NCBI RefSeq assembly: GCF_017603825.1
Contig: NZ_CP072014.1
Coordinates: 1,550,001 to 1,614,000, forward strand
Source: Arthrobacter crystallopoietes
Lineage (GTDB): Bacteria > Actinomycetota > Actinomycetes > Actinomycetales > Micrococcaceae
Reading direction: 5' to 3'
DNA length: 64,000 nucleotides
Position numbers and translations under genes: made by a program. Below are positions 1 through 64,000 of the stretch, piece after piece. Numbering within the stretch: the first letter of the stretch is position 1; each line of letters opens with the position of its first letter. The notes under the pieces were generated by a model. That model ran no database searches. It was not told the DNA's origin and was given only the letters and a program-made list of their open reading frames with translations.

Positions 1-453
1 GACAATAGCCCGACCCATGGCAACGCGCTGGCGCTGGCCGCCGGAGAGCGCCTTCGGCTTGCGGTCCAGGTACTCCTCAAGGTCCAGCAGCTTGGCCGCC
101 TCACGGACGCGCTGGGCGCGCTCCTCCTTGGCGATGCCCGCGATCTTGAGGGCAAAGCCCATGTTGTCGGCCACGGACATGTGCGGGTAGAGCGCGTAGT
201 TCTGGAACACCATTGCAATGTCCCGGTCCTTCGGCGGAACGTCGGTGACGTCGCGGTCGCCGATCAGGATCCGGCCCGAGTTCACATCTTCCAGTCCTGC
301 CAGCATCCGCAGGGAGGTGGACTTGCCGCAGCCCGAGGGGCCGACCAGGACCAGAAACTCGCCGTCCGCGATTTCCAGGTCAAGCTTGTCCACTGCAGGC
401 TTCTCTGTGCCCGGGTACAAGCGCGTAGCATTATCGAACGTTACCGTTGCCAT
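1..453 (-). CDS. ABC transporter ATP-binding protein, sugar-import type (UgpC/MsmK/MsiK-like), partial
   Basis: This is the first 151 codons of an ABC ATPase; the C-terminal part lies beyond the left edge. The protein starts [15 protein letters not shown]. It carries a Walker A motif (GPSGCGKST), a Q-loop ([13 protein letters not shown]) and the signature [16 protein letters not shown]. The sequence after Walker A ([10 protein letters not shown]) and around the Q-loop ([20 protein letters not shown]) is typical of the shared ATPases that power carbohydrate and glycerol-phosphate importers. It would act at the inner face of the membrane with two permeases and a solute-binding protein. None of those is in the window, so the substrate is unknown. 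It is transcribed leftward from the gap at 454-574. Walker B and the regulatory domain cannot be seen. Confidence 0.93.
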
Positions 454-574
454 GGTGTTTCCCTTCACGGGCAGGTACGTGCCCGACGATCCGTTGTGAT
501 GGGTTGATATTCAGTTAGGTGAGCGGGCTCACGGAACCAAGTATGGCATGCGGCGGCAAGTAGTTGGCGGCGGC

Positions 575-1411
575 TCAGCTCAGTTGGGAGCCGGTTCCGT
601 GCTGTTGGGAGGTCCGGCGGAGTTCCGCCAAGGTCTCGAGTACCCGGGCAAAAGCATCCGGGGAATCCACCCGAAAAGCCGCTCCCGACTCTCCGGATCC
701 GATTTTGACACCCAGATCCTGCGGCTGCAGGGCCTTGATGGCGTCCTCGTCCGTGACATCGTCGCCCGCGAAGAAGACCGCCGTAGCCTCCGTAAACGCG
801 CGCAGGAGTTCCAGTCCCTGCCCCTTGTCGGAGCTTAGGACCGAGGTCTCGAGCACCCGCTTGCCGTCCGTCAGGTGCAGTCCCTCGATTTCCGACAGCT
901 CGCGGCGCGCTGCCTCGGTGGCGGCCTCGGCCACCGGATCTTCTGCCGTGCGGGTATGGAGTACGACGCCGGCCGGCTTGGCTTCCAGCCTCGTGCCCGG
1001 GTGGGCTGCGACCACCTTTTCAACCACCGCCGTGGCCTGGCGCAGCGCCAACGCCTGCGCCTGATCCAGGGTCAGGGCTGGGCTGCCGGGGCCGGTGAAG
1101 ACTTCGGCGCCGTGCGAGCCGATGAGCAGGGTTCTATCGTCCGGCGAGGCAACCAGCCGCAGACTCTCGAGGGCGCGGCCGGAAATGAACGCCGTCGTTG
1201 TTTCGGGTAGTTCGAGCAGTTCCCTTACGGCGGCGGCGGCGGCCGGCAATGCCCGGGCATCTTCGGCGCGCGCGACAATCGGCGCCAGCGTGCCGTCGAA
1301 GTCCAGCGCCACGAGCAGCCGCGGCGTGCTGCTGATTTTCTCCAGCGCACGGCGCAGCGCCGGATCCAGCTCCCCGCGGTTCTCGCTCGTTGCGGCACGG
1401 TTTTCATTCAT
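575..1411 (-). CDS. otsB: Trehalose-6-phosphate phosphatase (OtsB)
   Basis: A HAD-superfamily phosphatase that removes phosphate from trehalose 6-phosphate, the second step of the OtsA-OtsB pathway. The nucleophile motif LVALDFDGTLAPI lies near the N-terminus and the acidic motif FAGDDVTDEDAI near the C-terminus. At 278 aa it is of usual length. Two starts are possible. ATG at 1411 has AAGGAG nine bases upstream and is chosen. ATG at 1432 overlaps the otsA stop in the pattern ATGAGTAA and would add seven residues. Either way it follows otsA with overlap, so the two genes are almost surely co-transcribed and translationally coupled. Confidence 0.93.
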   Translation of the reverse strand: MNENRAATSENRGELDPALRRALEKISSTPRLLVALDFDGTLAPIVARAEDARALPAAAAAVRELLELPETTTAFISGRALESLRLVASPDDRTLLIGSHGAEVFTGPGSPALTLDQAQALALRQATAVVEKVVAAHPGTRLEAKPAGVVLHTRTAEDPVAEAATEAARRELSEIEGLHLTDGKRVLETSVLSSDKGQGLELLRAFTEATAVFFAGDDVTDEDAIKALQPQDLGVKIGSGESGAAFRVDSPDAFARVLETLAELRRTSQQHGTGSQLS

Positions 1412-1424
1412 TGCCGCGTGCTCC

Positions 1425-2903
1425 TTACTCATTGTCGCTCCCCGCGGTTTTGCCCAGGGTTTCGCCATCGAGGGCGCGCAGGAAACTTTGGGACCATTGC
1501 TCGACGTCGTTCTGCAGGATCTGGCGGCGCATGACGCGCATCCGGCGGGTGGACTCGCCGGGGGCGATTTCCACGGCGCGCATGATCGCGTCTTTGAGCC
1601 CGTCGATGTCGTGCGGGTTGACCAGGATGGCCTGTTTCAGATGGTCGGCGGCGCCGGCGAACTCGCTGAGCACCAGCGCACCGTTGACCCCGGTCCGCGA
1701 CGCCACGTATTCCTTGGCCACCAGGTTCATCCCGTCGCGCAGGGCCGTGACCAGCATGACGTCCGCCGCAAGGTAGAGCGCCACCATCTCTTCCTTGGGA
1801 TAGCTGTGGTGGAGGTAGCGGATCGCGGTGTTGCTCAGGGTGTCGTAAGTGCCGTTGATCCGGCCGACCGCGCCCTCGATCTCCTCGCGCAACAGCCGGT
1901 AGGACTCGACGCGCTCGCGGCTAGGGCTTGCCACCTGGATCAGGGCCGCATCCTCCACGGTGACGCGGCCGTCCTCGAGCAGTTCGCCGTACGCCTTGAT
2001 CCGGTGCTGGATGCCTTTGGTGTAGTCCAGCCGGTCCACGCCCAGCAGTACCGTCTTGGGATTGCCCAGCTCCTCGCGGATCTGCCGGGCCCGTTCGATG
2101 ACCTCGGGGCTCTTGGCCAGCTGGTTGATCTGGTCCACGTCGATCGAGATCGGGAAGGCGCCGGCGCGGCAGATCCTGTCGCCGTCGTCGGTCCTGATGT
2201 TCACATGCTGGGACTTGATCGTGTGTCCGCTGAAACGCCGGACACAGCGCAGGAAGTTGCTTGAATCGCTGGGACGCTGAAAACCTACCAGGTCCGCACC
2301 CAGCAGCCCCTCGATCACCTGGCGGCGCCAAGGCAGCTGGGCGAAAATCTCCAGCGGGGGGAAGGGGATGTGGTTGAAGAAACCGATTTTCAGGTCGGGC
2401 CGCAGCTCCCGCAGCAGTTTGGGGACCAGCTGCAGCTGGTAATCCTGGACCCAGACCGTGGCGCCTTCTGCCGCCGATCCGGCAGTGGCCTCGGCAAAGC
2501 GCCGGTTGACCGCCTTGTAGACCTCCCACCAGGTGCGATGGAACTCCGGCGGGGCGATGACATCGTGGTAGAGCGGCCAGAGGGTTGCGTTGGAGAATCC
2601 CTCGTAGTACAGCTCCACGTCATCGCCACTGAGTTCAACCGGCACCAGACGCATGTTGTCGTGGTCGAAGGGCTCCAAAGCCTCATCCGCGGCGCCATGC
2701 CAGCCGATCCAGGCCCCGTCCGTTTTCGCCATCACCGGTGCTAGCGCGGTGACCAGGCCTCCCGGCGACCGGCGCCAGCTGTTGCCGCCGTCCTCGCCTG
2801 CAACGCGGTCTACCGGCAACCGGTTGGAGACTACGATGAAGTCATAGTCTCCATAGCCGGATCGGTCCGACGCGCCAGAATTGTTCGCCTTGGTTTTCGC
2901 CAT
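1425..2903 (-). CDS. otsA: Trehalose-6-phosphate synthase (OtsA, GT20)
   Basis: A 492-aa retaining glycosyltransferase that joins a sugar nucleotide and glucose 6-phosphate to make trehalose 6-phosphate for osmotic and stress protection. Family blocks run in order: FIVVSNRLPVDRV, GGLVTALAPVM, WIGWHG, VWVQDYQLQLVPKLLRE, FFNHIPFPP, GVDRLDYTKGI, DGMNLVAKEY and LSEFAGAADHL. The ATG at 2903 has AGGAGAG just upstream. It is the first gene of the otsA-otsB operon and is transcribed away from the DsbA-like gene at 3100; the 196-bp gap holds both promoters. Confidence 0.96.
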   Translation of the reverse strand: MAKTKANNSGASDRSGYGDYDFIVVSNRLPVDRVAGEDGGNSWRRSPGGLVTALAPVMAKTDGAWIGWHGAADEALEPFDHDNMRLVPVELSGDDVELYYEGFSNATLWPLYHDVIAPPEFHRTWWEVYKAVNRRFAEATAGSAAEGATVWVQDYQLQLVPKLLRELRPDLKIGFFNHIPFPPLEIFAQLPWRRQVIEGLLGADLVGFQRPSDSSNFLRCVRRFSGHTIKSQHVNIRTDDGDRICRAGAFPISIDVDQINQLAKSPEVIERARQIREELGNPKTVLLGVDRLDYTKGIQHRIKAYGELLEDGRVTVEDAALIQVASPSRERVESYRLLREEIEGAVGRINGTYDTLSNTAIRYLHHSYPKEEMVALYLAADVMLVTALRDGMNLVAKEYVASRTGVNGALVLSEFAGAADHLKQAILVNPHDIDGLKDAIMRAVEIAPGESTRRMRVMRRQILQNDVEQWSQSFLRALDGETLGKTAGSDNE

Positions 2904-3099
2904 GTAACTCTCCTGACCGTAATGAATCCTGATATTGACTCTATAAGACAGGAACCATCAGGCAGGCCCGGGGCGTTAATAATGAATGTAAGTGCGGTGA
3001 GCTGCACCACGAGAGCACCGCGAATATTGTAGTTTCAACTAAGCTGTTGCTTGGACGGCCGGACGTGGCCGTCAGCAGAGCCGGAAGACTTGAGGACAT

Positions 3100-3957
3100 A
3101 TGGCATCCCAGAACACCCCCAGGCCCACCAAGGCCGAGCGCACTGCCGAGGCGCGTGAAAAGGCCCGTCAAATGCGTGAAACGCAGCAACGCAAGGAAAA
3201 GCGCAATTCGTTGCTGGTCCGCTGGGGTGTTATCGGAGCTGTTGTCGCGATTGTCGCGATTGTCGCCATCATCGTGGCCACAAACCAGCGCGGCGACTTC
3301 CCGGATGCCGGTCCCACTCCGGCTAACGGCAACGAATACGGCGGCATCACGCTGACATCCAGCACCGAGCTGGAACCGACCACCCAGACCACTGTGGACG
3401 TGAACAGCGTCGACGCCGAGGCGGAGCCGCCGGCCGTGCCCAGCGGCATCGAAAAGGCCGCTGAGGGTGAGCCGGCCCAGATCGTGATTTACGTGGATGC
3501 CGCCTGCAGCCACTGCGCCACCTTCGAAGCCACCTATGGCGATCAGCTGGAGGAATGGCTGGACAACGGCGATGCTACGGTTGAATACCGCGCTGTGGCG
3601 TTCCTCGACCAGCCGGCTACCGGCAACTACTCTTCCCGTGGCGCCAACGCGCTGGCCTGCGTCGCCGAGTCTTCGCCGGAGAACTACCTCTCCTTCGTGG
3701 AACTGCTCTTCGAAAAGCAGGTACCCACAGGTCTTTCTAGCGACGAGCTCGCCGCCACTGCTGCCGAGACCGGTGCCGACGGTGCAGAAAGCTGCATCCA
3801 GGATGGGACCTACCGTCCCTACGCTGCGTACACCGATGCGCTGGCCCGCGCCGATGGCGTCGGCGGAACTCCTGCTGTTTACGTCGACGGCGAGGTCTGG
3901 GACAACACCGGCGACTTCGTTGAGTTCGCAAAGCCGATGATCGACGCCCGCTCCTAG
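3100..3957 (+). CDS. Membrane-anchored DsbA-family / thioredoxin-like protein
   Basis: A 285-aa protein with a short charged cytoplasmic N-terminus (about residues 1-40, Lys/Arg/Glu-rich), one hydrophobic anchor (about 42-62, built of repeated VAI units) and an extracytoplasmic DsbA-like thioredoxin fold. The putative redox pair is C136-C139 in DAACSHCATF. The late motif GVGGTPAVYVDGEVW holds the cis-Pro expected before the active site in the fold. Such proteins form or isomerise disulfides in exported proteins; no partner (DsbD or VKOR) is nearby. The ATG is preceded by TTGAGGACAT. A tandem 9-bp repeat (TGTCGCGAT) encodes part of the anchor. Confidence 0.88.
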   Translation: MASQNTPRPTKAERTAEAREKARQMRETQQRKEKRNSLLVRWGVIGAVVAIVAIVAIIVATNQRGDFPDAGPTPANGNEYGGITLTSSTELEPTTQTTVDVNSVDAEAEPPAVPSGIEKAAEGEPAQIVIYVDAACSHCATFEATYGDQLEEWLDNGDATVEYRAVAFLDQPATGNYSSRGANALACVAESSPENYLSFVELLFEKQVPTGLSSDELAATAAETGADGAESCIQDGTYRPYAAYTDALARADGVGGTPAVYVDGEVWDNTGDFVEFAKPMIDARS

Positions 3958-3976
3958 TTCACAATCCGAAGGTGAC

Positions 3977-4021
3977 GCCCGGTTGGATGCTTTGCGTTTC
4001 GCGCGAAGCGCCCAACTGGGC
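3977..4021 (+). terminator. Long hairpin after the DsbA-like gene
   Basis: An outer 10-bp stem (3977-3986 with 4012-4021, one G-U) encloses an inner 8-bp stem (3989-3996 with 4002-4009, one G-U) and a TTTCG loop. It begins 20 bp after the stop codon. There is no long T run after it, so it could be a terminator, a processing site or part of the tRNA promoter region. Confidence 0.45.
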
Positions 4022-4071
4022 TAACCTTATCTAGCTGGAATTTCCAGCAGAGCAGGCTGCGAAGCCAGCAC

Positions 4072-4148
4072 GCCTCCTTAGCTCAGTTGGCCAGAGCACC
4101 TGTCTTGTAAACAGGGGGTCGCCGGTTCGAATCCGGCAGGGGGCTCCA
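4072..4148 (+). tRNA. tRNA-Thr (anticodon TGT)
   Basis: A complete cloverleaf of 77 nt including an encoded CCA. The acceptor stem is GCCTCCT paired with AGGGGGC (one G-U). The D-arm is AGCTCAGTTGG. The anticodon stem-loop CTGTCTTGTAAACAG has anticodon TGT, and the T-arm is CCGGTTCGAATCCGG. The discriminator is T, followed by CCA. It reads ACA codons. Confidence 0.95.
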
Positions 4149-4154
4149 CCGCGA

Positions 4155-4202
4155 GAGGCTTCGGTTCCTGAAGGTTAGGGATCGGAGCCTCGTTCGTTTT
4201 TT
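4155..4202 (+). terminator. Rho-independent terminator of tRNA-Thr
   Basis: A 14-bp stem with only Watson-Crick and G-U pairs (4155-4168 with 4178-4191), a 9-nt loop, then GTTCG and six T residues (4197-4202). It starts 7 bp after the CCA of the tRNA. This is one of the few terminators here with a clear T tract. Confidence 0.85.
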
Positions 4203-4343
4203 GTCAGGTCCCGGTTTGCGAGGGCGCCCTGATGACTCTCCATGGTTCGGCCGATGGGCGGCGCTTCCCCGGCAGCTCATCGAGGGGAAGAATGAAACGA
4301 TGACGGACGCGTGCGTTCCAGCTGTACCGGGGAGGGCAGATCG

Positions 4344-4823
4344 GTGAAACCTGTGCCGGTCGGTGTCGTTCTGGTCATCGGCGGGACAACCATCGGAGCC
4401 CTCGTCGGCGCGGTCTACGGATTCGTGCCCACAACATTGTTTGCGTTCGCGAATGCGCCCACAACGCGGCGCGCCGGTGGCGTCGACATGGGGCAGTTTG
4501 CCTTGATCCTCGGCACCATTGCCGGGGCATTCATGGGGATCACGGCCAGCGTCGCATCACTCACGGCTCTTCTCATCGGTGGGCGTTGGCTGCAGGGCAG
4601 GCGATGGATCAGGTCGGCCGTTGCCGGAGTCGGGGCACTGCTGGGTGCTGCTCTTGCGTTCATTGCGATCATGACAGTGCTGGGCGGCGGGGCGCCGGCC
4701 TGGGCGCAGCTGCCCTCGGCCGCACCCATCTTCCTCGCCGCGGCAATGTTGGCGGCCATAGCCGTCCTGCTGGCGGACCAAATAGCGGAAGTAAAACCGG
4801 ACACGCCGGAGCAGCATCCTTGA
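4344..4823 (+). CDS. Small multi-pass membrane protein, function unknown
   Basis: A 159-aa hydrophobic protein with about four predicted membrane segments: near residues 5-30 (VGVVLVIGGTTIGALVGAVY), 50-75, 88-110 and 118-140. The last 15 residues are charged (DQIAEVKPDTPEQHP). GTG at 4344 is chosen because GGGAGGG lies 8 bp upstream; an in-frame GTG at 4311 lacks a ribosome site. I do not recognise the family. It stands between the tRNA terminator and a secreted-protein gene on the same strand, with no link to either. Confidence 0.6.
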   Translation: MKPVPVGVVLVIGGTTIGALVGAVYGFVPTTLFAFANAPTTRRAGGVDMGQFALILGTIAGAFMGITASVASLTALLIGGRWLQGRRWIRSAVAGVGALLGAALAFIAIMTVLGGGAPAWAQLPSAAPIFLAAAMLAAIAVLLADQIAEVKPDTPEQHP

Positions 4824-4897
4824 CCAGCGGAAGAAAGTTGGTTAAAGGATTTCGAAAAACGTTCCATCAGGGCAAGTAAGCATCTAAGCTTCTACTT

Positions 4898-6178
4898 GTG
4901 CAAAAAACTGTTAAACCATTCATTGCCTTGACTGTGCTGCTGATGATGCTCCTGTCGGGCATGGCGCCCGCGTCCGCGGTGACCCGGACGGCCAGCGACC
5001 CCTTCGTTAAAGAGGTGCTGCGGCTGATCAACGAGGAGCGTGCCGGCCATGGACTGTCGCCGGTGGTTTGGAACCAGAGCGTCGGCAATGTCTCGCAGCA
5101 ATGGGCGGAAGAGCAGAACAACCGCATCAACAACGATAAATACAGCCTCTCGACGATCCATCGTCCCGCGTACGGAAGCCAGCAAATCCCCGACGGTTAC
5201 GACTGGTATACGGAAATCATTGGCATCAACAACAACGCCCAGCAGATTGTGGACTGGTGGATGAACTCTCCCGTGCACAAGGCAGGCATGTTGAGCCCAA
5301 GCGCCACGGACATCGGCATCGGCTATATGAAGACGACCAAGTCCGGCTGGTACGGCATGTACGTCGTCGTTGCCAATATCGCCGGCTATCCCGGTACGCG
5401 TGCGGAACTGCCGCCGCATCCCGGTATCGACATGGCGTCTTTCAATGACGGAGACATTGCGGCCATCGATTCCGCCGGGAACCTTTATGCCTATCCCACC
5501 GCCTTCGGCGGCGACTTGTGGCAGCGCAGCTATATCGCTTCCGGGTTCAATGGTGCGCTTGAAGTCGAAGTTGCAGACTGGAACGCTGACGGCATTCAGG
5601 ACATCGTGGCGAGGTGGAGCTCAGGGAAATTGACCGTGCACTACGGGCTGGCGCGAGGAGGTCTGGCGGCTGCCCGTACGGTGGGCAGCTCCGGCTGGGC
5701 GAACTATGACATTACGGTGACCGATTGGAAGCAGGGGGACCTGTACCCGGCGATCGTTGCCAAGAACCAGTCCAACGGCAGGCTCTACTACTACAACAAT
5801 CCTTACGGCGAACGGCACGGTTCCCGTACGTTAATCGGTGCCTCAGGGTGGGTGGACCTGGAAATATTCACGCTCGACTTCGACTACGACGGCAGGATGG
5901 ACCTGGTCGCCAAGACGCCGCGAGGCCAGCTGAAGCTGTACCGCACGCACGGAAATGCAAGATTCGTTTCCGAATACCGCAGGATTATCGGCGTGTCCGG
6001 TTGGAACACCATGCACCATTTGTCATCCATCAACAATCACCTGGGAAATAGCAGGCCGGGCATTCTGGCGCGGGACAAGTACGGGAACCTGCATCATTAC
6101 CCGGTCTCGCCGAACCAGGTCAACCGGCGCAGCACCATCGGCCAGGGCGGCTGGGACACCCTCATGCTCGGCAGCTAG
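4898..6178 (+). CDS. Secreted CAP (SCP/PR1-like) domain protein with VCBS/FG-GAP-type repeats
   Basis: A 426-aa exported protein. A signal peptide (about residues 1-27, ending ASA) precedes a CAP domain (about 30-165): EVLRLINEERAGHGLSPVVW, later the hallmark WWMNSPVHKAGML, and a last strand GWYGMYVVVANIAG. The expected Glu may be in DWYTEIIGI and one His in SPVHKAG; the first CAP His is not obvious. Residues about 180-426 form three to four repeats with D-x-D/N-x-DG calcium-loop motifs (DWNADGIQD, DFDYDGRMD), as in FG-GAP/VCBS beta-propellers. The start GTG at 4898 has no strong ribosome site. Role unknown; secreted or surface-attached. CAP plus propeller architectures recur in Arthrobacter-type genomes. 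Confidence 0.82.
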   Translation: MQKTVKPFIALTVLLMMLLSGMAPASAVTRTASDPFVKEVLRLINEERAGHGLSPVVWNQSVGNVSQQWAEEQNNRINNDKYSLSTIHRPAYGSQQIPDGYDWYTEIIGINNNAQQIVDWWMNSPVHKAGMLSPSATDIGIGYMKTTKSGWYGMYVVVANIAGYPGTRAELPPHPGIDMASFNDGDIAAIDSAGNLYAYPTAFGGDLWQRSYIASGFNGALEVEVADWNADGIQDIVARWSSGKLTVHYGLARGGLAAARTVGSSGWANYDITVTDWKQGDLYPAIVAKNQSNGRLYYYNNPYGERHGSRTLIGASGWVDLEIFTLDFDYDGRMDLVAKTPRGQLKLYRTHGNARFVSEYRRIIGVSGWNTMHHLSSINNHLGNSRPGILARDKYGNLHHYPVSPNQVNRRSTIGQGGWDTLMLGS

Positions 6179-6269
6179 CAGCGGTTTTGATCCGTTCAAA
6201 GTTTCCGGGTTCGGCCTGAATCTCAGCAGGTCCGGCTTATAGTGGCGGAGACAGCTACGGAGGCGGATT

Positions 6270-6485
6270 ATGAGCGGAGACAAACCGGAACTGGATCCGG
6301 AAATCGACCAGCGTGAAGACGGCGTGGTCATTGAACCCGGGTCGGAGATCGACGAGGACCTGCAGGACAAGGTGCCCCCGGCTTCCGAGGGTACGGGTGA
6401 CCCAAAGTCTGACGGCGGGGCCAGCGGCGCTGGGTCACCCACCTCAGGGACAGGCGCCCGTCCGCTCATGAAGCCTTTGCTATGA
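6270..6485 (+). CDS. Small acidic hypothetical protein (71 aa)
   Basis: An Asp/Glu/Gly/Ser-rich peptide without hydrophobic segments (MSGDKPELDPEIDQREDG...), probably disordered. TACGGAGGCGG lies 7-8 bp before the ATG, a convincing ribosome site. Its 3' end overlaps the convergent gene at 6466 by 20 bp. No family recognised. Confidence 0.55.
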   Translation: MSGDKPELDPEIDQREDGVVIEPGSEIDEDLQDKVPPASEGTGDPKSDGGASGAGSPTSGTGARPLMKPLL

Positions 6486-6795
6486 ACGGGTAATGGCTCC
6501 AGTTGCCGTGGTCCACTTCGAGGACCGTGCCGTGCTCGCCGTAGAGGACGTTGACTGATTCTCCGAAGTACTCGCAGTCTTCATCCGGGCATGTGTCCGA
6601 GAGGTCTCCCGCGTAGTCGTTGGCGAACCGCTGTTCCCATTCGTCTACTTTGGCCATGGCCCAGGCGTTGCCCTCATCCGCCAGGACTTCAAGCTCCTCG
6701 ATGCTGTAACGCCGACCCCGCTGGGGGTGCCGGGCGGATGGGGTTTCGCTGCCGCGTTGCAGTGATCCGGTGGTGGGTGCGCTCTTCGTGCTCAT
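6466..6795 (-). CDS. Hypothetical protein (109 aa)
   Basis: A soluble protein with a basic N-terminus. RRYSIEELEVLADEGNAWAM is a helical segment seen in small actinobacterial proteins. The acidic C-terminus holds two cysteines (TCPDEDCEYFG) and ends HGNWSHYPFIAKAS. GGGAG lies just before the ATG at 6795. The two cysteines could be structural; there are too few for a zinc site in a monomer. No function assigned. Confidence 0.6.
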   Translation of the reverse strand: MSTKSAPTTGSLQRGSETPSARHPQRGRRYSIEELEVLADEGNAWAMAKVDEWEQRFANDYAGDLSDTCPDEDCEYFGESVNVLYGEHGTVLEVDHGNWSHYPFIAKAS

Positions 6796-6865
6796 GCTCC
6801 CAATTTACGTCCCGCCACTGACAGTATTTGATCTCTGCCGTCGGCGCGTCCGGTATCAGGGAAGC

Positions 6866-7153
6866 TCAGGCCGGATGCCCGGCGTCCAGCTCCGAAACCT
6901 GGGAGACGTGCAAGGGCTTTGCTCCCGAACTGGACTCCATCTGGGAAGGGGCCAGCAGGAAGCCCACATGGTCGCCCAGATCGAACCGGTCCAGGACGTC
7001 CGCGATCATTCGGCGGGGACAATCCGTCAGGACCGGAACGCCGCCCGGTCCCTGGTGCCAATTGCAGGAGCCGAACTTGTCCACGTCATCGCCGGTATAT
7101 TCCCCGAACAGGGCAGCGAGCTCCCGCTGGCCGGAACCTGGGATATGCTCATC
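6866..7153 (-). pseudogene. C-terminal remnant of a flavin reductase-like (FMN-binding split-barrel) protein
   Basis: An open frame of 95 codons begins directly after an in-frame TAG (7154-7156) and has no ATG in its first part; the only GTG is at 7084. The residues GQRELAALFGEYTGDDVDKF, WHQGPGGVPVL and LDRFDLGDHVGFLLAP match, from memory, the second half of short flavin reductase-like proteins. In those, RELAALFG...DKF and D-GDH-G-LL are conserved. The first ~70 residues of the fold are absent: the sequence upstream is the 3' end of the channel gene (stop at 7170). I read it as a truncated gene. It could still be expressed from GTG 7084 as a 72-aa peptide. Confidence 0.6.
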
Positions 7154-7169
7154 CTAAGTCCGCAGCCGT

Positions 7170-7877
7170 CTACGAACCGTCCCCGCTTTGTAGCGTGGCC
7201 CGTTCTTCCGCGCTGCTGCCGCGGAGGAAGAAGGCGCCGACAGCCCCTGCCAAGGTGGCGAAAACAGCGACCGAATAGACCGCCAGCAGCACTTCCAGCA
7301 GCCGCGCGAAGCCACCCGCGGCAGTCAGCTCGCTGCCGGTAACGGTCGACATGGCGGCTTGATGCAGCGCATCGCCGTACCGCTGGTAGGAACCGGATAC
7401 ATAGAGCAACTGGCTGGAGACCATAATGACCATGGCAGTGACTGCTGCCAGCCAACCGATCCGGCTGGACAGCAGTCTGCCGGCTGAACGCCCGCCACGG
7501 ATACCGGCCGAGAGCACGCTGCCGAATCTGGCCAGTCGTGCCGCCCGCAACACCCGGAGCGCCTGCAACGCACGGAAAAAGCGCAGGAAGGGCACCAACA
7601 GGAAAATAATCTGCCACCAGTTGCGCTTCCAGAACCGGCGCTGGAACCTGGCTATATAGGCGCGCAGCAGGAATTCCGCGACGAAGATTCCCCAGAACAG
7701 CCAGCCGAGAACCGACAAGAACGTCAGCAGCCCGGGCCGCGTGGCCAGCATCTGGCCGAGGACGACGAACACAAACACCAGGCCCAGGACGCCCATCGGC
7801 CGGTCAAGCCGGGCAGCCAGTGCCTCGGCGCGGTCCAGACGTGCCGCTGTTTCCAGATCGTCGCGTGGCTGCGCCAT
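7170..7877 (-). CDS. Voltage-sensor-type ion channel protein with altered selectivity filter
   Basis: A 235-aa membrane protein of the six-helix ion-channel type. S1-S3 span about residues 30-90. An S4-like stretch has spaced arginines (FRALQALRVLRAARLARF). A helix (GWLAAVTAMVIMVSSQLLYV), a short re-entrant loop and a final helix (LLEVLLAVYSVAVFATLAGA) form the pore module. Where potassium channels have TVGYGD, this one has STVTGSE, so selectivity cannot be assumed. The start ATG at 7877 has GGAGGG upstream; a longer start at 7916 lacks one. It is divergent from the htrA-like gene. Confidence 0.75.
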   Translation of the reverse strand: MAQPRDDLETAARLDRAEALAARLDRPMGVLGLVFVFVVLGQMLATRPGLLTFLSVLGWLFWGIFVAEFLLRAYIARFQRRFWKRNWWQIIFLLVPFLRFFRALQALRVLRAARLARFGSVLSAGIRGGRSAGRLLSSRIGWLAAVTAMVIMVSSQLLYVSGSYQRYGDALHQAAMSTVTGSELTAAGGFARLLEVLLAVYSVAVFATLAGAVGAFFLRGSSAEERATLQSGDGS

Positions 7878-8079
7878 GTACCCTCCAGCTCGTCCGTGGT
7901 GTGAACGCCCGTTCATCTACCGAGCCATCCCCCGCCAACGCTAGCGACTGGACAGGGCCTCGGCCAGCCGCTGGATCCAGGTACTGCCAAGACACGGGCC
8001 GGTTTTCCCCATTCTCCGTTTGGGCCTTGACGCCAATACGACGACGGCGTTGGCTGGTGACAGTGTGAAGGAGACAACG

Positions 8080-9225
8080 ATGCGGCTGCATTTCGAGACA
8101 GAGCCAACAGCAAACGGCACACCTGCAGACAGCGGTGGCAGCGGGGCCGGCAGCGCCTTGGAACACAGCCGCAACGTAAGGCGGACCGGGGCAGCGGCCG
8201 CGGTCGCCGCCGTCGTCCTCCTGGCCGGTTGCACCGCAACGGAACAGGAGCCGGGCACACAGACGGAGGGCGCAGTCTCATCCCCGGCAGCAGGGGAGGC
8301 GCTCGAACAAGGCGGCAGCGAAGGCGTTTCCATTCCGGACATCGTTGCCAGCGTGGAGCCATCAGTTGTGACCATCTTTACCGAGAGAGGTGGTCTGGGC
8401 AGTGGCGTTATTTACAGTGCGGACGGCCTGATCCTGACGAACGAACATGTGGTCCGCGGAGCGGATGGGGTTGAGGTTGGTTTTGCCGATGGCAAGCGCG
8501 AGGCCGGTACCGTGGTGGCGGAGGACCCGGTGACGGATCTGGCCCTGGTCCGGGTGGAGCGGACCGGGCTGCCCGCGGCGGAATTCGAGCCGTCGCTGCC
8601 CAGGGTAGGGGAGCTGGCGGTGGTGATCGGCAGTCCGCTCGGCTTCGCGAACACGGCGACGGCGGGGATCATTTCGGGGCTGCACCGCGAAATTCCGGGC
8701 TCGGCTTCCAACAGCCAATCGCTGGTGGACCTGATTCAGACCGATGCCCCGATCAGCCCGGGCAACTCGGGCGGGGCCGTGGTCAACAGCGAGGGGAAAG
8801 TCATCGGCATCAGCGAGGCCTACATTCCGCCGCAGGCGGGGGCCGTAGCGCTGGGCTTCGCGATTCCGGCGGCGACTGCGACCGAGGTTGCCGAACAACT
8901 GCGCGAGGACGGCAGCGCCGAGCACGCCTTCATGGGGCTGGGGCCTGCGGCCATCACGCCCCAGATCGCAGAGCAGCTTGGCCTGCCGGATACTCGGGGC
9001 GCCCTGGTGCTGTCCGTTGTGGACGGTGGTCCGGCCGCGGAGGCCGGACTGGAGCCCGGCGACGTGATCGTGGGGCTGGGCGGCGAAGAGATCCAGACGC
9101 CCGAGGACCTGCTTGCGGCCTTGCGCGCCCATGCACCGGGGGACGACGTGGAGGTGGAGATCAGCCGGGGCGGTAAAGCCAGCCAGATAACGGTCACGCT
9201 CACGGACCGCCCCTCCGCCGAATAA
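8080..9225 (+). CDS. HtrA/DegP-like trypsin-fold serine protease with PDZ domain, lipoprotein
   Basis: A 381-aa envelope protease. A hydrophobic stretch ends in the lipobox-like LLAGC with Cys51, after an unusually long 35-residue charged N-terminus. The trypsin-like domain carries H123 (LTNEHVV), D153 (DLALVRV) and S230 (PGNSGGAV). The C-terminus is a PDZ domain (about 285-375; GALVLSVVDGGPAAEAGLEPGDVI cut to its key residues A-EAGL-PGD). Likely role: quality control or regulated cleavage outside the membrane. ATG at 8080 is preceded by AAGGAG; an earlier in-frame TTG (8020) is not. Confidence 0.9.
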   Translation: MRLHFETEPTANGTPADSGGSGAGSALEHSRNVRRTGAAAAVAAVVLLAGCTATEQEPGTQTEGAVSSPAAGEALEQGGSEGVSIPDIVASVEPSVVTIFTERGGLGSGVIYSADGLILTNEHVVRGADGVEVGFADGKREAGTVVAEDPVTDLALVRVERTGLPAAEFEPSLPRVGELAVVIGSPLGFANTATAGIISGLHREIPGSASNSQSLVDLIQTDAPISPGNSGGAVVNSEGKVIGISEAYIPPQAGAVALGFAIPAATATEVAEQLREDGSAEHAFMGLGPAAITPQIAEQLGLPDTRGALVLSVVDGGPAAEAGLEPGDVIVGLGGEEIQTPEDLLAALRAHAPGDDVEVEISRGGKASQITVTLTDRPSAE

Positions 9226-9269
9226 GGGCGATGCCGCAGCCGCCGGAATAGAACAGGCTGCTGGCTGTT

Positions 9270-10289
9270 ATGACTGGTGTGCCACTAATCAAGACCCCCG
9301 TCTCCATTCTCGACCGTGCCAACTCCCGCTCCGGAGGTACCGAGGCGGAGGCCTTGAGGGCGACGGTGAACCGGGCGCGCCGGGCGGAGGAACTGGGGTA
9401 CCACCGGTTCTGGGTGGCCGAACACCATGGTGTCCCGGGGATTGCCGGTTCGGCACCTACGGTCCTGATGGGGATCGTTGCCGCGCAGACGGAGCGGATC
9501 CGGGTGGGATCAGGCGGCGTGATGCTGCCTAACCACCAGCCGCTGGTGGTCGCAGAACAGACCGCGACGCTGCAGGCGCTCTTCCCCGGCCGGATTGATC
9601 TTGGCGTGGGCCGCTCCGTCGGGTTCACTCCCGCTGTCCGGCAGGCGCTGCGCCAGGACAAGGACGGCGCGGACCGCTTTGAGACGGATCTGGTCGAGTT
9701 GCTGGGGTTCCTGACCGGGGAGTCCGCCATCACCTCCCGACCGTACGACGGCGGTGCTACGCCGCCCTTCGTGCTGGCCACCGGTCAAGGTGCCGACATC
9801 GCTGCCAAGGCGGGGCTCGCCGTCGTTGTTGGTGGTCCTGCCTACACCGGACGGACGGGCATGCCGGCTGCGCTGGCCCGGTACCGCCGGAACTTCCGCC
9901 CCTCGCGGTGGTATCCGGAACCGTACGTGATCGTTTCGGGCAATGTCGCCGTCGCGGGGACGGTCGGGCAGGCGCGAGAACTCCTCCTGCCCGAGGCCTG
10001 GGCGCTGGCTCAGTCCCGCACGCGCGGCGAGTTCCCGCCGTTGGAGCCGGTGGAAAGTCTCCTCCAGCGCCAACTGACAGGGCGGCAGCAGAAGCTGATC
10101 GATGAAAGCCTTGCCTCGTCGATCTTCGGCACTCCTGGAGAGGTCGCGGAGCAGCTCGCCCGCCTGCTCGGAGCCACCGGCGCCAACGAGTTCATGGTCA
10201 CCGGGAACACCTTCGATTCAGCCGCGCTCGCCGACTCGGATGACAGGCTGGCCGAACTGATGGGGCTGCCCAGCCGCAGCCCCGCTTAA
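9270..10289 (+). CDS. LLM-class flavin-dependent oxidoreductase (MsnO8-like subgroup)
   Basis: A 339-aa bacterial-luciferase-like TIM-barrel protein. Motifs are RRAEELGYHRFWVAEHHG near the N-terminus, RIRVGSGGVMLPNHQPLVVA and LFPGRIDLGVGRSVGFTP, as in the single-chain LLM group annotated MsnO8. It uses FMNH2 or F420H2 on an unknown substrate. It is 44 bp downstream of the protease gene on the same strand, but no functional tie is evident. Confidence 0.87.
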   Translation: MTGVPLIKTPVSILDRANSRSGGTEAEALRATVNRARRAEELGYHRFWVAEHHGVPGIAGSAPTVLMGIVAAQTERIRVGSGGVMLPNHQPLVVAEQTATLQALFPGRIDLGVGRSVGFTPAVRQALRQDKDGADRFETDLVELLGFLTGESAITSRPYDGGATPPFVLATGQGADIAAKAGLAVVVGGPAYTGRTGMPAALARYRRNFRPSRWYPEPYVIVSGNVAVAGTVGQARELLLPEAWALAQSRTRGEFPPLEPVESLLQRQLTGRQQKLIDESLASSIFGTPGEVAEQLARLLGATGANEFMVTGNTFDSAALADSDDRLAELMGLPSRSPA

Positions 10290-10310
10290 GCAGGCCGCCA
10301 CGGCCAGGGC

Positions 10311-11111
10311 TTAGACGCCGCGCTGGCGGCCGCCGAAGTCGTCGGCGATACGTTCCGCTGCCGCTTGCAGCCGGGGCAGGATTGTTTCGGCGATGGTCTC
10401 CTCCGGGCCGCGGTGGGTCTGCAGCGAGACATTGAGCGCGGCGATCAGGTCGCCGCCGCGTCGGACCGGAACCGCCAGCCCGCGCAGGCCGTCGTCGAGC
10501 TCCCGGGAGACCAAGGACCAACCGCGCTCGGCCGTGCGTTCCACCTCTTCCCGAAGCTCGGCGATACTGCTGATGGTGTGCTGGGTGTACTGGGTGATCT
10601 CGATGCCGTCGAAGAACGCTTCGCGGCTTGCTCGCGGCAGTCCGGCGACGAGTACACGGCCCATCGAAGTAGCCCAGGCCGGGAACCGGGTTCCCACGTT
10701 GACGGATACCCTGAGCATCCGCGGTGCCAGCACCCGGGAAATGTAAACCACATCAGTGCCGTCCAGGATGCACAGCGATGCCGTCTCATTCAGGTCCACG
10801 GCGAGTTGCTTCAGGTGCGGTTCGGCGATTTGCGGCAGGGTCAGGCTGGAGAGGAAGGTAGCGCCGATGTCCAGCGCGCGCGGGGTCAGCTCAAAGACAC
10901 TGCCGTCGTTGCGCAGGTAGCCCAAGTCGGTCAGCGTCAGCAGGAAGCGACGGGCTGCGGCGCGGCTGAGGTCTGCCTTCGCGGCGGCCCTGGTGATGGT
11001 CAGGCGCGGTTCGTCGGCGCTGAATGCCAGCAGGACTGCGAGGGTTTTCTCCGCCGACTTGACCCAATAGGCAGGGGTCTGATCGCTGACGGCTTCGTCG
11101 AGCTGTTCCAT
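10311..11111 (-). CDS. IclR-family transcriptional regulator of the shikimate locus
   Basis: A 266-aa regulator with an N-terminal winged helix (about 15-80: LLAFSADEPRLTITRAAAKA, RFLLTLTDLGYL) and a C-terminal IclR effector domain (ASLCILDGTDVVYISRV, FPAWATSMGRVLVAGLP, RGLAVPVRRGGDLIAALNVS). It is the last gene of the leftward operon aroE-like, dehydroshikimate dehydratase, iclR; the gap to the dehydratase stop is 35 bp. It probably controls this operon and the divergent permease through the repeated element at 13925 and 14075. IclR proteins of aromatic-acid loci (PcaR, PobR, PcaU) usually respond to the substrate and often activate. ATG 11111 was preferred to TTG 11135. Confidence 0.9.
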   Translation of the reverse strand: MEQLDEAVSDQTPAYWVKSAEKTLAVLLAFSADEPRLTITRAAAKADLSRAAARRFLLTLTDLGYLRNDGSVFELTPRALDIGATFLSSLTLPQIAEPHLKQLAVDLNETASLCILDGTDVVYISRVLAPRMLRVSVNVGTRFPAWATSMGRVLVAGLPRASREAFFDGIEITQYTQHTISSIAELREEVERTAERGWSLVSRELDDGLRGLAVPVRRGGDLIAALNVSLQTHRGPEETIAETILPRLQAAAERIADDFGGRQRGV

Positions 11112-11146
11112 GGTCCTAACTTTCCTTGCGGGCAATCCCAGTGATT

Positions 11147-13003
11147 CTAGCCGTGTTTGCTCAGCAAGTACTGAGCGGAGAGGCGGACCGGGGCGTTCGG
11201 TGCGCCGTAACCGTCGTAGCTGCTGCGGCGTTCGACTACTTCGAAGAAGACGCTTCCCACAGTGGCTGTGTAGAAGTGCAGGAACTCGCCCTGGTCGTCC
11301 CGGTCGTAGAGCAGGTTCAGTTCCTGCAGCGTGGCCAGCAGTTCCGGCGCGAGCCGGAAGCGCGCCTGCAGATCCGCATAGTAGTTGGCCGGAATCTTCA
11401 GGAACTCAAGCCCGCTGGCTACGGCGTTGCGGGCCAAGGCGATAAGGTCGGCGCAGGCGAAGGCGATGTGCTGCGGGTAGGCCGACTCTGCCGACGGGCC
11501 CGCCTGTTCCATCACCAGCGGGGCGATATTCAGGGCGAGGCGGACATTGCCGTCCTCGGTGCGCATGACCTGGCTGCGCACCAGGCCTACCGGGCTGGGG
11601 ACCTCGGTGGACGGCCGCGGGGCCAGCGACAGGGTGCTTTCGTAGAAGAGGACGCTTTCGTCGAAGTGCTGCCAGGGCTGGGCCAAGTTGACGTGGTCGA
11701 TATGTGTGATCAGGTCCTGGTGCGACCGCTTGGCGCCGTCGGTGGCGAATTCGTCCGTCCAGGCTGCCGTTCCGTCCGGCGTCGCCTCGCAGAGGAAGAT
11801 CTCCGTGGAGTCCGGTGCCTTGACCGCCTGGAGCACGGCTTCATTGGCCTGGCTCTGGCGCGGCACGGCGGTGGCCTTCAGCTGCAGGGCGCGGGATGCG
11901 GCGACCAGCGGGTCTTCGACGTCGAAAGCCAGTGCCGCGATGGTCGGCTCGAGCCCACGGGCCTGCTGCTCGTTGATAATGATCCGGGCCTGTCCCTGCG
12001 TGTACAGCTGCACCGGCTTGGTGCGGTGCCGGCCCCGGAACGTGAAGCCGAGCTGCGAGAGCAGTTGCTGGACGTGCTCCGTGTTCTCCGCTTTGACCTC
12101 GGCGAAATTGAAGCCGGTGGGTTCGGCGACTTGCGGCAGGGTGGCCAGCTGCATCGGGAAGCGGGCGTCCGGGCCGTCGGTTTCGAGCAGATGGACCGAG
12201 GTGCGTTCCTCGAGCCAGATCAGCGAACGCATGGCATCGACGGCTGTGCGTTCCTCGTCGGCCTGTCGGAAGACGTCATTGAAGATCTCCAGGGACACCG
12301 GACCGTTGTAGCCGCTGCGCACCAGGTGGCCCATGAACTTGTCCAGTTCCCAGGCACCCTCGCCGGGGAAGACCCGGTAGTGCCGGCTCCAGGACAGGAT
12401 GTCCATGCTCAATAGCGGCGCATCGGCCAGCTGGACGAAAAAGATCTTCTCCGCTGGGATCTTTTCGATGCCGGCCGGATTCCAGCCACGGGAGAGGATG
12501 TGGAAGCTGTCCAGGCAAGTGCCGATGTTCGGGTGGTCCGCCAGGTCCACGATCCGCATGGCGTGTTCGAAATCGTTGACGAACGTACCCCAGGCCAGTG
12601 CCTCGTAGGCGATGCGGATGCCGTAACGGGCGGCGAGGTCGCCGAGCCGACGGAGCTGGGCAGTGGCGAGCTCGTCGTCGTCGATCGTGGCGGTACCGAC
12701 ATTGCTGCAGAGCAGCATTAGGTCCATCCCGAGGCTGCGCATCAGGCGGAACTTCGCCTCGGCGCGGTAGAGGTTCTCCGCCAGCAGCTCTTCGGGCACG
12801 CCCTCGAAATCCCGGAACGGCTGGTACAGGTCCAGGCTGAGGCCGAGCCGGGCAGCCAGGGCCCGGATTTCCTCGGGGCTGTGCGGGGAGACCAACAGGT
12901 CCTGTTCGAAGATTTCAATGCCGTCGAAGCCCGCGTTGGCGCAGGCGTGCATTTTCTCTTCGAGCGTTCCGCTCAGGCAAACGGTGGCAATGGAAGTGCG
13001 CAA
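11147..13003 (-). CDS. 3-dehydroshikimate dehydratase, two-domain type (DSD plus HPPD-like; QsuB-like)
   Basis: A 618-aa enzyme that converts 3-dehydroshikimate to protocatechuate. The N-terminal TIM barrel (about 1-280) has the expected metal ligands Glu (IAYEALAWG), Asp (IGTCLDSFH), Gln (FFVQLADAP) and Glu (VSLEIFND). The C-terminal half (about 300-618) is a vicinal-oxygen-chelate fold related to 4-hydroxyphenylpyruvate dioxygenase, with His (ITHIDHVNLA), His (PQHIAFACAD) and Glu (VFFEVVERR). The layout and length fit Corynebacterium QsuB as I recall it. The start is TTG at 13003 (RTSIATVCLSGTLEEKM follows) with AAAGG upstream; the frame is open further upstream but that part reads as antisense of the neighbour. 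It lies 31 bp after the dehydrogenase gene. Confidence 0.93.
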   Translation of the reverse strand: MRTSIATVCLSGTLEEKMHACANAGFDGIEIFEQDLLVSPHSPEEIRALAARLGLSLDLYQPFRDFEGVPEELLAENLYRAEAKFRLMRSLGMDLMLLCSNVGTATIDDDELATAQLRRLGDLAARYGIRIAYEALAWGTFVNDFEHAMRIVDLADHPNIGTCLDSFHILSRGWNPAGIEKIPAEKIFFVQLADAPLLSMDILSWSRHYRVFPGEGAWELDKFMGHLVRSGYNGPVSLEIFNDVFRQADEERTAVDAMRSLIWLEERTSVHLLETDGPDARFPMQLATLPQVAEPTGFNFAEVKAENTEHVQQLLSQLGFTFRGRHRTKPVQLYTQGQARIIINEQQARGLEPTIAALAFDVEDPLVAASRALQLKATAVPRQSQANEAVLQAVKAPDSTEIFLCEATPDGTAAWTDEFATDGAKRSHQDLITHIDHVNLAQPWQHFDESVLFYESTLSLAPRPSTEVPSPVGLVRSQVMRTEDGNVRLALNIAPLVMEQAGPSAESAYPQHIAFACADLIALARNAVASGLEFLKIPANYYADLQARFRLAPELLATLQELNLLYDRDDQGEFLHFYTATVGSVFFEVVERRSSYDGYGAPNAPVRLSAQYLLSKHG

Positions 13004-13034
13004 CAGGGGACCTTTCGAAGGCAGTGAAGGAATG

Positions 13035-13907
13035 CTAGAGGCCTTGGGCCAGGAGCTCGAGGAAGTGTCCGCGCATGCGGGCCGGATCCGGCTCCAGCCC
13101 CGTGATGTAGCGGAAAGCGTCGACGGCCTGGCCGACGGCCATGTGCCCGCCATCGAGCACGCGGCAGCCCTTGGCCGCGGCGGTCTTGATCAATTCGGTC
13201 TCCACCGGCCGGTAGATGACGTCGGCTACCCAGTGCCGCGGCTCAAGCAGCTCCGTGTCCAACGGCAGCCCCGGGTGGTTGTACATGCCCACCGGGGTGG
13301 CGTTGAGGAGACCGTCAGCGTCGGCGAGGACGGCGGGGAGGTCTTCCATTCGCGCGGCGGCGACCTGCTGCTGGGGGAAGAGTCCGGCCAACGCGGCGGC
13401 ACGTTCGGCGGAGCGCGCCGGGTCAAGATCCAGCAGCGTCAGTTTCCGTGCACCCTTCTTGAGCAGGGCGTAAGCGACGGCGGAACCGGCGCCTCCGGTG
13501 CCCAACTGCACCACCGAACCGAGTTCCGCGTCCGGAAGCCCGTTGTCCATGCCCATGCTGAAACCGGAAAAATCCGTGTTGTGGCCGAGGAACTTGCCAT
13601 CCCGGATCAGGACGGTGTTGACGGCGCCGAGCCGGCGGGCGTCATCGGAAATCTCATCCAAGTGTTCCATCACCAGCTGTTTGCAGGGGTGCGTGATGTT
13701 GAAGGCGTTGTAGCCGAGCTCGCGGCCCTGGCGCAGCAGTTCGCCGACGTCTTCACCCGGACGGCCGAGCGATGTCAGATCAATGGGCCGGTACAGGTAG
13801 CGGATGCCGTGGTGGTCGGCCTCGCGTTCGTGCATGGGCGGCGTCAACGACACCGTGATCCCGTCGCCGATCAGACCGACTAAATAGGACTCCGACACCG
13901 TGCTCAT
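13035..13907 (-). CDS. Shikimate/quinate dehydrogenase, catabolic type
   Basis: A 290-aa AroE-fold oxidoreductase. Substrate and catalytic residues are seen in ITVSLTPPMHE, NITHPCKQ (catalytic Lys) and HNTDFSGF (Asp). The nucleotide-binding loop is LGTGGAGSAVAYAL, and the cofactor-choice loop LLDLDPARS carries an acidic residue, which favours NAD+. SLTP in place of the biosynthetic SLSP agrees with quinate/shikimate dehydrogenases. As first gene of the operon it would oxidise shikimate to 3-dehydroshikimate for the next enzyme. ATG 13907 has GGAAGGAA upstream. Confidence 0.9.
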   Translation of the reverse strand: MSTVSESYLVGLIGDGITVSLTPPMHEREADHHGIRYLYRPIDLTSLGRPGEDVGELLRQGRELGYNAFNITHPCKQLVMEHLDEISDDARRLGAVNTVLIRDGKFLGHNTDFSGFSMGMDNGLPDAELGSVVQLGTGGAGSAVAYALLKKGARKLTLLDLDPARSAERAAALAGLFPQQQVAAARMEDLPAVLADADGLLNATPVGMYNHPGLPLDTELLEPRHWVADVIYRPVETELIKTAAAKGCRVLDGGHMAVGQAVDAFRYITGLEPDPARMRGHFLELLAQGL

Positions 13908-13924
13908 GCGCGTTCCTTCCCTCG

Positions 13925-13961
13925 TTCGATTTCTGCACAATTGTACGCATATCGCACAAGG
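13925..13961. promoter_or_regulatory. Operator-like element, copy 1 (shikimate locus)
   Basis: It begins TTCGATTT and continues TGCACA, GTACGCA and CGCACAA. The same arrangement recurs at 14075-14111. It lies 17 bp upstream of the dehydrogenase start, so it overlaps its leader or promoter. Probable binding site of the IclR regulator at 10311; inference. Confidence 0.6.
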
Positions 13962-14074
13962 CTTGAAAAGACCCGTCGGTCGGAGTAGGTCGGAGCTTGA
14001 TGGGGGCCGCAGATGTTAGCGATGGGACGTGTCCTTGCGCACGCCCTGTGAGGTGGGCTACCTTTTAACAATCG

Positions 14075-14111
14075 TTCGATTTGTGCACACTAGTGCGCAA
14101 TGCGCACAAAT
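14075..14111. promoter_or_regulatory. Operator-like element, copy 2 (shikimate locus)
   Basis: The stronger copy. ATTTGTGCAC (14079-14088) and GCGCACAAAT (14102-14111) form an inverted repeat with one mismatch, preceded by TTCG. It begins exactly 150 bp after copy 1 and 75 bp before the permease start. Likely the IclR site for the permease promoter; inference. Confidence 0.65.
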
Positions 14112-14185
14112 AGGTTAGGCGGGACACTCCGCCTCAGGCCGCTTTCCCTGCCCCCACATCCCGCAGCAGTTGCAAGGAGCACTTC

Positions 14186-15517
14186 ATGACCGCCGTTCAC
14201 CAAGAGGATGAGGCCTTCGCCCATCACGGCAAGACGCCGAAGCGGGCTGCCATCGCCAGCTTTATGGGCAGCGCCGTCGAGTACTACGACTTCTTTATTT
14301 TCGGCTCCGCCGCGGCCCTGATCTTCCCGCACGTGTTCTTCCCGGATGAAAGTGCGCAGGCCGGCATCATGTCGCTGGCCACCTTCGGCTTCGCCTACAT
14401 CGCCCGCCCGGTCGGCGCCATCTTCGTGGGCCATTTCGGCGACCGGATCGGCCGCCAGAAGGTGCTGATGTTCACGCTCGTGCTGATGGGCGCCTCTACG
14501 TTCATCATCGGCTGTATTCCGGACTTCCAGACCATCGGCTGGTGGGCTCCCGCCATCCTGGTGCTTTGCCGCCTGATGCAGGGGCTCTCCGCCGCCGGCG
14601 AGCAGGCCGGCGCCAGTTCGCTGACGCTGGAGCACGCTCCGGACAACCGCCGCTCCTTCTTCACCTCCTGGACTCTGACCGGTACCCAGGGCGGGCAGAT
14701 CCTCGCGGCCCTGGTCTTCATCCCCGTGGTGGCCCTGCCTGACGAGATCAAGTACGGCATCGGCTGGCGCATTCCGTTCTGGCTCAGCGCAATCGTTGTC
14801 ATCGTCACCTACTTCATCCGCCGTTCGCTGCACGAGACCCCCACCTTCGAGGCCGCCAAGGCCAACAACGAAATCGCGAAGCTCCCGGTCGCCGTGCTGC
14901 TGAAGAGCCACTGGCGCGACGTCCTGCGGGTGATCTGCTGCGCGTTCATCGCCGCGGTCTCTACCGTCTACGGCACGCTGGCGATCAAGTACGGCGCCGA
15001 GGTCGGCAGCGTCGACGAAGGCATTACGCTGTGGCTGGTGGTCGCCGGCAACATCGGTGCCCTGTTCACCCAGCCGCTCTTCGGCAAGTTGGCGGACCGG
15101 ATCGGCCGCAAGCCGGTCTTCATCTACGGTGCCGTCGGCAGTGCGGTCTTCATGCCGTTCTATCTGCTCTCGATGGAATCGGGCAACACGCTGCTGCAGT
15201 TCGCCCTGTCCGTGGTGACCTTCTCCTGCGCCTACGCCGCGGCCAACGCCGTCTGGCCCTCGTTCTACGCCGAGATGTTCAGCGCCAAGGTCCGCTTCTC
15301 TGGACTGGCGATCGGCACCCAGTTGGGCTTCCTGATGGCCGGCTTCGCTCCGTCCATCGTGGCGGCCATCGGCGGGATCCAGGAAGGCGGCTGGGTTGCC
15401 ACCAGCGTCTTCACCGCGGTCATCTGTGCCATCGCGGCAATCTCCGCGCTGACCGCCCGGGAAACCTACAGGGTTCCGACCGAAGAGCTCGGCAAACGCA
15501 AGCCGGTAACCGTCTAA
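14186..15517 (+). CDS. Shikimate-type MFS permease (metabolite:H+ symporter family, ShiA-like)
   Basis: A 443-aa twelve-helix transporter. MHS features are KRAAIASFMGSAVEYYDFFI in helix 1, FGFAYIARPVGAIFVGHFGD then RIGRQKVLMFTL, and RLMQGLSAAGEQAGASSL. AAGGAG precedes the ATG. It diverges from the shikimate operon and shares its operator region, so shikimate or quinate is the likely substrate; the family also carries proline/betaine and dicarboxylates. Confidence 0.88.
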   Translation: MTAVHQEDEAFAHHGKTPKRAAIASFMGSAVEYYDFFIFGSAAALIFPHVFFPDESAQAGIMSLATFGFAYIARPVGAIFVGHFGDRIGRQKVLMFTLVLMGASTFIIGCIPDFQTIGWWAPAILVLCRLMQGLSAAGEQAGASSLTLEHAPDNRRSFFTSWTLTGTQGGQILAALVFIPVVALPDEIKYGIGWRIPFWLSAIVVIVTYFIRRSLHETPTFEAAKANNEIAKLPVAVLLKSHWRDVLRVICCAFIAAVSTVYGTLAIKYGAEVGSVDEGITLWLVVAGNIGALFTQPLFGKLADRIGRKPVFIYGAVGSAVFMPFYLLSMESGNTLLQFALSVVTFSCAYAAANAVWPSFYAEMFSAKVRFSGLAIGTQLGFLMAGFAPSIVAAIGGIQEGGWVATSVFTAVICAIAAISALTARETYRVPTEELGKRKPVTV

Positions 15518-15542
15518 GTCCAGCGCAGTAAAAGCCAGCGAA

Positions 15543-15583
15543 CGACGCCGGCGGGAGACTTTCAAAGTCTCCCGCCGGCGTCG
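15543..15583. terminator. Bidirectional hairpin between convergent genes
   Basis: A perfect 20-bp inverted repeat around a single base (15543-15562, C15563, 15564-15583). It sits between the permease (ending 15517) and the LLM gene (ending 15640). No T tract follows on either strand. Confidence 0.65.
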
Positions 15584-15639
15584 TGCTTGGTTGGGCAGTA
15601 GCTCTGGCTGGCCCTGCTGGTTTGGGCTGGTTCGCCGGG

Positions 15640-16680
15640 CTATTCCGCGGCGAGCTGCTCGCGGACGGCGGGGGCAACTTCCTTGCCGTAGAGCTCGATG
15701 CTGCGCATCAGTTTTTCGTGCGGGAGCGTGCCGAGGCTGTACTTCATATCCCAGCGGTCCAGTCCCAGGCCCTTGGCTACCTTGACGATCTTGGTGGCCA
15801 CGGTTTCGGGTGAGCCAACAAACAGGGCGCCGTCCGGGCCGGCCTCCGTCTCGAACTGTCCGCGCGTCATGCGGCTCCAGCCGCGCTCGCGGCCGATGCG
15901 TTCCTGCATATCCACGTAGTGCGGCCACATCTCTTCCTTGGCCTGCTCGTCCGTCGCCGCGATGTAGCCGGGGGAGTGGGCGCCGACGGGCAGCCGGGGC
16001 TGGCCGAACTGGTCCAGGGCCTTGTGGTAGAGCTCCACGAAGGGGGAAAAGTTCATCGGGGCGCCGCCGATAATGGCGAGCATGAGGGGCAAGCGGTAGT
16101 GGGCGGCCCGCACCACGGACTGCGGCGTGCCGCCCACCGCGATCCAGGTGGGGAGGGAGCCCGAGGCCGTCGGCGGGTAGATCGTTTTGTTCTCCAGCGG
16201 GCCCCGCGTCTGCCCCGCCCAAGTGACTGGCTTTTCCTTGCGCAGCTCGGTGAAGAGCTGGAGCTTTTCGTCGAACAGGATGTCGTAGTCGCCCAGATCC
16301 AAGCCGAACAGCGGGAAGGATTCGGTGAAGGAGCCGCGGCCCAAAATCACCTCGGCGCGTCCGTTCGAGACCGCGTCGAGCGTGGAGAAACGCTGGAAGA
16401 CCCGCACCGGATCGTCCGAGGAGAGTACGGTGACGGCTGAACCCAGCCGGATGTTCCTGGTCTGGCCGGCGATGGCTGCCAGGACGACATCCGGTGCGGA
16501 GACGGCGAAGTCCTCGCGGTGGTGTTCGCCGATGCCGATGAAGTCCAGCCCGACTTCGTCCGCCAGCACCGCCTCGGCGACGACATTGCGGATCACTTGA
16601 TCCTGCGGGAGTGGCCTGCCGCCGGCGTCGTAAGTAACGTCCCCGAAGGTGTCCAGACCCAGTTCAATTTTGCGTGCCAC
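15640..16680 (-). CDS. LLM-class flavin-dependent oxidoreductase
   Basis: A 346-aa luciferase-like TIM barrel: VGLDFIGIGEHHREDFAVSA, IRLGSAVTVLSSDDPVRVFQ, EVILGRGSFTESFPLFG and WIAVGGTPQSVVRAA. It is a clear paralogue of the gene at 56165, sharing these blocks with few changes, and more distant from the one at 9270. Substrate unknown. GTG 16680 (VARKIELGLDTFG) has AGGAAGG upstream and is preferred to a start at 16710. Confidence 0.87.
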   Translation of the reverse strand: MARKIELGLDTFGDVTYDAGGRPLPQDQVIRNVVAEAVLADEVGLDFIGIGEHHREDFAVSAPDVVLAAIAGQTRNIRLGSAVTVLSSDDPVRVFQRFSTLDAVSNGRAEVILGRGSFTESFPLFGLDLGDYDILFDEKLQLFTELRKEKPVTWAGQTRGPLENKTIYPPTASGSLPTWIAVGGTPQSVVRAAHYRLPLMLAIIGGAPMNFSPFVELYHKALDQFGQPRLPVGAHSPGYIAATDEQAKEEMWPHYVDMQERIGRERGWSRMTRGQFETEAGPDGALFVGSPETVATKIVKVAKGLGLDRWDMKYSLGTLPHEKLMRSIELYGKEVAPAVREQLAAE

Positions 16681-16750
16681 GCTGCGGGCGCCTTCCTGAA
16701 GAATGATCAATGCGTTTGCATCATTATCGGCAACGGTGGAGCGCGGGATC

Positions 16751-18175
16751 TTATTCCGACCGGGCCGCGGGGTTTCTCAGCGGTGGCACGAACAGGCCGA
16801 CCTGCCGGCGGATCCACCACAACCCGGTGGCCTTCTTTTCCTGCCGGGTGGAGTACCGGTAGTGGTAGACCAGCGCCCGAACCTGCCGGGGCGGTTCGCC
16901 GTCGAACGGATCGATTCTCAGCAGCTTCAGGGTCGCCCGGTCCGCAGCCAGCAGGCGCCGCAGGAACGGGATGAACCAGCTGTCGCCGGGAGCGCCGAGG
17001 GCCAGGAACCACATCAGCCAGTCCAGCCTCAGGTGGTAGGGCGCGAATTGCCGCGGCATGCGTCCCGGGTCCCCGGGCTTGCCCCTGAACTCGTATTCCT
17101 GCCAGCTGACGCCGTCGGCCGATCCTTCGACAATGATCTCGTAGCGCTCGCGGGTGATGCTGCCGAACGCGCCGTAGGCATTTGCCAGATGCCAGCGGTT
17201 GAAGCTGGTGTTCATCAACTGCCGCTTGGAGACCAGGTTGCGGGCCGGCCAATAGCTTAGGTAGACCATCAGGGCGGTCATGGCCAGGACGACGACGGCG
17301 AACCAGATCGGCGTGGGCGCGTAGTCCGGCGTGAGTTCCGGGCTGCCGGGCAGTACCGCGGAGATGGCGTCGTCACTGAGGGCAGCGGCGGCGGCCAAGA
17401 TGGTCAGCCAGTTCAGCCACGCGAAGTTGCCTGAGATGACCAGCCACAGTTGCGTGACGATGATGATGGCCGCGGCGATGCTGCCCACGGGCTGCGGAAA
17501 GAACAGGAAGAACGGCACCACCAACTGGGCGAAGTGGTTCCCGATGACTTCCGCCTTGTGCAGCGGCTTGGGCAGATGGTGGAAGTACCTGCTGGCCGGG
17601 TTGGGCATCGGCTGCGTCTCGTGGTGGTAATACAGTGCGGTCAGATCCCGCCAGACGCGGTCCCCGCGGATCTTGATCATGCCGGCCCCGAATTCCAGCC
17701 GGAATGTGAGCCAGAGGAAAAGCCAGAGCACCGTAACCGGCGGGGCAATCTCGTTGGAGCCCAGGAACGCGGCCAGGAAGCCGGCTTCGAGCAGGAGTGT
17801 CTCCCAGCCGAAGCCGTAGAACGTCTGGCCGACGTTCACGATGGACATGTAGAGGCCCCAGAGCAGCAGGAAAGCGAGCATCGGCAGCCACGGGGGGCCC
17901 AGCTGCGGCAAACCAACCACCAGAGTTGCGGCCACGGCGGCGCCGGTCCACGCTACCGCGAGCAGCAGCTTGTCGGAATAGCGCCAGCTGAAAAGCGTGG
18001 GACCGCGGCCGGCGGAGCGGGCCAGATAGCGCGGCACGGGCAATAGCCCGTGCTCGCCGAGCAGGGCACGGAACTGCGCGACGGCGGAGAGGAACGCGAT
18101 CACGTAGACGGCGGCAATCCCGCGCTGCAGCACCTGCCGCGCGACCTCGAAACCCTCGGCGTTCAACCAGTTCAT
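16751..18175 (-). CDS. Lipase maturation factor (LMF)-like membrane protein
   Basis: A 474-aa polytopic membrane protein. LEFGAGMIKIRGDRVWRDLT, LYYHHETQPMPNP, YFHHLPKPLHKAEVIGNHF and the soluble tail YEIIVEGSADGVSWQEYEF with FRGKPGDP, PYHLRLDWLMWF are the conserved blocks of the LMF1/LMF2 family. In vertebrates LMF1 helps fold secreted lipases in the ER. The bacterial role is unknown, and no lipase gene is next to it. GGAAG precedes ATG 18175. Confidence 0.85.
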   Translation of the reverse strand: MNWLNAEGFEVARQVLQRGIAAVYVIAFLSAVAQFRALLGEHGLLPVPRYLARSAGRGPTLFSWRYSDKLLLAVAWTGAAVAATLVVGLPQLGPPWLPMLAFLLLWGLYMSIVNVGQTFYGFGWETLLLEAGFLAAFLGSNEIAPPVTVLWLFLWLTFRLEFGAGMIKIRGDRVWRDLTALYYHHETQPMPNPASRYFHHLPKPLHKAEVIGNHFAQLVVPFFLFFPQPVGSIAAAIIIVTQLWLVISGNFAWLNWLTILAAAAALSDDAISAVLPGSPELTPDYAPTPIWFAVVVLAMTALMVYLSYWPARNLVSKRQLMNTSFNRWHLANAYGAFGSITRERYEIIVEGSADGVSWQEYEFRGKPGDPGRMPRQFAPYHLRLDWLMWFLALGAPGDSWFIPFLRRLLAADRATLKLLRIDPFDGEPPRQVRALVYHYRYSTRQEKKATGLWWIRRQVGLFVPPLRNPAARSE

Positions 18176-18354
18176 GTACTTCCAACGTTAGGACCGCCGG
18201 CAACACTGTCAAGGCTTGCCGGGCGGAACGTCCTGTCCGGACCGAAGCCGGCGGCTGCAGAAACCCGGGCCTGCAAATGCCGGACTATGCTCACGGCAGC
18301 CGGACCCGGCGCGGAGGGGTTACATCCCCAGTGTCCCCGGGCCACAATGAAGGC

Positions 18355-18894
18355 ATGAGAGATGCGGCGCAGGCGGAATACAGACGGGCCGTCCTCGGAA
18401 CCGCGGCCTTCGCGGTGGCTCCGGTGGTGGCCGCTGGTGTTGTGCCCTGGCTGCTCACCCGCTGGCGGGCCCGGGTCCCGGTGCCTGGCGGATTGCCGGC
18501 CAGAGCCGGCGGCGCGGTGCTCGCCGCCGGAGGCGCCGCCGTCGTTATTGAATCTTTTGTGCGGTTCGCCCGGGAGGGCTTGGGTACGCCCGCGCCGATG
18601 GTGCCGACGAAGTATCTGGTGGTCACCGGGCCGTTCCGCTACGTGCGCAACCCGATTTACGTGGCGCTGCTGTCGATGGTCCTCGGCGAGGCGCTGATGC
18701 TGGGCCGGCCCAGGCTGCTCGGTTACTGCGCCGTGATGTCCGTTCCCGTGGGGCTTTTCGTCAGGCTCTACGAGGAGCCGGTTTTGGAGCGGCAGTTCGG
18801 CGATGAATACCGTCGCTACAAGCGCAACGTGCCAGGTTGGCTCCCGCGGCTGACGCCCTGGCGTGCCGAGGGAAGAAGCGGCGTCGAAAGCTAG
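18355..18894 (+). CDS. Isoprenylcysteine carboxyl methyltransferase (ICMT/PEMT)-family membrane protein
   Basis: A 179-aa membrane methyltransferase-like protein. Three to four hydrophobic segments precede the family hallmark VVTGPFRYVRNPIYVALLS, followed by LYEEPVLERQFGDEYRRYKR and VPGWLP. These are the SAM-binding NP-Y and E-x-x-L...F-x-Y-x-x-Y residues of the ICMT/NnrU/PEMT group. Substrate unknown. Start ATG 18355 is inferred from homologous length; no good ribosome site is seen. Confidence 0.83.
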   Translation: MRDAAQAEYRRAVLGTAAFAVAPVVAAGVVPWLLTRWRARVPVPGGLPARAGGAVLAAGGAAVVIESFVRFAREGLGTPAPMVPTKYLVVTGPFRYVRNPIYVALLSMVLGEALMLGRPRLLGYCAVMSVPVGLFVRLYEEPVLERQFGDEYRRYKRNVPGWLPRLTPWRAEGRSGVES

Positions 18895-19032
18895 CGATCC
18901 GGCCAGTCGCGGGCAGCCTGGCGGGTGCCGCATGTGATGCGTTTCTCGACGCTTTCACGGCTTGCGGCAACGGCCGTGTGGGAGGATGAAACCGGCCGGA
19001 AATTCACCCGAAAACACAGGAACGGAGGGGCA

Positions 19033-20754
19033 GTGCAGGACAAGGACGGCCAGCAGGATTCAGGTACTCCGATGTCGCCGCGGGTCGGCAGCCTGCCCAT
19101 CATCAAGATCCCCCGCAAGCCCGCCGATATGCCGGAAAACGGGGCTGCCGGGGAGACCGGAGAGCGCTCGGAACCGGGATCGGGGACACCTCCGACGGCG
19201 AAGCAGCCGGTCGGCAAAAACGCGCCCGCAAAGCGCGCGGGAACCAAGCCCAAGGCCAAGCCTGCGATCCCTAGGGAACCGGTGGCCAAAGCGGCCAAGC
19301 CGGTTCCGTTCGGCACCGCTCCGCTGCCGATGCCCAAGGGCCAGCAGCGCACCAACGCCGCTGCCCGCCGGATGCTGCGCAAACTGGTGCAGGGCGAGGC
19401 GCCGCCCACGGCCCCGATGAGCATTGTTGAACGGCTCGCGGGGAGCCCGTATGCCAACCCCATGATCCAGGCCGCCGGGGTGGATACCTCCGCCCGGCTC
19501 ACCCTTGATTTTGCGCTGGATTTGGCCGAGACCATGTTCCGCTACGGCGCCGGCGCCCTGGAAGTGGAAACGAGCATCATTGCCGTAACCGCGGCCTTTG
19601 GCCTGCGCGAGATCGATGTCGATATCACCAACCAGTCCGTGCTGATCAACTATGCCAAGGCGGACACGGTCCCGCTGACCCTGATGCGTGTCGTGCGGTC
19701 CTGGACGAACAACTACGCCGGTCTGTCACTGGTCCACCAGTTGGTCACGGACATCGTCAACGGCGGTGTGGGGCGGACCGAGGCCAAGGAGCGGCTGCAG
19801 GAGATTGCCGCGCGGCCCAAGCCGTTTGCCAAGTGGATGGCCATCGGCGCTGGCGGCGTTTTCGCCGGTTCCATTGTGGCGTTCCTCGGCGGCGGGATCT
19901 TCGCTTCGCTGGTGGCCATGCTGTCAACCGTGCTGATGGGTCTGCTGGGCCGCAAGCTGGGTAAATGGCGCGTGCCGGACTTCTTTGTCACTGCGATCGG
20001 GTCCTGCCTTGCCACCGTGGTTGCCCTGCTGTTCTGGCAGCTGCAGGTTCCGTTGAGCCCTTCGCTGGTAATCGCGGGCGGGATACTCTACCTCTTGCCA
20101 ACAGGCCGATTGGTCTCTGCGACCCAGGACGCGATCAACGGCTTCCCCGTCACGGCGGCCGGCCGTTTCCTGTCCGCTTTCCTCACCTTTGCCGCTATCG
20201 CCTCCGGTGTGGCCGTGGGCCTGGTGGGCGGCGAGCTGGTGGGCGTCAGCCTGCCCGAGGTCTTCGTCGACGGGGAGGGCGAATACCCCTATGTGGTGCG
20301 GGCGCTGCTGCTCATGATTGCCACCATGGCTATCTGTATCACCGAGCAAACCAAGCTCAGCATGCTGGTGCCGACGGCCTTGGTTGGTCTCGTGGCACTG
20401 CTGCTCTACGACCTTGTCCTCATGGCCGGAATCGGGGAGCGGATAGGTCCGGCACTGGCCGCCGTCGTTATCGGTTTCCTAGGCCGTATCGTCGGATTGC
20501 GGATGGGCTCGCCGCAGCTGGTTGTGGCGGTGCCCGCCATCTTGTTCCTGCTGCCCGGACTGTCAATCTTCCGCGCCACCTACGATCTGACCGTTAATGT
20601 GGACGACCCCTTCGTAGGTGTGCTCAACCTCTTCGGTGCGCTGACGGTGATCCTTGCGATCTCCGGCGGCACGGTCCTCGGCGACAACCTGGCCCAGCCC
20701 TTCACCCGGGACATGGGCTCCAACGAGGGCCGCCGCAGGAACCGCCGCCGCTAA
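19033..20754 (+). CDS. thrE: Threonine/serine exporter (ThrE/DUF1212 family)
   Basis: A 573-aa transporter. The first ~130 residues are a Pro/Lys/Ala-rich, probably disordered cytoplasmic extension. The DUF1212 domain follows (TLDFALDLAETMFRYGAGAL, VDITNQSVLINYAKAD, LVTDIVNGGVGRTEAKERL) with a hydrophobic C-terminal half of about ten helices. ThrE of Corynebacterium exports threonine and serine. GTG 19033 has GGAGGGG directly upstream; the frame is open further upstream but without support. Confidence 0.9.
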   Translation: MQDKDGQQDSGTPMSPRVGSLPIIKIPRKPADMPENGAAGETGERSEPGSGTPPTAKQPVGKNAPAKRAGTKPKAKPAIPREPVAKAAKPVPFGTAPLPMPKGQQRTNAAARRMLRKLVQGEAPPTAPMSIVERLAGSPYANPMIQAAGVDTSARLTLDFALDLAETMFRYGAGALEVETSIIAVTAAFGLREIDVDITNQSVLINYAKADTVPLTLMRVVRSWTNNYAGLSLVHQLVTDIVNGGVGRTEAKERLQEIAARPKPFAKWMAIGAGGVFAGSIVAFLGGGIFASLVAMLSTVLMGLLGRKLGKWRVPDFFVTAIGSCLATVVALLFWQLQVPLSPSLVIAGGILYLLPTGRLVSATQDAINGFPVTAAGRFLSAFLTFAAIASGVAVGLVGGELVGVSLPEVFVDGEGEYPYVVRALLLMIATMAICITEQTKLSMLVPTALVGLVALLLYDLVLMAGIGERIGPALAAVVIGFLGRIVGLRMGSPQLVVAVPAILFLLPGLSIFRATYDLTVNVDDPFVGVLNLFGALTVILAISGGTVLGDNLAQPFTRDMGSNEGRRRNRRR

Positions 20755-20794
20755 CCAGCGGGCGGAGCCGTACCTGGCCACGTTGGCGAGGAGC

Positions 20795-21655
20795 CTAGGT
20801 TGCCGGGTAATTCTCCGGGAAGATCTGCCCGACCTCGGTCCGCTTTTCCGCCTGGAACGCGTCCTCGGCCCGGCCGTAGGCCCAGTAGCCGGAGATGGAA
20901 ACCTGCTTGCGGTGCAGTCCGTGGTCCTGGAACAGCACGTCGCGCAGGGATTTGATGGCACCGCGCTCGCCGTGGACAAACGCATCCACTTCACCGGCAG
21001 GCCAATCAAGCCCTGCCACTGCATCCCGCAGGAGTGTGGTGGTGCCCGGGACCTGGCCTTGGCGGAAGAGCCAGTGGAACTGAAGGCCCGCCGGGGCGCT
21101 GAGGTCTTGGATGTCCGCCGCGGAGTCCACCTCGATCAGGGCATGTCCCGTTGCATGTGCCGGCAGCGCCTCGATGGCCGCGCCAATGGCCGGCAGCGCG
21201 GAATCGTCTCCGGCCAGGAGGTACCAATCGGCGTCGGGATTGGGGGCGTAGGCCCCGCCCGGGCCAGTGAACATGAGCCAATCCCCGGGCTGTGCCTTGA
21301 GGGCCCACGGGCCAGCCAGTCCCTCGTCGCCATGCACAACAAAGTCGATGGCTATTTCCCCGGCGGTCCGGTCCACGCTGCGGACCGTGTAGGTGCGGGT
21401 GACCGGCAGCTTGTCCGCGGGCAGGGTCTCTTTCAGTTCGGCGACGTCTACCGGGAGCTCAACGTCCAGTTCCGGGTCGAGGAAAAAGATCTTCACGTAT
21501 TGGTCCGTGGCGTCCTTGGCCTCGAACTTCCCGAACCCCTCGCCGCCGGCGAAAACCCGGACCATGTGCTCGGAGAGGCGTTCGGTCCGCAGCACCTGAA
21601 GGTTCGTCTGGGGTTTTCGGGGACGTGCGGGGCGGGCTGCGGGCTGGGCAGACAT
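20795..21655 (-). CDS. Siderophore-interacting protein (ViuB/SIP flavoprotein)
   Basis: A 286-aa FAD-dependent ferric-siderophore reductase. The FAD site is RTYTVR; GEIAIDFVVHGDEGLAGPWA, GGAYAPNPDADWYLLAGDDS and ALPAIGAAIEALP mark the NAD(P)H-binding half. It ends GYWAYGRAEDAF...EVGQIFPENYP. Its promoter carries an iron-box-like site (21701-21720), consistent with DtxR/IdeR repression; a DtxR-family gene lies at 41422. Confidence 0.92.
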   Translation of the reverse strand: MSAQPAARPARPRKPQTNLQVLRTERLSEHMVRVFAGGEGFGKFEAKDATDQYVKIFFLDPELDVELPVDVAELKETLPADKLPVTRTYTVRSVDRTAGEIAIDFVVHGDEGLAGPWALKAQPGDWLMFTGPGGAYAPNPDADWYLLAGDDSALPAIGAAIEALPAHATGHALIEVDSAADIQDLSAPAGLQFHWLFRQGQVPGTTTLLRDAVAGLDWPAGEVDAFVHGERGAIKSLRDVLFQDHGLHRKQVSISGYWAYGRAEDAFQAEKRTEVGQIFPENYPAT

Positions 21656-21700
21656 GAAACGGCTCCTGAATACGCAAGACGTAGTGAAGGCGGATGGGTT

Positions 21701-21720
21701 ACTACTAAGGACAACCTAAC
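21701..21720 (-). promoter_or_regulatory. Iron-box-like site upstream of the siderophore-interacting gene
   Basis: On the minus strand the site reads TTAGGTTGTCCTTAGTAGTA. Its first half matches the DtxR/IdeR consensus half TTAGGTTAG well; the second half is weak. It is 45-65 bp upstream of the start at 21655. Candidate only. Confidence 0.5.
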
Positions 21721-21748
21721 CCACCACCGGTTTTGTTCCCAACCACTA

Positions 21749-22507
21749 TTACTGCGGCAACCGCCAGTCCACCGGGTCCGCGCCCTGCGCCCTGAGCAGT
21801 TCGTTGATCCGGCTGAAGGGGCGGGAACCGAAGAAGCCCCGTGAGGCGGATAACGGACTGGGATGTGCGGACTCGATCCGCGGCACGGCGTCCAGCAAGG
21901 GTGTCAGGTACTGAGCATCCCTGCCCCAGAGGACCACGACCAGCGGACCGCCCCTCGCCACGAGCGACCTGACCGCCAGCTCGGTCAGCTCTTCCCATCC
22001 CTTGCGGCGGTGTGCCCCGGTCTTGCCTGCCTCCACCGTCAGGACCCGGTTGAGCAGCAGCACCCCCTGATCCGCCCAGGCAGTCAGATCTCCGTGCGGT
22101 GCCGGCGGGATGCCCAGATCCGAGTCCAGCTCCTTGTAAATGTTGGCCAGGCTGCGGGGCAACGGCCGAACATGCCGCTCCACCGCGAAGCAGAGGCCGA
22201 TCGAATGCCCGGGTGTGGGGTAAGGATCTTGCCCGACCACAAGGACTTTGATGGCAGAGAGCGGTCGCTGGAATGCTCGCAGAATATTGGCGGGCGCCGG
22301 CAGGATTTCACCGCCTGCTGCCCGCCGTTGTTCAAGGTAGGCAGCCAGCCCATGCACCGTTTCCGTCACTGGGGCCAGGACTTCGGCCCACTCGGGGTGC
22401 ATGACCTCGTCCAATCCGGCCGGTGCAGAGAATGGAAAAGGCTCCCGGGTGTCCACCGCTGACCCGGTGGCCGGAAGCTCAAACAGTGCGCCGTCGTCGT
22501 CAGTCAT
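21749..22507 (-). CDS. ung: Uracil-DNA glycosylase, family 1 (Ung)
   Basis: A 252-aa base-excision repair enzyme that removes uracil from DNA. The catalytic motif [18 protein letters not shown] carries the Asp that activates water, and [18 protein letters not shown] carries the DNA-intercalation His/Leu region. [19 protein letters not shown] and [11 protein letters not shown] are also typical. ATG 22507 with AGGAAG upstream was chosen over 22642, which adds an arginine-rich stretch with no family likeness. Confidence 0.95.
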
Positions 22508-22666
22508 CTTCCTATGGTCGCTGATCGGCGCCTGGGCGGGCGAACCGCTGGCCGATCCGAGGCGCCAGGCGCGGCCGCCGCGGCGTGCACAAATGACAGG
22601 CCGGTGATTCGTTACCATGGTGGAGGACAGTTTCCCCTGCAAACAAAACGGAAGTGACGGTGTGTC

Positions 22667-22975
22667 TTGGCTGGTTCCGTCGATGCCAGTGCGTTTTCCC
22701 TTGACGCCGAGCTGGATTCATCGAGCCCGCTGAGCGAACGCGACCAGAAAATGCTGGCGCTGGAACGGCAGTGGTGGAAGTATGCGGGTGCCAAGGAACA
22801 GGCCATCCGCGAGCTCTTCGACATGTCCGCCACGCACTACTATCAGATCCTCAATGGCTTGATCGATACCGAAGAGGCGCTGGCCCACGATCCGATGCTG
22901 GTCAAGCGGCTGCGCAGGCTGCGGACGTCCCGTCAGCGCGCACGCACTGCCCGTCGGCTGGGCACAGACGCCTAG
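22667..22975 (+). CDS. DUF3263 domain protein
   Basis: A 102-aa protein: [40 protein letters not shown] and [20 protein letters not shown]. This is the actinobacterial DUF3263 family, whose helical fold resembles a sigma-factor-like HTH; function unknown. The start is TTG 22667; an in-frame TGA at 22655 excludes a longer protein. It is divergent from ung and on the same strand as the LytR_C and cspA genes. Confidence 0.87.
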
Positions 22976-23037
22976 CTCGGGTCCAGCCGTTCGACTGCGC
23001 AGATTTTTTCGATACAACTAAGGACGCATTCTTAGCG

Positions 23038-23736
23038 ATGACCAAGTATTCCCGGGACGAGTTTGACCAGGTGCCCGAAACTTCAGACCGCCATGGCGTC
23101 CACCGGGCCCACATGGCAGCGTCGAAATCCAGCGGACTCGGCCTGATCATCCTGGCTACCGTACTGGCGCTCGCCGTTGGCGTGTTGTCCTTCTTCGTCC
23201 TGCCGCTGCTCGGAGCGGGGGGCGCGAGCACGGAACTCCAAGCCACCGCGGCGCCCTCGGCCAAGTCGGCATCCCCGAATGCCGCTACTAAAACGGCCGA
23301 AGCCACGGACGACGCCAGGGAACCAACTGTGGACGCAGCGGGTGAGGCCACGAAGCCTGCCAAGGAGCCCACGGCGGACGCCACCACGGAGCCCGCCGAG
23401 GAACCGATCGAGGAACCCACTGACGAGGCCGCCGAAGCTGACGCGGCCGTGAATAAAGCTGATCCGGTGCTGATCTTCAACAGCGTCGGCGTCAGCGGGC
23501 TAGGCGGCGCGGTTTCGCAGACGGTCACGTCCGACGGCTGGGCCGTTGGGGTAGTGGATAACTGGCAGGGTGCGCCCCCGGCCAACTCCGTGATCTTCTA
23601 CAACCCCGGCCAGAGCGCCAATGCGCAGGCGTTGGGCGAGCTCCTTGGCATCTCCGACCTGCGCGAAACCGGGCAGGGAGCAGTCTCCGAGTATGTGACC
23701 GTGGTGCTCGGTCCTGGATTCCAGCAAAACGGCTGA
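23038..23736 (+). CDS. Membrane-anchored LytR_C domain protein
   Basis: A 232-aa protein with a short cytoplasmic head, one membrane helix (about 34-57, LGLIILATVLALAVGVLSFF), a long Ala/Glu/Pro/Thr-rich low-complexity linker (about 62-140) and a C-terminal LytR_C domain (about 143-230: PVLIFNSVGVSGLGGAVSQT, DNWQGAPPANSVIFYN, TVVLGPGFQ). The domain is usually attached to LytR-CpsA-Psr ligases; here it stands alone with an anchor, as in other actinobacteria. ATG 23038 gives the natural protein; the frame is open further upstream across the DUF3263 gene. Confidence 0.85.
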   Translation: MTKYSRDEFDQVPETSDRHGVHRAHMAASKSSGLGLIILATVLALAVGVLSFFVLPLLGAGGASTELQATAAPSAKSASPNAATKTAEATDDAREPTVDAAGEATKPAKEPTADATTEPAEEPIEEPTDEAAEADAAVNKADPVLIFNSVGVSGLGGAVSQTVTSDGWAVGVVDNWQGAPPANSVIFYNPGQSANAQALGELLGISDLRETGQGAVSEYVTVVLGPGFQQNG

Positions 23737-23808
23737 CCACATCCCGGTTTTGCCCGTCGGGAGATACTTCGGCGCCTCTGTTACACCTCCATAACATTCT
23801 CTGTGCCG

Positions 23809-23847
23809 GCGCTCACACCCATGCTGCGGCATGGGTAGAGTGAGCGC
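23809..23847 (+). promoter_or_regulatory. Hairpin in the cspA leader
   Basis: GCGCTCAC (23809-23816) pairs with GTGAGCGC (23840-23847) and CCCATG (23818-23823) with CATGGG (23830-23835), with an asymmetric internal loop. It lies 58 bp before the cspA start and 72 bp after the previous stop. It may terminate upstream transcription or be a leader structure of the cold-shock mRNA. Confidence 0.5.
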
Positions 23848-23904
23848 ATCTCCACCGCTGGAAACAGGGGCGGCGGGGCCAGGTCTAGAAATATGGAGAG
23901 CAAT

Positions 23905-24111
23905 ATGGCGCAGGGAACCGTCAAATGGTTCAACGCGGAAAAAGGCTACGGCTTTATCACCGTCGATGAAAACGAAGCTGACGTATTCGTGCATTGGTCC
24001 GCCATCCAGATGGACGGTTACCGTTCCCTTGAGGAGGGCCAGCGCGTCGAGTTCGAAATTGGGGAAGGGCAGAAGGGGCCGCAGGCTGAGGAAGTGAAGC
24101 TCGCTTCCTGA
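23905..24111 (+). CDS. Cold-shock protein (CspA family)
   Basis: A 68-aa single cold-shock domain that binds single-stranded RNA/DNA. RNP1 is KGYGFITV and RNP2 is VFVHWSAI, and it begins [18 protein letters not shown] 23905 with GGAGAG four bases upstream is the start; an ATG four codons earlier (23893) has no site. It is monocistronic, bounded by a leader hairpin and a perfect terminator. Confidence 0.96.
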
Positions 24112-24122
24112 TTTACCAAATT

Positions 24123-24168
24123 ACGACGGCGGCGGGCGGCTATCGATTTAGCCGCCCGCCGCCGTCGT
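24123..24168. terminator. Strong hairpin terminator after cspA (bidirectional)
   Basis: A perfect 20-bp stem (24123-24142 with 24149-24168) and 6-nt loop TCGATT begin 11 bp after the cspA stop. It also lies 48 bp beyond the end of the convergent TM2 gene. Confidence 0.8.
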
Positions 24169-24216
24169 ACGCAGTTATAGACACAGCCCTCGGCAGCTTC
24201 GGTGGGGAACCTGTTG

Positions 24217-24837
24217 CTACTCCTTGAGCGGAACGCCCTTGGCATCGCGGCGGAACATTTCCGCTCCGACCAGGATCATGATGCCTTCGACGAAGCCCCA
24301 GATCGCACCGAGGCCGAACGTGACGATAGTGACGACGATCTGCAGGATCCCCATGCCGACATAGCCCAGGTAGAAGCGGTGGATACCCAGTCCGCCGAGC
24401 AGAATGCCCAGCAAGCCGCCGATCAGGCGGGACTTCTGTTCCGGGTAGCCGGCGTAATACGGCTGGCCCGGCTGGCCGTAGGGCGCCTGGCCGTACTGCG
24501 GCTGCGCGTAGGGATTCTGGCCGTGAGGCGGTTGCCCGTAGGGGGCCTGCCCCTGCGGCGGTTGTCCGTAAGGCGGTTGCCCGTAAGGGGCCTGGCCCTG
24601 CGGCTGCTGGCCGTACGGCGGTTGTCCATAGGGTGACTGGCTCTGCGGCTGCTGGCCCTGCGGTGCTTGGCCGAACGGAGGCTTTCCTCCGGGCGCCGGT
24701 TCACCGGGCGTATTGCCCAGGGGCTGTGTGGGATGGGTGCCCGCACCCCGCAACGGCTCGGTGGGATTCTCCCCGCGGGATGGTCCCGGCTGCTCCTGTC
24801 CGGCTTTGTCCTGCTTGCCGTCCGGATTTTCCGACAT
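24217..24837 (-). CDS. TM2 domain membrane protein with PYGQ-rich repeats
   Basis: A 206-aa protein. Residues about 50-125 are tandem proline/glutamine/tyrosine repeats of the type [18 protein letters not shown]2 domain follows (about 132-195): [40 protein letters not shown], then [13 protein letters not shown]2 proteins are two-helix membrane proteins with a conserved G-hRFYLG turn; bacterial function is unclear. The coding repeats were checked as a possible CRISPR and rejected. ATG 24837 has AAGGAAAAG upstream. Confidence 0.87.
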
Positions 24838-26869
<2,032 letters not shown>

Positions 26870-26924
26870 GAAGTCCGGCGCAAGCCGCTTCCGAGCCGGT
26901 CATTGTCTGACCAGTTCCAACAGG

Positions 26925-26956
26925 AAGGCACGGTTCCCGATCGGGAGCCGTGCCTT
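26925..26956. terminator. Terminator hairpin after groEL
   Basis: A 15-bp stem with one G-U pair (26925-26939 with 26942-26956) and flanking AA/TT lies between the convergent groEL and DUF4031-HD genes. It probably serves both directions. Confidence 0.75.
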
Positions 26957-26962
26957 CCCGGG

Positions 26963-27850
26963 TTAAATCCCGGACAGTTCGGCACTCAGGTTCTGCCGGG
27001 CCTGGGCCAGCCAGAGCGTGCGGGCTGTGGCCGTCCGATACAACGGCTCCGAGGCCAGCAAACGGCGGACGACGGCGGTGCGTCCGGCTGCGAAATCAGC
27101 GTCACCGACGTGCGCATACTCTTTCCGGACTGCAGCGAGGTAGCGGCGGTAGCTATCCGGCGGGCTGCCGAGAACGGACAGGTCGGCGTCGCACAGCATG
27201 GCTCCGGACGCGTCGTCGTCAGCCGGAGCGTGATGCGCTGTCAACAGCACCAGGCGGGCCGTCTCAGCGACCTCCTTAGGGCGGCAGCCAGCGCCGGTCA
27301 GCTTCCCGCGTGCCAGTGCCGCGGAATCTTCTTCATCTTTTCCTGCCACCCCGTTGTAGACAGCGTCGTGGAACCACGCCGCCAGCCAGACAGCCCGGGA
27401 TTCTTCTCCCGGCCTCTCCCCATGGTCCTGAAGCGTGCGAAATGCCTCGATGACCGCCAGCAGATGCTTATGGTCGTGGTAGTGCCGGTGGTCTCCGCCC
27501 CACCTCGCGATAAGCTCCCGGCCCAATGGTTCCTGATCGGGGATCAAGGCGTTCCAGTGCTGCAGCAGTACGTGTTCCAGCTTTCCAGGTCTGCGGCGCG
27601 CCGGCACTCGCAGCCCGCTGGCGATCAAGCGGCGCACCAGCTCACCGCCCGAGACGGCTACGGCACCCCGGGCAACAAGTTCTGCATGCCGCTCTGCCGG
27701 AACATCGTAATGGTCCAGGTCGAAGGCCCGCCGGGGGACCCCGGCGGCCGCCGCGAAGTCATGCAGTTGGTCCAGTGACGAGTCCGAGACCAGATGGGAA
27801 AAATGCGTTCCGTGGGCCGGCCACAGCGGGGGATCGATAAGAATTGCCAC
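26963..27850 (-). CDS. DUF4031 - HD-domain fusion protein
   Basis: A 295-aa protein of two parts. Residues 1-90 are DUF4031 (MAILIDPPLWPAHGTHFSHL, FDLDHYDVPAERHAELVARG, SGGELVRRLIASGLR). Residues about 95-290 resemble the predicted metal-dependent HD phosphohydrolases of COG4339, with HYHDHKHLLAVIEAF and AAWFHDAVYNG giving the His and His-Asp ligands, plus LTAHHAP and MLCDADLSVLG. The HD part probably hydrolyses a phosphoester; the substrate is unknown. It is divergent from the RNase HI-like gene with a 51-bp gap. Confidence 0.8.
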   Translation of the reverse strand: MAILIDPPLWPAHGTHFSHLVSDSSLDQLHDFAAAAGVPRRAFDLDHYDVPAERHAELVARGAVAVSGGELVRRLIASGLRVPARRRPGKLEHVLLQHWNALIPDQEPLGRELIARWGGDHRHYHDHKHLLAVIEAFRTLQDHGERPGEESRAVWLAAWFHDAVYNGVAGKDEEDSAALARGKLTGAGCRPKEVAETARLVLLTAHHAPADDDASGAMLCDADLSVLGSPPDSYRRYLAAVRKEYAHVGDADFAAGRTAVVRRLLASEPLYRTATARTLWLAQARQNLSAELSGI

Positions 27851-27901
27851 CCTGCCAGCCTATGTCCGATAGGACCTTGCCGATCTGAAAAGATGGAGAC
27901 T

Positions 27902-28864
27902 ATGACGATTACTGCTGCCGCCGACGGCTCTGCCCTCGGCAACCCGGGCCCTGCTGGCTGGGCCTGGTACATTGACGAAAATTCCTGGGCAGCTGGAGGT
28001 TGGCCGCACGGAACCAACAACCAGGGCGAGCTCATGGCGGTGCTCGATTTGTTCCGTGCCACCGAGCACCTGCCGGAAGAGCCCCTGCACATCCTCTGCG
28101 ACAGCCAGTACGTCATCAACTGCATCACTAAATGGATGCCGGGCTGGAAACGCAAGGGCTGGCGCAAGGCCGACGGCAAAGCCGTACTCAACGTGGACCT
28201 CCTCAAGCAGATCGACCAGGTCATCAAAGGCCGCAGCTACAAATTCGAATGGGTGAAGGGCCATGCCGGGCATGACCTGAACGAAGCAGCCGATGTCCGC
28301 GCCCGGGCAGTTGCCTTGGCTTTCCAAAACGGATCGGTTATTCCCCACGGGCCAGGATTCCAAGGCCGGGCGGCCTCAGCCGCAGCGGATACTCCCGCCG
28401 TCACCCAATCGGCCGTCCGAGTTCCGGAGCCCCGTCTGGCTCAGCGGGCGGAGAGCCCTGAGAGCCCGGAACCCGATCTGTTCTCTGAGCTGGAGGACTT
28501 CTCCGCGGAGGACACGCAGGAACCTGTCGAGGAACTGATCGTCAGGCTGGAACAGGAACTCCTCAGCCCCGGTACACGCGCCGACTTCGGACGTCTTGCC
28601 GTGCTCTTGCACCCGGACTTCACCGAGATTGGGCAGTCGGGCCGGATGTGGACCAGGGACGACACGATCAGCGCGCTCCAGGGGGATCCGGAGACGGAAG
28701 CAACCGTGGAGGTCTTCGCCGCTGAACGGCTTGGCGAAGACAGCGTCCTGCTGACTTACCGCAGCAGCTCGCGCACCGGCTCGGCTCTGCGCAGCTCACT
28801 GTGGCTCCGCGAGGGGGAACAGTGGCGGCTGCGGTTCCATCAGGGAACGCCGGAACAGAGCTGA
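27902..28864 (+). CDS. Ribonuclease HI with C-terminal NTF2/DUF4440-like domain
   Basis: A 320-aa protein. Residues 1-145 are RNase HI, which cuts the RNA strand of RNA-DNA hybrids. The four acidic residues are visible: Asp in AAADGSALGNPG, Glu in NNQGELMAVL, Asp in ILCDSQYVIN and Asp in LNEAADVRAR, with His in WVKGHAGHD. A Pro/Glu/Ser linker (about 150-200) leads to a ~115-residue domain (EELIVRLEQELLSPGTRADF, LLHPDFTEIGQSGRMWTRDD, WLREGEQWRLRFHQGTP) of the SnoaL/DUF4440 NTF2-like fold. ATG 27902 has GGAG five bases upstream; ATG 27893 is a possible alternative. Confidence 0.87.
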   Translation: MTITAAADGSALGNPGPAGWAWYIDENSWAAGGWPHGTNNQGELMAVLDLFRATEHLPEEPLHILCDSQYVINCITKWMPGWKRKGWRKADGKAVLNVDLLKQIDQVIKGRSYKFEWVKGHAGHDLNEAADVRARAVALAFQNGSVIPHGPGFQGRAASAAADTPAVTQSAVRVPEPRLAQRAESPESPEPDLFSELEDFSAEDTQEPVEELIVRLEQELLSPGTRADFGRLAVLLHPDFTEIGQSGRMWTRDDTISALQGDPETEATVEVFAAERLGEDSVLLTYRSSSRTGSALRSSLWLREGEQWRLRFHQGTPEQS

Positions 28865-28921
28865 CAGGCAGCGGCGGCGCGGGGTCCAGCTGGGGGATTC
28901 CGGCCCGACTGCGGTTCTTGG

Positions 28922-29212
28922 TCAGGCCATGAACATGCGCGCGTTGGCTTCTTCGGCCTGAGCATACTGCTGCGACGCCTGGGCCAGTGCCGTATTGATG
29001 CTGGCCAGGGACTCTTCAACCTTCAGCTGTGTTGCACGCCAGTCAGTGATCAACTGCTGGAAGTTCGCGGAAGCGGAGCCCGTCCACAGTGATTCCAGTT
29101 CCCGCAGCCCGGACTGCATGGTGTTTACCTCGGCCTGCAGGCGTCCGATAGTGCCCTGGACCGCCATACTCTTGGCGTTCAAGGCCTCACTGTCCACATG
29201 GAATACAGCCAT
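28922..29212 (-). CDS. WXG100-family (ESAT-6-like) protein
   Basis: A 96-aa helical hairpin with the central W-x-G turn (ELESLWTGSASANFQQLI) and the expected flanking helices. Such proteins are substrates of type VII (ESX) secretion and usually dimerise. No EccC ATPase, membrane component or paired WXG partner is near, so it is an orphan here. No Y-x-x-x-D/E export motif is clear; the tail has YAQAEEANARMF, which could serve. Confidence 0.88.
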   Translation of the reverse strand: MAVFHVDSEALNAKSMAVQGTIGRLQAEVNTMQSGLRELESLWTGSASANFQQLITDWRATQLKVEESLASINTALAQASQQYAQAEEANARMFMA

Positions 29213-29367
29213 GATGTTCCCTTCGAAGTAGTTGATCCAACCGATACTTCGAGGGTAAGGAGCGTAAGGAGTGCAGACGAGGGGTCCGGCTGCGATTGTG
29301 GATAACGCAGAGTTGCAGCACGAAAGTGGAGGAGCACAGTCTCGCGGCTTTTTCGGCTTCCACCGGG

Positions 29368-29394
29368 CCCAGGGAACCGTTTACTGTCCCTGGG
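29368..29394 (-). terminator. Hairpin directly after the histidine kinase stop
   Basis: CCCAGGGA (29368-29375) pairs with TCCCTGGG (29387-29394) around an 11-nt loop. The stem abuts the TAA stop codon of the kinase. No T tract is evident. Confidence 0.55.
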
Positions 29395-30849
29395 TTAGCT
29401 GTATTCGAAGACGCTGCGGTCGTCATCGGGTGCTGGCTCATATGGAATCCGGATGGACATGGTCGCCCCGCCGCCTTCCGTGTCGAGCAATCGCACAGTG
29501 CCGTCATGCTGGGCGACCAGCGCCGCGACGATGGCCAGGCCAAGTCCGGTCCCGCCGGTCTCGCGGTAGCGTGAGGAATCCGCGCGGTAGAAGCGTTCGA
29601 AAACCCTGGCTGCTTCTTCCTCCGATATCCCGGGACCGTGGTCGCGGACCTCGATCACGGAGTCCTTTTTGTCGTCGATGACTGGTTCAACACCCACCGC
29701 GATTTCGATCGGCGATCCTTCAGGCGTATAGCGCAGTGCGTTGGTCATCAAGTTCGCCACGACCTGACGCAGCCTTCCTTCGTCCCCGACGATGGGCGCT
29801 GGCTGGGGCGCAGCGCCGTCGAGCCCGATGACCTTGATATCCCGGTCCGGGGCGCTGGCACGGGCATCCATGGCGGCATCGTTGCCGAGTAGCAGCAGGT
29901 CCAACGGCTTTGCCTCCAGCGGACGCTGTTCGTCCACGCGCGCGAGCGTGAGCAGGTCTTCCACGAGCTGGCCCATCCTGGTGGCCTCGCTCTCGATCCT
30001 GCCCATGGCCGCGCCGACGTCGTCTTGGCTTTGCAAGGCGCCGTGGCGGTAGAGCTCCGAGAATCCGCGGATGGTCACCAGTGGAGTGCGCAGTTCATGG
30101 GAAGCGTCCGCGACGAACTGGCGCATGCGCTTTTCGGAAGCTGCGCGGCCGGCGAAGGCGGATTCGATGTGGGCGAGCATAGCGTTGAGCGAACTGGAAA
30201 GCTTGCCGATCTCCGTGTTCGGGTTGCTCACTTCAACACGTCGGGTCAGGTCGCCGGCGGCGATGGCTGCAGCAGTTTTTTCAACCGTGCTGAGAGGCTT
30301 GAACGCGCGCGTTATAGCCAACCAGGCGATGGCTGATGCCGCCGCCGTAGCGAACAGGCCGAGCAGAAGACTCAGCGCCGTCGCCGTCTCAACCGTCGTT
30401 TCCACTTCCTCATATGAAGCTGCGATAGTGACTGTGCCGAGTTGATTTTGCAAGGGATATACATAGGCTCGCCAGCGAGGACTGTCCGGATCCTCACTTT
30501 CCACGGTGTACCAGAATCCTCTTGGATGTTGACGGACGTCCTCATATGTCCATCTTCGAAGGGCAGGAACATCTTTACTGGTCTGGGGAGTTTCCTTGGC
30601 AATGGCGCCATCAGGAAGAAGCATCAACCCGTGGTAGTCCCCGAGAGGAACTGCCCCTGAGGGGGACAACAATGCGACACTCATGCTTCCGGCGTTGGCC
30701 TTCAGCGTTTGGTCCAATCTGTTGATCAGGTCATTTTTCAGGAACGCGATGGTCAGCGCTGACGTCAGTGCGATGGTAGCGGCCATCAGCACACAGATGA
30801 TTGCGACCAACTGTGTGCGAAGCGAGGCCGACTTCCACCGTTGGATCAC
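29395..30849 (-). CDS. Two-component sensor histidine kinase
   Basis: A 484-aa membrane kinase. Helix 1 (about 13-35, LVAIICVLMAATIALTSALT), an extracytoplasmic sensor (about 36-165), helix 2 (about 168-190), HAMP (RAFKPLSTVEKTAAAIAAGD), HisKA with phospho-His in VADASHELRTPLVT, then HATPase with N, G1 and G2 boxes (VANLMTNALRYTPEG, VRDHGPGISEE, GGTGLGLAIVAALV). It is similar to TcrY/PrrB-type kinases of actinobacteria; signal unknown. GTG 30849 lies 2 bp after the regulator stop, so the pair is tightly coupled. Confidence 0.93.
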   Translation of the reverse strand: MIQRWKSASLRTQLVAIICVLMAATIALTSALTIAFLKNDLINRLDQTLKANAGSMSVALLSPSGAVPLGDYHGLMLLPDGAIAKETPQTSKDVPALRRWTYEDVRQHPRGFWYTVESEDPDSPRWRAYVYPLQNQLGTVTIAASYEEVETTVETATALSLLLGLFATAAASAIAWLAITRAFKPLSTVEKTAAAIAAGDLTRRVEVSNPNTEIGKLSSSLNAMLAHIESAFAGRAASEKRMRQFVADASHELRTPLVTIRGFSELYRHGALQSQDDVGAAMGRIESEATRMGQLVEDLLTLARVDEQRPLEAKPLDLLLLGNDAAMDARASAPDRDIKVIGLDGAAPQPAPIVGDEGRLRQVVANLMTNALRYTPEGSPIEIAVGVEPVIDDKKDSVIEVRDHGPGISEEEAARVFERFYRADSSRYRETGGTGLGLAIVAALVAQHDGTVRLLDTEGGGATMSIRIPYEPAPDDDRSVFEYS

Positions 30850-30851
30850 GA

Positions 30852-31580
30852 TCAGCGCTTTTCCGCCGTGCGCAGCAGGTACCCCACACCACGCTTGGTC
30901 TGAATGAGTGCCGGAGCCTCGGGATTGGCGTCGATCTTCCGGCGCAGGTAGGAGATGTAGGATTCCACGATGGACGCGTCGCCGTTGAAGTCATACTCCC
31001 AGACATGATCCAGGATCTGCGCCTTGGAGAGCACCCGGTTGGGGTTCAGCATCAGGTAGCGCAGCAGCTTGAATTCGGTAGGTGAGAGGTCGATGACCAG
31101 CCCGCCCCGGCGGACTTCGTGCGCGTCGTCGTCGAGTTCAAGGTCGTCTACCTGGATGACGGCGTCGTCTTCGAGCAGCGGCTGGGTGCGGCGCAGCACG
31201 GCGCGGATCCGGGCCACCACCTCGTCCAGGCTGAAGGGCTTGGTCACATAGTCATCGCCGCCGACGGTCAGGCCGGTGACTTTGTCATCGGTGTCGTCGC
31301 GGGCCGTGAGGAAGACGACCGGGAAATGGCGCCCGGCCGCGCGCAACCGCCGCGTCACCGTGAAACCGTCCATGTCCGGCAGCATGACGTCCAGCACCGC
31401 CAGGTCAGGGTTGTGTTCTTCCGCGGCAGCGAGGGCATCACGGCCGTTTGCGGCGGCAACAACTTCGAACCCGGCAAAGCGCAGGGAGGTTGAAAGCAGT
31501 TCCCGAATGTTCGGTTCGTCGTCAACTACGAGCAGTTTTGCTTCAGGTTCCTTTTTCTTCACGCTTGTCAGTATGCTCAC
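30852..31580 (-). CDS. Two-component response regulator, OmpR/PhoB family
   Basis: A 242-aa regulator. The receiver domain (KLLVVDDEPNIRELLSTSLR; phospho-Asp in LAVLDVMLPDMDGF; VVFLTARDD; GDDYVTKPFSLDEV with Lys) is joined to a winged-helix output domain (LELDDDAHEVRRGGLVIDLS, PTEFKLLRYLMLNPNRVLSK, ESYISYLRRKID, RGVGYLLR). The start is uncertain: GTG 31580 (VSILTSVKKKEPE) is used, with GTG 31562 and ATG 31613 as options, none with a strong ribosome site. It precedes the kinase gene by 2 bp. Confidence 0.92.
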   Translation of the reverse strand: MSILTSVKKKEPEAKLLVVDDEPNIRELLSTSLRFAGFEVVAAANGRDALAAAEEHNPDLAVLDVMLPDMDGFTVTRRLRAAGRHFPVVFLTARDDTDDKVTGLTVGGDDYVTKPFSLDEVVARIRAVLRRTQPLLEDDAVIQVDDLELDDDAHEVRRGGLVIDLSPTEFKLLRYLMLNPNRVLSKAQILDHVWEYDFNGDASIVESYISYLRRKIDANPEAPALIQTKRGVGYLLRTAEKR

Positions 31581-31684
31581 AGATTCTGGGAGTTGTCTGT
31601 ACATTCCTTGGATGCTGGCCCGATGCCAGCCGTTACTCAGCCGTAAGGGATCACGACGGCGAGGCCTTCTAATTCTGCGGACGT

Positions 31685-32533
31685 CTAAGCATTTGGTTCT
31701 CTCGCCCCGTCGCGCCGGCTGAAAATCTCTACCGGGGCGAGCGTTCCACTGCGGATCGCTTGGACGAGGTGTCCCAGCCGCACGGGTCCTTCCGGCCCTA
31801 GAACCATCCGCATTCCGGCCAGCCGGGGATCGTCGTCTGCCAGCCGGGCCTGTGCACGGGTCAGGAATTCCAGCGCGAAACCGTGCCGGTTGCGCTCGCC
31901 CGTCACGGTGAAACCGGCTTCCTCCAGCTCCCGTATATAGTCCAGGGGCGAACGGAGGAAGGACGTTTCGGCGCTCGCCGCCCACGGCAGGGGGAACTGC
32001 GGTTCGCCCTCCCCGGTGAGCATGATGTCGTAGACCGCGAAGACTCCGCCGCGCCTGAGAACTCGGTGGACTTCGCGGAATAAGGCATCTTTGGGTTCGA
32101 CGTTCATGCCGACGTGCATCATCGTTGCCGCGTCGAATTCGCCGTCGCTGAAGGGGAGGTCCAGGCCGCTGGCCTCGGAGAAACTGACCAGGCCGGCCAA
32201 GCCGCAGCGCCGCGTCAGGGATTGGGCCGTGGTCACGAAAGACGGGGTAAGATCCACGCCGTGTACCGTGGCGCCGAACCGGTGCGCGAACAAGCGTGCC
32301 GGTCCGCCGATGCCCGAGCCGATGTCCAGCACCCGCATGCCGCTGCGGATGCCGGTGCCGCGGGCCACGTTCTCGGCAGCTTCGGCACCGCCGACATGGA
32401 ATTGGTCCACCGCGGCCAAATCGTCCGGCTCGAAATGGTCCGGGTCGAGACCGACAGCGGCTACCCCCGCGAGGATGGCATCCTCCAGACCCGGCTTCCC
32501 GTAATGCTCGGCGACAACTTGTTCAGCGCCCAC
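31685..32533 (-). CDS. Class I SAM-dependent methyltransferase
   Basis: A 282-aa protein with motif I in MRVLDIGSGIGGPARLFAHR, the acidic motif II residue in VHGVDLTPSFV, and a methyltransferase_11-type core (LPFSDGEFDAATMMHVGMNV, REVHRVLRRGGVFAVYDI). The N-terminal DQFHVGGAEAAENVARG is shared with sarcosine/dimethylglycine and related small-molecule methyltransferases. Substrate unknown. Confidence 0.85.
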   Translation of the reverse strand: MGAEQVVAEHYGKPGLEDAILAGVAAVGLDPDHFEPDDLAAVDQFHVGGAEAAENVARGTGIRSGMRVLDIGSGIGGPARLFAHRFGATVHGVDLTPSFVTTAQSLTRRCGLAGLVSFSEASGLDLPFSDGEFDAATMMHVGMNVEPKDALFREVHRVLRRGGVFAVYDIMLTGEGEPQFPLPWAASAETSFLRSPLDYIRELEEAGFTVTGERNRHGFALEFLTRAQARLADDDPRLAGMRMVLGPEGPVRLGHLVQAIRSGTLAPVEIFSRRDGAREPNA

Positions 32534-32596
32534 GGCGGCCTCCCCACTCGTTTGGATGGCTGAAATCTTACGCCCCGGCGGCGTCTCCGGACCGGC

Positions 32597-34246
32597 TCAG
32601 CTCCCCGTCTTTCCAACATCTTTGGCATCGAGAATGGTGTAGGCGTAACCCTGTTCCGCGAGGAAGCGCTGGCGTTTGGCGGCAAATTCCTGGTCCAGCG
32701 TCTCCCTCGCCACCACGGTGTAGAACCGCGCAGCCCGGCCGTCCGACTTGGGCCGCAGCAGCCGTCCCAGCCGCTGGGCTTCCTCCTGCCGCGAGCCGAA
32801 CGAACCGGAAACCTGGATCGCCACCGACGCTTCGGGCAGATCGATCGAGAAGTTCGCCACCTTGGAAACCACCAGGGTGTGCAGGGAGCCGGACCGGAAC
32901 TCGTCGAAGAGCCGCTGGCGCTCCTTCACCGAGGTTTCGCCCTTGATCAACGGCGCGGCCAGCCGTTCAGCGAGCTCGTCCAGCTGGTCGATGTACTGCC
33001 CGATCACCAGCAGCTGCTCGCCCTTGTGGTGGGTCACCAGCTGCTCCACCACCGAGTTCTTGGTATCGGACGTCGCGCAGAGACGGTACTTGTCGGCGTC
33101 GTCGGCCATCGCGTACGCCGTACGCTCGTCGCGCGGCAGATCCACCCGCACCTCCACGCAGTCTGCCGGCGCAATGTAGCCCTGCGCCTCGATGTCCTTC
33201 CATGGGGCGTCATAACGCTTAGGCCCGATCAGCGAGAACACCTCGCCCTCACGGCCGTCCTCGCGCACCAGCGTCGCCGTCAGGCCGAGCCGCCGCCGGG
33301 CCTGCAGATCCGCAGTCATCCGGAAGATCGGCGCCGGCAGCAGGTGCACCTCGTCGTAAATGATCAGACCCCAGTCATTGTTGTCCACCAGCTCCAGATG
33401 CGGATAGAGGCCGCCGCGGCGCAGCGTGAGCACCTGGTACGTAGCGATGGTCACCGGGCGCACCTCCTTGAGCGAGCCCGAGTATTCGCCGATCTCGTCC
33501 TCCGTGAGCGTGGTGCGCTTGAGCAGCTCGTCCTTCCACTGCCGCGCGGAGACCGTGTTGGTCACCAGGATCAGCGTGGTGGTCTGGCTCGTGGCCATCG
33601 CCGCGGCGCCCACCAGCGTTTTGCCCGCACCGCAGGGCAGAACAACGACGCCGGAACCGCCGGCCCAGAAGTTCTCCGTTGCCACCTGCTGGTAGGGGCG
33701 GAGCTTCCAACCGTTCTCTTCCAGCGCGATCGGATGCGGCGTGCCGTCCACGTAACCGGCCAGGTCCTCGGCGGGCCAGCCGAGTTTAAGCAGCAACTGC
33801 TTGAGCTGGCCGCGCTGCGAGGAATGCACCACGGTGGTCTCGCCGTCGATCCGCGGGCCGAGCAGCGGTTGGATCTTCTTGGCGTGCATGACTTCCTCGA
33901 GCACCGGATAGTCGTCGGTGCGCAGCACGAGCCCGTGCTGCGGGTCTTTTTCCAGCCGCAGCCGCCCGTACCGGGACATCGTCTCTTCGATGTCGATCAG
34001 CAGTGCGTGCGGCACGGGGAAGCGCGAATACTGCAACAAGGTGTCCAGCACCTGCTCGGCATCCAGGCCGGCAGCGCGCGCGTTCCACAGCCCCAACGGC
34101 GTGATCCGGTAGCTGTGCATATGCTCCGGTGCGCGCTCGAGTTCGGCGAAGGCCGCGATGGCGTGGCGCGCCTCGGTGGCCTGCTCATGGTCGACCTCCA
34201 GCAGGATGGTCTTGTCGCTCTGGACGATCAGCGGCCCGTCAGCCAT
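32597..34246 (-). CDS. DNA repair helicase XPB (bacterial)
   Basis: A 549-aa SF2 helicase of the XPB/Rad25 group. The N-terminal damage-recognition-like domain includes LLIDIEETMSRYGRLRLEKD. Walker A is VLPCGAGKTLVGAAAM, the DExH box is IIYDEVHLLPAPIF, followed by LTATLVREDGREGEVF, which contains the RED motif of XPB. Motif VI is SFGSRQEEAQRLGRLLRPKS. It unwinds DNA 3' to 5'; in mycobacteria a homologue exists beside a protein like the next gene. ATG 34246 has GAGGAG upstream and overlaps the end of that gene by 8 bp. Confidence 0.93.
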   Translation of the reverse strand: MADGPLIVQSDKTILLEVDHEQATEARHAIAAFAELERAPEHMHSYRITPLGLWNARAAGLDAEQVLDTLLQYSRFPVPHALLIDIEETMSRYGRLRLEKDPQHGLVLRTDDYPVLEEVMHAKKIQPLLGPRIDGETTVVHSSQRGQLKQLLLKLGWPAEDLAGYVDGTPHPIALEENGWKLRPYQQVATENFWAGGSGVVVLPCGAGKTLVGAAAMATSQTTTLILVTNTVSARQWKDELLKRTTLTEDEIGEYSGSLKEVRPVTIATYQVLTLRRGGLYPHLELVDNNDWGLIIYDEVHLLPAPIFRMTADLQARRRLGLTATLVREDGREGEVFSLIGPKRYDAPWKDIEAQGYIAPADCVEVRVDLPRDERTAYAMADDADKYRLCATSDTKNSVVEQLVTHHKGEQLLVIGQYIDQLDELAERLAAPLIKGETSVKERQRLFDEFRSGSLHTLVVSKVANFSIDLPEASVAIQVSGSFGSRQEEAQRLGRLLRPKSDGRAARFYTVVARETLDQEFAAKRQRFLAEQGYAYTILDAKDVGKTGS

Positions 34247-36842
34247 CGGTGGTGCTCCTCTTCTTGCCGCCAGCCTCATCGACCAGCTCAATGTCCATCA
34301 CGCGGTGGATCGAGACCACGCGCTCGCTGTCGCGCCGCGCGTCGAAGACCCGCAGCCGCCCGCCGCCCACGGAAAGCGGCTGCAGGATTTCGCGCCGGTG
34401 GGTCCCGTTGGGCTCCACAAATCCGATCCGGACCAGCTGCTTGAGCCGGATCGCCTTGCGCAGGGTCTCCAAGGCCAGCAGTGGTTCCGCCTCGGCGCCC
34501 GCGGCGGACTTGGCCGGCGTGCCGGCTCCGCGCAACCGGTCCAGCTGGGCCTGCAGGTCTTCGTCCATGAGCAGCCAAGGATTGGTCCGGACCGGGAACG
34601 ACGACGGCGCGCTGCCACCCACACGGCCAGCCTCACGGGACGCGGGGCTACTTCCCGCCACATCCCCCGCAGCGGTGAGGGCAACGCCGTCGTCGTCCTT
34701 ATCCGGTGCGGGGGAGTAGCCGAGCTCGCGCAGGGTGTGCAGCAGTTCGCGGGCGCTCGACTTCGACGCCAGCACGGTGGGCGCCAGCCTCCGCAGCCCC
34801 AGCAGCGCGGCCCGCGGATCCGTCAGCAACGCGTCCAGGAGGTCGGGGTCGTTGCTGCGCAAGTAGGCGGACATGCTGCCCACGCGGACGGCACCGTGCC
34901 GGGCCGCGGTGTCTTCGACAAGGTAGCGCAGTGGCTGCGGCACCTCGGTGGCCGAGTGGCGGGTCAGGAATTCGAGGATGCCCTCGGCGTCCTGCCCCGC
35001 ATCCAGGGCGCGGCGGACGGAATCCGCGGAGAACCGGTAGATGGCAGCCGGCCCCTGCCCCTCGGCGGTGGAAAGCAACGCCAGTTCGCGGTTCACCGCC
35101 GGCTCCAGGTAACCCGGGGCCACCGCGGTCAGGTCCGCCTGCAGCAGGAAGTGGCTCAGCGGTTCCGGCAGTTGCTTATCCAACAGTTCCGCGGCTTCCT
35201 CCGGCTCGCCGGCGGCCAGCGCGGCGCCCAGCTCGGTCAGCGCACCGGAGCCGAGCAGGCCCAGGCTCGCGGACTCAACCAGCATGCCCGGGACCAGACG
35301 CTCGAACCGGCGGCGGAGCCGCGGCTGGTGCCAGCAGAGGTAATCGGTCAGCAGGGATTCTGCCGGTGCCGCCACCGATGTGCCGTCGCCGATCGGGAGG
35401 GAGAGTTCGGCAAGGGCATCAAGCAAACGACGGCGGACGGCGGGTGCGTCGGGACGCGATGCTTCCGCGGCGAGGGCGTTAATGCCGGACCTCGCCGCGT
35501 CCGGCTGGGAGCCAGGCCGCACGCCTGGCCGTGAGTCTGGCCGGGAGCCCGGCTGGGCCGGGGAGCCCACCAACGCCGGCGCGCGGTCGAGTGCCAGCCA
35601 TGCCGTTGCCAGCAGCAGCCACTGATGGTGACGGTCAAGCGCGCCGTAAGTGCCGGCGTCGTTGGTCCTCCACTTACTGGTATCCACGTCCAAGGTGAGC
35701 AGCCCGGCCGCGGCAGTCAGCTCGAGCAGCCAGGACACCTCGGCGGTGTCGATGCGGAGCTCGTCCGCCAACCGCTTGATTTCGCGCACGCCGACACCTC
35801 CGGCACGCAGGGTTGCCACCGGTGTCGTGTCCGCGAGCACCAGGAGCTCGGAGACCAGCCGCAAGGTCTCGGCGACGGCGGAATAGGCGGCGTTGTCGCG
35901 CAGGCTGGAGCGTACCGTCAGCGCTGTCCCGGTGCCCCGCTTGGCGGCTTCCCTGCCCGTCCCGAGCCCGGGGGCCGAGGTTTCCCAGGGGTTGATCACG
36001 GCGCCGCCGCGGGCCGCGATCCCGGCGGCGCGCGGCAGTTCAACGTGGCTTGCGTCCACCGGCACCAGCAGGCCGCGGGCGAGTAGCCACTCCAGCGGCG
36101 AGGCCTCGGTATCGTGCACTGCCAGATTCCGGAGCGCCTGCGGGACTGTGCCTACCGGCGAGCGGCGGAACCGCTCCAGCAGCTGGGCGGCCTTCGGCGG
36201 CGCCTCAGCCAGCAGCGCATCCCAGGTGTCGGCGGCGGAGAGCCAGGATTCCAGGGCGCGGGCAGCGGCGGAAGCCTTGTCCGCCGGAGGCAGCGCAGGC
36301 TCGTCCACGGCGGGCAGCGGGTAGCCGGCGACCCTGAGGGCAGCGACGACGGCGACCATCCGTTCGCCCGCCTCGGCGCTCGCGGCGGCTAGCTTCGCGT
36401 AGGTGCGGCCCAGACCGGCCGGATAAGGACCAAGCACGTCAGGCAGGCTGGCCACCGGCAGGAACCCCGCCGACTGCTGATTTTCGGCAGAAGCCGGCAC
36501 CAGCAGGCTCAGCGAATGCAGCTTGGCGAGGAAGGCGTCCAGTTGGGGCTCGGCGGTGTTGCCCGGGGCAGAGACGAGCAGTGGTTTGAGTGCGTCCGCG
36601 TCGATGCCTGCGCCGGCGTCGACGTCGGTGGTCAGGACGATGGTTTCGAGCACGTCCAGCTCCGGCCGGGAGAGTTTCTCCAGCGCCCGCTGCAGGCTGA
36701 TTCTGGTGCAGGCCCGGGCGGCCAGAGCGGAAAAATCCGGAACCGGAGGCAAGCATAAATCCGGGCGGGCGCTCAGCAACGCCCGCAGCTGGCTGTCGCT
36801 GCGGGCAGCCAAATCATCGGCCAGCGCACGGATGGAGGACAT
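34239..36842 (-). CDS. Helicase-associated (XPB/Ssl2-like N-terminal, Helicase_C_3) protein
   Basis: An 867-aa, Leu/Ala-rich, mostly helical protein (SSIRALADDLAARSDSQLRA, LVHD-type repeats, FLTRHSATEVPQPLRYLVED, GSMSAYLRSNDPDLLDALLT) of the actinobacterial family annotated as helicase-associated or XPB/Ssl2-like. A WYL-like C-terminal segment is visible (LRKAIRLKQLVRIGFVEPNG, THRREILQPLSVGGGRLRVF, VVSIHRVMDIEL). It has no Walker motifs. The 8-bp overlap with the XPB gene makes a shared complex likely. Start ATG 36842 is chosen by length; no good ribosome site is seen. Confidence 0.82.
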   Translation of the reverse strand: MSSIRALADDLAARSDSQLRALLSARPDLCLPPVPDFSALAARACTRISLQRALEKLSRPELDVLETIVLTTDVDAGAGIDADALKPLLVSAPGNTAEPQLDAFLAKLHSLSLLVPASAENQQSAGFLPVASLPDVLGPYPAGLGRTYAKLAAASAEAGERMVAVVAALRVAGYPLPAVDEPALPPADKASAAARALESWLSAADTWDALLAEAPPKAAQLLERFRRSPVGTVPQALRNLAVHDTEASPLEWLLARGLLVPVDASHVELPRAAGIAARGGAVINPWETSAPGLGTGREAAKRGTGTALTVRSSLRDNAAYSAVAETLRLVSELLVLADTTPVATLRAGGVGVREIKRLADELRIDTAEVSWLLELTAAAGLLTLDVDTSKWRTNDAGTYGALDRHHQWLLLATAWLALDRAPALVGSPAQPGSRPDSRPGVRPGSQPDAARSGINALAAEASRPDAPAVRRRLLDALAELSLPIGDGTSVAAPAESLLTDYLCWHQPRLRRRFERLVPGMLVESASLGLLGSGALTELGAALAAGEPEEAAELLDKQLPEPLSHFLLQADLTAVAPGYLEPAVNRELALLSTAEGQGPAAIYRFSADSVRRALDAGQDAEGILEFLTRHSATEVPQPLRYLVEDTAARHGAVRVGSMSAYLRSNDPDLLDALLTDPRAALLGLRRLAPTVLASKSSARELLHTLRELGYSPAPDKDDDGVALTAAGDVAGSSPASREAGRVGGSAPSSFPVRTNPWLLMDEDLQAQLDRLRGAGTPAKSAAGAEAEPLLALETLRKAIRLKQLVRIGFVEPNGTHRREILQPLSVGGGRLRVFDARRDSERVVSIHRVMDIELVDEAGGKKRSTTDG

Positions 36843-36909
36843 CAGATTAACGTTACCCCGCCCGGCAAGCCCGTAGCCGGCTGGCGCGGATATCAACGCC
36901 GCAACAAGA

Positions 36910-37164
36910 TCAGAGGTTGCGCCGGCGCCTGATGCTGCGCAGGATCAGGAAGCCCATCAAGAGGAACGCCACGGGGAAACCGGTCCAGGCGATGGCCAGG
37001 AAACCGGGCCAGGCTTCGTTCCCGAAGAGGGCGCTGACCAGGATCACGGTCAGGCTGGCAAGCCCTGCGAGAGATACGACGGCGGCAATCGTCACCAAGG
37101 CGATCAGGAGCCTGCCCGTCTCCGGGCGGGCCGCGGAACTGGACGACGGAACAGGGGCGGACAT
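36910..37164 (-). CDS. Small two-helix membrane protein
   Basis: An 84-aa protein with helices at about 18-45 (LLIALVTIAAVVSLAGLASL) and 52-75 (FLAIAWTGFPVAFLLMGFLI) and a basic end (RSIRRRRNL). No family recognised. ATG 37164 is preferred to 37188, as the extra residues lack any pattern, but no ribosome site is clear. Confidence 0.55.
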   Translation of the reverse strand: MSAPVPSSSSAARPETGRLLIALVTIAAVVSLAGLASLTVILVSALFGNEAWPGFLAIAWTGFPVAFLLMGFLILRSIRRRRNL

Positions 37165-37363
37165 GCAGATAACGCTAACAGCGGACATGTTGCCGGCAAA
37201 GTCCGGGGCGGCTGTCGGAACAAGCTAATCTAGATAGAGACTTCCCCGTCCAGGGTTACCGTCCAGCCAGCACAGATCGCTGGCACCGGAACCTGCACGG
37301 GACATGAAAAGCGCAGCAGCGGGCGATTACCCTGCAATGGAATCGTAGAACGAGGTAACTGAA

Positions 37364-37747
37364 GTGCCCATCGGCAAGGTCAAATGGTTTGACACGGAAA
37401 AAGGTTTTGGATTCCTGGCCACGGATGAGGGCCAGGAAGTGTTCCTGCACGCCTCTGCCCTTCCGGCCGGTGTCACCGAGGTCAAGGCCGGCACCCGCAT
37501 GGAGTTCGGCGTAGCCGAGGGACGCCGGGGAGCGCAGGCCCTTTCGGCCCGCATCATCGATGCCAAGCCATCGGTCGCGAAGGCTGTCCGGAAGCCGGCG
37601 GAAGACATGGCCGTCATCACCGAGGACCTCATCAAGCTGCTCGACGGTATCTCCAACGGGCTCCGCAAGGGCCGCTATCCCGACAAGGCCCACTCGGCCA
37701 AGGTCGCAGCCGTGCTGCGCCACGTCGCGGATCAGCTGGACGTCTGA
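37364..37747 (+). CDS. Cold-shock domain protein with C-terminal extension
   Basis: A 127-aa protein. Residues 1-66 are a cold-shock domain (IGKVKWFDTEKGFGFLATD with RNP1, then EVFLHASALPAG with RNP2). Residues 67-127 form an extra helical domain (RKPAEDMAVITEDLIKLLDG, ISNGLRKGRYPDKAHSAKVA, LRHVADQL) not found in CspA. Probably nucleic-acid binding. GTG 37364 has GAGG upstream. The DUF3027 gene starts 17 bp later, so they are co-transcribed. Confidence 0.9.
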   Translation: MPIGKVKWFDTEKGFGFLATDEGQEVFLHASALPAGVTEVKAGTRMEFGVAEGRRGAQALSARIIDAKPSVAKAVRKPAEDMAVITEDLIKLLDGISNGLRKGRYPDKAHSAKVAAVLRHVADQLDV

Positions 37748-37764
37748 GCCGGCGGAGTCCATAC

Positions 37765-38562
37765 ATGAGCAGCGCTGAGACAGAAACGGAATCTGCAGTG
37801 GAACCGACAGTAGACACCGCCGCGGAAAGCCCTGCTCCGGTACGACGGCGGCCCGCTGCCAAGCGGCCCGCGAAACTGGATGCGCTGCTGGCCGCCGCCG
37901 TGGACCGTGCCCGTCAGGGCGTGCTCGAGATGGCCCCGGCGGAACAGGTCGGCGACCATGTGGGTGTGGTGGCGGAAGCCGAGCGCCTGGTGGTCCACCG
38001 GTTCGAATCCAAACTGCCCGGCTACATCGGCTGGCAGTGGTTCGCCTCCCTGGCGCGCGCGCCGCGGAGTAAAGAGATCACGGTCTGCGAAATCGGCCTG
38101 CTGCCCTCGGAAAAGTCGTTGCTGGCGCCGGACTGGGTTCCGTGGGCCGAGCGGGTGCGTCCCGAAGAAGCAGCCGCGGAAGCCGAGAACAACGACGGCG
38201 AAAGTAATGACGCCGACGGCCAGAGGCCGGATGAAGCTGGCAACGATGTTGATGGCGCCGCTGAAGCTGGGCCAGTCGACGAAGCCGCCGCTCCCGCCGT
38301 GGATGAATCCGCGGGCCAAGCATCGGCTGACCCGGATCCCTCAACTTCGCACTCCGCAACCTCGGAGAACGCAGGCTCAGCGGACGCAGTGCTTGAGCCC
38401 TACTCGTCGGAGCCTTCGGCCGACGAACTTGTTACGGACGAACCCGGCTCGGATTTGAAGACAGCTGAGGCTGATGCGGAGGCAGCAGAGGCTGGCCCGG
38501 AGACAGCCGAGTCCGACTTCGAGGCACCTGAGACCAGCCCACGCCCGGAGGCAAGCGCCTAA
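37765..38562 (+). CDS. DUF3027 domain protein with long acidic tail
   Basis: A 265-aa protein. A basic, Pro-rich N-terminus precedes the DUF3027 domain (about 38-130: LDALLAAAVDRARQGVLEMA, VVHRFESKLPGYIGWQWFAS, KEITVCEIGLLPSEKSLLAP, DWVPWAERV). The last ~130 residues are nearly all Glu, Asp, Ala, Ser and Pro and are surely disordered. Function unknown; the pairing with a cold-shock-domain gene suggests nucleic-acid work. It is in one operon with 37364 and perhaps the MFS gene 49 bp on. Confidence 0.82.
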   Translation: MSSAETETESAVEPTVDTAAESPAPVRRRPAAKRPAKLDALLAAAVDRARQGVLEMAPAEQVGDHVGVVAEAERLVVHRFESKLPGYIGWQWFASLARAPRSKEITVCEIGLLPSEKSLLAPDWVPWAERVRPEEAAAEAENNDGESNDADGQRPDEAGNDVDGAAEAGPVDEAAAPAVDESAGQASADPDPSTSHSATSENAGSADAVLEPYSSEPSADELVTDEPGSDLKTAEADAEAAEAGPETAESDFEAPETSPRPEASA

Positions 38563-38611
38563 ACCATCCGCGGCCATGTGAATTCCGCGGCAGAAAGGAG
38601 CGCCTGTATAA

Positions 38612-39871
38612 ATGTTCCGTTCGCTGCAGTTCTTCAACTACCGCATCTGGTTTGTCGGGGCGATCGTCTCCAACATCGGCACCTGGATGCAGCGGACCGC
38701 ACAGGACTGGCTGGTTTACGACATCCTGACCAAGCAGGACGCTGCTGCCATGGGTATCGTCATGGCGCTTCAGCTTGGCCCGCAGTTGCTCATGGCACCA
38801 TGGTCGGGACTGATCGCGGACAGTTTCAACCGGCGCCACCTGCTCATGATCACCCAGATTTCCATGGCACTGCTGGGCCTTGGGCTGGGCATCATGGTGA
38901 TCGCGGACGTTGTGGAGCTCTGGCACGTCTACGCCTTCGCGCTGGCCTTGGGCATGGTGGCCTCCGTGGATGCCCCGGCCCGGCAGACCTTTGTCTCGGA
39001 GCTCGTCCGTGATGATTTCCTGCCCAACGCCGTCGCGCTGAACAGCACTTCCTTCAACCTGGCCCGCATGGTGGGACCGGCCGTTTCGGGCGTGCTGACG
39101 GTCGCCGTCGGTCCTGGCTGGGTTTTCCTTATCAACGCGGGCACGTTCGGTGCCATGATCGCCGCACTGCTGGTAATCCGCGGCAGTGAGCTGCGGTCAC
39201 TGCCTAAGGCTGCCAAGGGCAAGGGCAGAATCCGCGAAGGGTTCCGCTACGTGCGCCACCGGCCGGACCTGATGGTCGTCATGACGGCGATCTTCATCAT
39301 CGGAACCTTCGGACTGAACTTTGCCATCTATATTGCCGCCATGGCCCGGACGGAATTCGGTGGGCACGCCGGCGACTTTGGCCTGCTGTCGTCCGTCATG
39401 GCCATCGGCTCGGTCATGGGGTCACTGCTTGCTGCCCGCCGCGACCGGCCCCGGCTGCGATTCATTTTCGGGGCCGCGGCAGCCTTCGCGGTCGCCTGCA
39501 CGGCGGCAGCCCTGGCACCCAACGCCTGGTTGTTCGGCCTGGCCCTCGTGCCCATCGGAGTCTCCGCCCTGACCATCATGACCGGCGCTAACGCCTACGT
39601 GCAGACCAACACGGACCAGGTGATGCGTGGACGCGTGATGGCGTTGTATATGGCGATCTTCATGGGCGGAACCCCGATCGGTGCTCCTATCGTCGGCGCC
39701 GTCACCGACGCGTTCGGGCCGCGGTGGGGCCTGGGCGTGGGGGCCCTTGCCGGGCTGGCCGCGGCACTTGTCGGCTTCATCTGGGCATGGCGGGCCCGGC
39801 ACATGCGCTTCCAGTTCGACCGCAGCGCCAAACAGAAGCTGCGCATTACTTATCTGCAGCAGCGGCGATAG
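38612..39871 (+). CDS. MFS transporter (EntS/MFS_3 type)
   Basis: A 419-aa twelve-helix transporter. The N-terminal FRSLQFFNYRIWFVGAIVSN, IGTWMQRTAQDWLVYDI, PARQTFVSELVRDDFLPNAV and ALNSTSFNLARMVGPAVSG blocks mark the EntS/MFS_3 group, which exports siderophores or drugs. Substrate unknown. AAAGGAG lies upstream of ATG 38612. A strong terminator follows at 39952. Confidence 0.88.
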   Translation: MFRSLQFFNYRIWFVGAIVSNIGTWMQRTAQDWLVYDILTKQDAAAMGIVMALQLGPQLLMAPWSGLIADSFNRRHLLMITQISMALLGLGLGIMVIADVVELWHVYAFALALGMVASVDAPARQTFVSELVRDDFLPNAVALNSTSFNLARMVGPAVSGVLTVAVGPGWVFLINAGTFGAMIAALLVIRGSELRSLPKAAKGKGRIREGFRYVRHRPDLMVVMTAIFIIGTFGLNFAIYIAAMARTEFGGHAGDFGLLSSVMAIGSVMGSLLAARRDRPRLRFIFGAAAAFAVACTAAALAPNAWLFGLALVPIGVSALTIMTGANAYVQTNTDQVMRGRVMALYMAIFMGGTPIGAPIVGAVTDAFGPRWGLGVGALAGLAAALVGFIWAWRARHMRFQFDRSAKQKLRITYLQQRR

Positions 39872-39951
39872 GCTGCCGGAGCGGCGGCGCGGGCACCGGA
39901 CGGTATCCCCGAGGCCCGAAGCCTGAGGCATGCTTGCTCCCGCGCAACACA

Positions 39952-39991
39952 AACAACGAGGCACCCTGGAAAACCAGGGTGCCTCGTTGTT
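39952..39991. terminator. Bidirectional terminator between MFS gene and serC
   Basis: An 18-bp perfect stem (39952-39969 with 39974-39991) around AAAA, with A-rich 5' and T-rich 3' ends. It is placed between convergent genes and works in principle for both. Confidence 0.85.
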
Positions 39992-40005
39992 GCGGTTGGC
40001 GGAAA

Positions 40006-41160
<1,155 letters not shown>

Positions 41161-41333
41161 TTACGCTGATCTCTAGACAGTTCGCCTTCGAACCTCCTCA
41201 CATTCTGTCGCAGAGGTCCGGCCGTCCGATACTTGAGACGCCCATATTTCGCATGCTGGACCTGGGATGCGGGCGCGTCCCGTAATCTATTGCGCCTCAG
41301 GCTCACACACTGGAATTATCGGCCCTTGCGGCA

Positions 41334-41350
41334 AACAAGATAACCTTGTT
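41334..41350. promoter_or_regulatory. Small inverted repeat upstream of the DtxR-family gene
   Basis: AACAAG (41334-41339), ATAAC, CTTGTT (41345-41350), about 72 bp before the regulator start. It could be an autoregulatory operator. The arm is only 6 bp, so this is weak. Confidence 0.35.
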
Positions 41351-41421
41351 GGGGGACCACGACGCCGGTGCGTCGGCTTTCGGATCTATCCCGCCACCTG
41401 CGCTGAGGAGCAAGAATTCCA

Positions 41422-42138
41422 GTGACTGATCTCATCGACACAACCGAGATGTACCTTCGGACCATTCTCGAGCTGGAAGAAGAGAACATCGTTGCCCTGC
41501 GGGCCCGCATTGCGGAGCGCCTGCGCCATTCCGGACCTACCGTTTCCCAGACCGTGGGGCGGATGGAGCGTGACGGGTTAGTGGTTGTCTCCGGAGACCG
41601 GCACCTGGAGCTTACGGAGAACGGCCGGCGCCGCGCCACCGAAGTGATGCGCAAGCACCGGCTGGCCGAGCGGCTCCTGGCGGATGTCATCGGTCTGGAC
41701 TGGGCTTATGTCCACGACGAAGCATGCCGGTGGGAGCATGTGATGAGCGAGCGGGTGGAGCAGCGCCTCTATGAGCTGCTGGGTAAACCTACTGAGTCGC
41801 CCTACGGCAATCCCATCCCGGGGCTTGAGGCCCTGGGCGGAAAGCCTGCTGAGGAGTTCATCAACGGTGTTGTTAACCTCACAGAAGCCATGCGGAAGTA
41901 CCAACCGTCGGACACCGTGACCATTATCCGGCTAGCCGAGCCGATCCAGGTGGAGCCGGAATTGCTCCTCCAACTGGATGAAGGGGGCCTGAAACCCGGG
42001 GCCAAGCTGCAGCTGGAAACCGTGGGCGAATACATTTCAGTTCGTGTCCCAGGCATCGAGGGCGCCCTCGAACTGCCGCCCGAGGTGGCTGCCCACATCT
42101 TTGTGGCGTTCGATCCCGTCCCAGCTGGAAACGCTTAA
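41422..42138 (+). CDS. DtxR/IdeR-family metal-dependent transcriptional regulator
   Basis: A 238-aa regulator. Residues 1-65 are the winged helix (LIDTTEMYLRTILELEEENI, GPTVSQTVGRMERDGLVVV). Residues 66-140 are the metal-binding/dimer domain (HRLAERLLADVIGLDWAYVH, DEACRWEHVMSERVEQRL) with the usual Cys-x-x-x-x-His-x-x-Glu-like ligand set. The C-terminal SH3-like domain is about 150-230. Length fits IdeR/DtxR more than the shorter MntR. It represses iron-uptake genes when Fe(II) is bound; a likely target is the gene at 20795. GTG 41422 has GAGGAG 11 bp upstream. Confidence 0.9.
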   Translation: MTDLIDTTEMYLRTILELEEENIVALRARIAERLRHSGPTVSQTVGRMERDGLVVVSGDRHLELTENGRRRATEVMRKHRLAERLLADVIGLDWAYVHDEACRWEHVMSERVEQRLYELLGKPTESPYGNPIPGLEALGGKPAEEFINGVVNLTEAMRKYQPSDTVTIIRLAEPIQVEPELLLQLDEGGLKPGAKLQLETVGEYISVRVPGIEGALELPPEVAAHIFVAFDPVPAGNA

Positions 42139-42228
42139 CCGCGTTGTCCACAGGAATGGATAAAGGAATTATTACTCTGGAGGGTTTCCCTTTATAGTTG
42201 TTGCTTGACGCCGATGCATTGGCGTTAC

Positions 42229-42424
42229 CTGATCCGTAGCCGAACCCTGTCAGCGGATCAGCGACCCGCATTGACAGGGGCGGAGGACCCACCATCGGCA
42301 GCCTACCCAGCTGCCTAGGGGTGAAGCCACGCTTGATTTCGGTACCAGCCGCTTTCCGCGCTGATGCCGCACGTCTTGTGGCCGAGTTATCTCTTACTCG
42401 AATCCGACAGCTAACTTCGCAGGC
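42229..42424 (+). promoter_or_regulatory. c-di-AMP riboswitch (ydaO/yuaA type) upstream of the M23 gene
   Basis: Core blocks of the ydaO aptamer occur in order: GCCGAACCC (42239), GGCGGAGGACCCAC (42280 region), CTAGGGGTGAAGCC (42315 region) and the 3' signature CGAATCCGACAGCTAACTTC followed by GCAGGC (ends 42424). These match the aptamer sequence known from Thermoanaerobacter ydaO as I recall it. The rest of the 42139-42444 gap is promoter. The ribosome site GGAGAGGG follows 5-6 bp after. In actinobacteria this class sits before resuscitation-factor and cell-wall hydrolase genes and lowers expression when c-di-AMP is bound. Confidence 0.9.
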
Positions 42425-42444
42425 TTATAGGAGAGGGAAGAGTT

Positions 42445-43242
42445 TTGTCAGAACAAAGAGCCACGGGACGGCGTCGTTCGGCCGCCCCGGCAGGTAGGTC
42501 GCGGCCGCGTTCGGGAAGCACCGGCCGCCGACGCGCCGAAGCTGCTCCGTCGCCCGTTACCTCAGTAGTCCGCGGTGCCGGCCACAAGGCCGCCATTGTG
42601 GCCACCGCATCCGGCATGGCGCTTACTGTCCTGCTGCCCACCACCGCAGGTGCCTCTGCGTCCGGCGAACCCACCGTTGATGCGGCAGCAGCCGAGGTCA
42701 CAGCCGTCGCCGCCGCGCCCGTGACAGCGGCAGCGGAAGTTGATCTGCACTTCCAGCGCGCTGGCCTGACCAGCAATTTTGATCCGGACGCCAAGCTCGA
42801 ACAGGTCATGGTGGCATCCGGCAGCGATGCCAAGGCCGTCAGCAGTGAAGGTACGCTGTCCCAGCCAATGGAGATGGACAGCATGAAGATGACTTCCCCG
42901 TTCGGTATGCGGGTCAATCCCGTAACCGGGTATGCCGGTGAAATGCACACCGGCCAGGACTACGGCGCAGCCTGCGGCTCGCCGGTCTACTCTGCCGCAG
43001 GCGGCACGGTCAAGGAAGCCGGCTGGTTTGGCGGCTATGGCAACCGCGTGGTGGTGGACCACGGCAACGGCCTTGAGACCACGTACAACCACCTGACAAG
43101 CATTAGCGCCAAAGTCGGCGACACCGTCAGCCGTGGGGAATTGTTGGCCCAAAGTGGTACAACCGGTAATTCCACCGGTTGCCATCTTCACTTTGAGGTA
43201 GTTGTCAACGGCGACATGGTTGACCCCAAGGGTTGGCTGTAA
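42445..43242 (+). CDS. Secreted M23-family (LytM) peptidoglycan endopeptidase
   Basis: A 265-aa exported zinc peptidase. An Arg-rich N-terminus and hydrophobic segment (about 48-72, ending ASA) act as signal. The M23 domain (about 145-265) holds FGMRVNPVTGYAGEMHTGQD with the H-x-x-x-D zinc ligands, LAQSGTTGNSTGCHLHFEVV with H-x-H, and NGDMVDPKGWL. It cuts peptide cross-links in the wall. TTG 42445 is preceded by GGAGAGGGAAG. First of three riboswitch-controlled wall genes. Confidence 0.93.
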   Translation: MSEQRATGRRRSAAPAGRSRPRSGSTGRRRAEAAPSPVTSVVRGAGHKAAIVATASGMALTVLLPTTAGASASGEPTVDAAAAEVTAVAAAPVTAAAEVDLHFQRAGLTSNFDPDAKLEQVMVASGSDAKAVSSEGTLSQPMEMDSMKMTSPFGMRVNPVTGYAGEMHTGQDYGAACGSPVYSAAGGTVKEAGWFGGYGNRVVVDHGNGLETTYNHLTSISAKVGDTVSRGELLAQSGTTGNSTGCHLHFEVVVNGDMVDPKGWL

Positions 43243-43258
43243 CCAAGGACACACCATT

Positions 43259-43280
43259 CCGTGATCGGAATGTGACTTAG
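43259..43280 (+). promoter_or_regulatory. Conserved promoter box, copy 1
   Basis: CCGTGATC, one variable base, GAATGTGACTTAG. The same 22 bp recur at 44623-44644 before the second NlpC/P60 unit, although the 40-odd bp after it differ. It contains a direct repeat GTGAT/GTGAC with 11-bp spacing. Possible regulator site; inference. Confidence 0.5.
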
Positions 43281-43340
43281 AAGATGAAACGTTATAGTGT
43301 CGAACCCGTGCCGAAGACCGGTTAGAGGTTTGGCACCTCC

Positions 43341-43529
43341 GGGTGGATTGCCTAGCTCTGCCACTTCCCGGGGTCCGTTCGCAACGATTTCGCATGGCAG
43401 AGGCGGGGGAACCAACTTTCGGGCTTCTTTTGGAGGCCCTTGGGGTTAAGTTGTGGGTGTTCTTGGCTGAGGCCGGGGCTCCCATGGCCGGATGACTCCC
43501 ATCCGAACCCGACAGCTCACCTCGCAGGC
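43341..43529 (+). promoter_or_regulatory. c-di-AMP riboswitch (ydaO/yuaA type) upstream of NlpC/P60 copy 1
   Basis: Aptamer blocks in order: GGATTGCC, GAGGCGGGGGAACCAAC, CTTGGGGTTAAGT and the 3' signature CCGAACCCGACAGCTCACCT followed by CGCAGGC. GGGAGAGG follows at once as the ribosome site of GTG 43550. Same class as 42229 but closer in detail to the Thermoanaerobacter type (GGGGTTAA). Confidence 0.9.
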
Positions 43530-43549
43530 ATTGGGAGAGGTAATCACTC

Positions 43550-44332
43550 GTGTCTAAGAACACTGCTGCTTTGGGCCGCCACCGTGCTGTGCCCGTCCGT
43601 ACCAGCCCGTTGGAGTCTATTTCCAAGGCTGTTTCTTCGAATGCCGGTTCCGTGGGCCGCCAGGCTGCTGTGATTGCTGCCGCGTCCGGTCTGGTTCTTT
43701 CTGTCGGTGTTCCGGCGCAGGCGACCAGTATTGAGCGTGAGGCTTCGGTCCAGGCTGCTGCTGCGGCTCCGTCGCGGGTGCAGGTTGAGGCTGTGCAGGC
43801 TTCTGCTGCTGTTGAGCTGGATCTTGAGCGTTCGGGTGTGACCTCGACGGCCGCTCCGGTGGTTGAAGAGCCGGAGCCTGTGGTTGAGGCTGTGGCCGAG
43901 GAAGTTGCTCCGGTGGTTGAGGAAGCTGCCGAGAAGGCTGTTGCCCCGGTTGAGAAGGCTGAGGAAGCGCCGAAGCCCGAGGCGAAGGCTGATGTTGCTG
44001 CCAGCGGTATTGGTGCCGCTTTGGTGGCGTCGGCTTACGGCCAGATCGGTGTGTCGCAGGACTGTACCGCGATGGTGGAGAACGCGCTGCGTTCGGCCGG
44101 TATTTCCGTGGGCGATCTGGCTCCGGCGCAGTTCATGGCGTACGGTACCCAGGTTTCGACGCCGCAGCCGGGCGACATGATCTACTACGACGATGCCGGT
44201 GCCGGTGTGCCGCACATCGCGATTTACGTGGGCAACGGCCAGGCCATTCATGGTGGCTGGACCGGTTACACGACCGCGCTGGCCGATGCCTACATCGGTT
44301 CGGGCCCGGTCTTCATCCGCCCCAACGGCTAA
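43550..44332 (+). CDS. Secreted NlpC/P60-family peptidoglycan hydrolase, copy 1
   Basis: A 260-aa exported protein. A signal segment (about 38-60, AAVIAAASGLVLSVGVPAQA) is followed by a Val/Glu/Ala/Pro-rich spacer (about 62-148) and an NlpC/P60 domain (about 150-260). The nucleophile Cys is in GVSQDCTAMVENALRSAG and the catalytic His in GVPHIAIYVGNGQAIHGG. It cleaves peptide stems of peptidoglycan. Codon use is unlike the neighbours, with many T-ending GCT, GTT and GGT codons. Identical to the protein at 44912. Confidence 0.93.
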   Translation: MSKNTAALGRHRAVPVRTSPLESISKAVSSNAGSVGRQAAVIAAASGLVLSVGVPAQATSIEREASVQAAAAAPSRVQVEAVQASAAVELDLERSGVTSTAAPVVEEPEPVVEAVAEEVAPVVEEAAEKAVAPVEKAEEAPKPEAKADVAASGIGAALVASAYGQIGVSQDCTAMVENALRSAGISVGDLAPAQFMAYGTQVSTPQPGDMIYYDDAGAGVPHIAIYVGNGQAIHGGWTGYTTALADAYIGSGPVFIRPNG

Positions 44333-44333
44333 G

Positions 44334-44622
44334 GCGCAATTAGCGCAGCCCCGCTGCCAGCCGGCCTATTCAAGCGGACGGGTTCACATCCGTAAGGGAT
44401 GCGGGCCCCTTCCTTGATTTCTTATGGTGCTCTTTCCGTGCCTGCCATTTCGGCCAACTCCTATATTCCGGCTGCATTCTTCCGCACTTCTCGTCACATT
44501 CAGGTAACGGCGAAAAATGTGAATTAAATCACGCAGACGTGAAAGAAAACCGCGAATTTCCGGGGCATGATGAAACGATACGGGCTGGGAGGACGCTGTC
44601 TGGCCGATTCAAAGCGGATTTC
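44334..44622 (+). other. Gap between the two NlpC/P60 units
   Basis: No gene is seen in this 289 bp. It is more AT-rich toward its 3' end than the rest of the region. TCACATT near 44493 and AATGTGA near 44516 form a loose inverted repeat. There is no clear terminator after copy 1, so transcripts may run into the second unit. It ends in the promoter box at 44623. Confidence 0.6.
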
Positions 44623-44644
44623 CCGTGATCTGAATGTGACTTAG
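44623..44644 (+). promoter_or_regulatory. Conserved promoter box, copy 2
   Basis: Same 22-bp box as 43259-43280 with one base changed (t for g). It lies 2 bp further from its riboswitch than copy 1, because the spacer between box and duplicated block is not part of the near-identical repeat. Confidence 0.5.
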
Positions 44645-44702
44645 GGCTGTAAATCGTATACCGTCTTGTTCGTGCCAAACCGGATCATGGTTTGGTACCT
44701 CC

Positions 44703-44891
44703 GGGTGGATTGCCTAGCTCTGCCACTTCCCGGGGTCCGTTCGCAACGATTTCGCATGGCAGGGGCGGGGGAACCAACTTCCGGGCTTCTTTTGGAGGCC
44801 CTTGGGGTTAAGTTGTGGGTGTTCTTGGCTGAGGCCGGGGCTCCCATGGCCGGATGACTCCCATCCGAACCCGACAGCTCACCTCGCAGGC
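44703..44891 (+). promoter_or_regulatory. c-di-AMP riboswitch (ydaO/yuaA type) upstream of NlpC/P60 copy 2
   Basis: The same aptamer as 43341-43529 with two base changes (GGCAGGGG for GGCAGAGG; CTTCCGGG for CTTTCGGG). All conserved blocks and the 3' signature are intact, so it should still bind its ligand. Confidence 0.9.
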
Positions 44892-44911
44892 ATTGGGAGA
44901 GGTAATCACTC

Positions 44912-45694
44912 GTGTCTAAGAACACTGCTGCTTTGGGCCGCCACCGTGCTGTGCCCGTCCGTACCAGCCCGTTGGAGTCTATTTCCAAGGCTGTTTCTTC
45001 GAATGCCGGTTCCGTGGGCCGCCAGGCTGCTGTGATTGCTGCCGCGTCCGGTCTGGTTCTTTCTGTCGGTGTTCCGGCGCAGGCGACCAGTATTGAGCGT
45101 GAGGCTTCGGTCCAGGCTGCTGCTGCGGCTCCGTCGCGGGTGCAGGTTGAGGCTGTGCAGGCTTCTGCTGCTGTTGAGCTGGATCTTGAGCGTTCGGGTG
45201 TGACCTCGACGGCCGCTCCGGTGGTTGAAGAGCCGGAGCCTGTGGTTGAGGCTGTGGCCGAGGAAGTTGCTCCGGTGGTTGAGGAAGCTGCCGAGAAGGC
45301 TGTTGCCCCGGTTGAGAAGGCTGAGGAAGCGCCGAAGCCCGAGGCGAAGGCTGATGTTGCTGCCAGCGGTATTGGTGCCGCTTTGGTGGCGTCGGCTTAC
45401 GGCCAGATCGGTGTGTCGCAGGACTGTACCGCGATGGTGGAGAACGCGCTGCGTTCGGCCGGTATTTCCGTGGGCGATCTGGCTCCGGCGCAGTTCATGG
45501 CGTACGGTACCCAGGTTTCGACGCCGCAGCCGGGCGACATGATCTACTACGACGATGCCGGTGCCGGTGTGCCGCACATCGCGATTTACGTGGGCAACGG
45601 CCAGGCCATTCATGGTGGCTGGACCGGTTACACGACCGCGCTGGCCGATGCCTACATCGGTTCGGGCCCGGTCTTCATCCGCCCCAACGGCTAA
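44912..45694 (+). CDS. Secreted NlpC/P60-family peptidoglycan hydrolase, copy 2
   Basis: Predicted protein identical over all 260 residues to that at 43550, with the same signal, spacer, catalytic Cys (QDCTAMV) and His (PHIAIYVG). The gene has its own promoter box, riboswitch and ribosome site, and is followed by a terminator at 45861. The duplication raises gene dose or lets two promoters drive the same enzyme. Confidence 0.93.
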   Translation: MSKNTAALGRHRAVPVRTSPLESISKAVSSNAGSVGRQAAVIAAASGLVLSVGVPAQATSIEREASVQAAAAAPSRVQVEAVQASAAVELDLERSGVTSTAAPVVEEPEPVVEAVAEEVAPVVEEAAEKAVAPVEKAEEAPKPEAKADVAASGIGAALVASAYGQIGVSQDCTAMVENALRSAGISVGDLAPAQFMAYGTQVSTPQPGDMIYYDDAGAGVPHIAIYVGNGQAIHGGWTGYTTALADAYIGSGPVFIRPNG

Positions 45695-46126
45695 GAGTTT
45701 CAGCAGGGTCTGCGGTACCTGTACACGTTTCCTAGGTCATAGCAGTACCATCCCGGGCGTTCCGCCGTACGGAGGCCTGCCGGCATCTGCCGGCGGCCCC
45801 AGTTGCAAACGCCGGTCTGCCCGTGGCGGAGCTGGAATAGACCTGGATCAACGTTTTTGCCTGCAGGGCCGTCCTCCGTCGAGGGCGGCCCTGCAGTAGT
45901 TAAGGGGTGGGTGCGCCTTGCCCCTGATCGGCACGGTTCTCGTCTGACGAGAACCGAAAACAACGTTTCATCAGCGCCGCGGGCCCCCCGTCGGAATTTC
46001 GATAGGCGAATAATTAGCGCAGCGGGCGTGATTCCGCTTACTCTAACTCTTGTCAGTGTCGAATCACCATGGCCGGGAGCAGCCGATCCCGCAGCCCCGG
46101 ACGTGGCCGGACGGACAGGAACGTGC
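45695..46126 (+). other. 432-bp gap with two hairpins
   Basis: No gene seen. It holds a terminator-like stem (45861-45896) and a perfect 11-bp inverted repeat CGGTTCTCGTC/GACGAGAACCG (45934-45956) followed by an AAAA stretch. The last ~100 bp are the leader of the HNH gene. Confidence 0.6.
45861..45896 (+). terminator. Terminator hairpin after NlpC/P60 copy 2
   Basis: A 16-bp stem with one G-U pair (45861-45876 with 45881-45896) and loop CGTC, then TAGTTAAG. Position and strength fit the end of the riboswitch gene array. Confidence 0.7.
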
Positions 46127-46627
46127 ATGCGCACACTCGTTCTGAACGCTGGATACGAACCGCTGGCGGTAGTGACCTTCCGCCGGGCGCTGCTTCTTGT
46201 GCTCACTGGTAAGGCGAGCATCATCGCTGAGGACGGCGAACCCGTCGTCGGGCCCAACGACATATTCGGCAGGCCATCGGTCATCCTGCTCAACCGTTAC
46301 ATCAAGATTCCCTATCCTCAAGACATGACAGTGACACGTCGGGGTGTGCTGCGCCGGGACAATTACGAGTGCGCCTACTGCGGGAAGACGGCCAACACCG
46401 TTGACCACGTAAAGCCACGTTCGCGCGGCGGAATCGACAGTTGGGAGAATCTCGTCGCCTGTTGCCTGCGCTGTAACAATGCCAAGGGGGACCGGACACT
46501 GAAGCAGATGGGCTGGCATTTGCGCATTACCCCGCGTGCTCCCCGCGGCAGCCACTGGCGGATCCGTGAACTGGAGCGCCCGGCTCCGGCATGGAGCGAG
46601 TTCCTCGACTCCAACCCGGCGGCTTGA
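46127..46627 (+). CDS. HNH endonuclease family protein
   Basis: A 166-aa protein starting RTLVLNAGYEPLAVVTFRRA, a strongly conserved N-terminus of bacterial stand-alone HNH proteins. The nuclease core has zinc pairs CAYCG and CCLRCNNAKGDR around NTVDHVKPRSRGGIDSWENL. The natural target is unknown; it is widespread and chromosomal, so probably not a mobile homing enzyme. ATG 46127 has AGGA upstream. Its TGA overlaps the mobA ATG (TGATG). Confidence 0.87.
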   Translation: MRTLVLNAGYEPLAVVTFRRALLLVLTGKASIIAEDGEPVVGPNDIFGRPSVILLNRYIKIPYPQDMTVTRRGVLRRDNYECAYCGKTANTVDHVKPRSRGGIDSWENLVACCLRCNNAKGDRTLKQMGWHLRITPRAPRGSHWRIRELERPAPAWSEFLDSNPAA

Positions 46628-47286
46628 TGAGCCTGTCCGGATTCGACGCCGTCATCCTGGCCGGCGGCCGTTCCTCGCGCCTGAACGGCGAGCCCAAAGC
46701 GCTGCTCCGCTACAACAGCCAATCGCTCCTGCGCCGCACCCTGAATAGCGTTCGAGCGGCCCGGCGCATCGCCGTCGTTGGCCCCGATGAGCTTCGCGTG
46801 GAACTGGACGCCTTCATCGATGCCGAGCCCGGAACCACGGTGGTTCTGACGCGTGAAGATCCTCCTTTTTCGGGCCCGGCGGCAGGAATCGGTGCAGCAG
46901 TCAAGGTGTTGTGCGAGGGCTCTGCCAACGACGACGGCGGTGCCGCCTTCAGGGCGCCCCTCACCTTGATCTTGGCGTGCGACATGCCGGCGCTGGGCAC
47001 ATTGCCGCAGCTGCTGCTTGATGCGGCCGAGCGGAATCCGGCCGTGCAGCTGGTGCTGCCTGTGGACGCCGATGGCCGCACCCAGCCCTTAGCCTCTTGC
47101 ATCGACAGCGCGGCACTGGATGCAGCAGTGGCCGGATATGGCCCAGACGGGCTGGCCGGAATGCCGGTACGGAAGCTACTCGAGAGGATGGAATCACTGA
47201 AGCTCCCGCTGGCGTCGACCGCGACCGCCGACGTGGATACCTGGGATGACGCGCAACGCTTTGGCATAGCACCGCCGGCACCGTAG
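46627..47286 (+). CDS. mobA: Molybdenum cofactor guanylyltransferase (MobA-like)
   Basis: A 219-aa nucleotidyltransferase with LAGGRSSRLNGEPKALLRYN (the LAGG-x-S-R...K-A motif), TREDPPFSGPAAGIGAAVKV and LILACDMPALGTLPQ (metal-binding D-M-P). It adds GMP (or CMP) to molybdopterin for DMSO-reductase-family enzymes such as the FdhF-like protein at 49828. Start codon shared with the HNH stop. GRTQPLASC and TWDDAQRFG end the protein. Confidence 0.87.
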   Translation: MSLSGFDAVILAGGRSSRLNGEPKALLRYNSQSLLRRTLNSVRAARRIAVVGPDELRVELDAFIDAEPGTTVVLTREDPPFSGPAAGIGAAVKVLCEGSANDDGGAAFRAPLTLILACDMPALGTLPQLLLDAAERNPAVQLVLPVDADGRTQPLASCIDSAALDAAVAGYGPDGLAGMPVRKLLERMESLKLPLASTATADVDTWDDAQRFGIAPPAP

Positions 47287-47361
47287 CCTGAACTCATTAT
47301 TGAGCTGTTCCTGCACGCGCTTTGTGCCCGGCGCAGGGCGAAAAGAACATCGGAGGACCAG

Positions 47362-47688
47362 GTGGCCGGAGCCGAAGAAATGCTTGAACCTTTCGTCACA
47401 GAGCTGCTCGCAGCCCTGGAGATCGAGGACACGCCGGTAGACCTTGAGGCGGTTCTGGGGCTGGCCGGAGTGGCGGCCCACAGCGTGATCCGCCCGGCAG
47501 CGCCTGTCACCACGTTTATTGTCGGTTATGCCGCAGGGCTGGCTGCCGCAACCGGACAGGCAGCGCCGGCCGTGGCCATGCGTGCCGCCAGCCGAGTGGC
47601 GGATGAAGTCGCCCGTCGTCACGGAGCAACCGGAGCAGCAGGGGACGGAAGCGTAGGGAACGGAACTGGCGAGACCGGACAGGCGTGA
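47362..47688 (+). CDS. DUF6457 domain protein (molybdenum cofactor locus)
   Basis: A 108-aa protein (LEPFVTELLAALEIEDTPVD, LEAVLGLAGVAAHSVIRPAA, TTFIVGYAAGLAA) of the small helical family often found next to mobA and moeA in actinobacteria; molecular role unknown. GTG 47362 has GGAGGA upstream. Its last codons overlap moeA (GTGA). Confidence 0.8.
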   Translation: MAGAEEMLEPFVTELLAALEIEDTPVDLEAVLGLAGVAAHSVIRPAAPVTTFIVGYAAGLAAATGQAAPAVAMRAASRVADEVARRHGATGAAGDGSVGNGTGETGQA

Positions 47689-48866
47689 GGCATCAAGAAC
47701 CCTCCGTGAGCTGGGACGCGGCGCGGGAGCTGGCTTATAAAACGGGGCAGGACAACGGCGCACGCCCCGCGTCCGTGGACTTGGCGCATTGCACCGGGCT
47801 GACGTTGGCGCAGGGTGTCACGGCTGAGTTTGACGTGCCGCATTATGCCTCCTCGGCGATGGACGGTTGGGCCATTGCCGGTGCCCCGCCGTGGGAGCTG
47901 GTCCTGCCCGGAACGGCGCTCTCCCCGGGGGAGGCAACCTCCGTGGTGACCGGTGGGCTGATACCGGCCGGTGCCGAAGCGGTACTCCGCAGCGAATACG
48001 GCCGGACGGAAAGCGTTGCGGAGCAAACCCTGCTCCACCGCCTCCGGGATGTTCCGGCTACGGAGCCACCTCCCGGGCGGCACATTCGCCCCGCCGGCGA
48101 AGAAGCTGCTGCGGGGGAGCCGATCATCGCGGCCGGAACAAAGCTCACCCCCGCGCACGTTGCCATTGCCGCCGTCTGCGGCCACGACCAGCTCCCGGTA
48201 TACCCGAGGCCGTCGGCCGCGCTCTTGCTGACCGGGGACGAAGTCGTTACGTCCGGTGTTCCGGCGCCCGGGCAGGTCCGGGATACCTTTGGGCCGACCT
48301 TGCCCTCGATCATCCATGTCCTTGGGGGCGAAACTTCCAGCTCCCGCCGCTTGCCGGATGACTTCGAGGCCACCCGCCGAGCCATTCTTGAGTGTGGAGG
48401 GGACGTTGTGATCACCACCGGCGGAACCGGGCATTCACGGGCAGACCACCTGCGCCGCGTTCTGTCCGAGCTGCAGGCCGAGGTCCTGGCTCCTTCCATC
48501 CGCATGCGCCCCGGCCATCCCGCACTGATGGCCCGCCTCGCCGACGGGCGGACGCTGATCGGGCTGCCCGGGAATCCGCTCGCCGCCATGATGGCACTGT
48601 TGACCCTCGGCGGCCCCCTGCTCGCCGGCATGACCGGCGGCCGGCTTCCGGGCATGGGCCGGGTTGCAGCCGGAACCCGGTTCGCCCCGCTGGATGGGAA
48701 AGACCGGCTGATCCCGTATGCGATGACGGAGGTGGGCGCTGTTCCGGCCGGCCATGTCGGTTCCGCCATGATGCGCGGACTGGCCAACGCCGACGGCGTC
48801 ATAGTGGTTCCGCCGGAAGGCGCCGCAGTTGGGCAGGAGCTGCGTACCCTGTCGCTGCCTTGGTGA
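47685..48866 (+). CDS. moeA: Molybdopterin molybdenumtransferase (MoeA)
   Basis: A 393-aa enzyme that inserts molybdate into adenylated molybdopterin. Blocks: HYASSAMDGWAIAG, VVTGGLIPAGAEAVLRSEYG, LLLTGDEVVTSG, GDVVITTGGTGHSRADHLRR, SIRMRPGHPALMARL and IGLPGNPLAAMMALLTL. GTG 47685 overlaps the DUF6457 stop by 4 bp, so the two are translationally coupled. Confidence 0.94.
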   Translation: MRHQEPSVSWDAARELAYKTGQDNGARPASVDLAHCTGLTLAQGVTAEFDVPHYASSAMDGWAIAGAPPWELVLPGTALSPGEATSVVTGGLIPAGAEAVLRSEYGRTESVAEQTLLHRLRDVPATEPPPGRHIRPAGEEAAAGEPIIAAGTKLTPAHVAIAAVCGHDQLPVYPRPSAALLLTGDEVVTSGVPAPGQVRDTFGPTLPSIIHVLGGETSSSRRLPDDFEATRRAILECGGDVVITTGGTGHSRADHLRRVLSELQAEVLAPSIRMRPGHPALMARLADGRTLIGLPGNPLAAMMALLTLGGPLLAGMTGGRLPGMGRVAAGTRFAPLDGKDRLIPYAMTEVGAVPAGHVGSAMMRGLANADGVIVVPPEGAAVGQELRTLSLPW

Positions 48867-48899
48867 ATTAAGCTGGCAGTAGTCAGCAAGGAGAATTTC

Positions 48900-49808
48900 A
48901 TGGGACGCGTAACCCAGCGCCGCAAGGTGCTCAGACTCAGCCTCGACGGACAGCCCAACCGTCGGGTGGATACCCTCGCCGCGGAAGAGCCATTGGAAAT
49001 CAGGCTCGGCGCCAAAGCGTTCAGCATCACCATGCGTACCCCCGGGGACGATTTCGATCTGGTCGCGGGCTTCCTGGTTTCGGAAGGCGTGGTCTGGGAG
49101 GCTTCCCAGCTCGGCGCCATGCGCTTCTGCGCCGGCGAAGACGAACAGGGCCGCCAGACTTATAACGTCATAGACGCCCAGCTGGCTCCGGGCGTCGCAC
49201 TTCCCGACACCTCGTTGGAGCGTCACGTCTACACCTCGAGTTCATGCGGGATCTGCGGAACGGCGTCCATCGACGCGGTCACCAAGAGCTCGCATTATCC
49301 GATTCTGGGAGCGGACACGGCTGACGCTGATCAGGACACAGAGAACGACGACGGCGCGTTGGCCGGCAGCGCCTCGCGGTATTTGCCATTGGCGACGCTG
49401 CTTTCCTTGCCCGATAAGCTGCGTGAGCGCCAGCAGGTCTTCGACCGGACAGGCGGTGTCCACGCGGCAGGACTGTTCAGCTTCGACGGCGAACTGCTCT
49501 GCCTGCGGGAAGACGTCGGCCGGCACAACGCCGTCGATAAGGTGGTGGGCTGGGCATTGCGGGAAGGCCGGTTGCCGCTGACCGACACTGTCCTGCAGGT
49601 TTCAGGCCGTGCTTCCTTTGAACTTGTGCAGAAGGCCTACCTGGCCGGAATCCCCGTACTGGCCGCCGTCAGCGCGCCGTCATCACTCGCAGTCGAACTC
49701 GCGGAGGAGGCGGGATTGACGCTGGCGGGATTCAGCCGAGGTAACACAGTGAATATTTATGCTCATCCAGGACGAATTATCGGAGCTAAGGTCGAGATTC
49801 CCCTGTGA
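48900..49808 (+). CDS. fdhD: Formate dehydrogenase accessory sulfurtransferase FdhD
   Basis: A 302-aa protein that passes sulfur from a cysteine desulfurase to the molybdenum cofactor of formate-dehydrogenase-type enzymes. The reactive pair is in TSSSCGICGTASID. DFDLVAGFLVSEGVVWEA, VGRHNAVDKVVGWAL, SGRASFELVQKAYLAGIPVL and GFSRGNTVNIYAHPGRI are family blocks. AAGGAG precedes ATG 48900. The FdhF-like gene begins 19 bp after its stop. Confidence 0.95.
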   Translation: MGRVTQRRKVLRLSLDGQPNRRVDTLAAEEPLEIRLGAKAFSITMRTPGDDFDLVAGFLVSEGVVWEASQLGAMRFCAGEDEQGRQTYNVIDAQLAPGVALPDTSLERHVYTSSSCGICGTASIDAVTKSSHYPILGADTADADQDTENDDGALAGSASRYLPLATLLSLPDKLRERQQVFDRTGGVHAAGLFSFDGELLCLREDVGRHNAVDKVVGWALREGRLPLTDTVLQVSGRASFELVQKAYLAGIPVLAAVSAPSSLAVELAEEAGLTLAGFSRGNTVNIYAHPGRIIGAKVEIPL

Positions 49809-49827
49809 CACGGGATACATTGGGTTC

Positions 49828-52194
<2,367 letters not shown>

Positions 52195-52212
52195 CGGCCG
52201 CTTCACCATTGG

Positions 52213-54024
52213 TCAGAATGGTGGTTCTTTTTCAGCTTCGGGTGGTGGTTTTTTGCGTTTGAGCCGCCGGCGGAAGCTCTTGGGCAGGGCGTGCAGGACG
52301 TGGTCGGTGAAGGTGGGTGGTCCGGCGCCGGTGTCGCCGGGTTTGGTGGTGTAGGTCTGGTTCCCGGGCGTCGTGGTGGTGAATTCCCCGGGCCTGGTCT
52401 GGGTCACCTTCCAGCCTGCGAGGGACTTGAGCCGGTGGTCGGAGCGGCAGCGCGGGCCGAGGTTGGCGTAATCGGTGCGGCCGTGGCCGCCGTTCGCGTG
52501 GTAATCGATGGTGTGGTCCAGATCGCAGTCCTTCGCCGGGACAATGCAGCCCGGGCCGGTGCACGTCGTATCGCGGTGGCGCACCGCGCGGGCCAGGTCC
52601 GCCGGCGGACGGTACACGGTTTTGCCGTAGGAGAGGATGGTCCCGGTTTCGGGGTGGGTCAGGATCCGGTAGAACGACGCCGCGCCCTCGCAAAGTGTGC
52701 GTGCGGCGTCGGCGGGGATCGGCCCGTATCCGTCGAGGGTGGCAGGTTCCTCGTCCAGGCCCATCAGGGTAAATACCGGCACGGTGAGCGCGACTTCGGG
52801 CCGGATCCCGGCCGCGGGCCCGGTCTGCATTCCGGCGTGCAGGAGCAGGTCGGTGAACACGTCAGCGCGCAGCTGCCCCAGCGTGCGGGTCTCCGTGGAG
52901 CATTGCAGGCCGCGGGCAGCCCGGGTGAGACGGTCGTGGATGGCGTGCGCTTCCTCTGCCGGCAGGTACGCGCCGAGGAACGCCCTCCCGTCGTCCGCCG
53001 GTTCCAGCTGCACGGCGCGGCACCGGATCTGCCGTTCACGGCGCATCTTGATGGTTTCCGGGTTCAGCAACTCGCGCTGCTTCCGCGCCGCGGAGCGCAG
53101 CTCGCCCGGAGTTTTGTCCGTCGCCTCCACGAGCAGGGCGTCTTCGAACCCGGGTTTCGCGTCGTCGGGCAGGGTGTCGCCCTGCCGGGTGATCACGCCC
53201 GCGCGTTCCAGGTCCAGGTCCCCCGCAGTGAGCGCGGCCAGTGTGCCCGGGTAGTGCTCGCACAGATCCTGCGCGGTTTCGTACCGGTCGCGCGCCTGTT
53301 TCTCGGTGATCCGGTACAGGCAGGCCAGTTCCTTCACCACGGACTGCTCGGCCAGGTCCTCCAGCTCGGCCCGGCCCGGCGGCGGCGCCCCCGGCTCCCG
53401 CGGCGGCAGTTCCTCCACCGCGGTTTGCCCGATCCGGTGGGTAAGACGCACCAGGCCCGCGTCCAGCCACGCCGCCAGCCGCCGGCCCGCGGCCAGCTGC
53501 TCCACCGCCGACCGGTAATCCAGTTCCGCGAAGCCCCGCACCCCGGCGGCAGCCACAGCGGCATCACCGGCGGCGGCACCTGCGGCGGGAGTATCGCCGG
53601 AATCACCGGCCGTGTTCACAGCGTTCCTGTTGCCGGCGTTGGCGGTGGCCGCGAAGAGTCCGAACCAGTCGGCCGGGCCGCCGGCGCTGATCCGGGCCAG
53701 GCGTTCGGCGTAATAGTCCTCATGTCCTTCGGTGAGCAGTTCGGCGGGGACATGGCCGAGTTCCTCCGCGGTGCCCCAGCAGGCCGGGACCGGCCCCGTC
53801 AGCGGCGGGCAGTCCCACTCCACTTCACGCTCCCACGGGGCGAAGTCATCAGGCTCCGGGCTGCCGTACAGCGGCGGCTCGTCATCGCAGCGCGGAATGT
53901 CCTGCCCGGCCAGCGGGTCCGGACCGCAGGATTCAAGCGTGGGCGGTTCCGGGACCGGGCCCATGGCAGCTGCCCGGATCTCCTCCATATAGGCAGCCAT
54001 CGTGGCGTGCTTGGGCGGTTTGCC
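52213..54024 (-). pseudogene. DUF222/HNH endonuclease gene, 3' part, split by IS256-family insertion
   Basis: The larger part of a DUF222 (13E12-repeat-like) HNH protein: 595 codons from an internal ATG (54000) plus eight codons (GKPPKHAT) before it, up to the IS target site. The DUF222 region spans about 140-420 (ELDYRSAVEQLAAGRRLAAW, RVITRQGDTLPDDAK-like GVITRQGDTLP, LGAYLPAEEAHAIHDRLTRA). The C-terminal HNH is DLDHTIDYHANGGHGRTDYA with PRCRSDHRLK. The first 78 codons lie at 55504-55737 beyond the IS and join in frame. Translation from ATG 54000 could still yield a near-complete protein. Confidence 0.85.
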
Positions 54025-54034
54025 CGCCGCGATG
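54025..54034. repeat. Target-site duplication, left copy
   Basis: CGCCGCGATG directly left of the IS256-family element; repeated at 55504-55513. The matching stretch is 10 bp, of which 8-9 bp would be the true duplication for this family. Confidence 0.8.
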
Positions 54035-55503
54035 GGGGTGTCAGATGGTCTGTGTAGGGGTTCCGGTCCTCGGTTGATTGGAGAACACTGTGACCATGAT
54101 TGATTCCAATGAAGAGCTCAGCGCCGAGCTTGCCGCAAAGGTGGCAGCTGCCGGAGGGATCGAGCAGTTGCGTGAGTCAGGGGCCTTCGACGAACTGATG
54201 GAGCAGATCGACTCCGGGCAGCTGCAGATTGATGGCAAGAACGGGTTCCTGAACCAGATGATCAAGGCCGTGCTGGAACGGGGGCTGCAGGCGGAACTTT
54301 CCGGGCATCTGGGCTACGAAAAAGGCGATCCCGCCGCACGGCTGCTGCCCAACGCCCGCAACGGCTCATATCCGAAGACGCTGGCCAGCCAGGCCGGCGA
54401 CGTCGGATTGGACATCCCGCGGGACCGCAACGGCTCGTTCACCCCGCAGCTGGTGCCCAAAGGCTCCCGCCGCACCGGCGGGCTGGACGAGATGATCATC
54501 AGCCTCTACGCCGGCGGCATGACCATCCGCGACATCCAGTACCACCTGGAGTCCACCATCGGTACCGAGCTCTCGCACGAGACGATCTCCAAAATCACCG
54601 ACGATGTGCTGGACGAGGTGCTCATTTGGCAGCGGCGCCCGCTTGATCCGATCTATCCGGTCCTTTATCTCGACGCGATCATGGTCAAAATCCGTGACGG
54701 TGCGCAGGTGCGCAACAAGGCCGCCCACATCGCCGTGGGTGTCGACATGGACGGCATTAAACACGTGCTGGGCATCTGGGTCGAAGCCACCGAAGGCGCC
54801 AAGTTCTGGGCCGGCGTCTGCGCCGAACTGGCCAACCGCGGCGTCAAGGATGTCCTCATCGTCTGCTGCGACGGACTGACCGGCTTCCCCGAAGCCATCG
54901 CGGCGACCTGGCCGCTGGCGACCGTCCAAACCTGCGTGGTGCACCTGATCCGCGCCTCACTGCGCTTCATCGGCTACCAGGACCGCAAGAAAGTTGCCGC
55001 CGCGCTCAGACCCATCTACACCGCCTCAACCGTCGAGGCCGCCGAAGCTGCGCTGGAGGAATTTGCCGCCTCGCCGCTGGGCACCAAATACCGCGCCACG
55101 GTCAATACCTGGCGCAACAGCTGGGAAAAGTTCATCCCGTTCCTGGCATTCCCGCCGCCGCTGCGCCGCGTCATCTACACGACCAACGCCATCGAATCCC
55201 TGAACTACCAGCTGCGCAAAATCATCAAGAACCGCGGGCATTTCCCCAACGACAACTCCGCCGTAAAACTGCTCTGGCTCGCGATCTGCAACATCGAAGA
55301 CAAACGCGCCAGAGAACGGTCCAAGCTCCACGGCAAGGTCCGTGACAACCGCAGCAAATCGGTCCATACCCTCATCGAAGGGTCCTTCACCCAAGGCTGG
55401 AGCGAAGCCCTCGGCACTCTCGCCCTGGCCTATCCGGAACGAATAGAACCCCACCTGAACTAAAAGGCAACCGACACCACTTACACAAATATCTTGACAA
55501 GCT
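54035..55503 (+). mobile_element. IS256-family insertion sequence (~1.47 kb)
   Basis: A complete element with one transposase gene. Ends are imperfect inverted repeats: the left reads TGTCAGATGGTCTGTGTAGG (from 54039) and the right, on the opposite strand, TGTCAAGATATTTGTGTAAG (from 55499). Both sides carry CGCCGCGATG. It sits antisense within a DUF222/HNH gene. Exact tips are uncertain by 1-4 bp because the target repeat is longer than usual. Confidence 0.88.
54096..55463 (+). CDS. IS256-family transposase
   Basis: A 455-aa DDE transposase of usual length and uninterrupted. Key regions: MIKAVLERGLQAELSGHLGY, ARNGSYPKTL, the first Asp in PVLYLDAIMVKIRDG, the second in VLIVCCDGLTGFPEAI with TCVVHLIRASLRF, and the Glu in YTTNAIESLNYQLRKIIKNR. 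ATG 54096 has GGAGA upstream; an upstream TTG (54078) is less likely. The element appears active or recently so. Confidence 0.95.
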   Translation: MIDSNEELSAELAAKVAAAGGIEQLRESGAFDELMEQIDSGQLQIDGKNGFLNQMIKAVLERGLQAELSGHLGYEKGDPAARLLPNARNGSYPKTLASQAGDVGLDIPRDRNGSFTPQLVPKGSRRTGGLDEMIISLYAGGMTIRDIQYHLESTIGTELSHETISKITDDVLDEVLIWQRRPLDPIYPVLYLDAIMVKIRDGAQVRNKAAHIAVGVDMDGIKHVLGIWVEATEGAKFWAGVCAELANRGVKDVLIVCCDGLTGFPEAIAATWPLATVQTCVVHLIRASLRFIGYQDRKKVAAALRPIYTASTVEAAEAALEEFAASPLGTKYRATVNTWRNSWEKFIPFLAFPPPLRRVIYTTNAIESLNYQLRKIIKNRGHFPNDNSAVKLLWLAICNIEDKRARERSKLHGKVRDNRSKSVHTLIEGSFTQGWSEALGTLALAYPERIEPHLN

Positions 55504-55513
55504 CGCCGCGATG
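55504..55513. repeat. Target-site duplication, right copy
   Basis: Second CGCCGCGATG, next to the right end of the IS. On the minus strand it encodes the last residues IAA of the 5' gene fragment, the same codons that open the 3' part. Confidence 0.8.
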
Positions 55514-55737
55514 TATTCGCGCGCCTGCGCCATGCCCTGCTTCCGGCTCTGCGCGCACTGGTCGTCCAAAACCGCCAGGGCCTTCCGCACGGCCTCCTGC
55601 CGTGCCCCGGGGGTTGTGGGCCGGCCCGGCATCAAACACCGCACCGGAAGGCCATGACTCACGGACACGCGCCCCGCGTGCCCCTGCCCATGGGCAGGGA
55701 TCCCGGAACCCGGAGACGACTGCTCTTCCGTTGCCAT
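55504..55737 (-). pseudogene. DUF222/HNH endonuclease gene, 5' fragment cut off by the IS
   Basis: Seventy-eight codons from ATG 55737 (MATEEQSSPGSGIPAHGQGH ... ARQEAVRKALAVLDDQCAQS ... AREYIAA). Reading continues in frame into GKPPKHATMAAYMEEIR at 54024 if the IS and one target copy are removed, giving an ancestral protein of about 681 residues. In its present state the frame runs ~39 codons into the IS and stops at 55387. Confidence 0.75.
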
Positions 55738-55741
55738 GACT

Positions 55742-55969
55742 TCAGTCCATCATCCGGTTATGACAGTTCGGAGGTTCAAAAACACCAAGATCCCGCATCC
55801 GCGAAATTTCTTCAAAATTCTTTTCAGCACCGGTTTTCCCCGAGCCCGGCAGGAAGCACATTGAAGCCGACCACACCGGCGCTGACCACACCGTCGCGGA
55901 CCGCACCGCGGGATTCCCGCCGGCCGCGGGAATCCCGCGAACCGATGACGAAAGCTCTACCGTTGCCAT
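55742..55969 (-). pseudogene. Possible 5' remnant of a second DUF222-type gene
   Basis: A 75-codon frame from ATG 55969 begins MATVELSSSVRGIPAAGGNP, like MATEEQSSPGSGIPAHGQGH at 55737. The 17 bp before both ATGs are also alike (GATGGTGGACTGGACTC versus GATGATGGACTGAAGTC). After about 20 codons the likeness fades and the frame ends just before the next fragment. I read it as a decayed duplicate of the gene start. Confidence 0.4.
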
Positions 55970-56164
55970 GAGTCCAGTCCACCATCTGCCACCGACAAGC
56001 AATCCCGAATTCAGCACCATCCACACCAATTGGCCGAAGCTTTCCTGATCTTTCGGACTCTGCCTTGGAACCGAGCGGCTGCCCGAACGCCGCAGCATTA
56101 GCTATGCGCGCAGCGTCGCCGTCGTAAAGGGAATAGGCGCCTGCGATTAGAGGTTGCGGCAGGT
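55970..56164. other. Gap upstream of the LLM gene
   Basis: A 195-bp gap between the decayed fragment and the LLM gene. I see no gene or hairpin of note; it must contain the promoter of the gene at 56165, whose start has only a weak ribosome site (GAGGTTGCGGCAGGT). Confidence 0.5.
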
Positions 56165-57202
56165 ATGGAACTCGGCATCTATAGCTTCGGCGACATTCAC
56201 CCCGACCCGCTGACGGGGGAGCGGACATCGCCGCAAGAACGGATGGCGGATCTGCTGGAGCGGGCCCGGCTGGCTGATGAAGTGGGCCTCCACTATTTCG
56301 GGATAGGGGAGCACCACCGCCCGGACTATGCAGTCTCTGCTCCGGTTCCCGTGCTGGCCGCGGCGGCTGCACAGACCAAGAACATCAAAGTTGGCTCTGC
56401 TGTCACGGTATTGAGTACGGAGGACCCGGTCCGGGTCTACCAGCAATTTGCCACGCTGGATCTGCTGTCCGGCGGCCGCGCCGAATTGACCGCCGGTCGC
56501 GGTTCCTTCATCGAGTCCTACCCACTCTTCGGGGCCGCTTTGGCCGACTATGACGAGCTGTACGAGGAGAAAATCGCCCTGCTGCTCCAGTTGGACGAGC
56601 AGGAAGAGGTCACTTGGAACGGAAAGTTCCGGCCCGCACTCGACAACGCCAGAATTCTGCCCAGACCGACGGGCAATCCAGGCGCGGGCCACCTGGATAT
56701 CTGGATCGCCACCGGCGGCACGCCGGCGTCGACCGTCCGGGCGGCAACGCTGGGCAAGAACGTCATGTATGCGCTGCTCGGTGGCACCGTCCACAGCTTC
56801 GCACAGCACGCACAGCTCTACCGCACCGAAGCGGCCAAGGCGGGGCACGACGTCGGCAGTTTGAAAGTGGGCGTGAGCAGCACCGGTCTGGTGGCGCGGG
56901 AGCACGCGGCGGATAAGTTCTATCCCCACTGGCTGGACTCGCTCACCCGGATTGCGGCTGAACGAGGGTTCTCCAAGCCCAGTCGTGTCAGCTACAACAT
57001 GCAGGCGGCGCGGTCGGGCGGTATCTACGTGGGCAACCCGGAGGAGGTAGCAGAGAAGCTGGTGCTGACCCATCAGCACATGCAGCACGATCGGCACATC
57101 CTGCAGATGGACCTCTCCTCGGTGCCGCAGAAAACCGTTCTGGAATCCATCGAACTGCTCGGGACCGAGGTGCTGCCGCTGGTGCAACGCGAGCTCTCGT
57201 AA
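56165..57202 (+). CDS. LLM-class flavin-dependent oxidoreductase
   Basis: A 345-aa luciferase-like TIM barrel, paralogue of the gene at 15640. Shared blocks: GLHYFGIGEHHRPDYAVSAP, IKVGSAVTVLSTEDPVRVYQ, RAELTAGRGSFIESYPLFGA and WIATGGTPASTVRAATLG. Substrate unknown. It begins MELGIYSFGDIHPDPLTGER. The ABC exporter gene follows 54 bp on, perhaps in the same transcript. Confidence 0.88.
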   Translation: MELGIYSFGDIHPDPLTGERTSPQERMADLLERARLADEVGLHYFGIGEHHRPDYAVSAPVPVLAAAAAQTKNIKVGSAVTVLSTEDPVRVYQQFATLDLLSGGRAELTAGRGSFIESYPLFGAALADYDELYEEKIALLLQLDEQEEVTWNGKFRPALDNARILPRPTGNPGAGHLDIWIATGGTPASTVRAATLGKNVMYALLGGTVHSFAQHAQLYRTEAAKAGHDVGSLKVGVSSTGLVAREHAADKFYPHWLDSLTRIAAERGFSKPSRVSYNMQAARSGGIYVGNPEEVAEKLVLTHQHMQHDRHILQMDLSSVPQKTVLESIELLGTEVLPLVQRELS

Positions 57203-57256
57203 AAATAAGACCTAGGCTGTATTAGTACATTCGTTCCCAGTTTCAAAGGAGTCAGC

Positions 57257-59143
57257 ATGTCCATGGAAGGGGCGGCCTGGAGTTCGCTGTACCGGCTCTC
57301 CATGTCGGACAAGGCCAAGCACGGGTTCTCCAAGAAGACCGTCAAACGTACCCTGGCGTTCGCAGCGCCCTACAAGGGCAAGCTGATCTTCTTTGTCATC
57401 GTGTCCATCATCTCGGCCGCTTTGGCGGTTGCGACGCCGGTGCTCGCCGGCCAGGTAATCGACGCGATCGTAGCGAAGACCAGTGTTGAGACGATTGTCT
57501 GGCTGGCCGTCATCATCGCCATCGTCGCCATTGCCGACGCGGCGCTGAGCATGGTCACCCGCTGGGTTTCCTCCGGCCTGGGCGAGGACGTCATTTTGGA
57601 CTTGCGCACGGCCGTGTTCGATCATGTGCAGAAGATGCCGATTGCGTTCTTCACCCGCACGCGCACGGGAGCGCTGGTCAGCCGGCTGAACAATGACGTG
57701 ATCGGCGCCCAGCGCGCCTTCGCCGGCACGCTTTCCGGCGTCGTCAGTAATTTTGTGGCCCTGGTGCTGACACTGATTGTCATGCTCAATACGTCCTGGC
57801 AGGTGACGTTGCTGGCGCTTGTTATGCTGCCCATTTTCCTGCTGCCGGCCAGGCAGATGGGGTCGCGGTTGGCGGAGATGCGCCGCGAGGCAGCCAACCA
57901 CAACTCCGCCATGAGCACGCAGATGACGGAGCGTTTTTCCGCCCCCGGCGCCACGTTAGTCAAGCTTTTCGGCCGGCCCGAGGAAGAGTCCCGGGAGTTC
58001 AAGGTCCGGGCAGAGCGCGTGCGCAACATCGGTATCAAGTCTGCTGTCCTGCAGTGGACCTTCGTGACCGCGCTGACCCTGGTCTCTGCCCTGGCGCTGG
58101 CACTGGTTTACGGTCTGGGCGGGTTCTACGCCATCATCGGCAGGCTCGATCCGGGTGACGTGGTGGTGCTGGCCCTGCTGCTGACCCGGCTGTATGCGCC
58201 GTTGACTGCGCTGGCCAATGCGCGCGTGGAGATCGCCAGCGCGCTGGTGAGCTTCGAGCGCGTCTTCGAGGTGCTGGACCTGGATCCGTTGATCAAGGAA
58301 AAGCCCGACGCCGGTTCCGTCCCGCCGGGGCCGGTCACCGTTGAGTTCAAGGACGTCCGGTTTGCCTACCCGTCAGCCGACAAGGTTTCGCTGGCCTCGC
58401 TGGAAGAGGTTGCCACGCTGGACACCCGCGGCGGCGAGGAAGTGCTGCATGGCATCAACTTCAAGGTTGAGCCCGGGCAGACCCTGGCGCTGGTCGGGTC
58501 GTCCGGCGCAGGAAAGTCCACCATCGCCTCCCTGCTGGCCAGGTTGTACGACGTCGACTCCGGCTCCGTGGAACTTTCCGGCGTCGATCTTCGAGACCTG
58601 AGCTTCGATGCGATTCGTTCAACCATCGGCCTGGTGACCCAGGACGGACACCTGTTCCATGACACCATCCGGGGGAACCTCGCATTGGCCCGGCCGGAGG
58701 CTACGGACGAGGAGATCTGGGACGTGCTGCGCCGGGCCAGGCTCGAGCCGATGGTCCGCTCACTGCCGGACGGGCTGGAGACCATGGTGGGGGAGCGCGG
58801 CTACCGGCTGTCCGGCGGTGAACGTCAGCGGATGACCATCGCGCGGTTGCTGATCGCCCATCCGCAGGTGGTCATCCTGGACGAGGCAACCGCTGCCCTG
58901 GATTCGACCAACGAAGCCGCGGTGCAGGCTGCCTTGACCGAAGCGCTTGAGGGGCGCACCGCCGTCGTTATTGCACACCGGCTGTCCACCATTCGTTCCG
59001 CGGACCAGATCCTGGTGGTCGAGGGCGGCGAAATCGTGGAACGGGGCACGCACCTTGAACTGCTGGCCCGCAGCGGGCGCTATGCCGAGCTGTACCGGAC
59101 GCAGTTCCGCACAGAAACGACTGAAACGCCTGCCATGCCCTGA
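57257..59143 (+). CDS. ABC exporter, fused permease and ATPase (MsbA/MDR-like)
   Basis: A 628-aa half-transporter that would work as a dimer. Six helices lie within about 45-330 (KLIFFVIVSIISAALAVATP, MTRTRTGALVSRLNND-like FFTRTRTGALVSRLNNDVIG). The ATPase domain (about 355-610) has Walker A LVGSSGAGKSTIASLL, Q-loop LVTQDGHLF, signature YRLSGGERQRMTIARLL and Walker B VVILDEATAALD, and H-loop VIAHRLSTIRSAD. Substrate unknown (lipid, peptide or drug). AAAGGAG precedes ATG 57257. Confidence 0.94.
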   Translation: MSMEGAAWSSLYRLSMSDKAKHGFSKKTVKRTLAFAAPYKGKLIFFVIVSIISAALAVATPVLAGQVIDAIVAKTSVETIVWLAVIIAIVAIADAALSMVTRWVSSGLGEDVILDLRTAVFDHVQKMPIAFFTRTRTGALVSRLNNDVIGAQRAFAGTLSGVVSNFVALVLTLIVMLNTSWQVTLLALVMLPIFLLPARQMGSRLAEMRREAANHNSAMSTQMTERFSAPGATLVKLFGRPEEESREFKVRAERVRNIGIKSAVLQWTFVTALTLVSALALALVYGLGGFYAIIGRLDPGDVVVLALLLTRLYAPLTALANARVEIASALVSFERVFEVLDLDPLIKEKPDAGSVPPGPVTVEFKDVRFAYPSADKVSLASLEEVATLDTRGGEEVLHGINFKVEPGQTLALVGSSGAGKSTIASLLARLYDVDSGSVELSGVDLRDLSFDAIRSTIGLVTQDGHLFHDTIRGNLALARPEATDEEIWDVLRRARLEPMVRSLPDGLETMVGERGYRLSGGERQRMTIARLLIAHPQVVILDEATAALDSTNEAAVQAALTEALEGRTAVVIAHRLSTIRSADQILVVEGGEIVERGTHLELLARSGRYAELYRTQFRTETTETPAMP

Positions 59144-59268
59144 GCAGCAAAAGCCCGCGTGCCCTGAGCGGCGCGCGGAATTTTATCAGTGCTATCTGGT
59201 CCGTCTTTCGTTACAGTGTCATGGGTTGACCTAAGTCACAGCAGAGTTTTGGGGAGCAGGGCTCATTA

Positions 59269-60498
59269 ATGCAGCGCGGTAGTAATCTCGGCCGTCTTGG
59301 CGGCTATAACCAGGCGGTGATCCTGGATGCGATCCGCCGCGCTCCCGAAGGCATCGCCAGAGTTGAACTGGTGGAGCGCACGGGTCTGTCGCCGCAGACC
59401 ATTTCGAATGTAGTGCGCCGCCTCGTCGACGATGGCCTGGTGCGGGAGGACCGCAAGACTGTCTCCGGGCCGGGTAAACCCCGGACGGTGCTGGAGTTGG
59501 AAGTTTCCAGCCGCATTGCCATCGGCATCCACCTGGATCCTGCCGTCATGACCGTGGTCGCCCTGAACCTGCACGGCGAAGTGGCGGCCAGTATGCACCA
59601 CCGGATGCCGGAGGTAGACGAGCCTGATGGCATCGTGTCCCAGATGGCCGACGCCGTCGAAAGCCTGATTGCAACAGCAGGGCTGGACCGCGACCGGATC
59701 CTGGGCGTGGGCCTTGCCGCGCCGGGCCCAATCGACGGGGTTGAGGGCATGATGGTGTCGCCGCCGATGCTGCCTGGTTGGGACCGGGTGCCGCTGCGGG
59801 TGCCGCTGGAGGAACAGATCAAGCTGCCGGTGTGGCTGGACAAGGACGTGACGGCGGCCGCAGTCGCCGAGCTCTGGGCGAGCGATAGGGATGCGCCGTC
59901 CAGCTTTGCCTTCATCTATCTGGGAACCGGGCTTGGCGCCGGCGTGGTATTGCAGAACGAGGTGCAGCACGGTTCCTCCGGAAACATCGGCGAGATCGGG
60001 CACTTCCCGGTGCCGGACGAAGTGCCGCTGTGCGAATGCGGCCGACGGAACTGTGTGGGCATGAGCCTGAACTTCGTGACCCTCATCCGGCAGGGCATCG
60101 AAGCCGGGATCTTCCCCAAGAACCACGACGAGCAGGGACTCGACGGGACAACTGCGGCTATTTTCGAGCTGACCAGCATGGCTGGAGCGGGCAATGCCGA
60201 AGCCTACGCCATTATGCACCGGGCGGCCCGGAATCTTGCGTTCGTCGTGGCGCAGGTGGCCAACGTGCTCGACGTTCAGCGGATCATCTTTGGTGGGCCG
60301 CTCTGGGACGGCCTTGCGGGTGTGGGCCTGCCACTGCTGCGCGAGGAGATTCAAAAGCACTTCGTGGCGAGGGACATCCACCAGCTTGAAGTCGTGGGAT
60401 CGAACCTCGGCGAGCAGGTGGGCGCCATCGGCGGAGCATGCCTGGTGCTGGACCAAGCCTTCTCGCCGAAGACCCGGGGACTCTTACTGGAGACGTAA
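59269..60498 (+). CDS. ROK-family transcriptional regulator
   Basis: A 409-aa repressor-type protein. Residues 1-75 are a winged helix (QAVILDAIRRAPEGIARVEL, GLSPQTISNVVRRLVDDGLV). The rest is a ROK sugar-kinase-like domain (GVGLAAPGPIDGVEGMM, YLGTGLGAGVVLQNEV, GNIGEIGHFPV) with the zinc motif CECGRRNCVG. It probably senses a sugar. ATG 59269 lacks a strong ribosome site. No sugar operon is adjacent; a palindrome at 60583 is a candidate operator. Confidence 0.9.
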   Translation: MQRGSNLGRLGGYNQAVILDAIRRAPEGIARVELVERTGLSPQTISNVVRRLVDDGLVREDRKTVSGPGKPRTVLELEVSSRIAIGIHLDPAVMTVVALNLHGEVAASMHHRMPEVDEPDGIVSQMADAVESLIATAGLDRDRILGVGLAAPGPIDGVEGMMVSPPMLPGWDRVPLRVPLEEQIKLPVWLDKDVTAAAVAELWASDRDAPSSFAFIYLGTGLGAGVVLQNEVQHGSSGNIGEIGHFPVPDEVPLCECGRRNCVGMSLNFVTLIRQGIEAGIFPKNHDEQGLDGTTAAIFELTSMAGAGNAEAYAIMHRAARNLAFVVAQVANVLDVQRIIFGGPLWDGLAGVGLPLLREEIQKHFVARDIHQLEVVGSNLGEQVGAIGGACLVLDQAFSPKTRGLLLET

Positions 60499-60582
60499 AG
60501 AAACGTCACAAAGTGTATTTGACGTCACATTCGGGCGAATTTCTCCAGGTTAATCCGATGTTCACCCGCTGGGCTTGATTTA

Positions 60583-60597
60583 GTCCATCGTATGGAC
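60583..60597. promoter_or_regulatory. Operator-like palindrome downstream of the ROK gene
   Basis: GTCCAT-CGT-ATGGAC with flanking TTTA and AAAC that extend the symmetry. It lies 85 bp after the ROK stop and just before the structured region. It may be a site of the ROK protein. Confidence 0.45.
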
Positions 60598-60603
60598 AAA
60601 CAT

Positions 60604-60700
60604 GGTTGGTGACGGCAGGCGTTCGTATGATCGCGCAAACTCTTGAAATGAACGGTTCAAGAGCGGGCGTGGCCCTGGGGAGGGGCGCGTGCCGTCAACC
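60604..60700 (+). ncRNA. Candidate structured RNA
   Basis: GACGGCA (60611-60617) can pair with TGCCGTC (60690-60696), extended by GGTT (60604-60607) with AACC (60697-60700). Inside, CTCTTGAA (60640-60647) pairs with TTCAAGAG (60656-60663) around 8 nt. This forms a closed domain ~100 bp upstream of a terminator. I match it to no known family. Confidence 0.35.
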
Positions 60701-60784
60701 AAGTAGGACAACAGCGATCGCGAGCAGTTCCGGCGAACGGGAAGAAGCCCGGGACTGCAGCTTCTCTTTGGAGGGTTCTCGCAG

Positions 60785-60817
60785 TTGAAGTACTTTGGGA
60801 TGCACCAAATGCGGTAG
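60785..60817 (+). CDS. Possible 10-codon leader ORF
   Basis: TTG at 60785 with GGAGGG nine bases upstream opens a 10-residue frame (MKYFGMHQMR) whose TAG overlaps the first base of the terminator stem. Spacing and site strength are as good as for real genes here. It could be a leader peptide or the torn-off start of a lost gene. Confidence 0.25.
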   Translation: MKYFGMHQMR

Positions 60818-60858
60818 CCGCCGGCTGCGCATCCGTGGGGGGATGCGCAGACGGCGGC
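60817..60858 (+). terminator. Terminator-like hairpin
   Basis: An 18-bp stem with one mismatch (60817-60834 with 60841-60858), loop GTGGGG, then CTTTCCTG after the stem. It separates the non-coding unit from the convergent tRNA-Arg. Confidence 0.65.
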
Positions 60859-60900
60859 TTTCCTGCTTAACTGCGGCACCAGCGGCGGTGTTGCGAAGAG

Positions 60901-60974
60901 TGCCCCTGGCCGGAATCGAACCGACGGCCTACCCTTTAGGAGAGGGTCGCTCTATCCAACTGAGCTACAGAGGC
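60901..60974 (-). tRNA. tRNA-Arg (anticodon CCT)
   Basis: A complete 74-nt cloverleaf on the minus strand; CCA not encoded. The acceptor is GCCTCTG with CAGGGGC (one G-U), discriminator A. The D-arm is AGCTCAGTTGGATAGAGC, the anticodon loop CTCCTAA in stem ACCCT/AGGGT gives CCT, and the T-arm is GTCGGTTCGATTCCGGC. It reads AGG. Confidence 0.95.
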
Positions 60975-60989
60975 GCGAACCTATCCAGC

Positions 60990-61652
60990 TTACCCTTTTG
61001 CCGCCGTCGTTGTTTCATTCTGTTTCCGGCGTGGTCCGCGGAAAACCGCGTAGAGCGCGGCCAGAATGCTCAGGCCGAACAGCACGGATTTCGCTACTGT
61101 GAGGAAGCTTGCCAGCGCTGCGTCGCCCACCGGATCGGTGCTCATAATCGAGTCCAGCACCCAGTTCTCGGCCAGATCGGCAATGACATACAGGAGTACG
61201 GGTGCCCAGCAAAGCCAGCGGAGCAGTCCGCGTTTGAGCTGCTGGCCGATCAGCAGCAGCCAGGTGAAGCCGAACAGCAACGGGAAGATCGTGTCGGCCG
61301 TTTTGTGCCAGTAATTGTATTGGCCGGCGCCGTCCTCGCCGAAGGCGGTGCGCACGTCCTGCACGTACTCGGTGCTGTAGCCGGTGACCAATGTGTCCGG
61401 CATGGCCAGACCGCCGCTCAGCTGCTGGAACTGCGGCATGATCAGGATGAACGAGTACCCGAACAGGAACGCCGATGCCACCGCACCGGCGATGACAATC
61501 ATGTTGGCATTGCCCGCCGCCTTGGTCGGCGTGCGGCTAGTGCTCGGATTGACGACGCCGGATCCTGGGTTTGTGGAGGAAGGGTCGCCAGTGCGGGCGT
61601 CGGCTGCTGCGGGACCGTGCTTGCGGAGGCGCTGCGCGCGGGACTTGGACAT
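60990..61652 (-). CDS. Four-helix membrane protein, function unknown
   Basis: A 220-aa protein. The first ~50 residues are polar and basic (SKSRAQRLRKHGPAAADART). Four helices follow: about 52-72 (IVIAGAVASAFLFGYSFILI), 125-142 (FPLLFGFTWLLLIGQQL), 148-168 (WLCWAPVLLYVIADLAENWV) and 182-205 (FLTVAKSVLFGLSILAALYA). The DLAENW motif inside helix 3 is unusual for its two acidic residues. I recognise no family with confidence. It lies divergent from pcrA with a 97-bp gap, and upstream of tRNA-Arg on the same strand. Confidence 0.7.
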   Translation of the reverse strand: MSKSRAQRLRKHGPAAADARTGDPSSTNPGSGVVNPSTSRTPTKAAGNANMIVIAGAVASAFLFGYSFILIMPQFQQLSGGLAMPDTLVTGYSTEYVQDVRTAFGEDGAGQYNYWHKTADTIFPLLFGFTWLLLIGQQLKRGLLRWLCWAPVLLYVIADLAENWVLDSIMSTDPVGDAALASFLTVAKSVLFGLSILAALYAVFRGPRRKQNETTTAAKG

Positions 61653-61749
61653 ATCTCCATTATGGCCCCGGGCGGCGAAGCGCCTCGGAGCTAGGCCGTG
61701 GGCGAATCCGGCACCGAGTGTCAGCGGTGGCTAATAGACTGATAGGACC

Positions 61750-64000
61750 ATGGATTTTCTGACTGACCCTGCCTACGATGCTCCTGCCCCTGCCTTGCCT
61801 GATGCGCAGGAATTGCTGGCTGGGCTGAACCCGCAGCAGGAAGAGGCAGTCAAGCATGCCGGCTCGCCGCTGCTGATCATTGCCGGTGCCGGGTCCGGAA
61901 AGACCCGAGTGCTCAGCCACCGGATCGCCCACCTGCTGGCCACTAAGCGTGCCCGCCCGGGAGAGATTCTCGCCATCACCTTTACCAACAAGGCCGCCGC
62001 GGAAATGCGTGAGCGGATCGAGTCGCTGGTGGGGGACCGGGCAAAGAACATGTGGATTTCCACGTTCCACTCCTCCTGCGTGCGGATCCTGCGTCGGGAG
62101 GCCAAGAACGTTGGGCTCCATTCGAACTTCTCCATCTATGATTCGGCGGACACACTGCGCCTGATCACCCTGGTGGCCAAGGGCCTGGATCTGGATCCGA
62201 AACGCTTTCCGCCGAAGTCCATCCAGCACAAGATCTCCGCGCTGAAGAACGAGCTGATCGACGACGAAGCCTACGCCGCGACGGCGAACTACTCCGATCC
62301 GTTCGAGCAGGCTGTGGCTGAGGTCTATAAGGGCTACACGCAGCGTATGCGTCAGGCGAATGCCATGGACTTCGATGATCTGATTGCCCAGGTGGTCTTC
62401 ATCTTTCAGGCCTTCCCGGCGGTAGCCGATTCGTACCGGCGGCGCTTTCGGCACGTCCTGGTAGACGAGTACCAGGACACCAACCACGCCCAGTATGTAT
62501 TGGTCCGCGAACTCACCGGCGGGACGGGCGAATCGGAGCAGGACTTCCCGCCCGGCGAACTGACCGTGGTGGGGGACTCGGACCAGTCCATCTACGCCTT
62601 CCGTGGTGCAGACGTGCGCAACATCGTGGAGTTCGAAAAGGACTATGCCAACGCACGGACCATCTTGCTGGAGCAGAACTACCGCTCCACGCAGATTATT
62701 CTGACGGCTGCCAACGCGGTGATCTCCCGCAACCCCAACCGTCCGGCCAAGAGGCTCTGGACCGCGGAAGGGGACGGCGAACGGATCATCGGCTACGTCG
62801 GCGAAAACGAGCACGACGAGGCCCGATTCATCGCCAACGAGATCGACCGGCTGCAGGACGCCGAGAACCTGCGCCCGGGGGACGTGGCTATCTTCTACCG
62901 GACCAACGCGCAGTCCCGTTCCATTGAAGACCTCCTGATCCGGGTGGGCCTGCCGTACAAAGTGGTGGGCGGAACGCGCTTTTACGAGCGCAAGGAAATC
63001 AAGGACGCCCTGGCCTACCTCCGGGTACTGGTGAACCCGGACGATGTGGTCAACTTGCGGCGGATCCTGAACGAGCCCAAACGCGGCATCGGGGACCGGG
63101 CCGAGTACGCGGTGGCCGCGCTCGCCGAGCGGGACCGGCTGTCCTTCATGGAAGCCCTGCGCAAGGCCGATGATGCGCCGGGAATGGCCACCCGCTCCGT
63201 CAATGCGGTGGCCGGTTTCGTGAAGCTCATCGATGACCTCACCGAAGTGGCCAACGGATCCGGGGCCTCGGCTGCGCTGGAAGCGGTACTGGAACAGACC
63301 GGCTACCTGGCGGCGCTGCGGCAGAGCAATGACCCGCAGGACGAGTCCCGGGTGGAAAACCTGGCCGAACTGGTCGCCGTCGTGCGTGAATACGAACGGG
63401 ACAATCCGGAGGGAACGCTCGGCAGCTTCCTCGAGCAGGTGGCCCTGGTGGCGGACGCGGACCAGATCCCGGATGCGCCGGACGAGGAAAGCGCGCAGCT
63501 GGCCAAGGATCAGGGCGTGGTTACGCTGATGACGCTGCACACGGCCAAGGGGCTGGAATTCCCGGTGGTGTTCCTTACCGGCATGGAGCATGGCGTATTC
63601 CCGCACCAACGGTCCATGACGGATCCGAAGGAGCTGGCCGAAGAACGGCGGCTGGCTTATGTGGGGCTGACCCGTGCCCGCAAGCGGCTCTATTTGACCC
63701 GTTCCGAATCGCGGAGCATGTGGGGCCAGAGCCAGTACAACCCGGCAAGCCAGTTCATCGAGGAAGTCCCGCCGGAACTCATCGACTGGAAGCGCGAGGG
63801 CAGCAAGCGCCCGGCGTTCACCTCCTCCGGCAGCTTCGGCTCCAGCCGCTACAGCGGTTCCCACTGGGGTGCCGGTGCCGGCGGCAACCAGGATGTTTCC
63901 TCGCTGCCGGGTTCGGCCCGGTCCATGGCGCCTGCCGCCGTGCGGGCGGGCCGCGTCCAGCCGCAGAAGGAAGTCATCGCGCTGACCGTGGGTGACAAGG
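61750..64000 (+). CDS. pcrA: ATP-dependent DNA helicase PcrA/UvrD, partial
   Basis: The first 750 codons of an SF1 3'-5' helicase; the end lies beyond the window. Motifs in order: LNPQQEEAV, Walker A IAGAGSGKTRVLSHRI, TFTNKAAAEMRERI, STFHSSCVRILRRE, Walker B HVLVDEYQDTNHAQYVLVRE, GDSDQSIYAFRGADVRNI, LEQNYRST, VVTLMTLHTAKGLEFPVVFL, GMEHGVFPHQRS and RLAYVGLTRARKRLYLTR. It acts in mismatch and excision repair and in clearing recombinase or stalled polymerase. The Gly/Ser-rich stretch near the right edge (SSGSFGSSRYSGSHWGAG) opens the usual C-terminal tail. ATG 61750 has AGGACC upstream. Confidence 0.97.
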   Translation, partial: MDFLTDPAYDAPAPALPDAQELLAGLNPQQEEAVKHAGSPLLIIAGAGSGKTRVLSHRIAHLLATKRARPGEILAITFTNKAAAEMRERIESLVGDRAKNMWISTFHSSCVRILRREAKNVGLHSNFSIYDSADTLRLITLVAKGLDLDPKRFPPKSIQHKISALKNELIDDEAYAATANYSDPFEQAVAEVYKGYTQRMRQANAMDFDDLIAQVVFIFQAFPAVADSYRRRFRHVLVDEYQDTNHAQYVLVRELTGGTGESEQDFPPGELTVVGDSDQSIYAFRGADVRNIVEFEKDYANARTILLEQNYRSTQIILTAANAVISRNPNRPAKRLWTAEGDGERIIGYVGENEHDEARFIANEIDRLQDAENLRPGDVAIFYRTNAQSRSIEDLLIRVGLPYKVVGGTRFYERKEIKDALAYLRVLVNPDDVVNLRRILNEPKRGIGDRAEYAVAALAERDRLSFMEALRKADDAPGMATRSVNAVAGFVKLIDDLTEVANGSGASAALEAVLEQTGYLAALRQSNDPQDESRVENLAELVAVVREYERDNPEGTLGSFLEQVALVADADQIPDAPDEESAQLAKDQGVVTLMTLHTAKGLEFPVVFLTGMEHGVFPHQRSMTDPKELAEERRLAYVGLTRARKRLYLTRSESRSMWGQSQYNPASQFIEEVPPELIDWKREGSKRPAFTSSGSFGSSRYSGSHWGAGAGGNQDVSSLPGSARSMAPAAVRAGRVQPQKEVIALTVGDK

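Follow-up and report, generated by a model that had tools for sequence, protein, structure and literature searches.

Within the window (the whole 64,000-nucleotide stretch of DNA analyzed here, from the soil actinobacterium Arthrobacter crystallopoietes), three ydaO-type leaders follow one another, each before a gene for a cell wall hydrolase. That c-di-AMP riboswitches precede wall hydrolases in Streptomyces and Corynebacterium is already known from published work, as the earlier note had said of single riboswitches in actinobacteria. The way in which these actinobacterial RNAs act is unsettled, with reports of termination at Streptomyces rpfA and of translational control at Corynebacterium nlpC. 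The lineage-specific anatomy of the RNA is the most interesting aspect of the locus.

Three c-di-AMP aptamers each precede a wall hydrolase gene

A cmscan search of the whole window yielded three RF00379 matches, all on the + strand and each above the gathering score of 38. The earlier reading of three ydaO leaders, which was to fall if two of them scored below threshold, is thus borne out (74.2, 51.4, and 49.6 bits). The features of the array are as follows.

42160..42175, + strand, MtrA-like direct repeat of gene 1 (differs from the pattern at one position; not matched by the strict pattern)
42193..42198, + strand, candidate -10-like TATAGT of gene 1 (read from sequence)
42206..42227, + strand, 5' hairpin P0 of leader 1 (hairpin scoring)
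42228..42440, + strand, c-di-AMP aptamer 1 (RF00379, 74.2 bits, E 2.3e-15, cmscan)
42229-42237 with 42253-42261 (P2 loop), + strand, putative 5' pseudoknot of aptamer 1 (pairing test)
loop 42390-42396 with tail 42428-42434, + strand, 3' pseudoknot of aptamer 1 (overlap of tail and Shine-Dalgarno sequence [SD], 5 nt)
42445..43242, + strand, M23 peptidase, 265 aa, TTG start (PF01551, 1.2e-31)
43261..43276, + strand, MtrA-like direct repeat of gene 2 (strict pattern)
43293-43298, + strand, candidate -10-like TATAGT of gene 2 (read from sequence)
43308..43336, + strand, 5' hairpin P0 of leader 2 (hairpin scoring)
43337..43541, + strand, c-di-AMP aptamer 2, 5' end corrected (RF00379, 51.4 bits, E 5e-09, cmscan match at 43375-43544; alignment pair counts)
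43337-43343 with 43367-43373, + strand, putative 5' pseudoknot of aptamer 2
43349-43352 with 43527-43530, + strand, P1 of aptamer 2
43356-43363 with 43395-43402, + strand, P2 of aptamer 2
43496-43500 with 43533-43537, + strand, 3' pseudoknot of aptamer 2
43550..44332, + strand, NlpC/P60 hydrolase copy 1, 260 aa, GTG start (PF00877, 4.2e-10)
44625..44640, + strand, MtrA-like direct repeat of gene 3 (strict pattern)
44657-44662, + strand, candidate -10-like TATACC of gene 3 (read from sequence)
44672..44698, + strand, 5' hairpin P0 of leader 3 (hairpin scoring)
44699..44903, + strand, c-di-AMP aptamer 3, 5' end corrected (RF00379, 49.6 bits, E 1.6e-08, cmscan match at 44737-44906)
44699-44705 with 44729-44735, + strand, putative 5' pseudoknot of aptamer 3 (1362-base offset from aptamer 2, and sequence)
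44858-44862 with 44895-44899, + strand, 3' pseudoknot of aptamer 3 (same offset, and sequence)
44912..45694, + strand, NlpC/P60 hydrolase copy 2, 260 aa (PF00877, 4.2e-10; protein identical to copy 1)

The Rfam alignment of aptamers 2 and 3 in the cmscan output broke three P1 pairs. As re-read here, P1 and P2 were paired in 93.3% and 95.9% of cells across 53 NlpC-type leaders, and the true starts of the two aptamers were therefore placed at about 43337 and 44699.

Pfam searches agreed with the earlier assignment of a separate hydrolase gene to each aptamer and of two enzyme chemistries to the array. Gene 1 encodes a peptidase M23 domain (PF01551; 109.2 bits against a cut-off of 28.7), and genes 2 and 3 each encode an NlpC/P60 domain (PF00877; 40 bits each against a cut-off of 23, profile positions 9-80 of 105). 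All three proteins start with an N-terminal stretch resembling an export signal and are presumably exported. The nearest named record to gene 2 was from Arthrobacter sp. VKM Ac-2550 (99%), records of the genome itself possibly having been left out.

The whole genome carries six RF00379 aptamers. The three outside the array precede an M23 gene (L002), a gene encoding LysM and NlpC/P60 domains (L003), and a 297-aa frame that matched nothing in Pfam (L004). Riboswitch-led genes hold 3 of the 4 NlpC/P60 domains and 2 of the 4 M23 domains found in the genome. Its one diadenylate cyclase (DAC) domain (E 8.4e-24) predicts synthesis of c-di-AMP.

The triple array expands a pair that is common among relatives

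All 10 genomes of the genus carried 5 to 8 RF00379 matches, and 9 of them had a cluster within 3 kb; in the tenth (G003), an aptamer and an M23 gene are followed by a 96-N gap in a repeat, and the copy number is unreadable. Triples were found in four of the 10 (G000, G001, G007, and G008). At least one match was present in 97 of the 120 genomes of the family sample, which includes 6 genus genomes and hence 114 from outside the genus. Arrays were searched for in the 69 outside-genus genomes having at least two matches (the 22 single-match genomes were left out), and the family array counts are lower bounds. Clusters within 3 kb occurred in 57 of these 69, that is, in at least 57 of the 114, and comprised 57 pairs and 2 triples (G013 and G043); G013 and G080 had two clusters apiece. 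Beyond the family, 7 of 92 genomes in the order sample had a pair, and the class-level sample was left out of the array counts. The earlier suggestion that a triple run is unusual therefore holds for the family, with 57 pairs against 2 triples, but not for the genus, where 4 of 10 genomes carry one. The triple array is an expansion of the common pair.

Gene order was read in 19 arrays (20 stretches fetched, minus L042 with a gap and L043 without an array, plus the window). The first gene encoded M23 in 19 of 19 by phmmer. The second encoded NlpC/P60 in 16 of 19 by phmmer and in L050 and L053 by Pfam; that of L051 was assigned to NlpC/P60 only through its likeness to L050. In the pairs outside the family (L064, L069, L074, and L084), every gene that gave a match was NlpC/P60: Pfam identified one gene of L064 and both genes of L069, and phmmer identified the second gene in each of L074 and L084. 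Three of the eight genes had no assigned match by Pfam or phmmer.

Gene conversion has kept the anciently duplicated NlpC/P60 genes alike

Three genomes, G000, G001, and G007, align collinearly across the array (94.3% over 4813 columns and 92.2% over 4819), and the NlpC duplication therefore predates their split. The two NlpC open reading frames (ORFs) of each genome nevertheless differ at only 0 of 785, 3 of 782, and 1 of 785 sites, respectively (0, 5, and 1 by pairwise alignment), against 20 to 37 sites between genomes. Thirty-nine ORF columns were alike within each genome yet different between genomes, none were of the orthologue type, and four were mixed. The flanks held 19 (5') and 10 (3') columns of the orthologue type, along with 17 and 55 mixed ones. 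The leaders gave 6 concerted, 1 orthologue-type, and 12 mixed columns, 10 of the 12 mixed ones lying in the first 22 positions; leaders 2 and 3 of G000 differ at 10 of 235 positions, a divergence like that between genomes (7 to 13). These column classes make gene conversion clear in the ORF and likely over most of the aptamer.

The identity of the two ORFs in G000 (0 of 785 sites) would also fit a recent duplication or an artefact of assembly. That explanation was rejected and is very improbable, given the collinearity of three genomes over the array and 5' flanks that differ more within a genome (25-29 of 70 sites) than the same copy does between genomes (2-10 of about 70); the window's own genome was, moreover, assembled as one contig. 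On this comparison of sequences, genes 2 and 3 stem from an old duplication and have since been homogenized by gene conversion. The earlier conclusion that the array is not a single triplication was right but incomplete in this respect. In the open-licence literature, a search for gene conversion and concerted evolution of riboswitches brought up only a paper on CRISPR in Pyrobaculum.

A loop-to-tail pseudoknot meets the Shine-Dalgarno sequence

The 3' pseudoknot joins the tail that follows P1 to the loop of a hairpin close to the aptamer's 3' end, with 7 pairs in leader 1 and 5 in leader 2. Three of 124 rows were dropped as off-target, and the remaining 121 gave 114 distinct aptamers; in five rows (L070, L073, L078, L088, and L111), the best helix lay outside the hairpin loop or far in the tail. 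Loops paired better with their own tails than with permuted ones (-11.17 versus -9.60, sd 0.17), a value reached by 0 of 10000 permutations. The excess was present separately in 88 same-order and 26 other-order leaders (0 of 5000 each), as well as in 32 aptamers taken from the class to which a Gemella genome belongs (0 of 5000). A helix of at least 5 pairs was formed by 109 of 114 own pairs, yet also by 75% of swapped pairs, and much of the complementarity is therefore given by composition. Among the 53 NlpC-type leaders, 89.8% of loop-tail cells were paired, against up to 74.0% in slid versions.

Under a strict rule, tail and SD shared 2 nt or more in 68 of the 88 same-order leaders, against 7 of the 26 from other orders (75 of 113 overall); a looser rule, written after the strict one, gave 81 of 88 and 11 of 26. 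"Same order" refers to the order of the sampling taxonomy; NCBI places a named relative in Micrococcales. Leader 1 has a strict overlap of 5 nt. Some pairing data count against an OFF switch: leader 2, which has the same tail as leader 3 and an SD readable as either GGAG or GAGGT, reaches a strict overlap of only 1 nt; 20 of the 88 same-order leaders fall short under the strict rule; and the loop-tail match of L004, the nonarray aptamer of the same genome, is only 3 bp. A CTCC:GGAG pseudoknot over the SD has already been proposed for C. glutamicum; what is new here is the comparative support for loop-SD pairing, a concrete mechanism that can be tested.

A predicted second pseudoknot joins the strand before P1 to the P2 loop

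In the same-order leaders, the first part of the P2 loop has its complement in the strand immediately preceding P1. Own partners scored above permuted ones in 110 rows (19.04 versus 14.21; 0 of 5000) and, in a retest from which 3 of the 110 rows were dropped, in 62 dereplicated rows (18.85 versus 14.16, sd 0.37; 0 of 10000). Own partners outscored all others for only 21 of 107 rows, or 16 of 62 after dereplication. Before dereplication, the rows held 46 distinct Watson-Crick strands 6 nt or longer. In the 53-row NlpC-type alignment, for which the structure was taken from the window sequence and so favors it, and from which 1 of 54 rows (L096) was dropped, 7 of 7 pairs of this helix had changed on both sides (70 cells), and 78.8% of its cells were paired, against at most 61.0% in slid versions and a mean of 64.3% in shuffles (0 of 300 reached the value). 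P3 showed no covariation in the same alignment (52 of 300 shuffles reached its value). These results show a covarying 5' pseudoknot, as predicted from sequence, in the same-order aptamers. A P0 hairpin precedes it (mean score 16.84 versus 12.01 for shuffled sequences); in 67 of 106 leaders, the hairpin ends at most 3 nt from the pseudoknot strand.

Other orders gave no excess for the 5' pseudoknot (14.0 versus 14.0) in 13 rows located by a P2-finding script tuned to the same-order form. The Firmicute-type ydaO RNA shares the core aptamer, and published modeling of a solved RNA used a 5- or 6-pair pseudoknot (PMC5393176) that, in our reading of the printed sequence, may be the loop-tail pairing. 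It differs in P2, which by eye is a small hairpin with no room for a 7-9 bp 5' pseudoknot in the 32 aptamers from the class of the Gemella genome. The 5' pseudoknot is absent from the RF00379 consensus line, but since that line omits the 3' pseudoknot too, this is weak evidence. If confirmed, the 5' pseudoknot alters the structural model of these RNAs. Alternatively, the helix could compete with P1 and lie outside the bound aptamer, the switch toggling between the two. The loop of the 5'-pseudoknot hairpin would contain the 5' strand of P1, and P1 and the pseudoknot are conserved separately in the 53-row alignment, as such competition would have it; an H-type pseudoknot may, however, tolerate such a strand, and we regard the competing helix as doubtful.

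The leaders fit a translational OFF switch

A translational OFF switch is the best reading of the array leaders and, in our judgment, probably the correct one. In each unit, a wall hydrolase gene is preceded by a candidate promoter, a 5' hairpin, and a c-di-AMP aptamer, the aptamer being a lineage-specific ydaO form in which the tail of the loop-to-tail pseudoknot overlaps or abuts the SD. Binding of c-di-AMP would stabilize the fold, cover the ribosome-binding site, and reduce translation, and at high c-di-AMP the output of the M23 enzyme and of both identical NlpC/P60 enzymes would fall in concert. We infer control of each gene's level by c-di-AMP from family membership and published relatives; we likewise infer ligand binding, the OFF direction, the translational level, and separate transcription of the units.

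Among these relatives is the C. glutamicum nlpC riboswitch, through which c-di-AMP is reported to cause repression, most likely at translation (PMC9960051). As here, a ydaO-type aptamer precedes an NlpC/P60 gene and a canonical terminator is lacking, and its authors propose the CTCC:GGAG pseudoknot over the SD (PMC9960051). It differs in being one unit that heads a seven-gene operon, whereas the array here has three units. Streptomyces genomes are described as carrying six or seven ydaO leaders before secreted hydrolases (PMC10117811, PMC8079986), similar to the present genome, but S. coelicolor rpfA is reported to use transcription termination (PMC10117811).

The array leaders could instead act on transcription like rpfA, the SD overlap being a by-product of a purine-rich tail. 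Besides the rpfA precedent, the C. glutamicum leader is reported to lower transcript at any c-di-AMP level (PMC9960051), and the frequency of helices among swapped loop-tail pairs fits such a by-product. The terminator scan found no terminator-like site between aptamer and gene in any of the three units; its total of 7 sites is close to the average for shuffled sequence, 4.4 (sd 1.9). The sites include weak sites inside aptamers 2 and 3 (43404-43421 and 44766-44783), made of an aptamer strand, which could serve as a competing terminator. The lack of a site separating aptamer from gene, loop-tail covariation beyond permutation, and a tail-SD overlap that varies by lineage all argue against action on transcription, which we consider unlikely, and terminator control of the array is not favored. 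The sampled leaders of other orders differ from the same-order ones in this overlap, and because of that contrast (68 of 88 versus 7 of 26), the data suggest that the rpfA and nlpC reports could both be right.

Taken with the translational OFF switch, the anatomy may point to an order-specific subtype, with a 5' pseudoknot between the pre-P1 strand and an enlarged P2 loop and an SD-merged 3' tail, acting as a terminator-free translational switch that is copied together with its hydrolase as a unit, the copies here being kept alike by gene conversion; we give this composite an even chance. No description of a subtype with the 5' pseudoknot was found in the open-licence literature, nor, in the same literature, was a tandem ydaO with NlpC, a c-di-AMP riboswitch in Arthrobacter, or an NlpC riboswitch in Micrococcus. 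Through a repeated regulatory cassette, the array would link two peptidoglycan-cutting chemistries to one messenger.

Candidate promoters carry MtrA-like repeats

A sigma-70 scan of 42100-45900 gave no promoter-like site. Direct repeats with a period of 11 lie upstream of the leaders, clean before genes 2 and 3 and with one mismatch before gene 1, and resemble the MtrA consensus of C. glutamicum, where reported targets include mepA, mepB, nlpC, and rpf2 (PMC3353115), and that of S. coelicolor (PMC5650626). MtrA is likewise described among the regulators of the C. glutamicum nlpC promoter (PMC9960051), and the candidate promoters here may be under MtrA control. The pattern was drawn up after the array leaders had been inspected. 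In the set that had supplied the pattern (the source set), and that is thus not independent, 41 of 48 leaders had the repeat plus -10-like box upstream, compared with 6 of 2400 shuffles; the seven leaders without it include window copy 1, its G001 partner, and L003. Counts of 30 of 36 in the family set and 24 of 26 in the named set come from sets that share genomes with the source set. In other orders, which share no genomes with it, the pattern was found in 0 of 29 leaders against 2 of 1450 shuffles. In genomes of the order outside the source set, it was present in 20 of 31 leaders, against 3 of 1550 shuffles.

Close to their N-termini, the proteins encoded downstream of all six riboswitches in this genome have a short stretch of basic character in common, which reads GRRR, GRHR or ARHR. 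The comparison covered the three array hydrolases (genes starting at window 42445, 43550 and 44912) and the products of the three riboswitch-led loci outside the array (L002, L003 and L004). By eye, this motif was absent from the genome's three other M23/NlpC proteins (L146, L151 and L152). The L004 frame (605-1498, minus strand), downstream of the sixth riboswitch, encodes 297 aa rich in Ala, Thr and Pro, for which no Pfam match was found.

Two further features were recorded in the window:
41422-42138, plus strand, iron-dependent repressor family gene, immediately 5′ of the array
453-512, minus strand, msiK RNA (RF01747; 67.6 bits)

At another locus, L061, a frame resembling this repressor gene (by eye) lies upstream of an aptamer.

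Two sampled genomes each carry two same-strand RF00379 matches (G395:C49:83916-84257 and G405:C1:1575434-1575934), with spacings of 48 and 84 nt, an arrangement suggestive of a single leader with a pair of aptamers.
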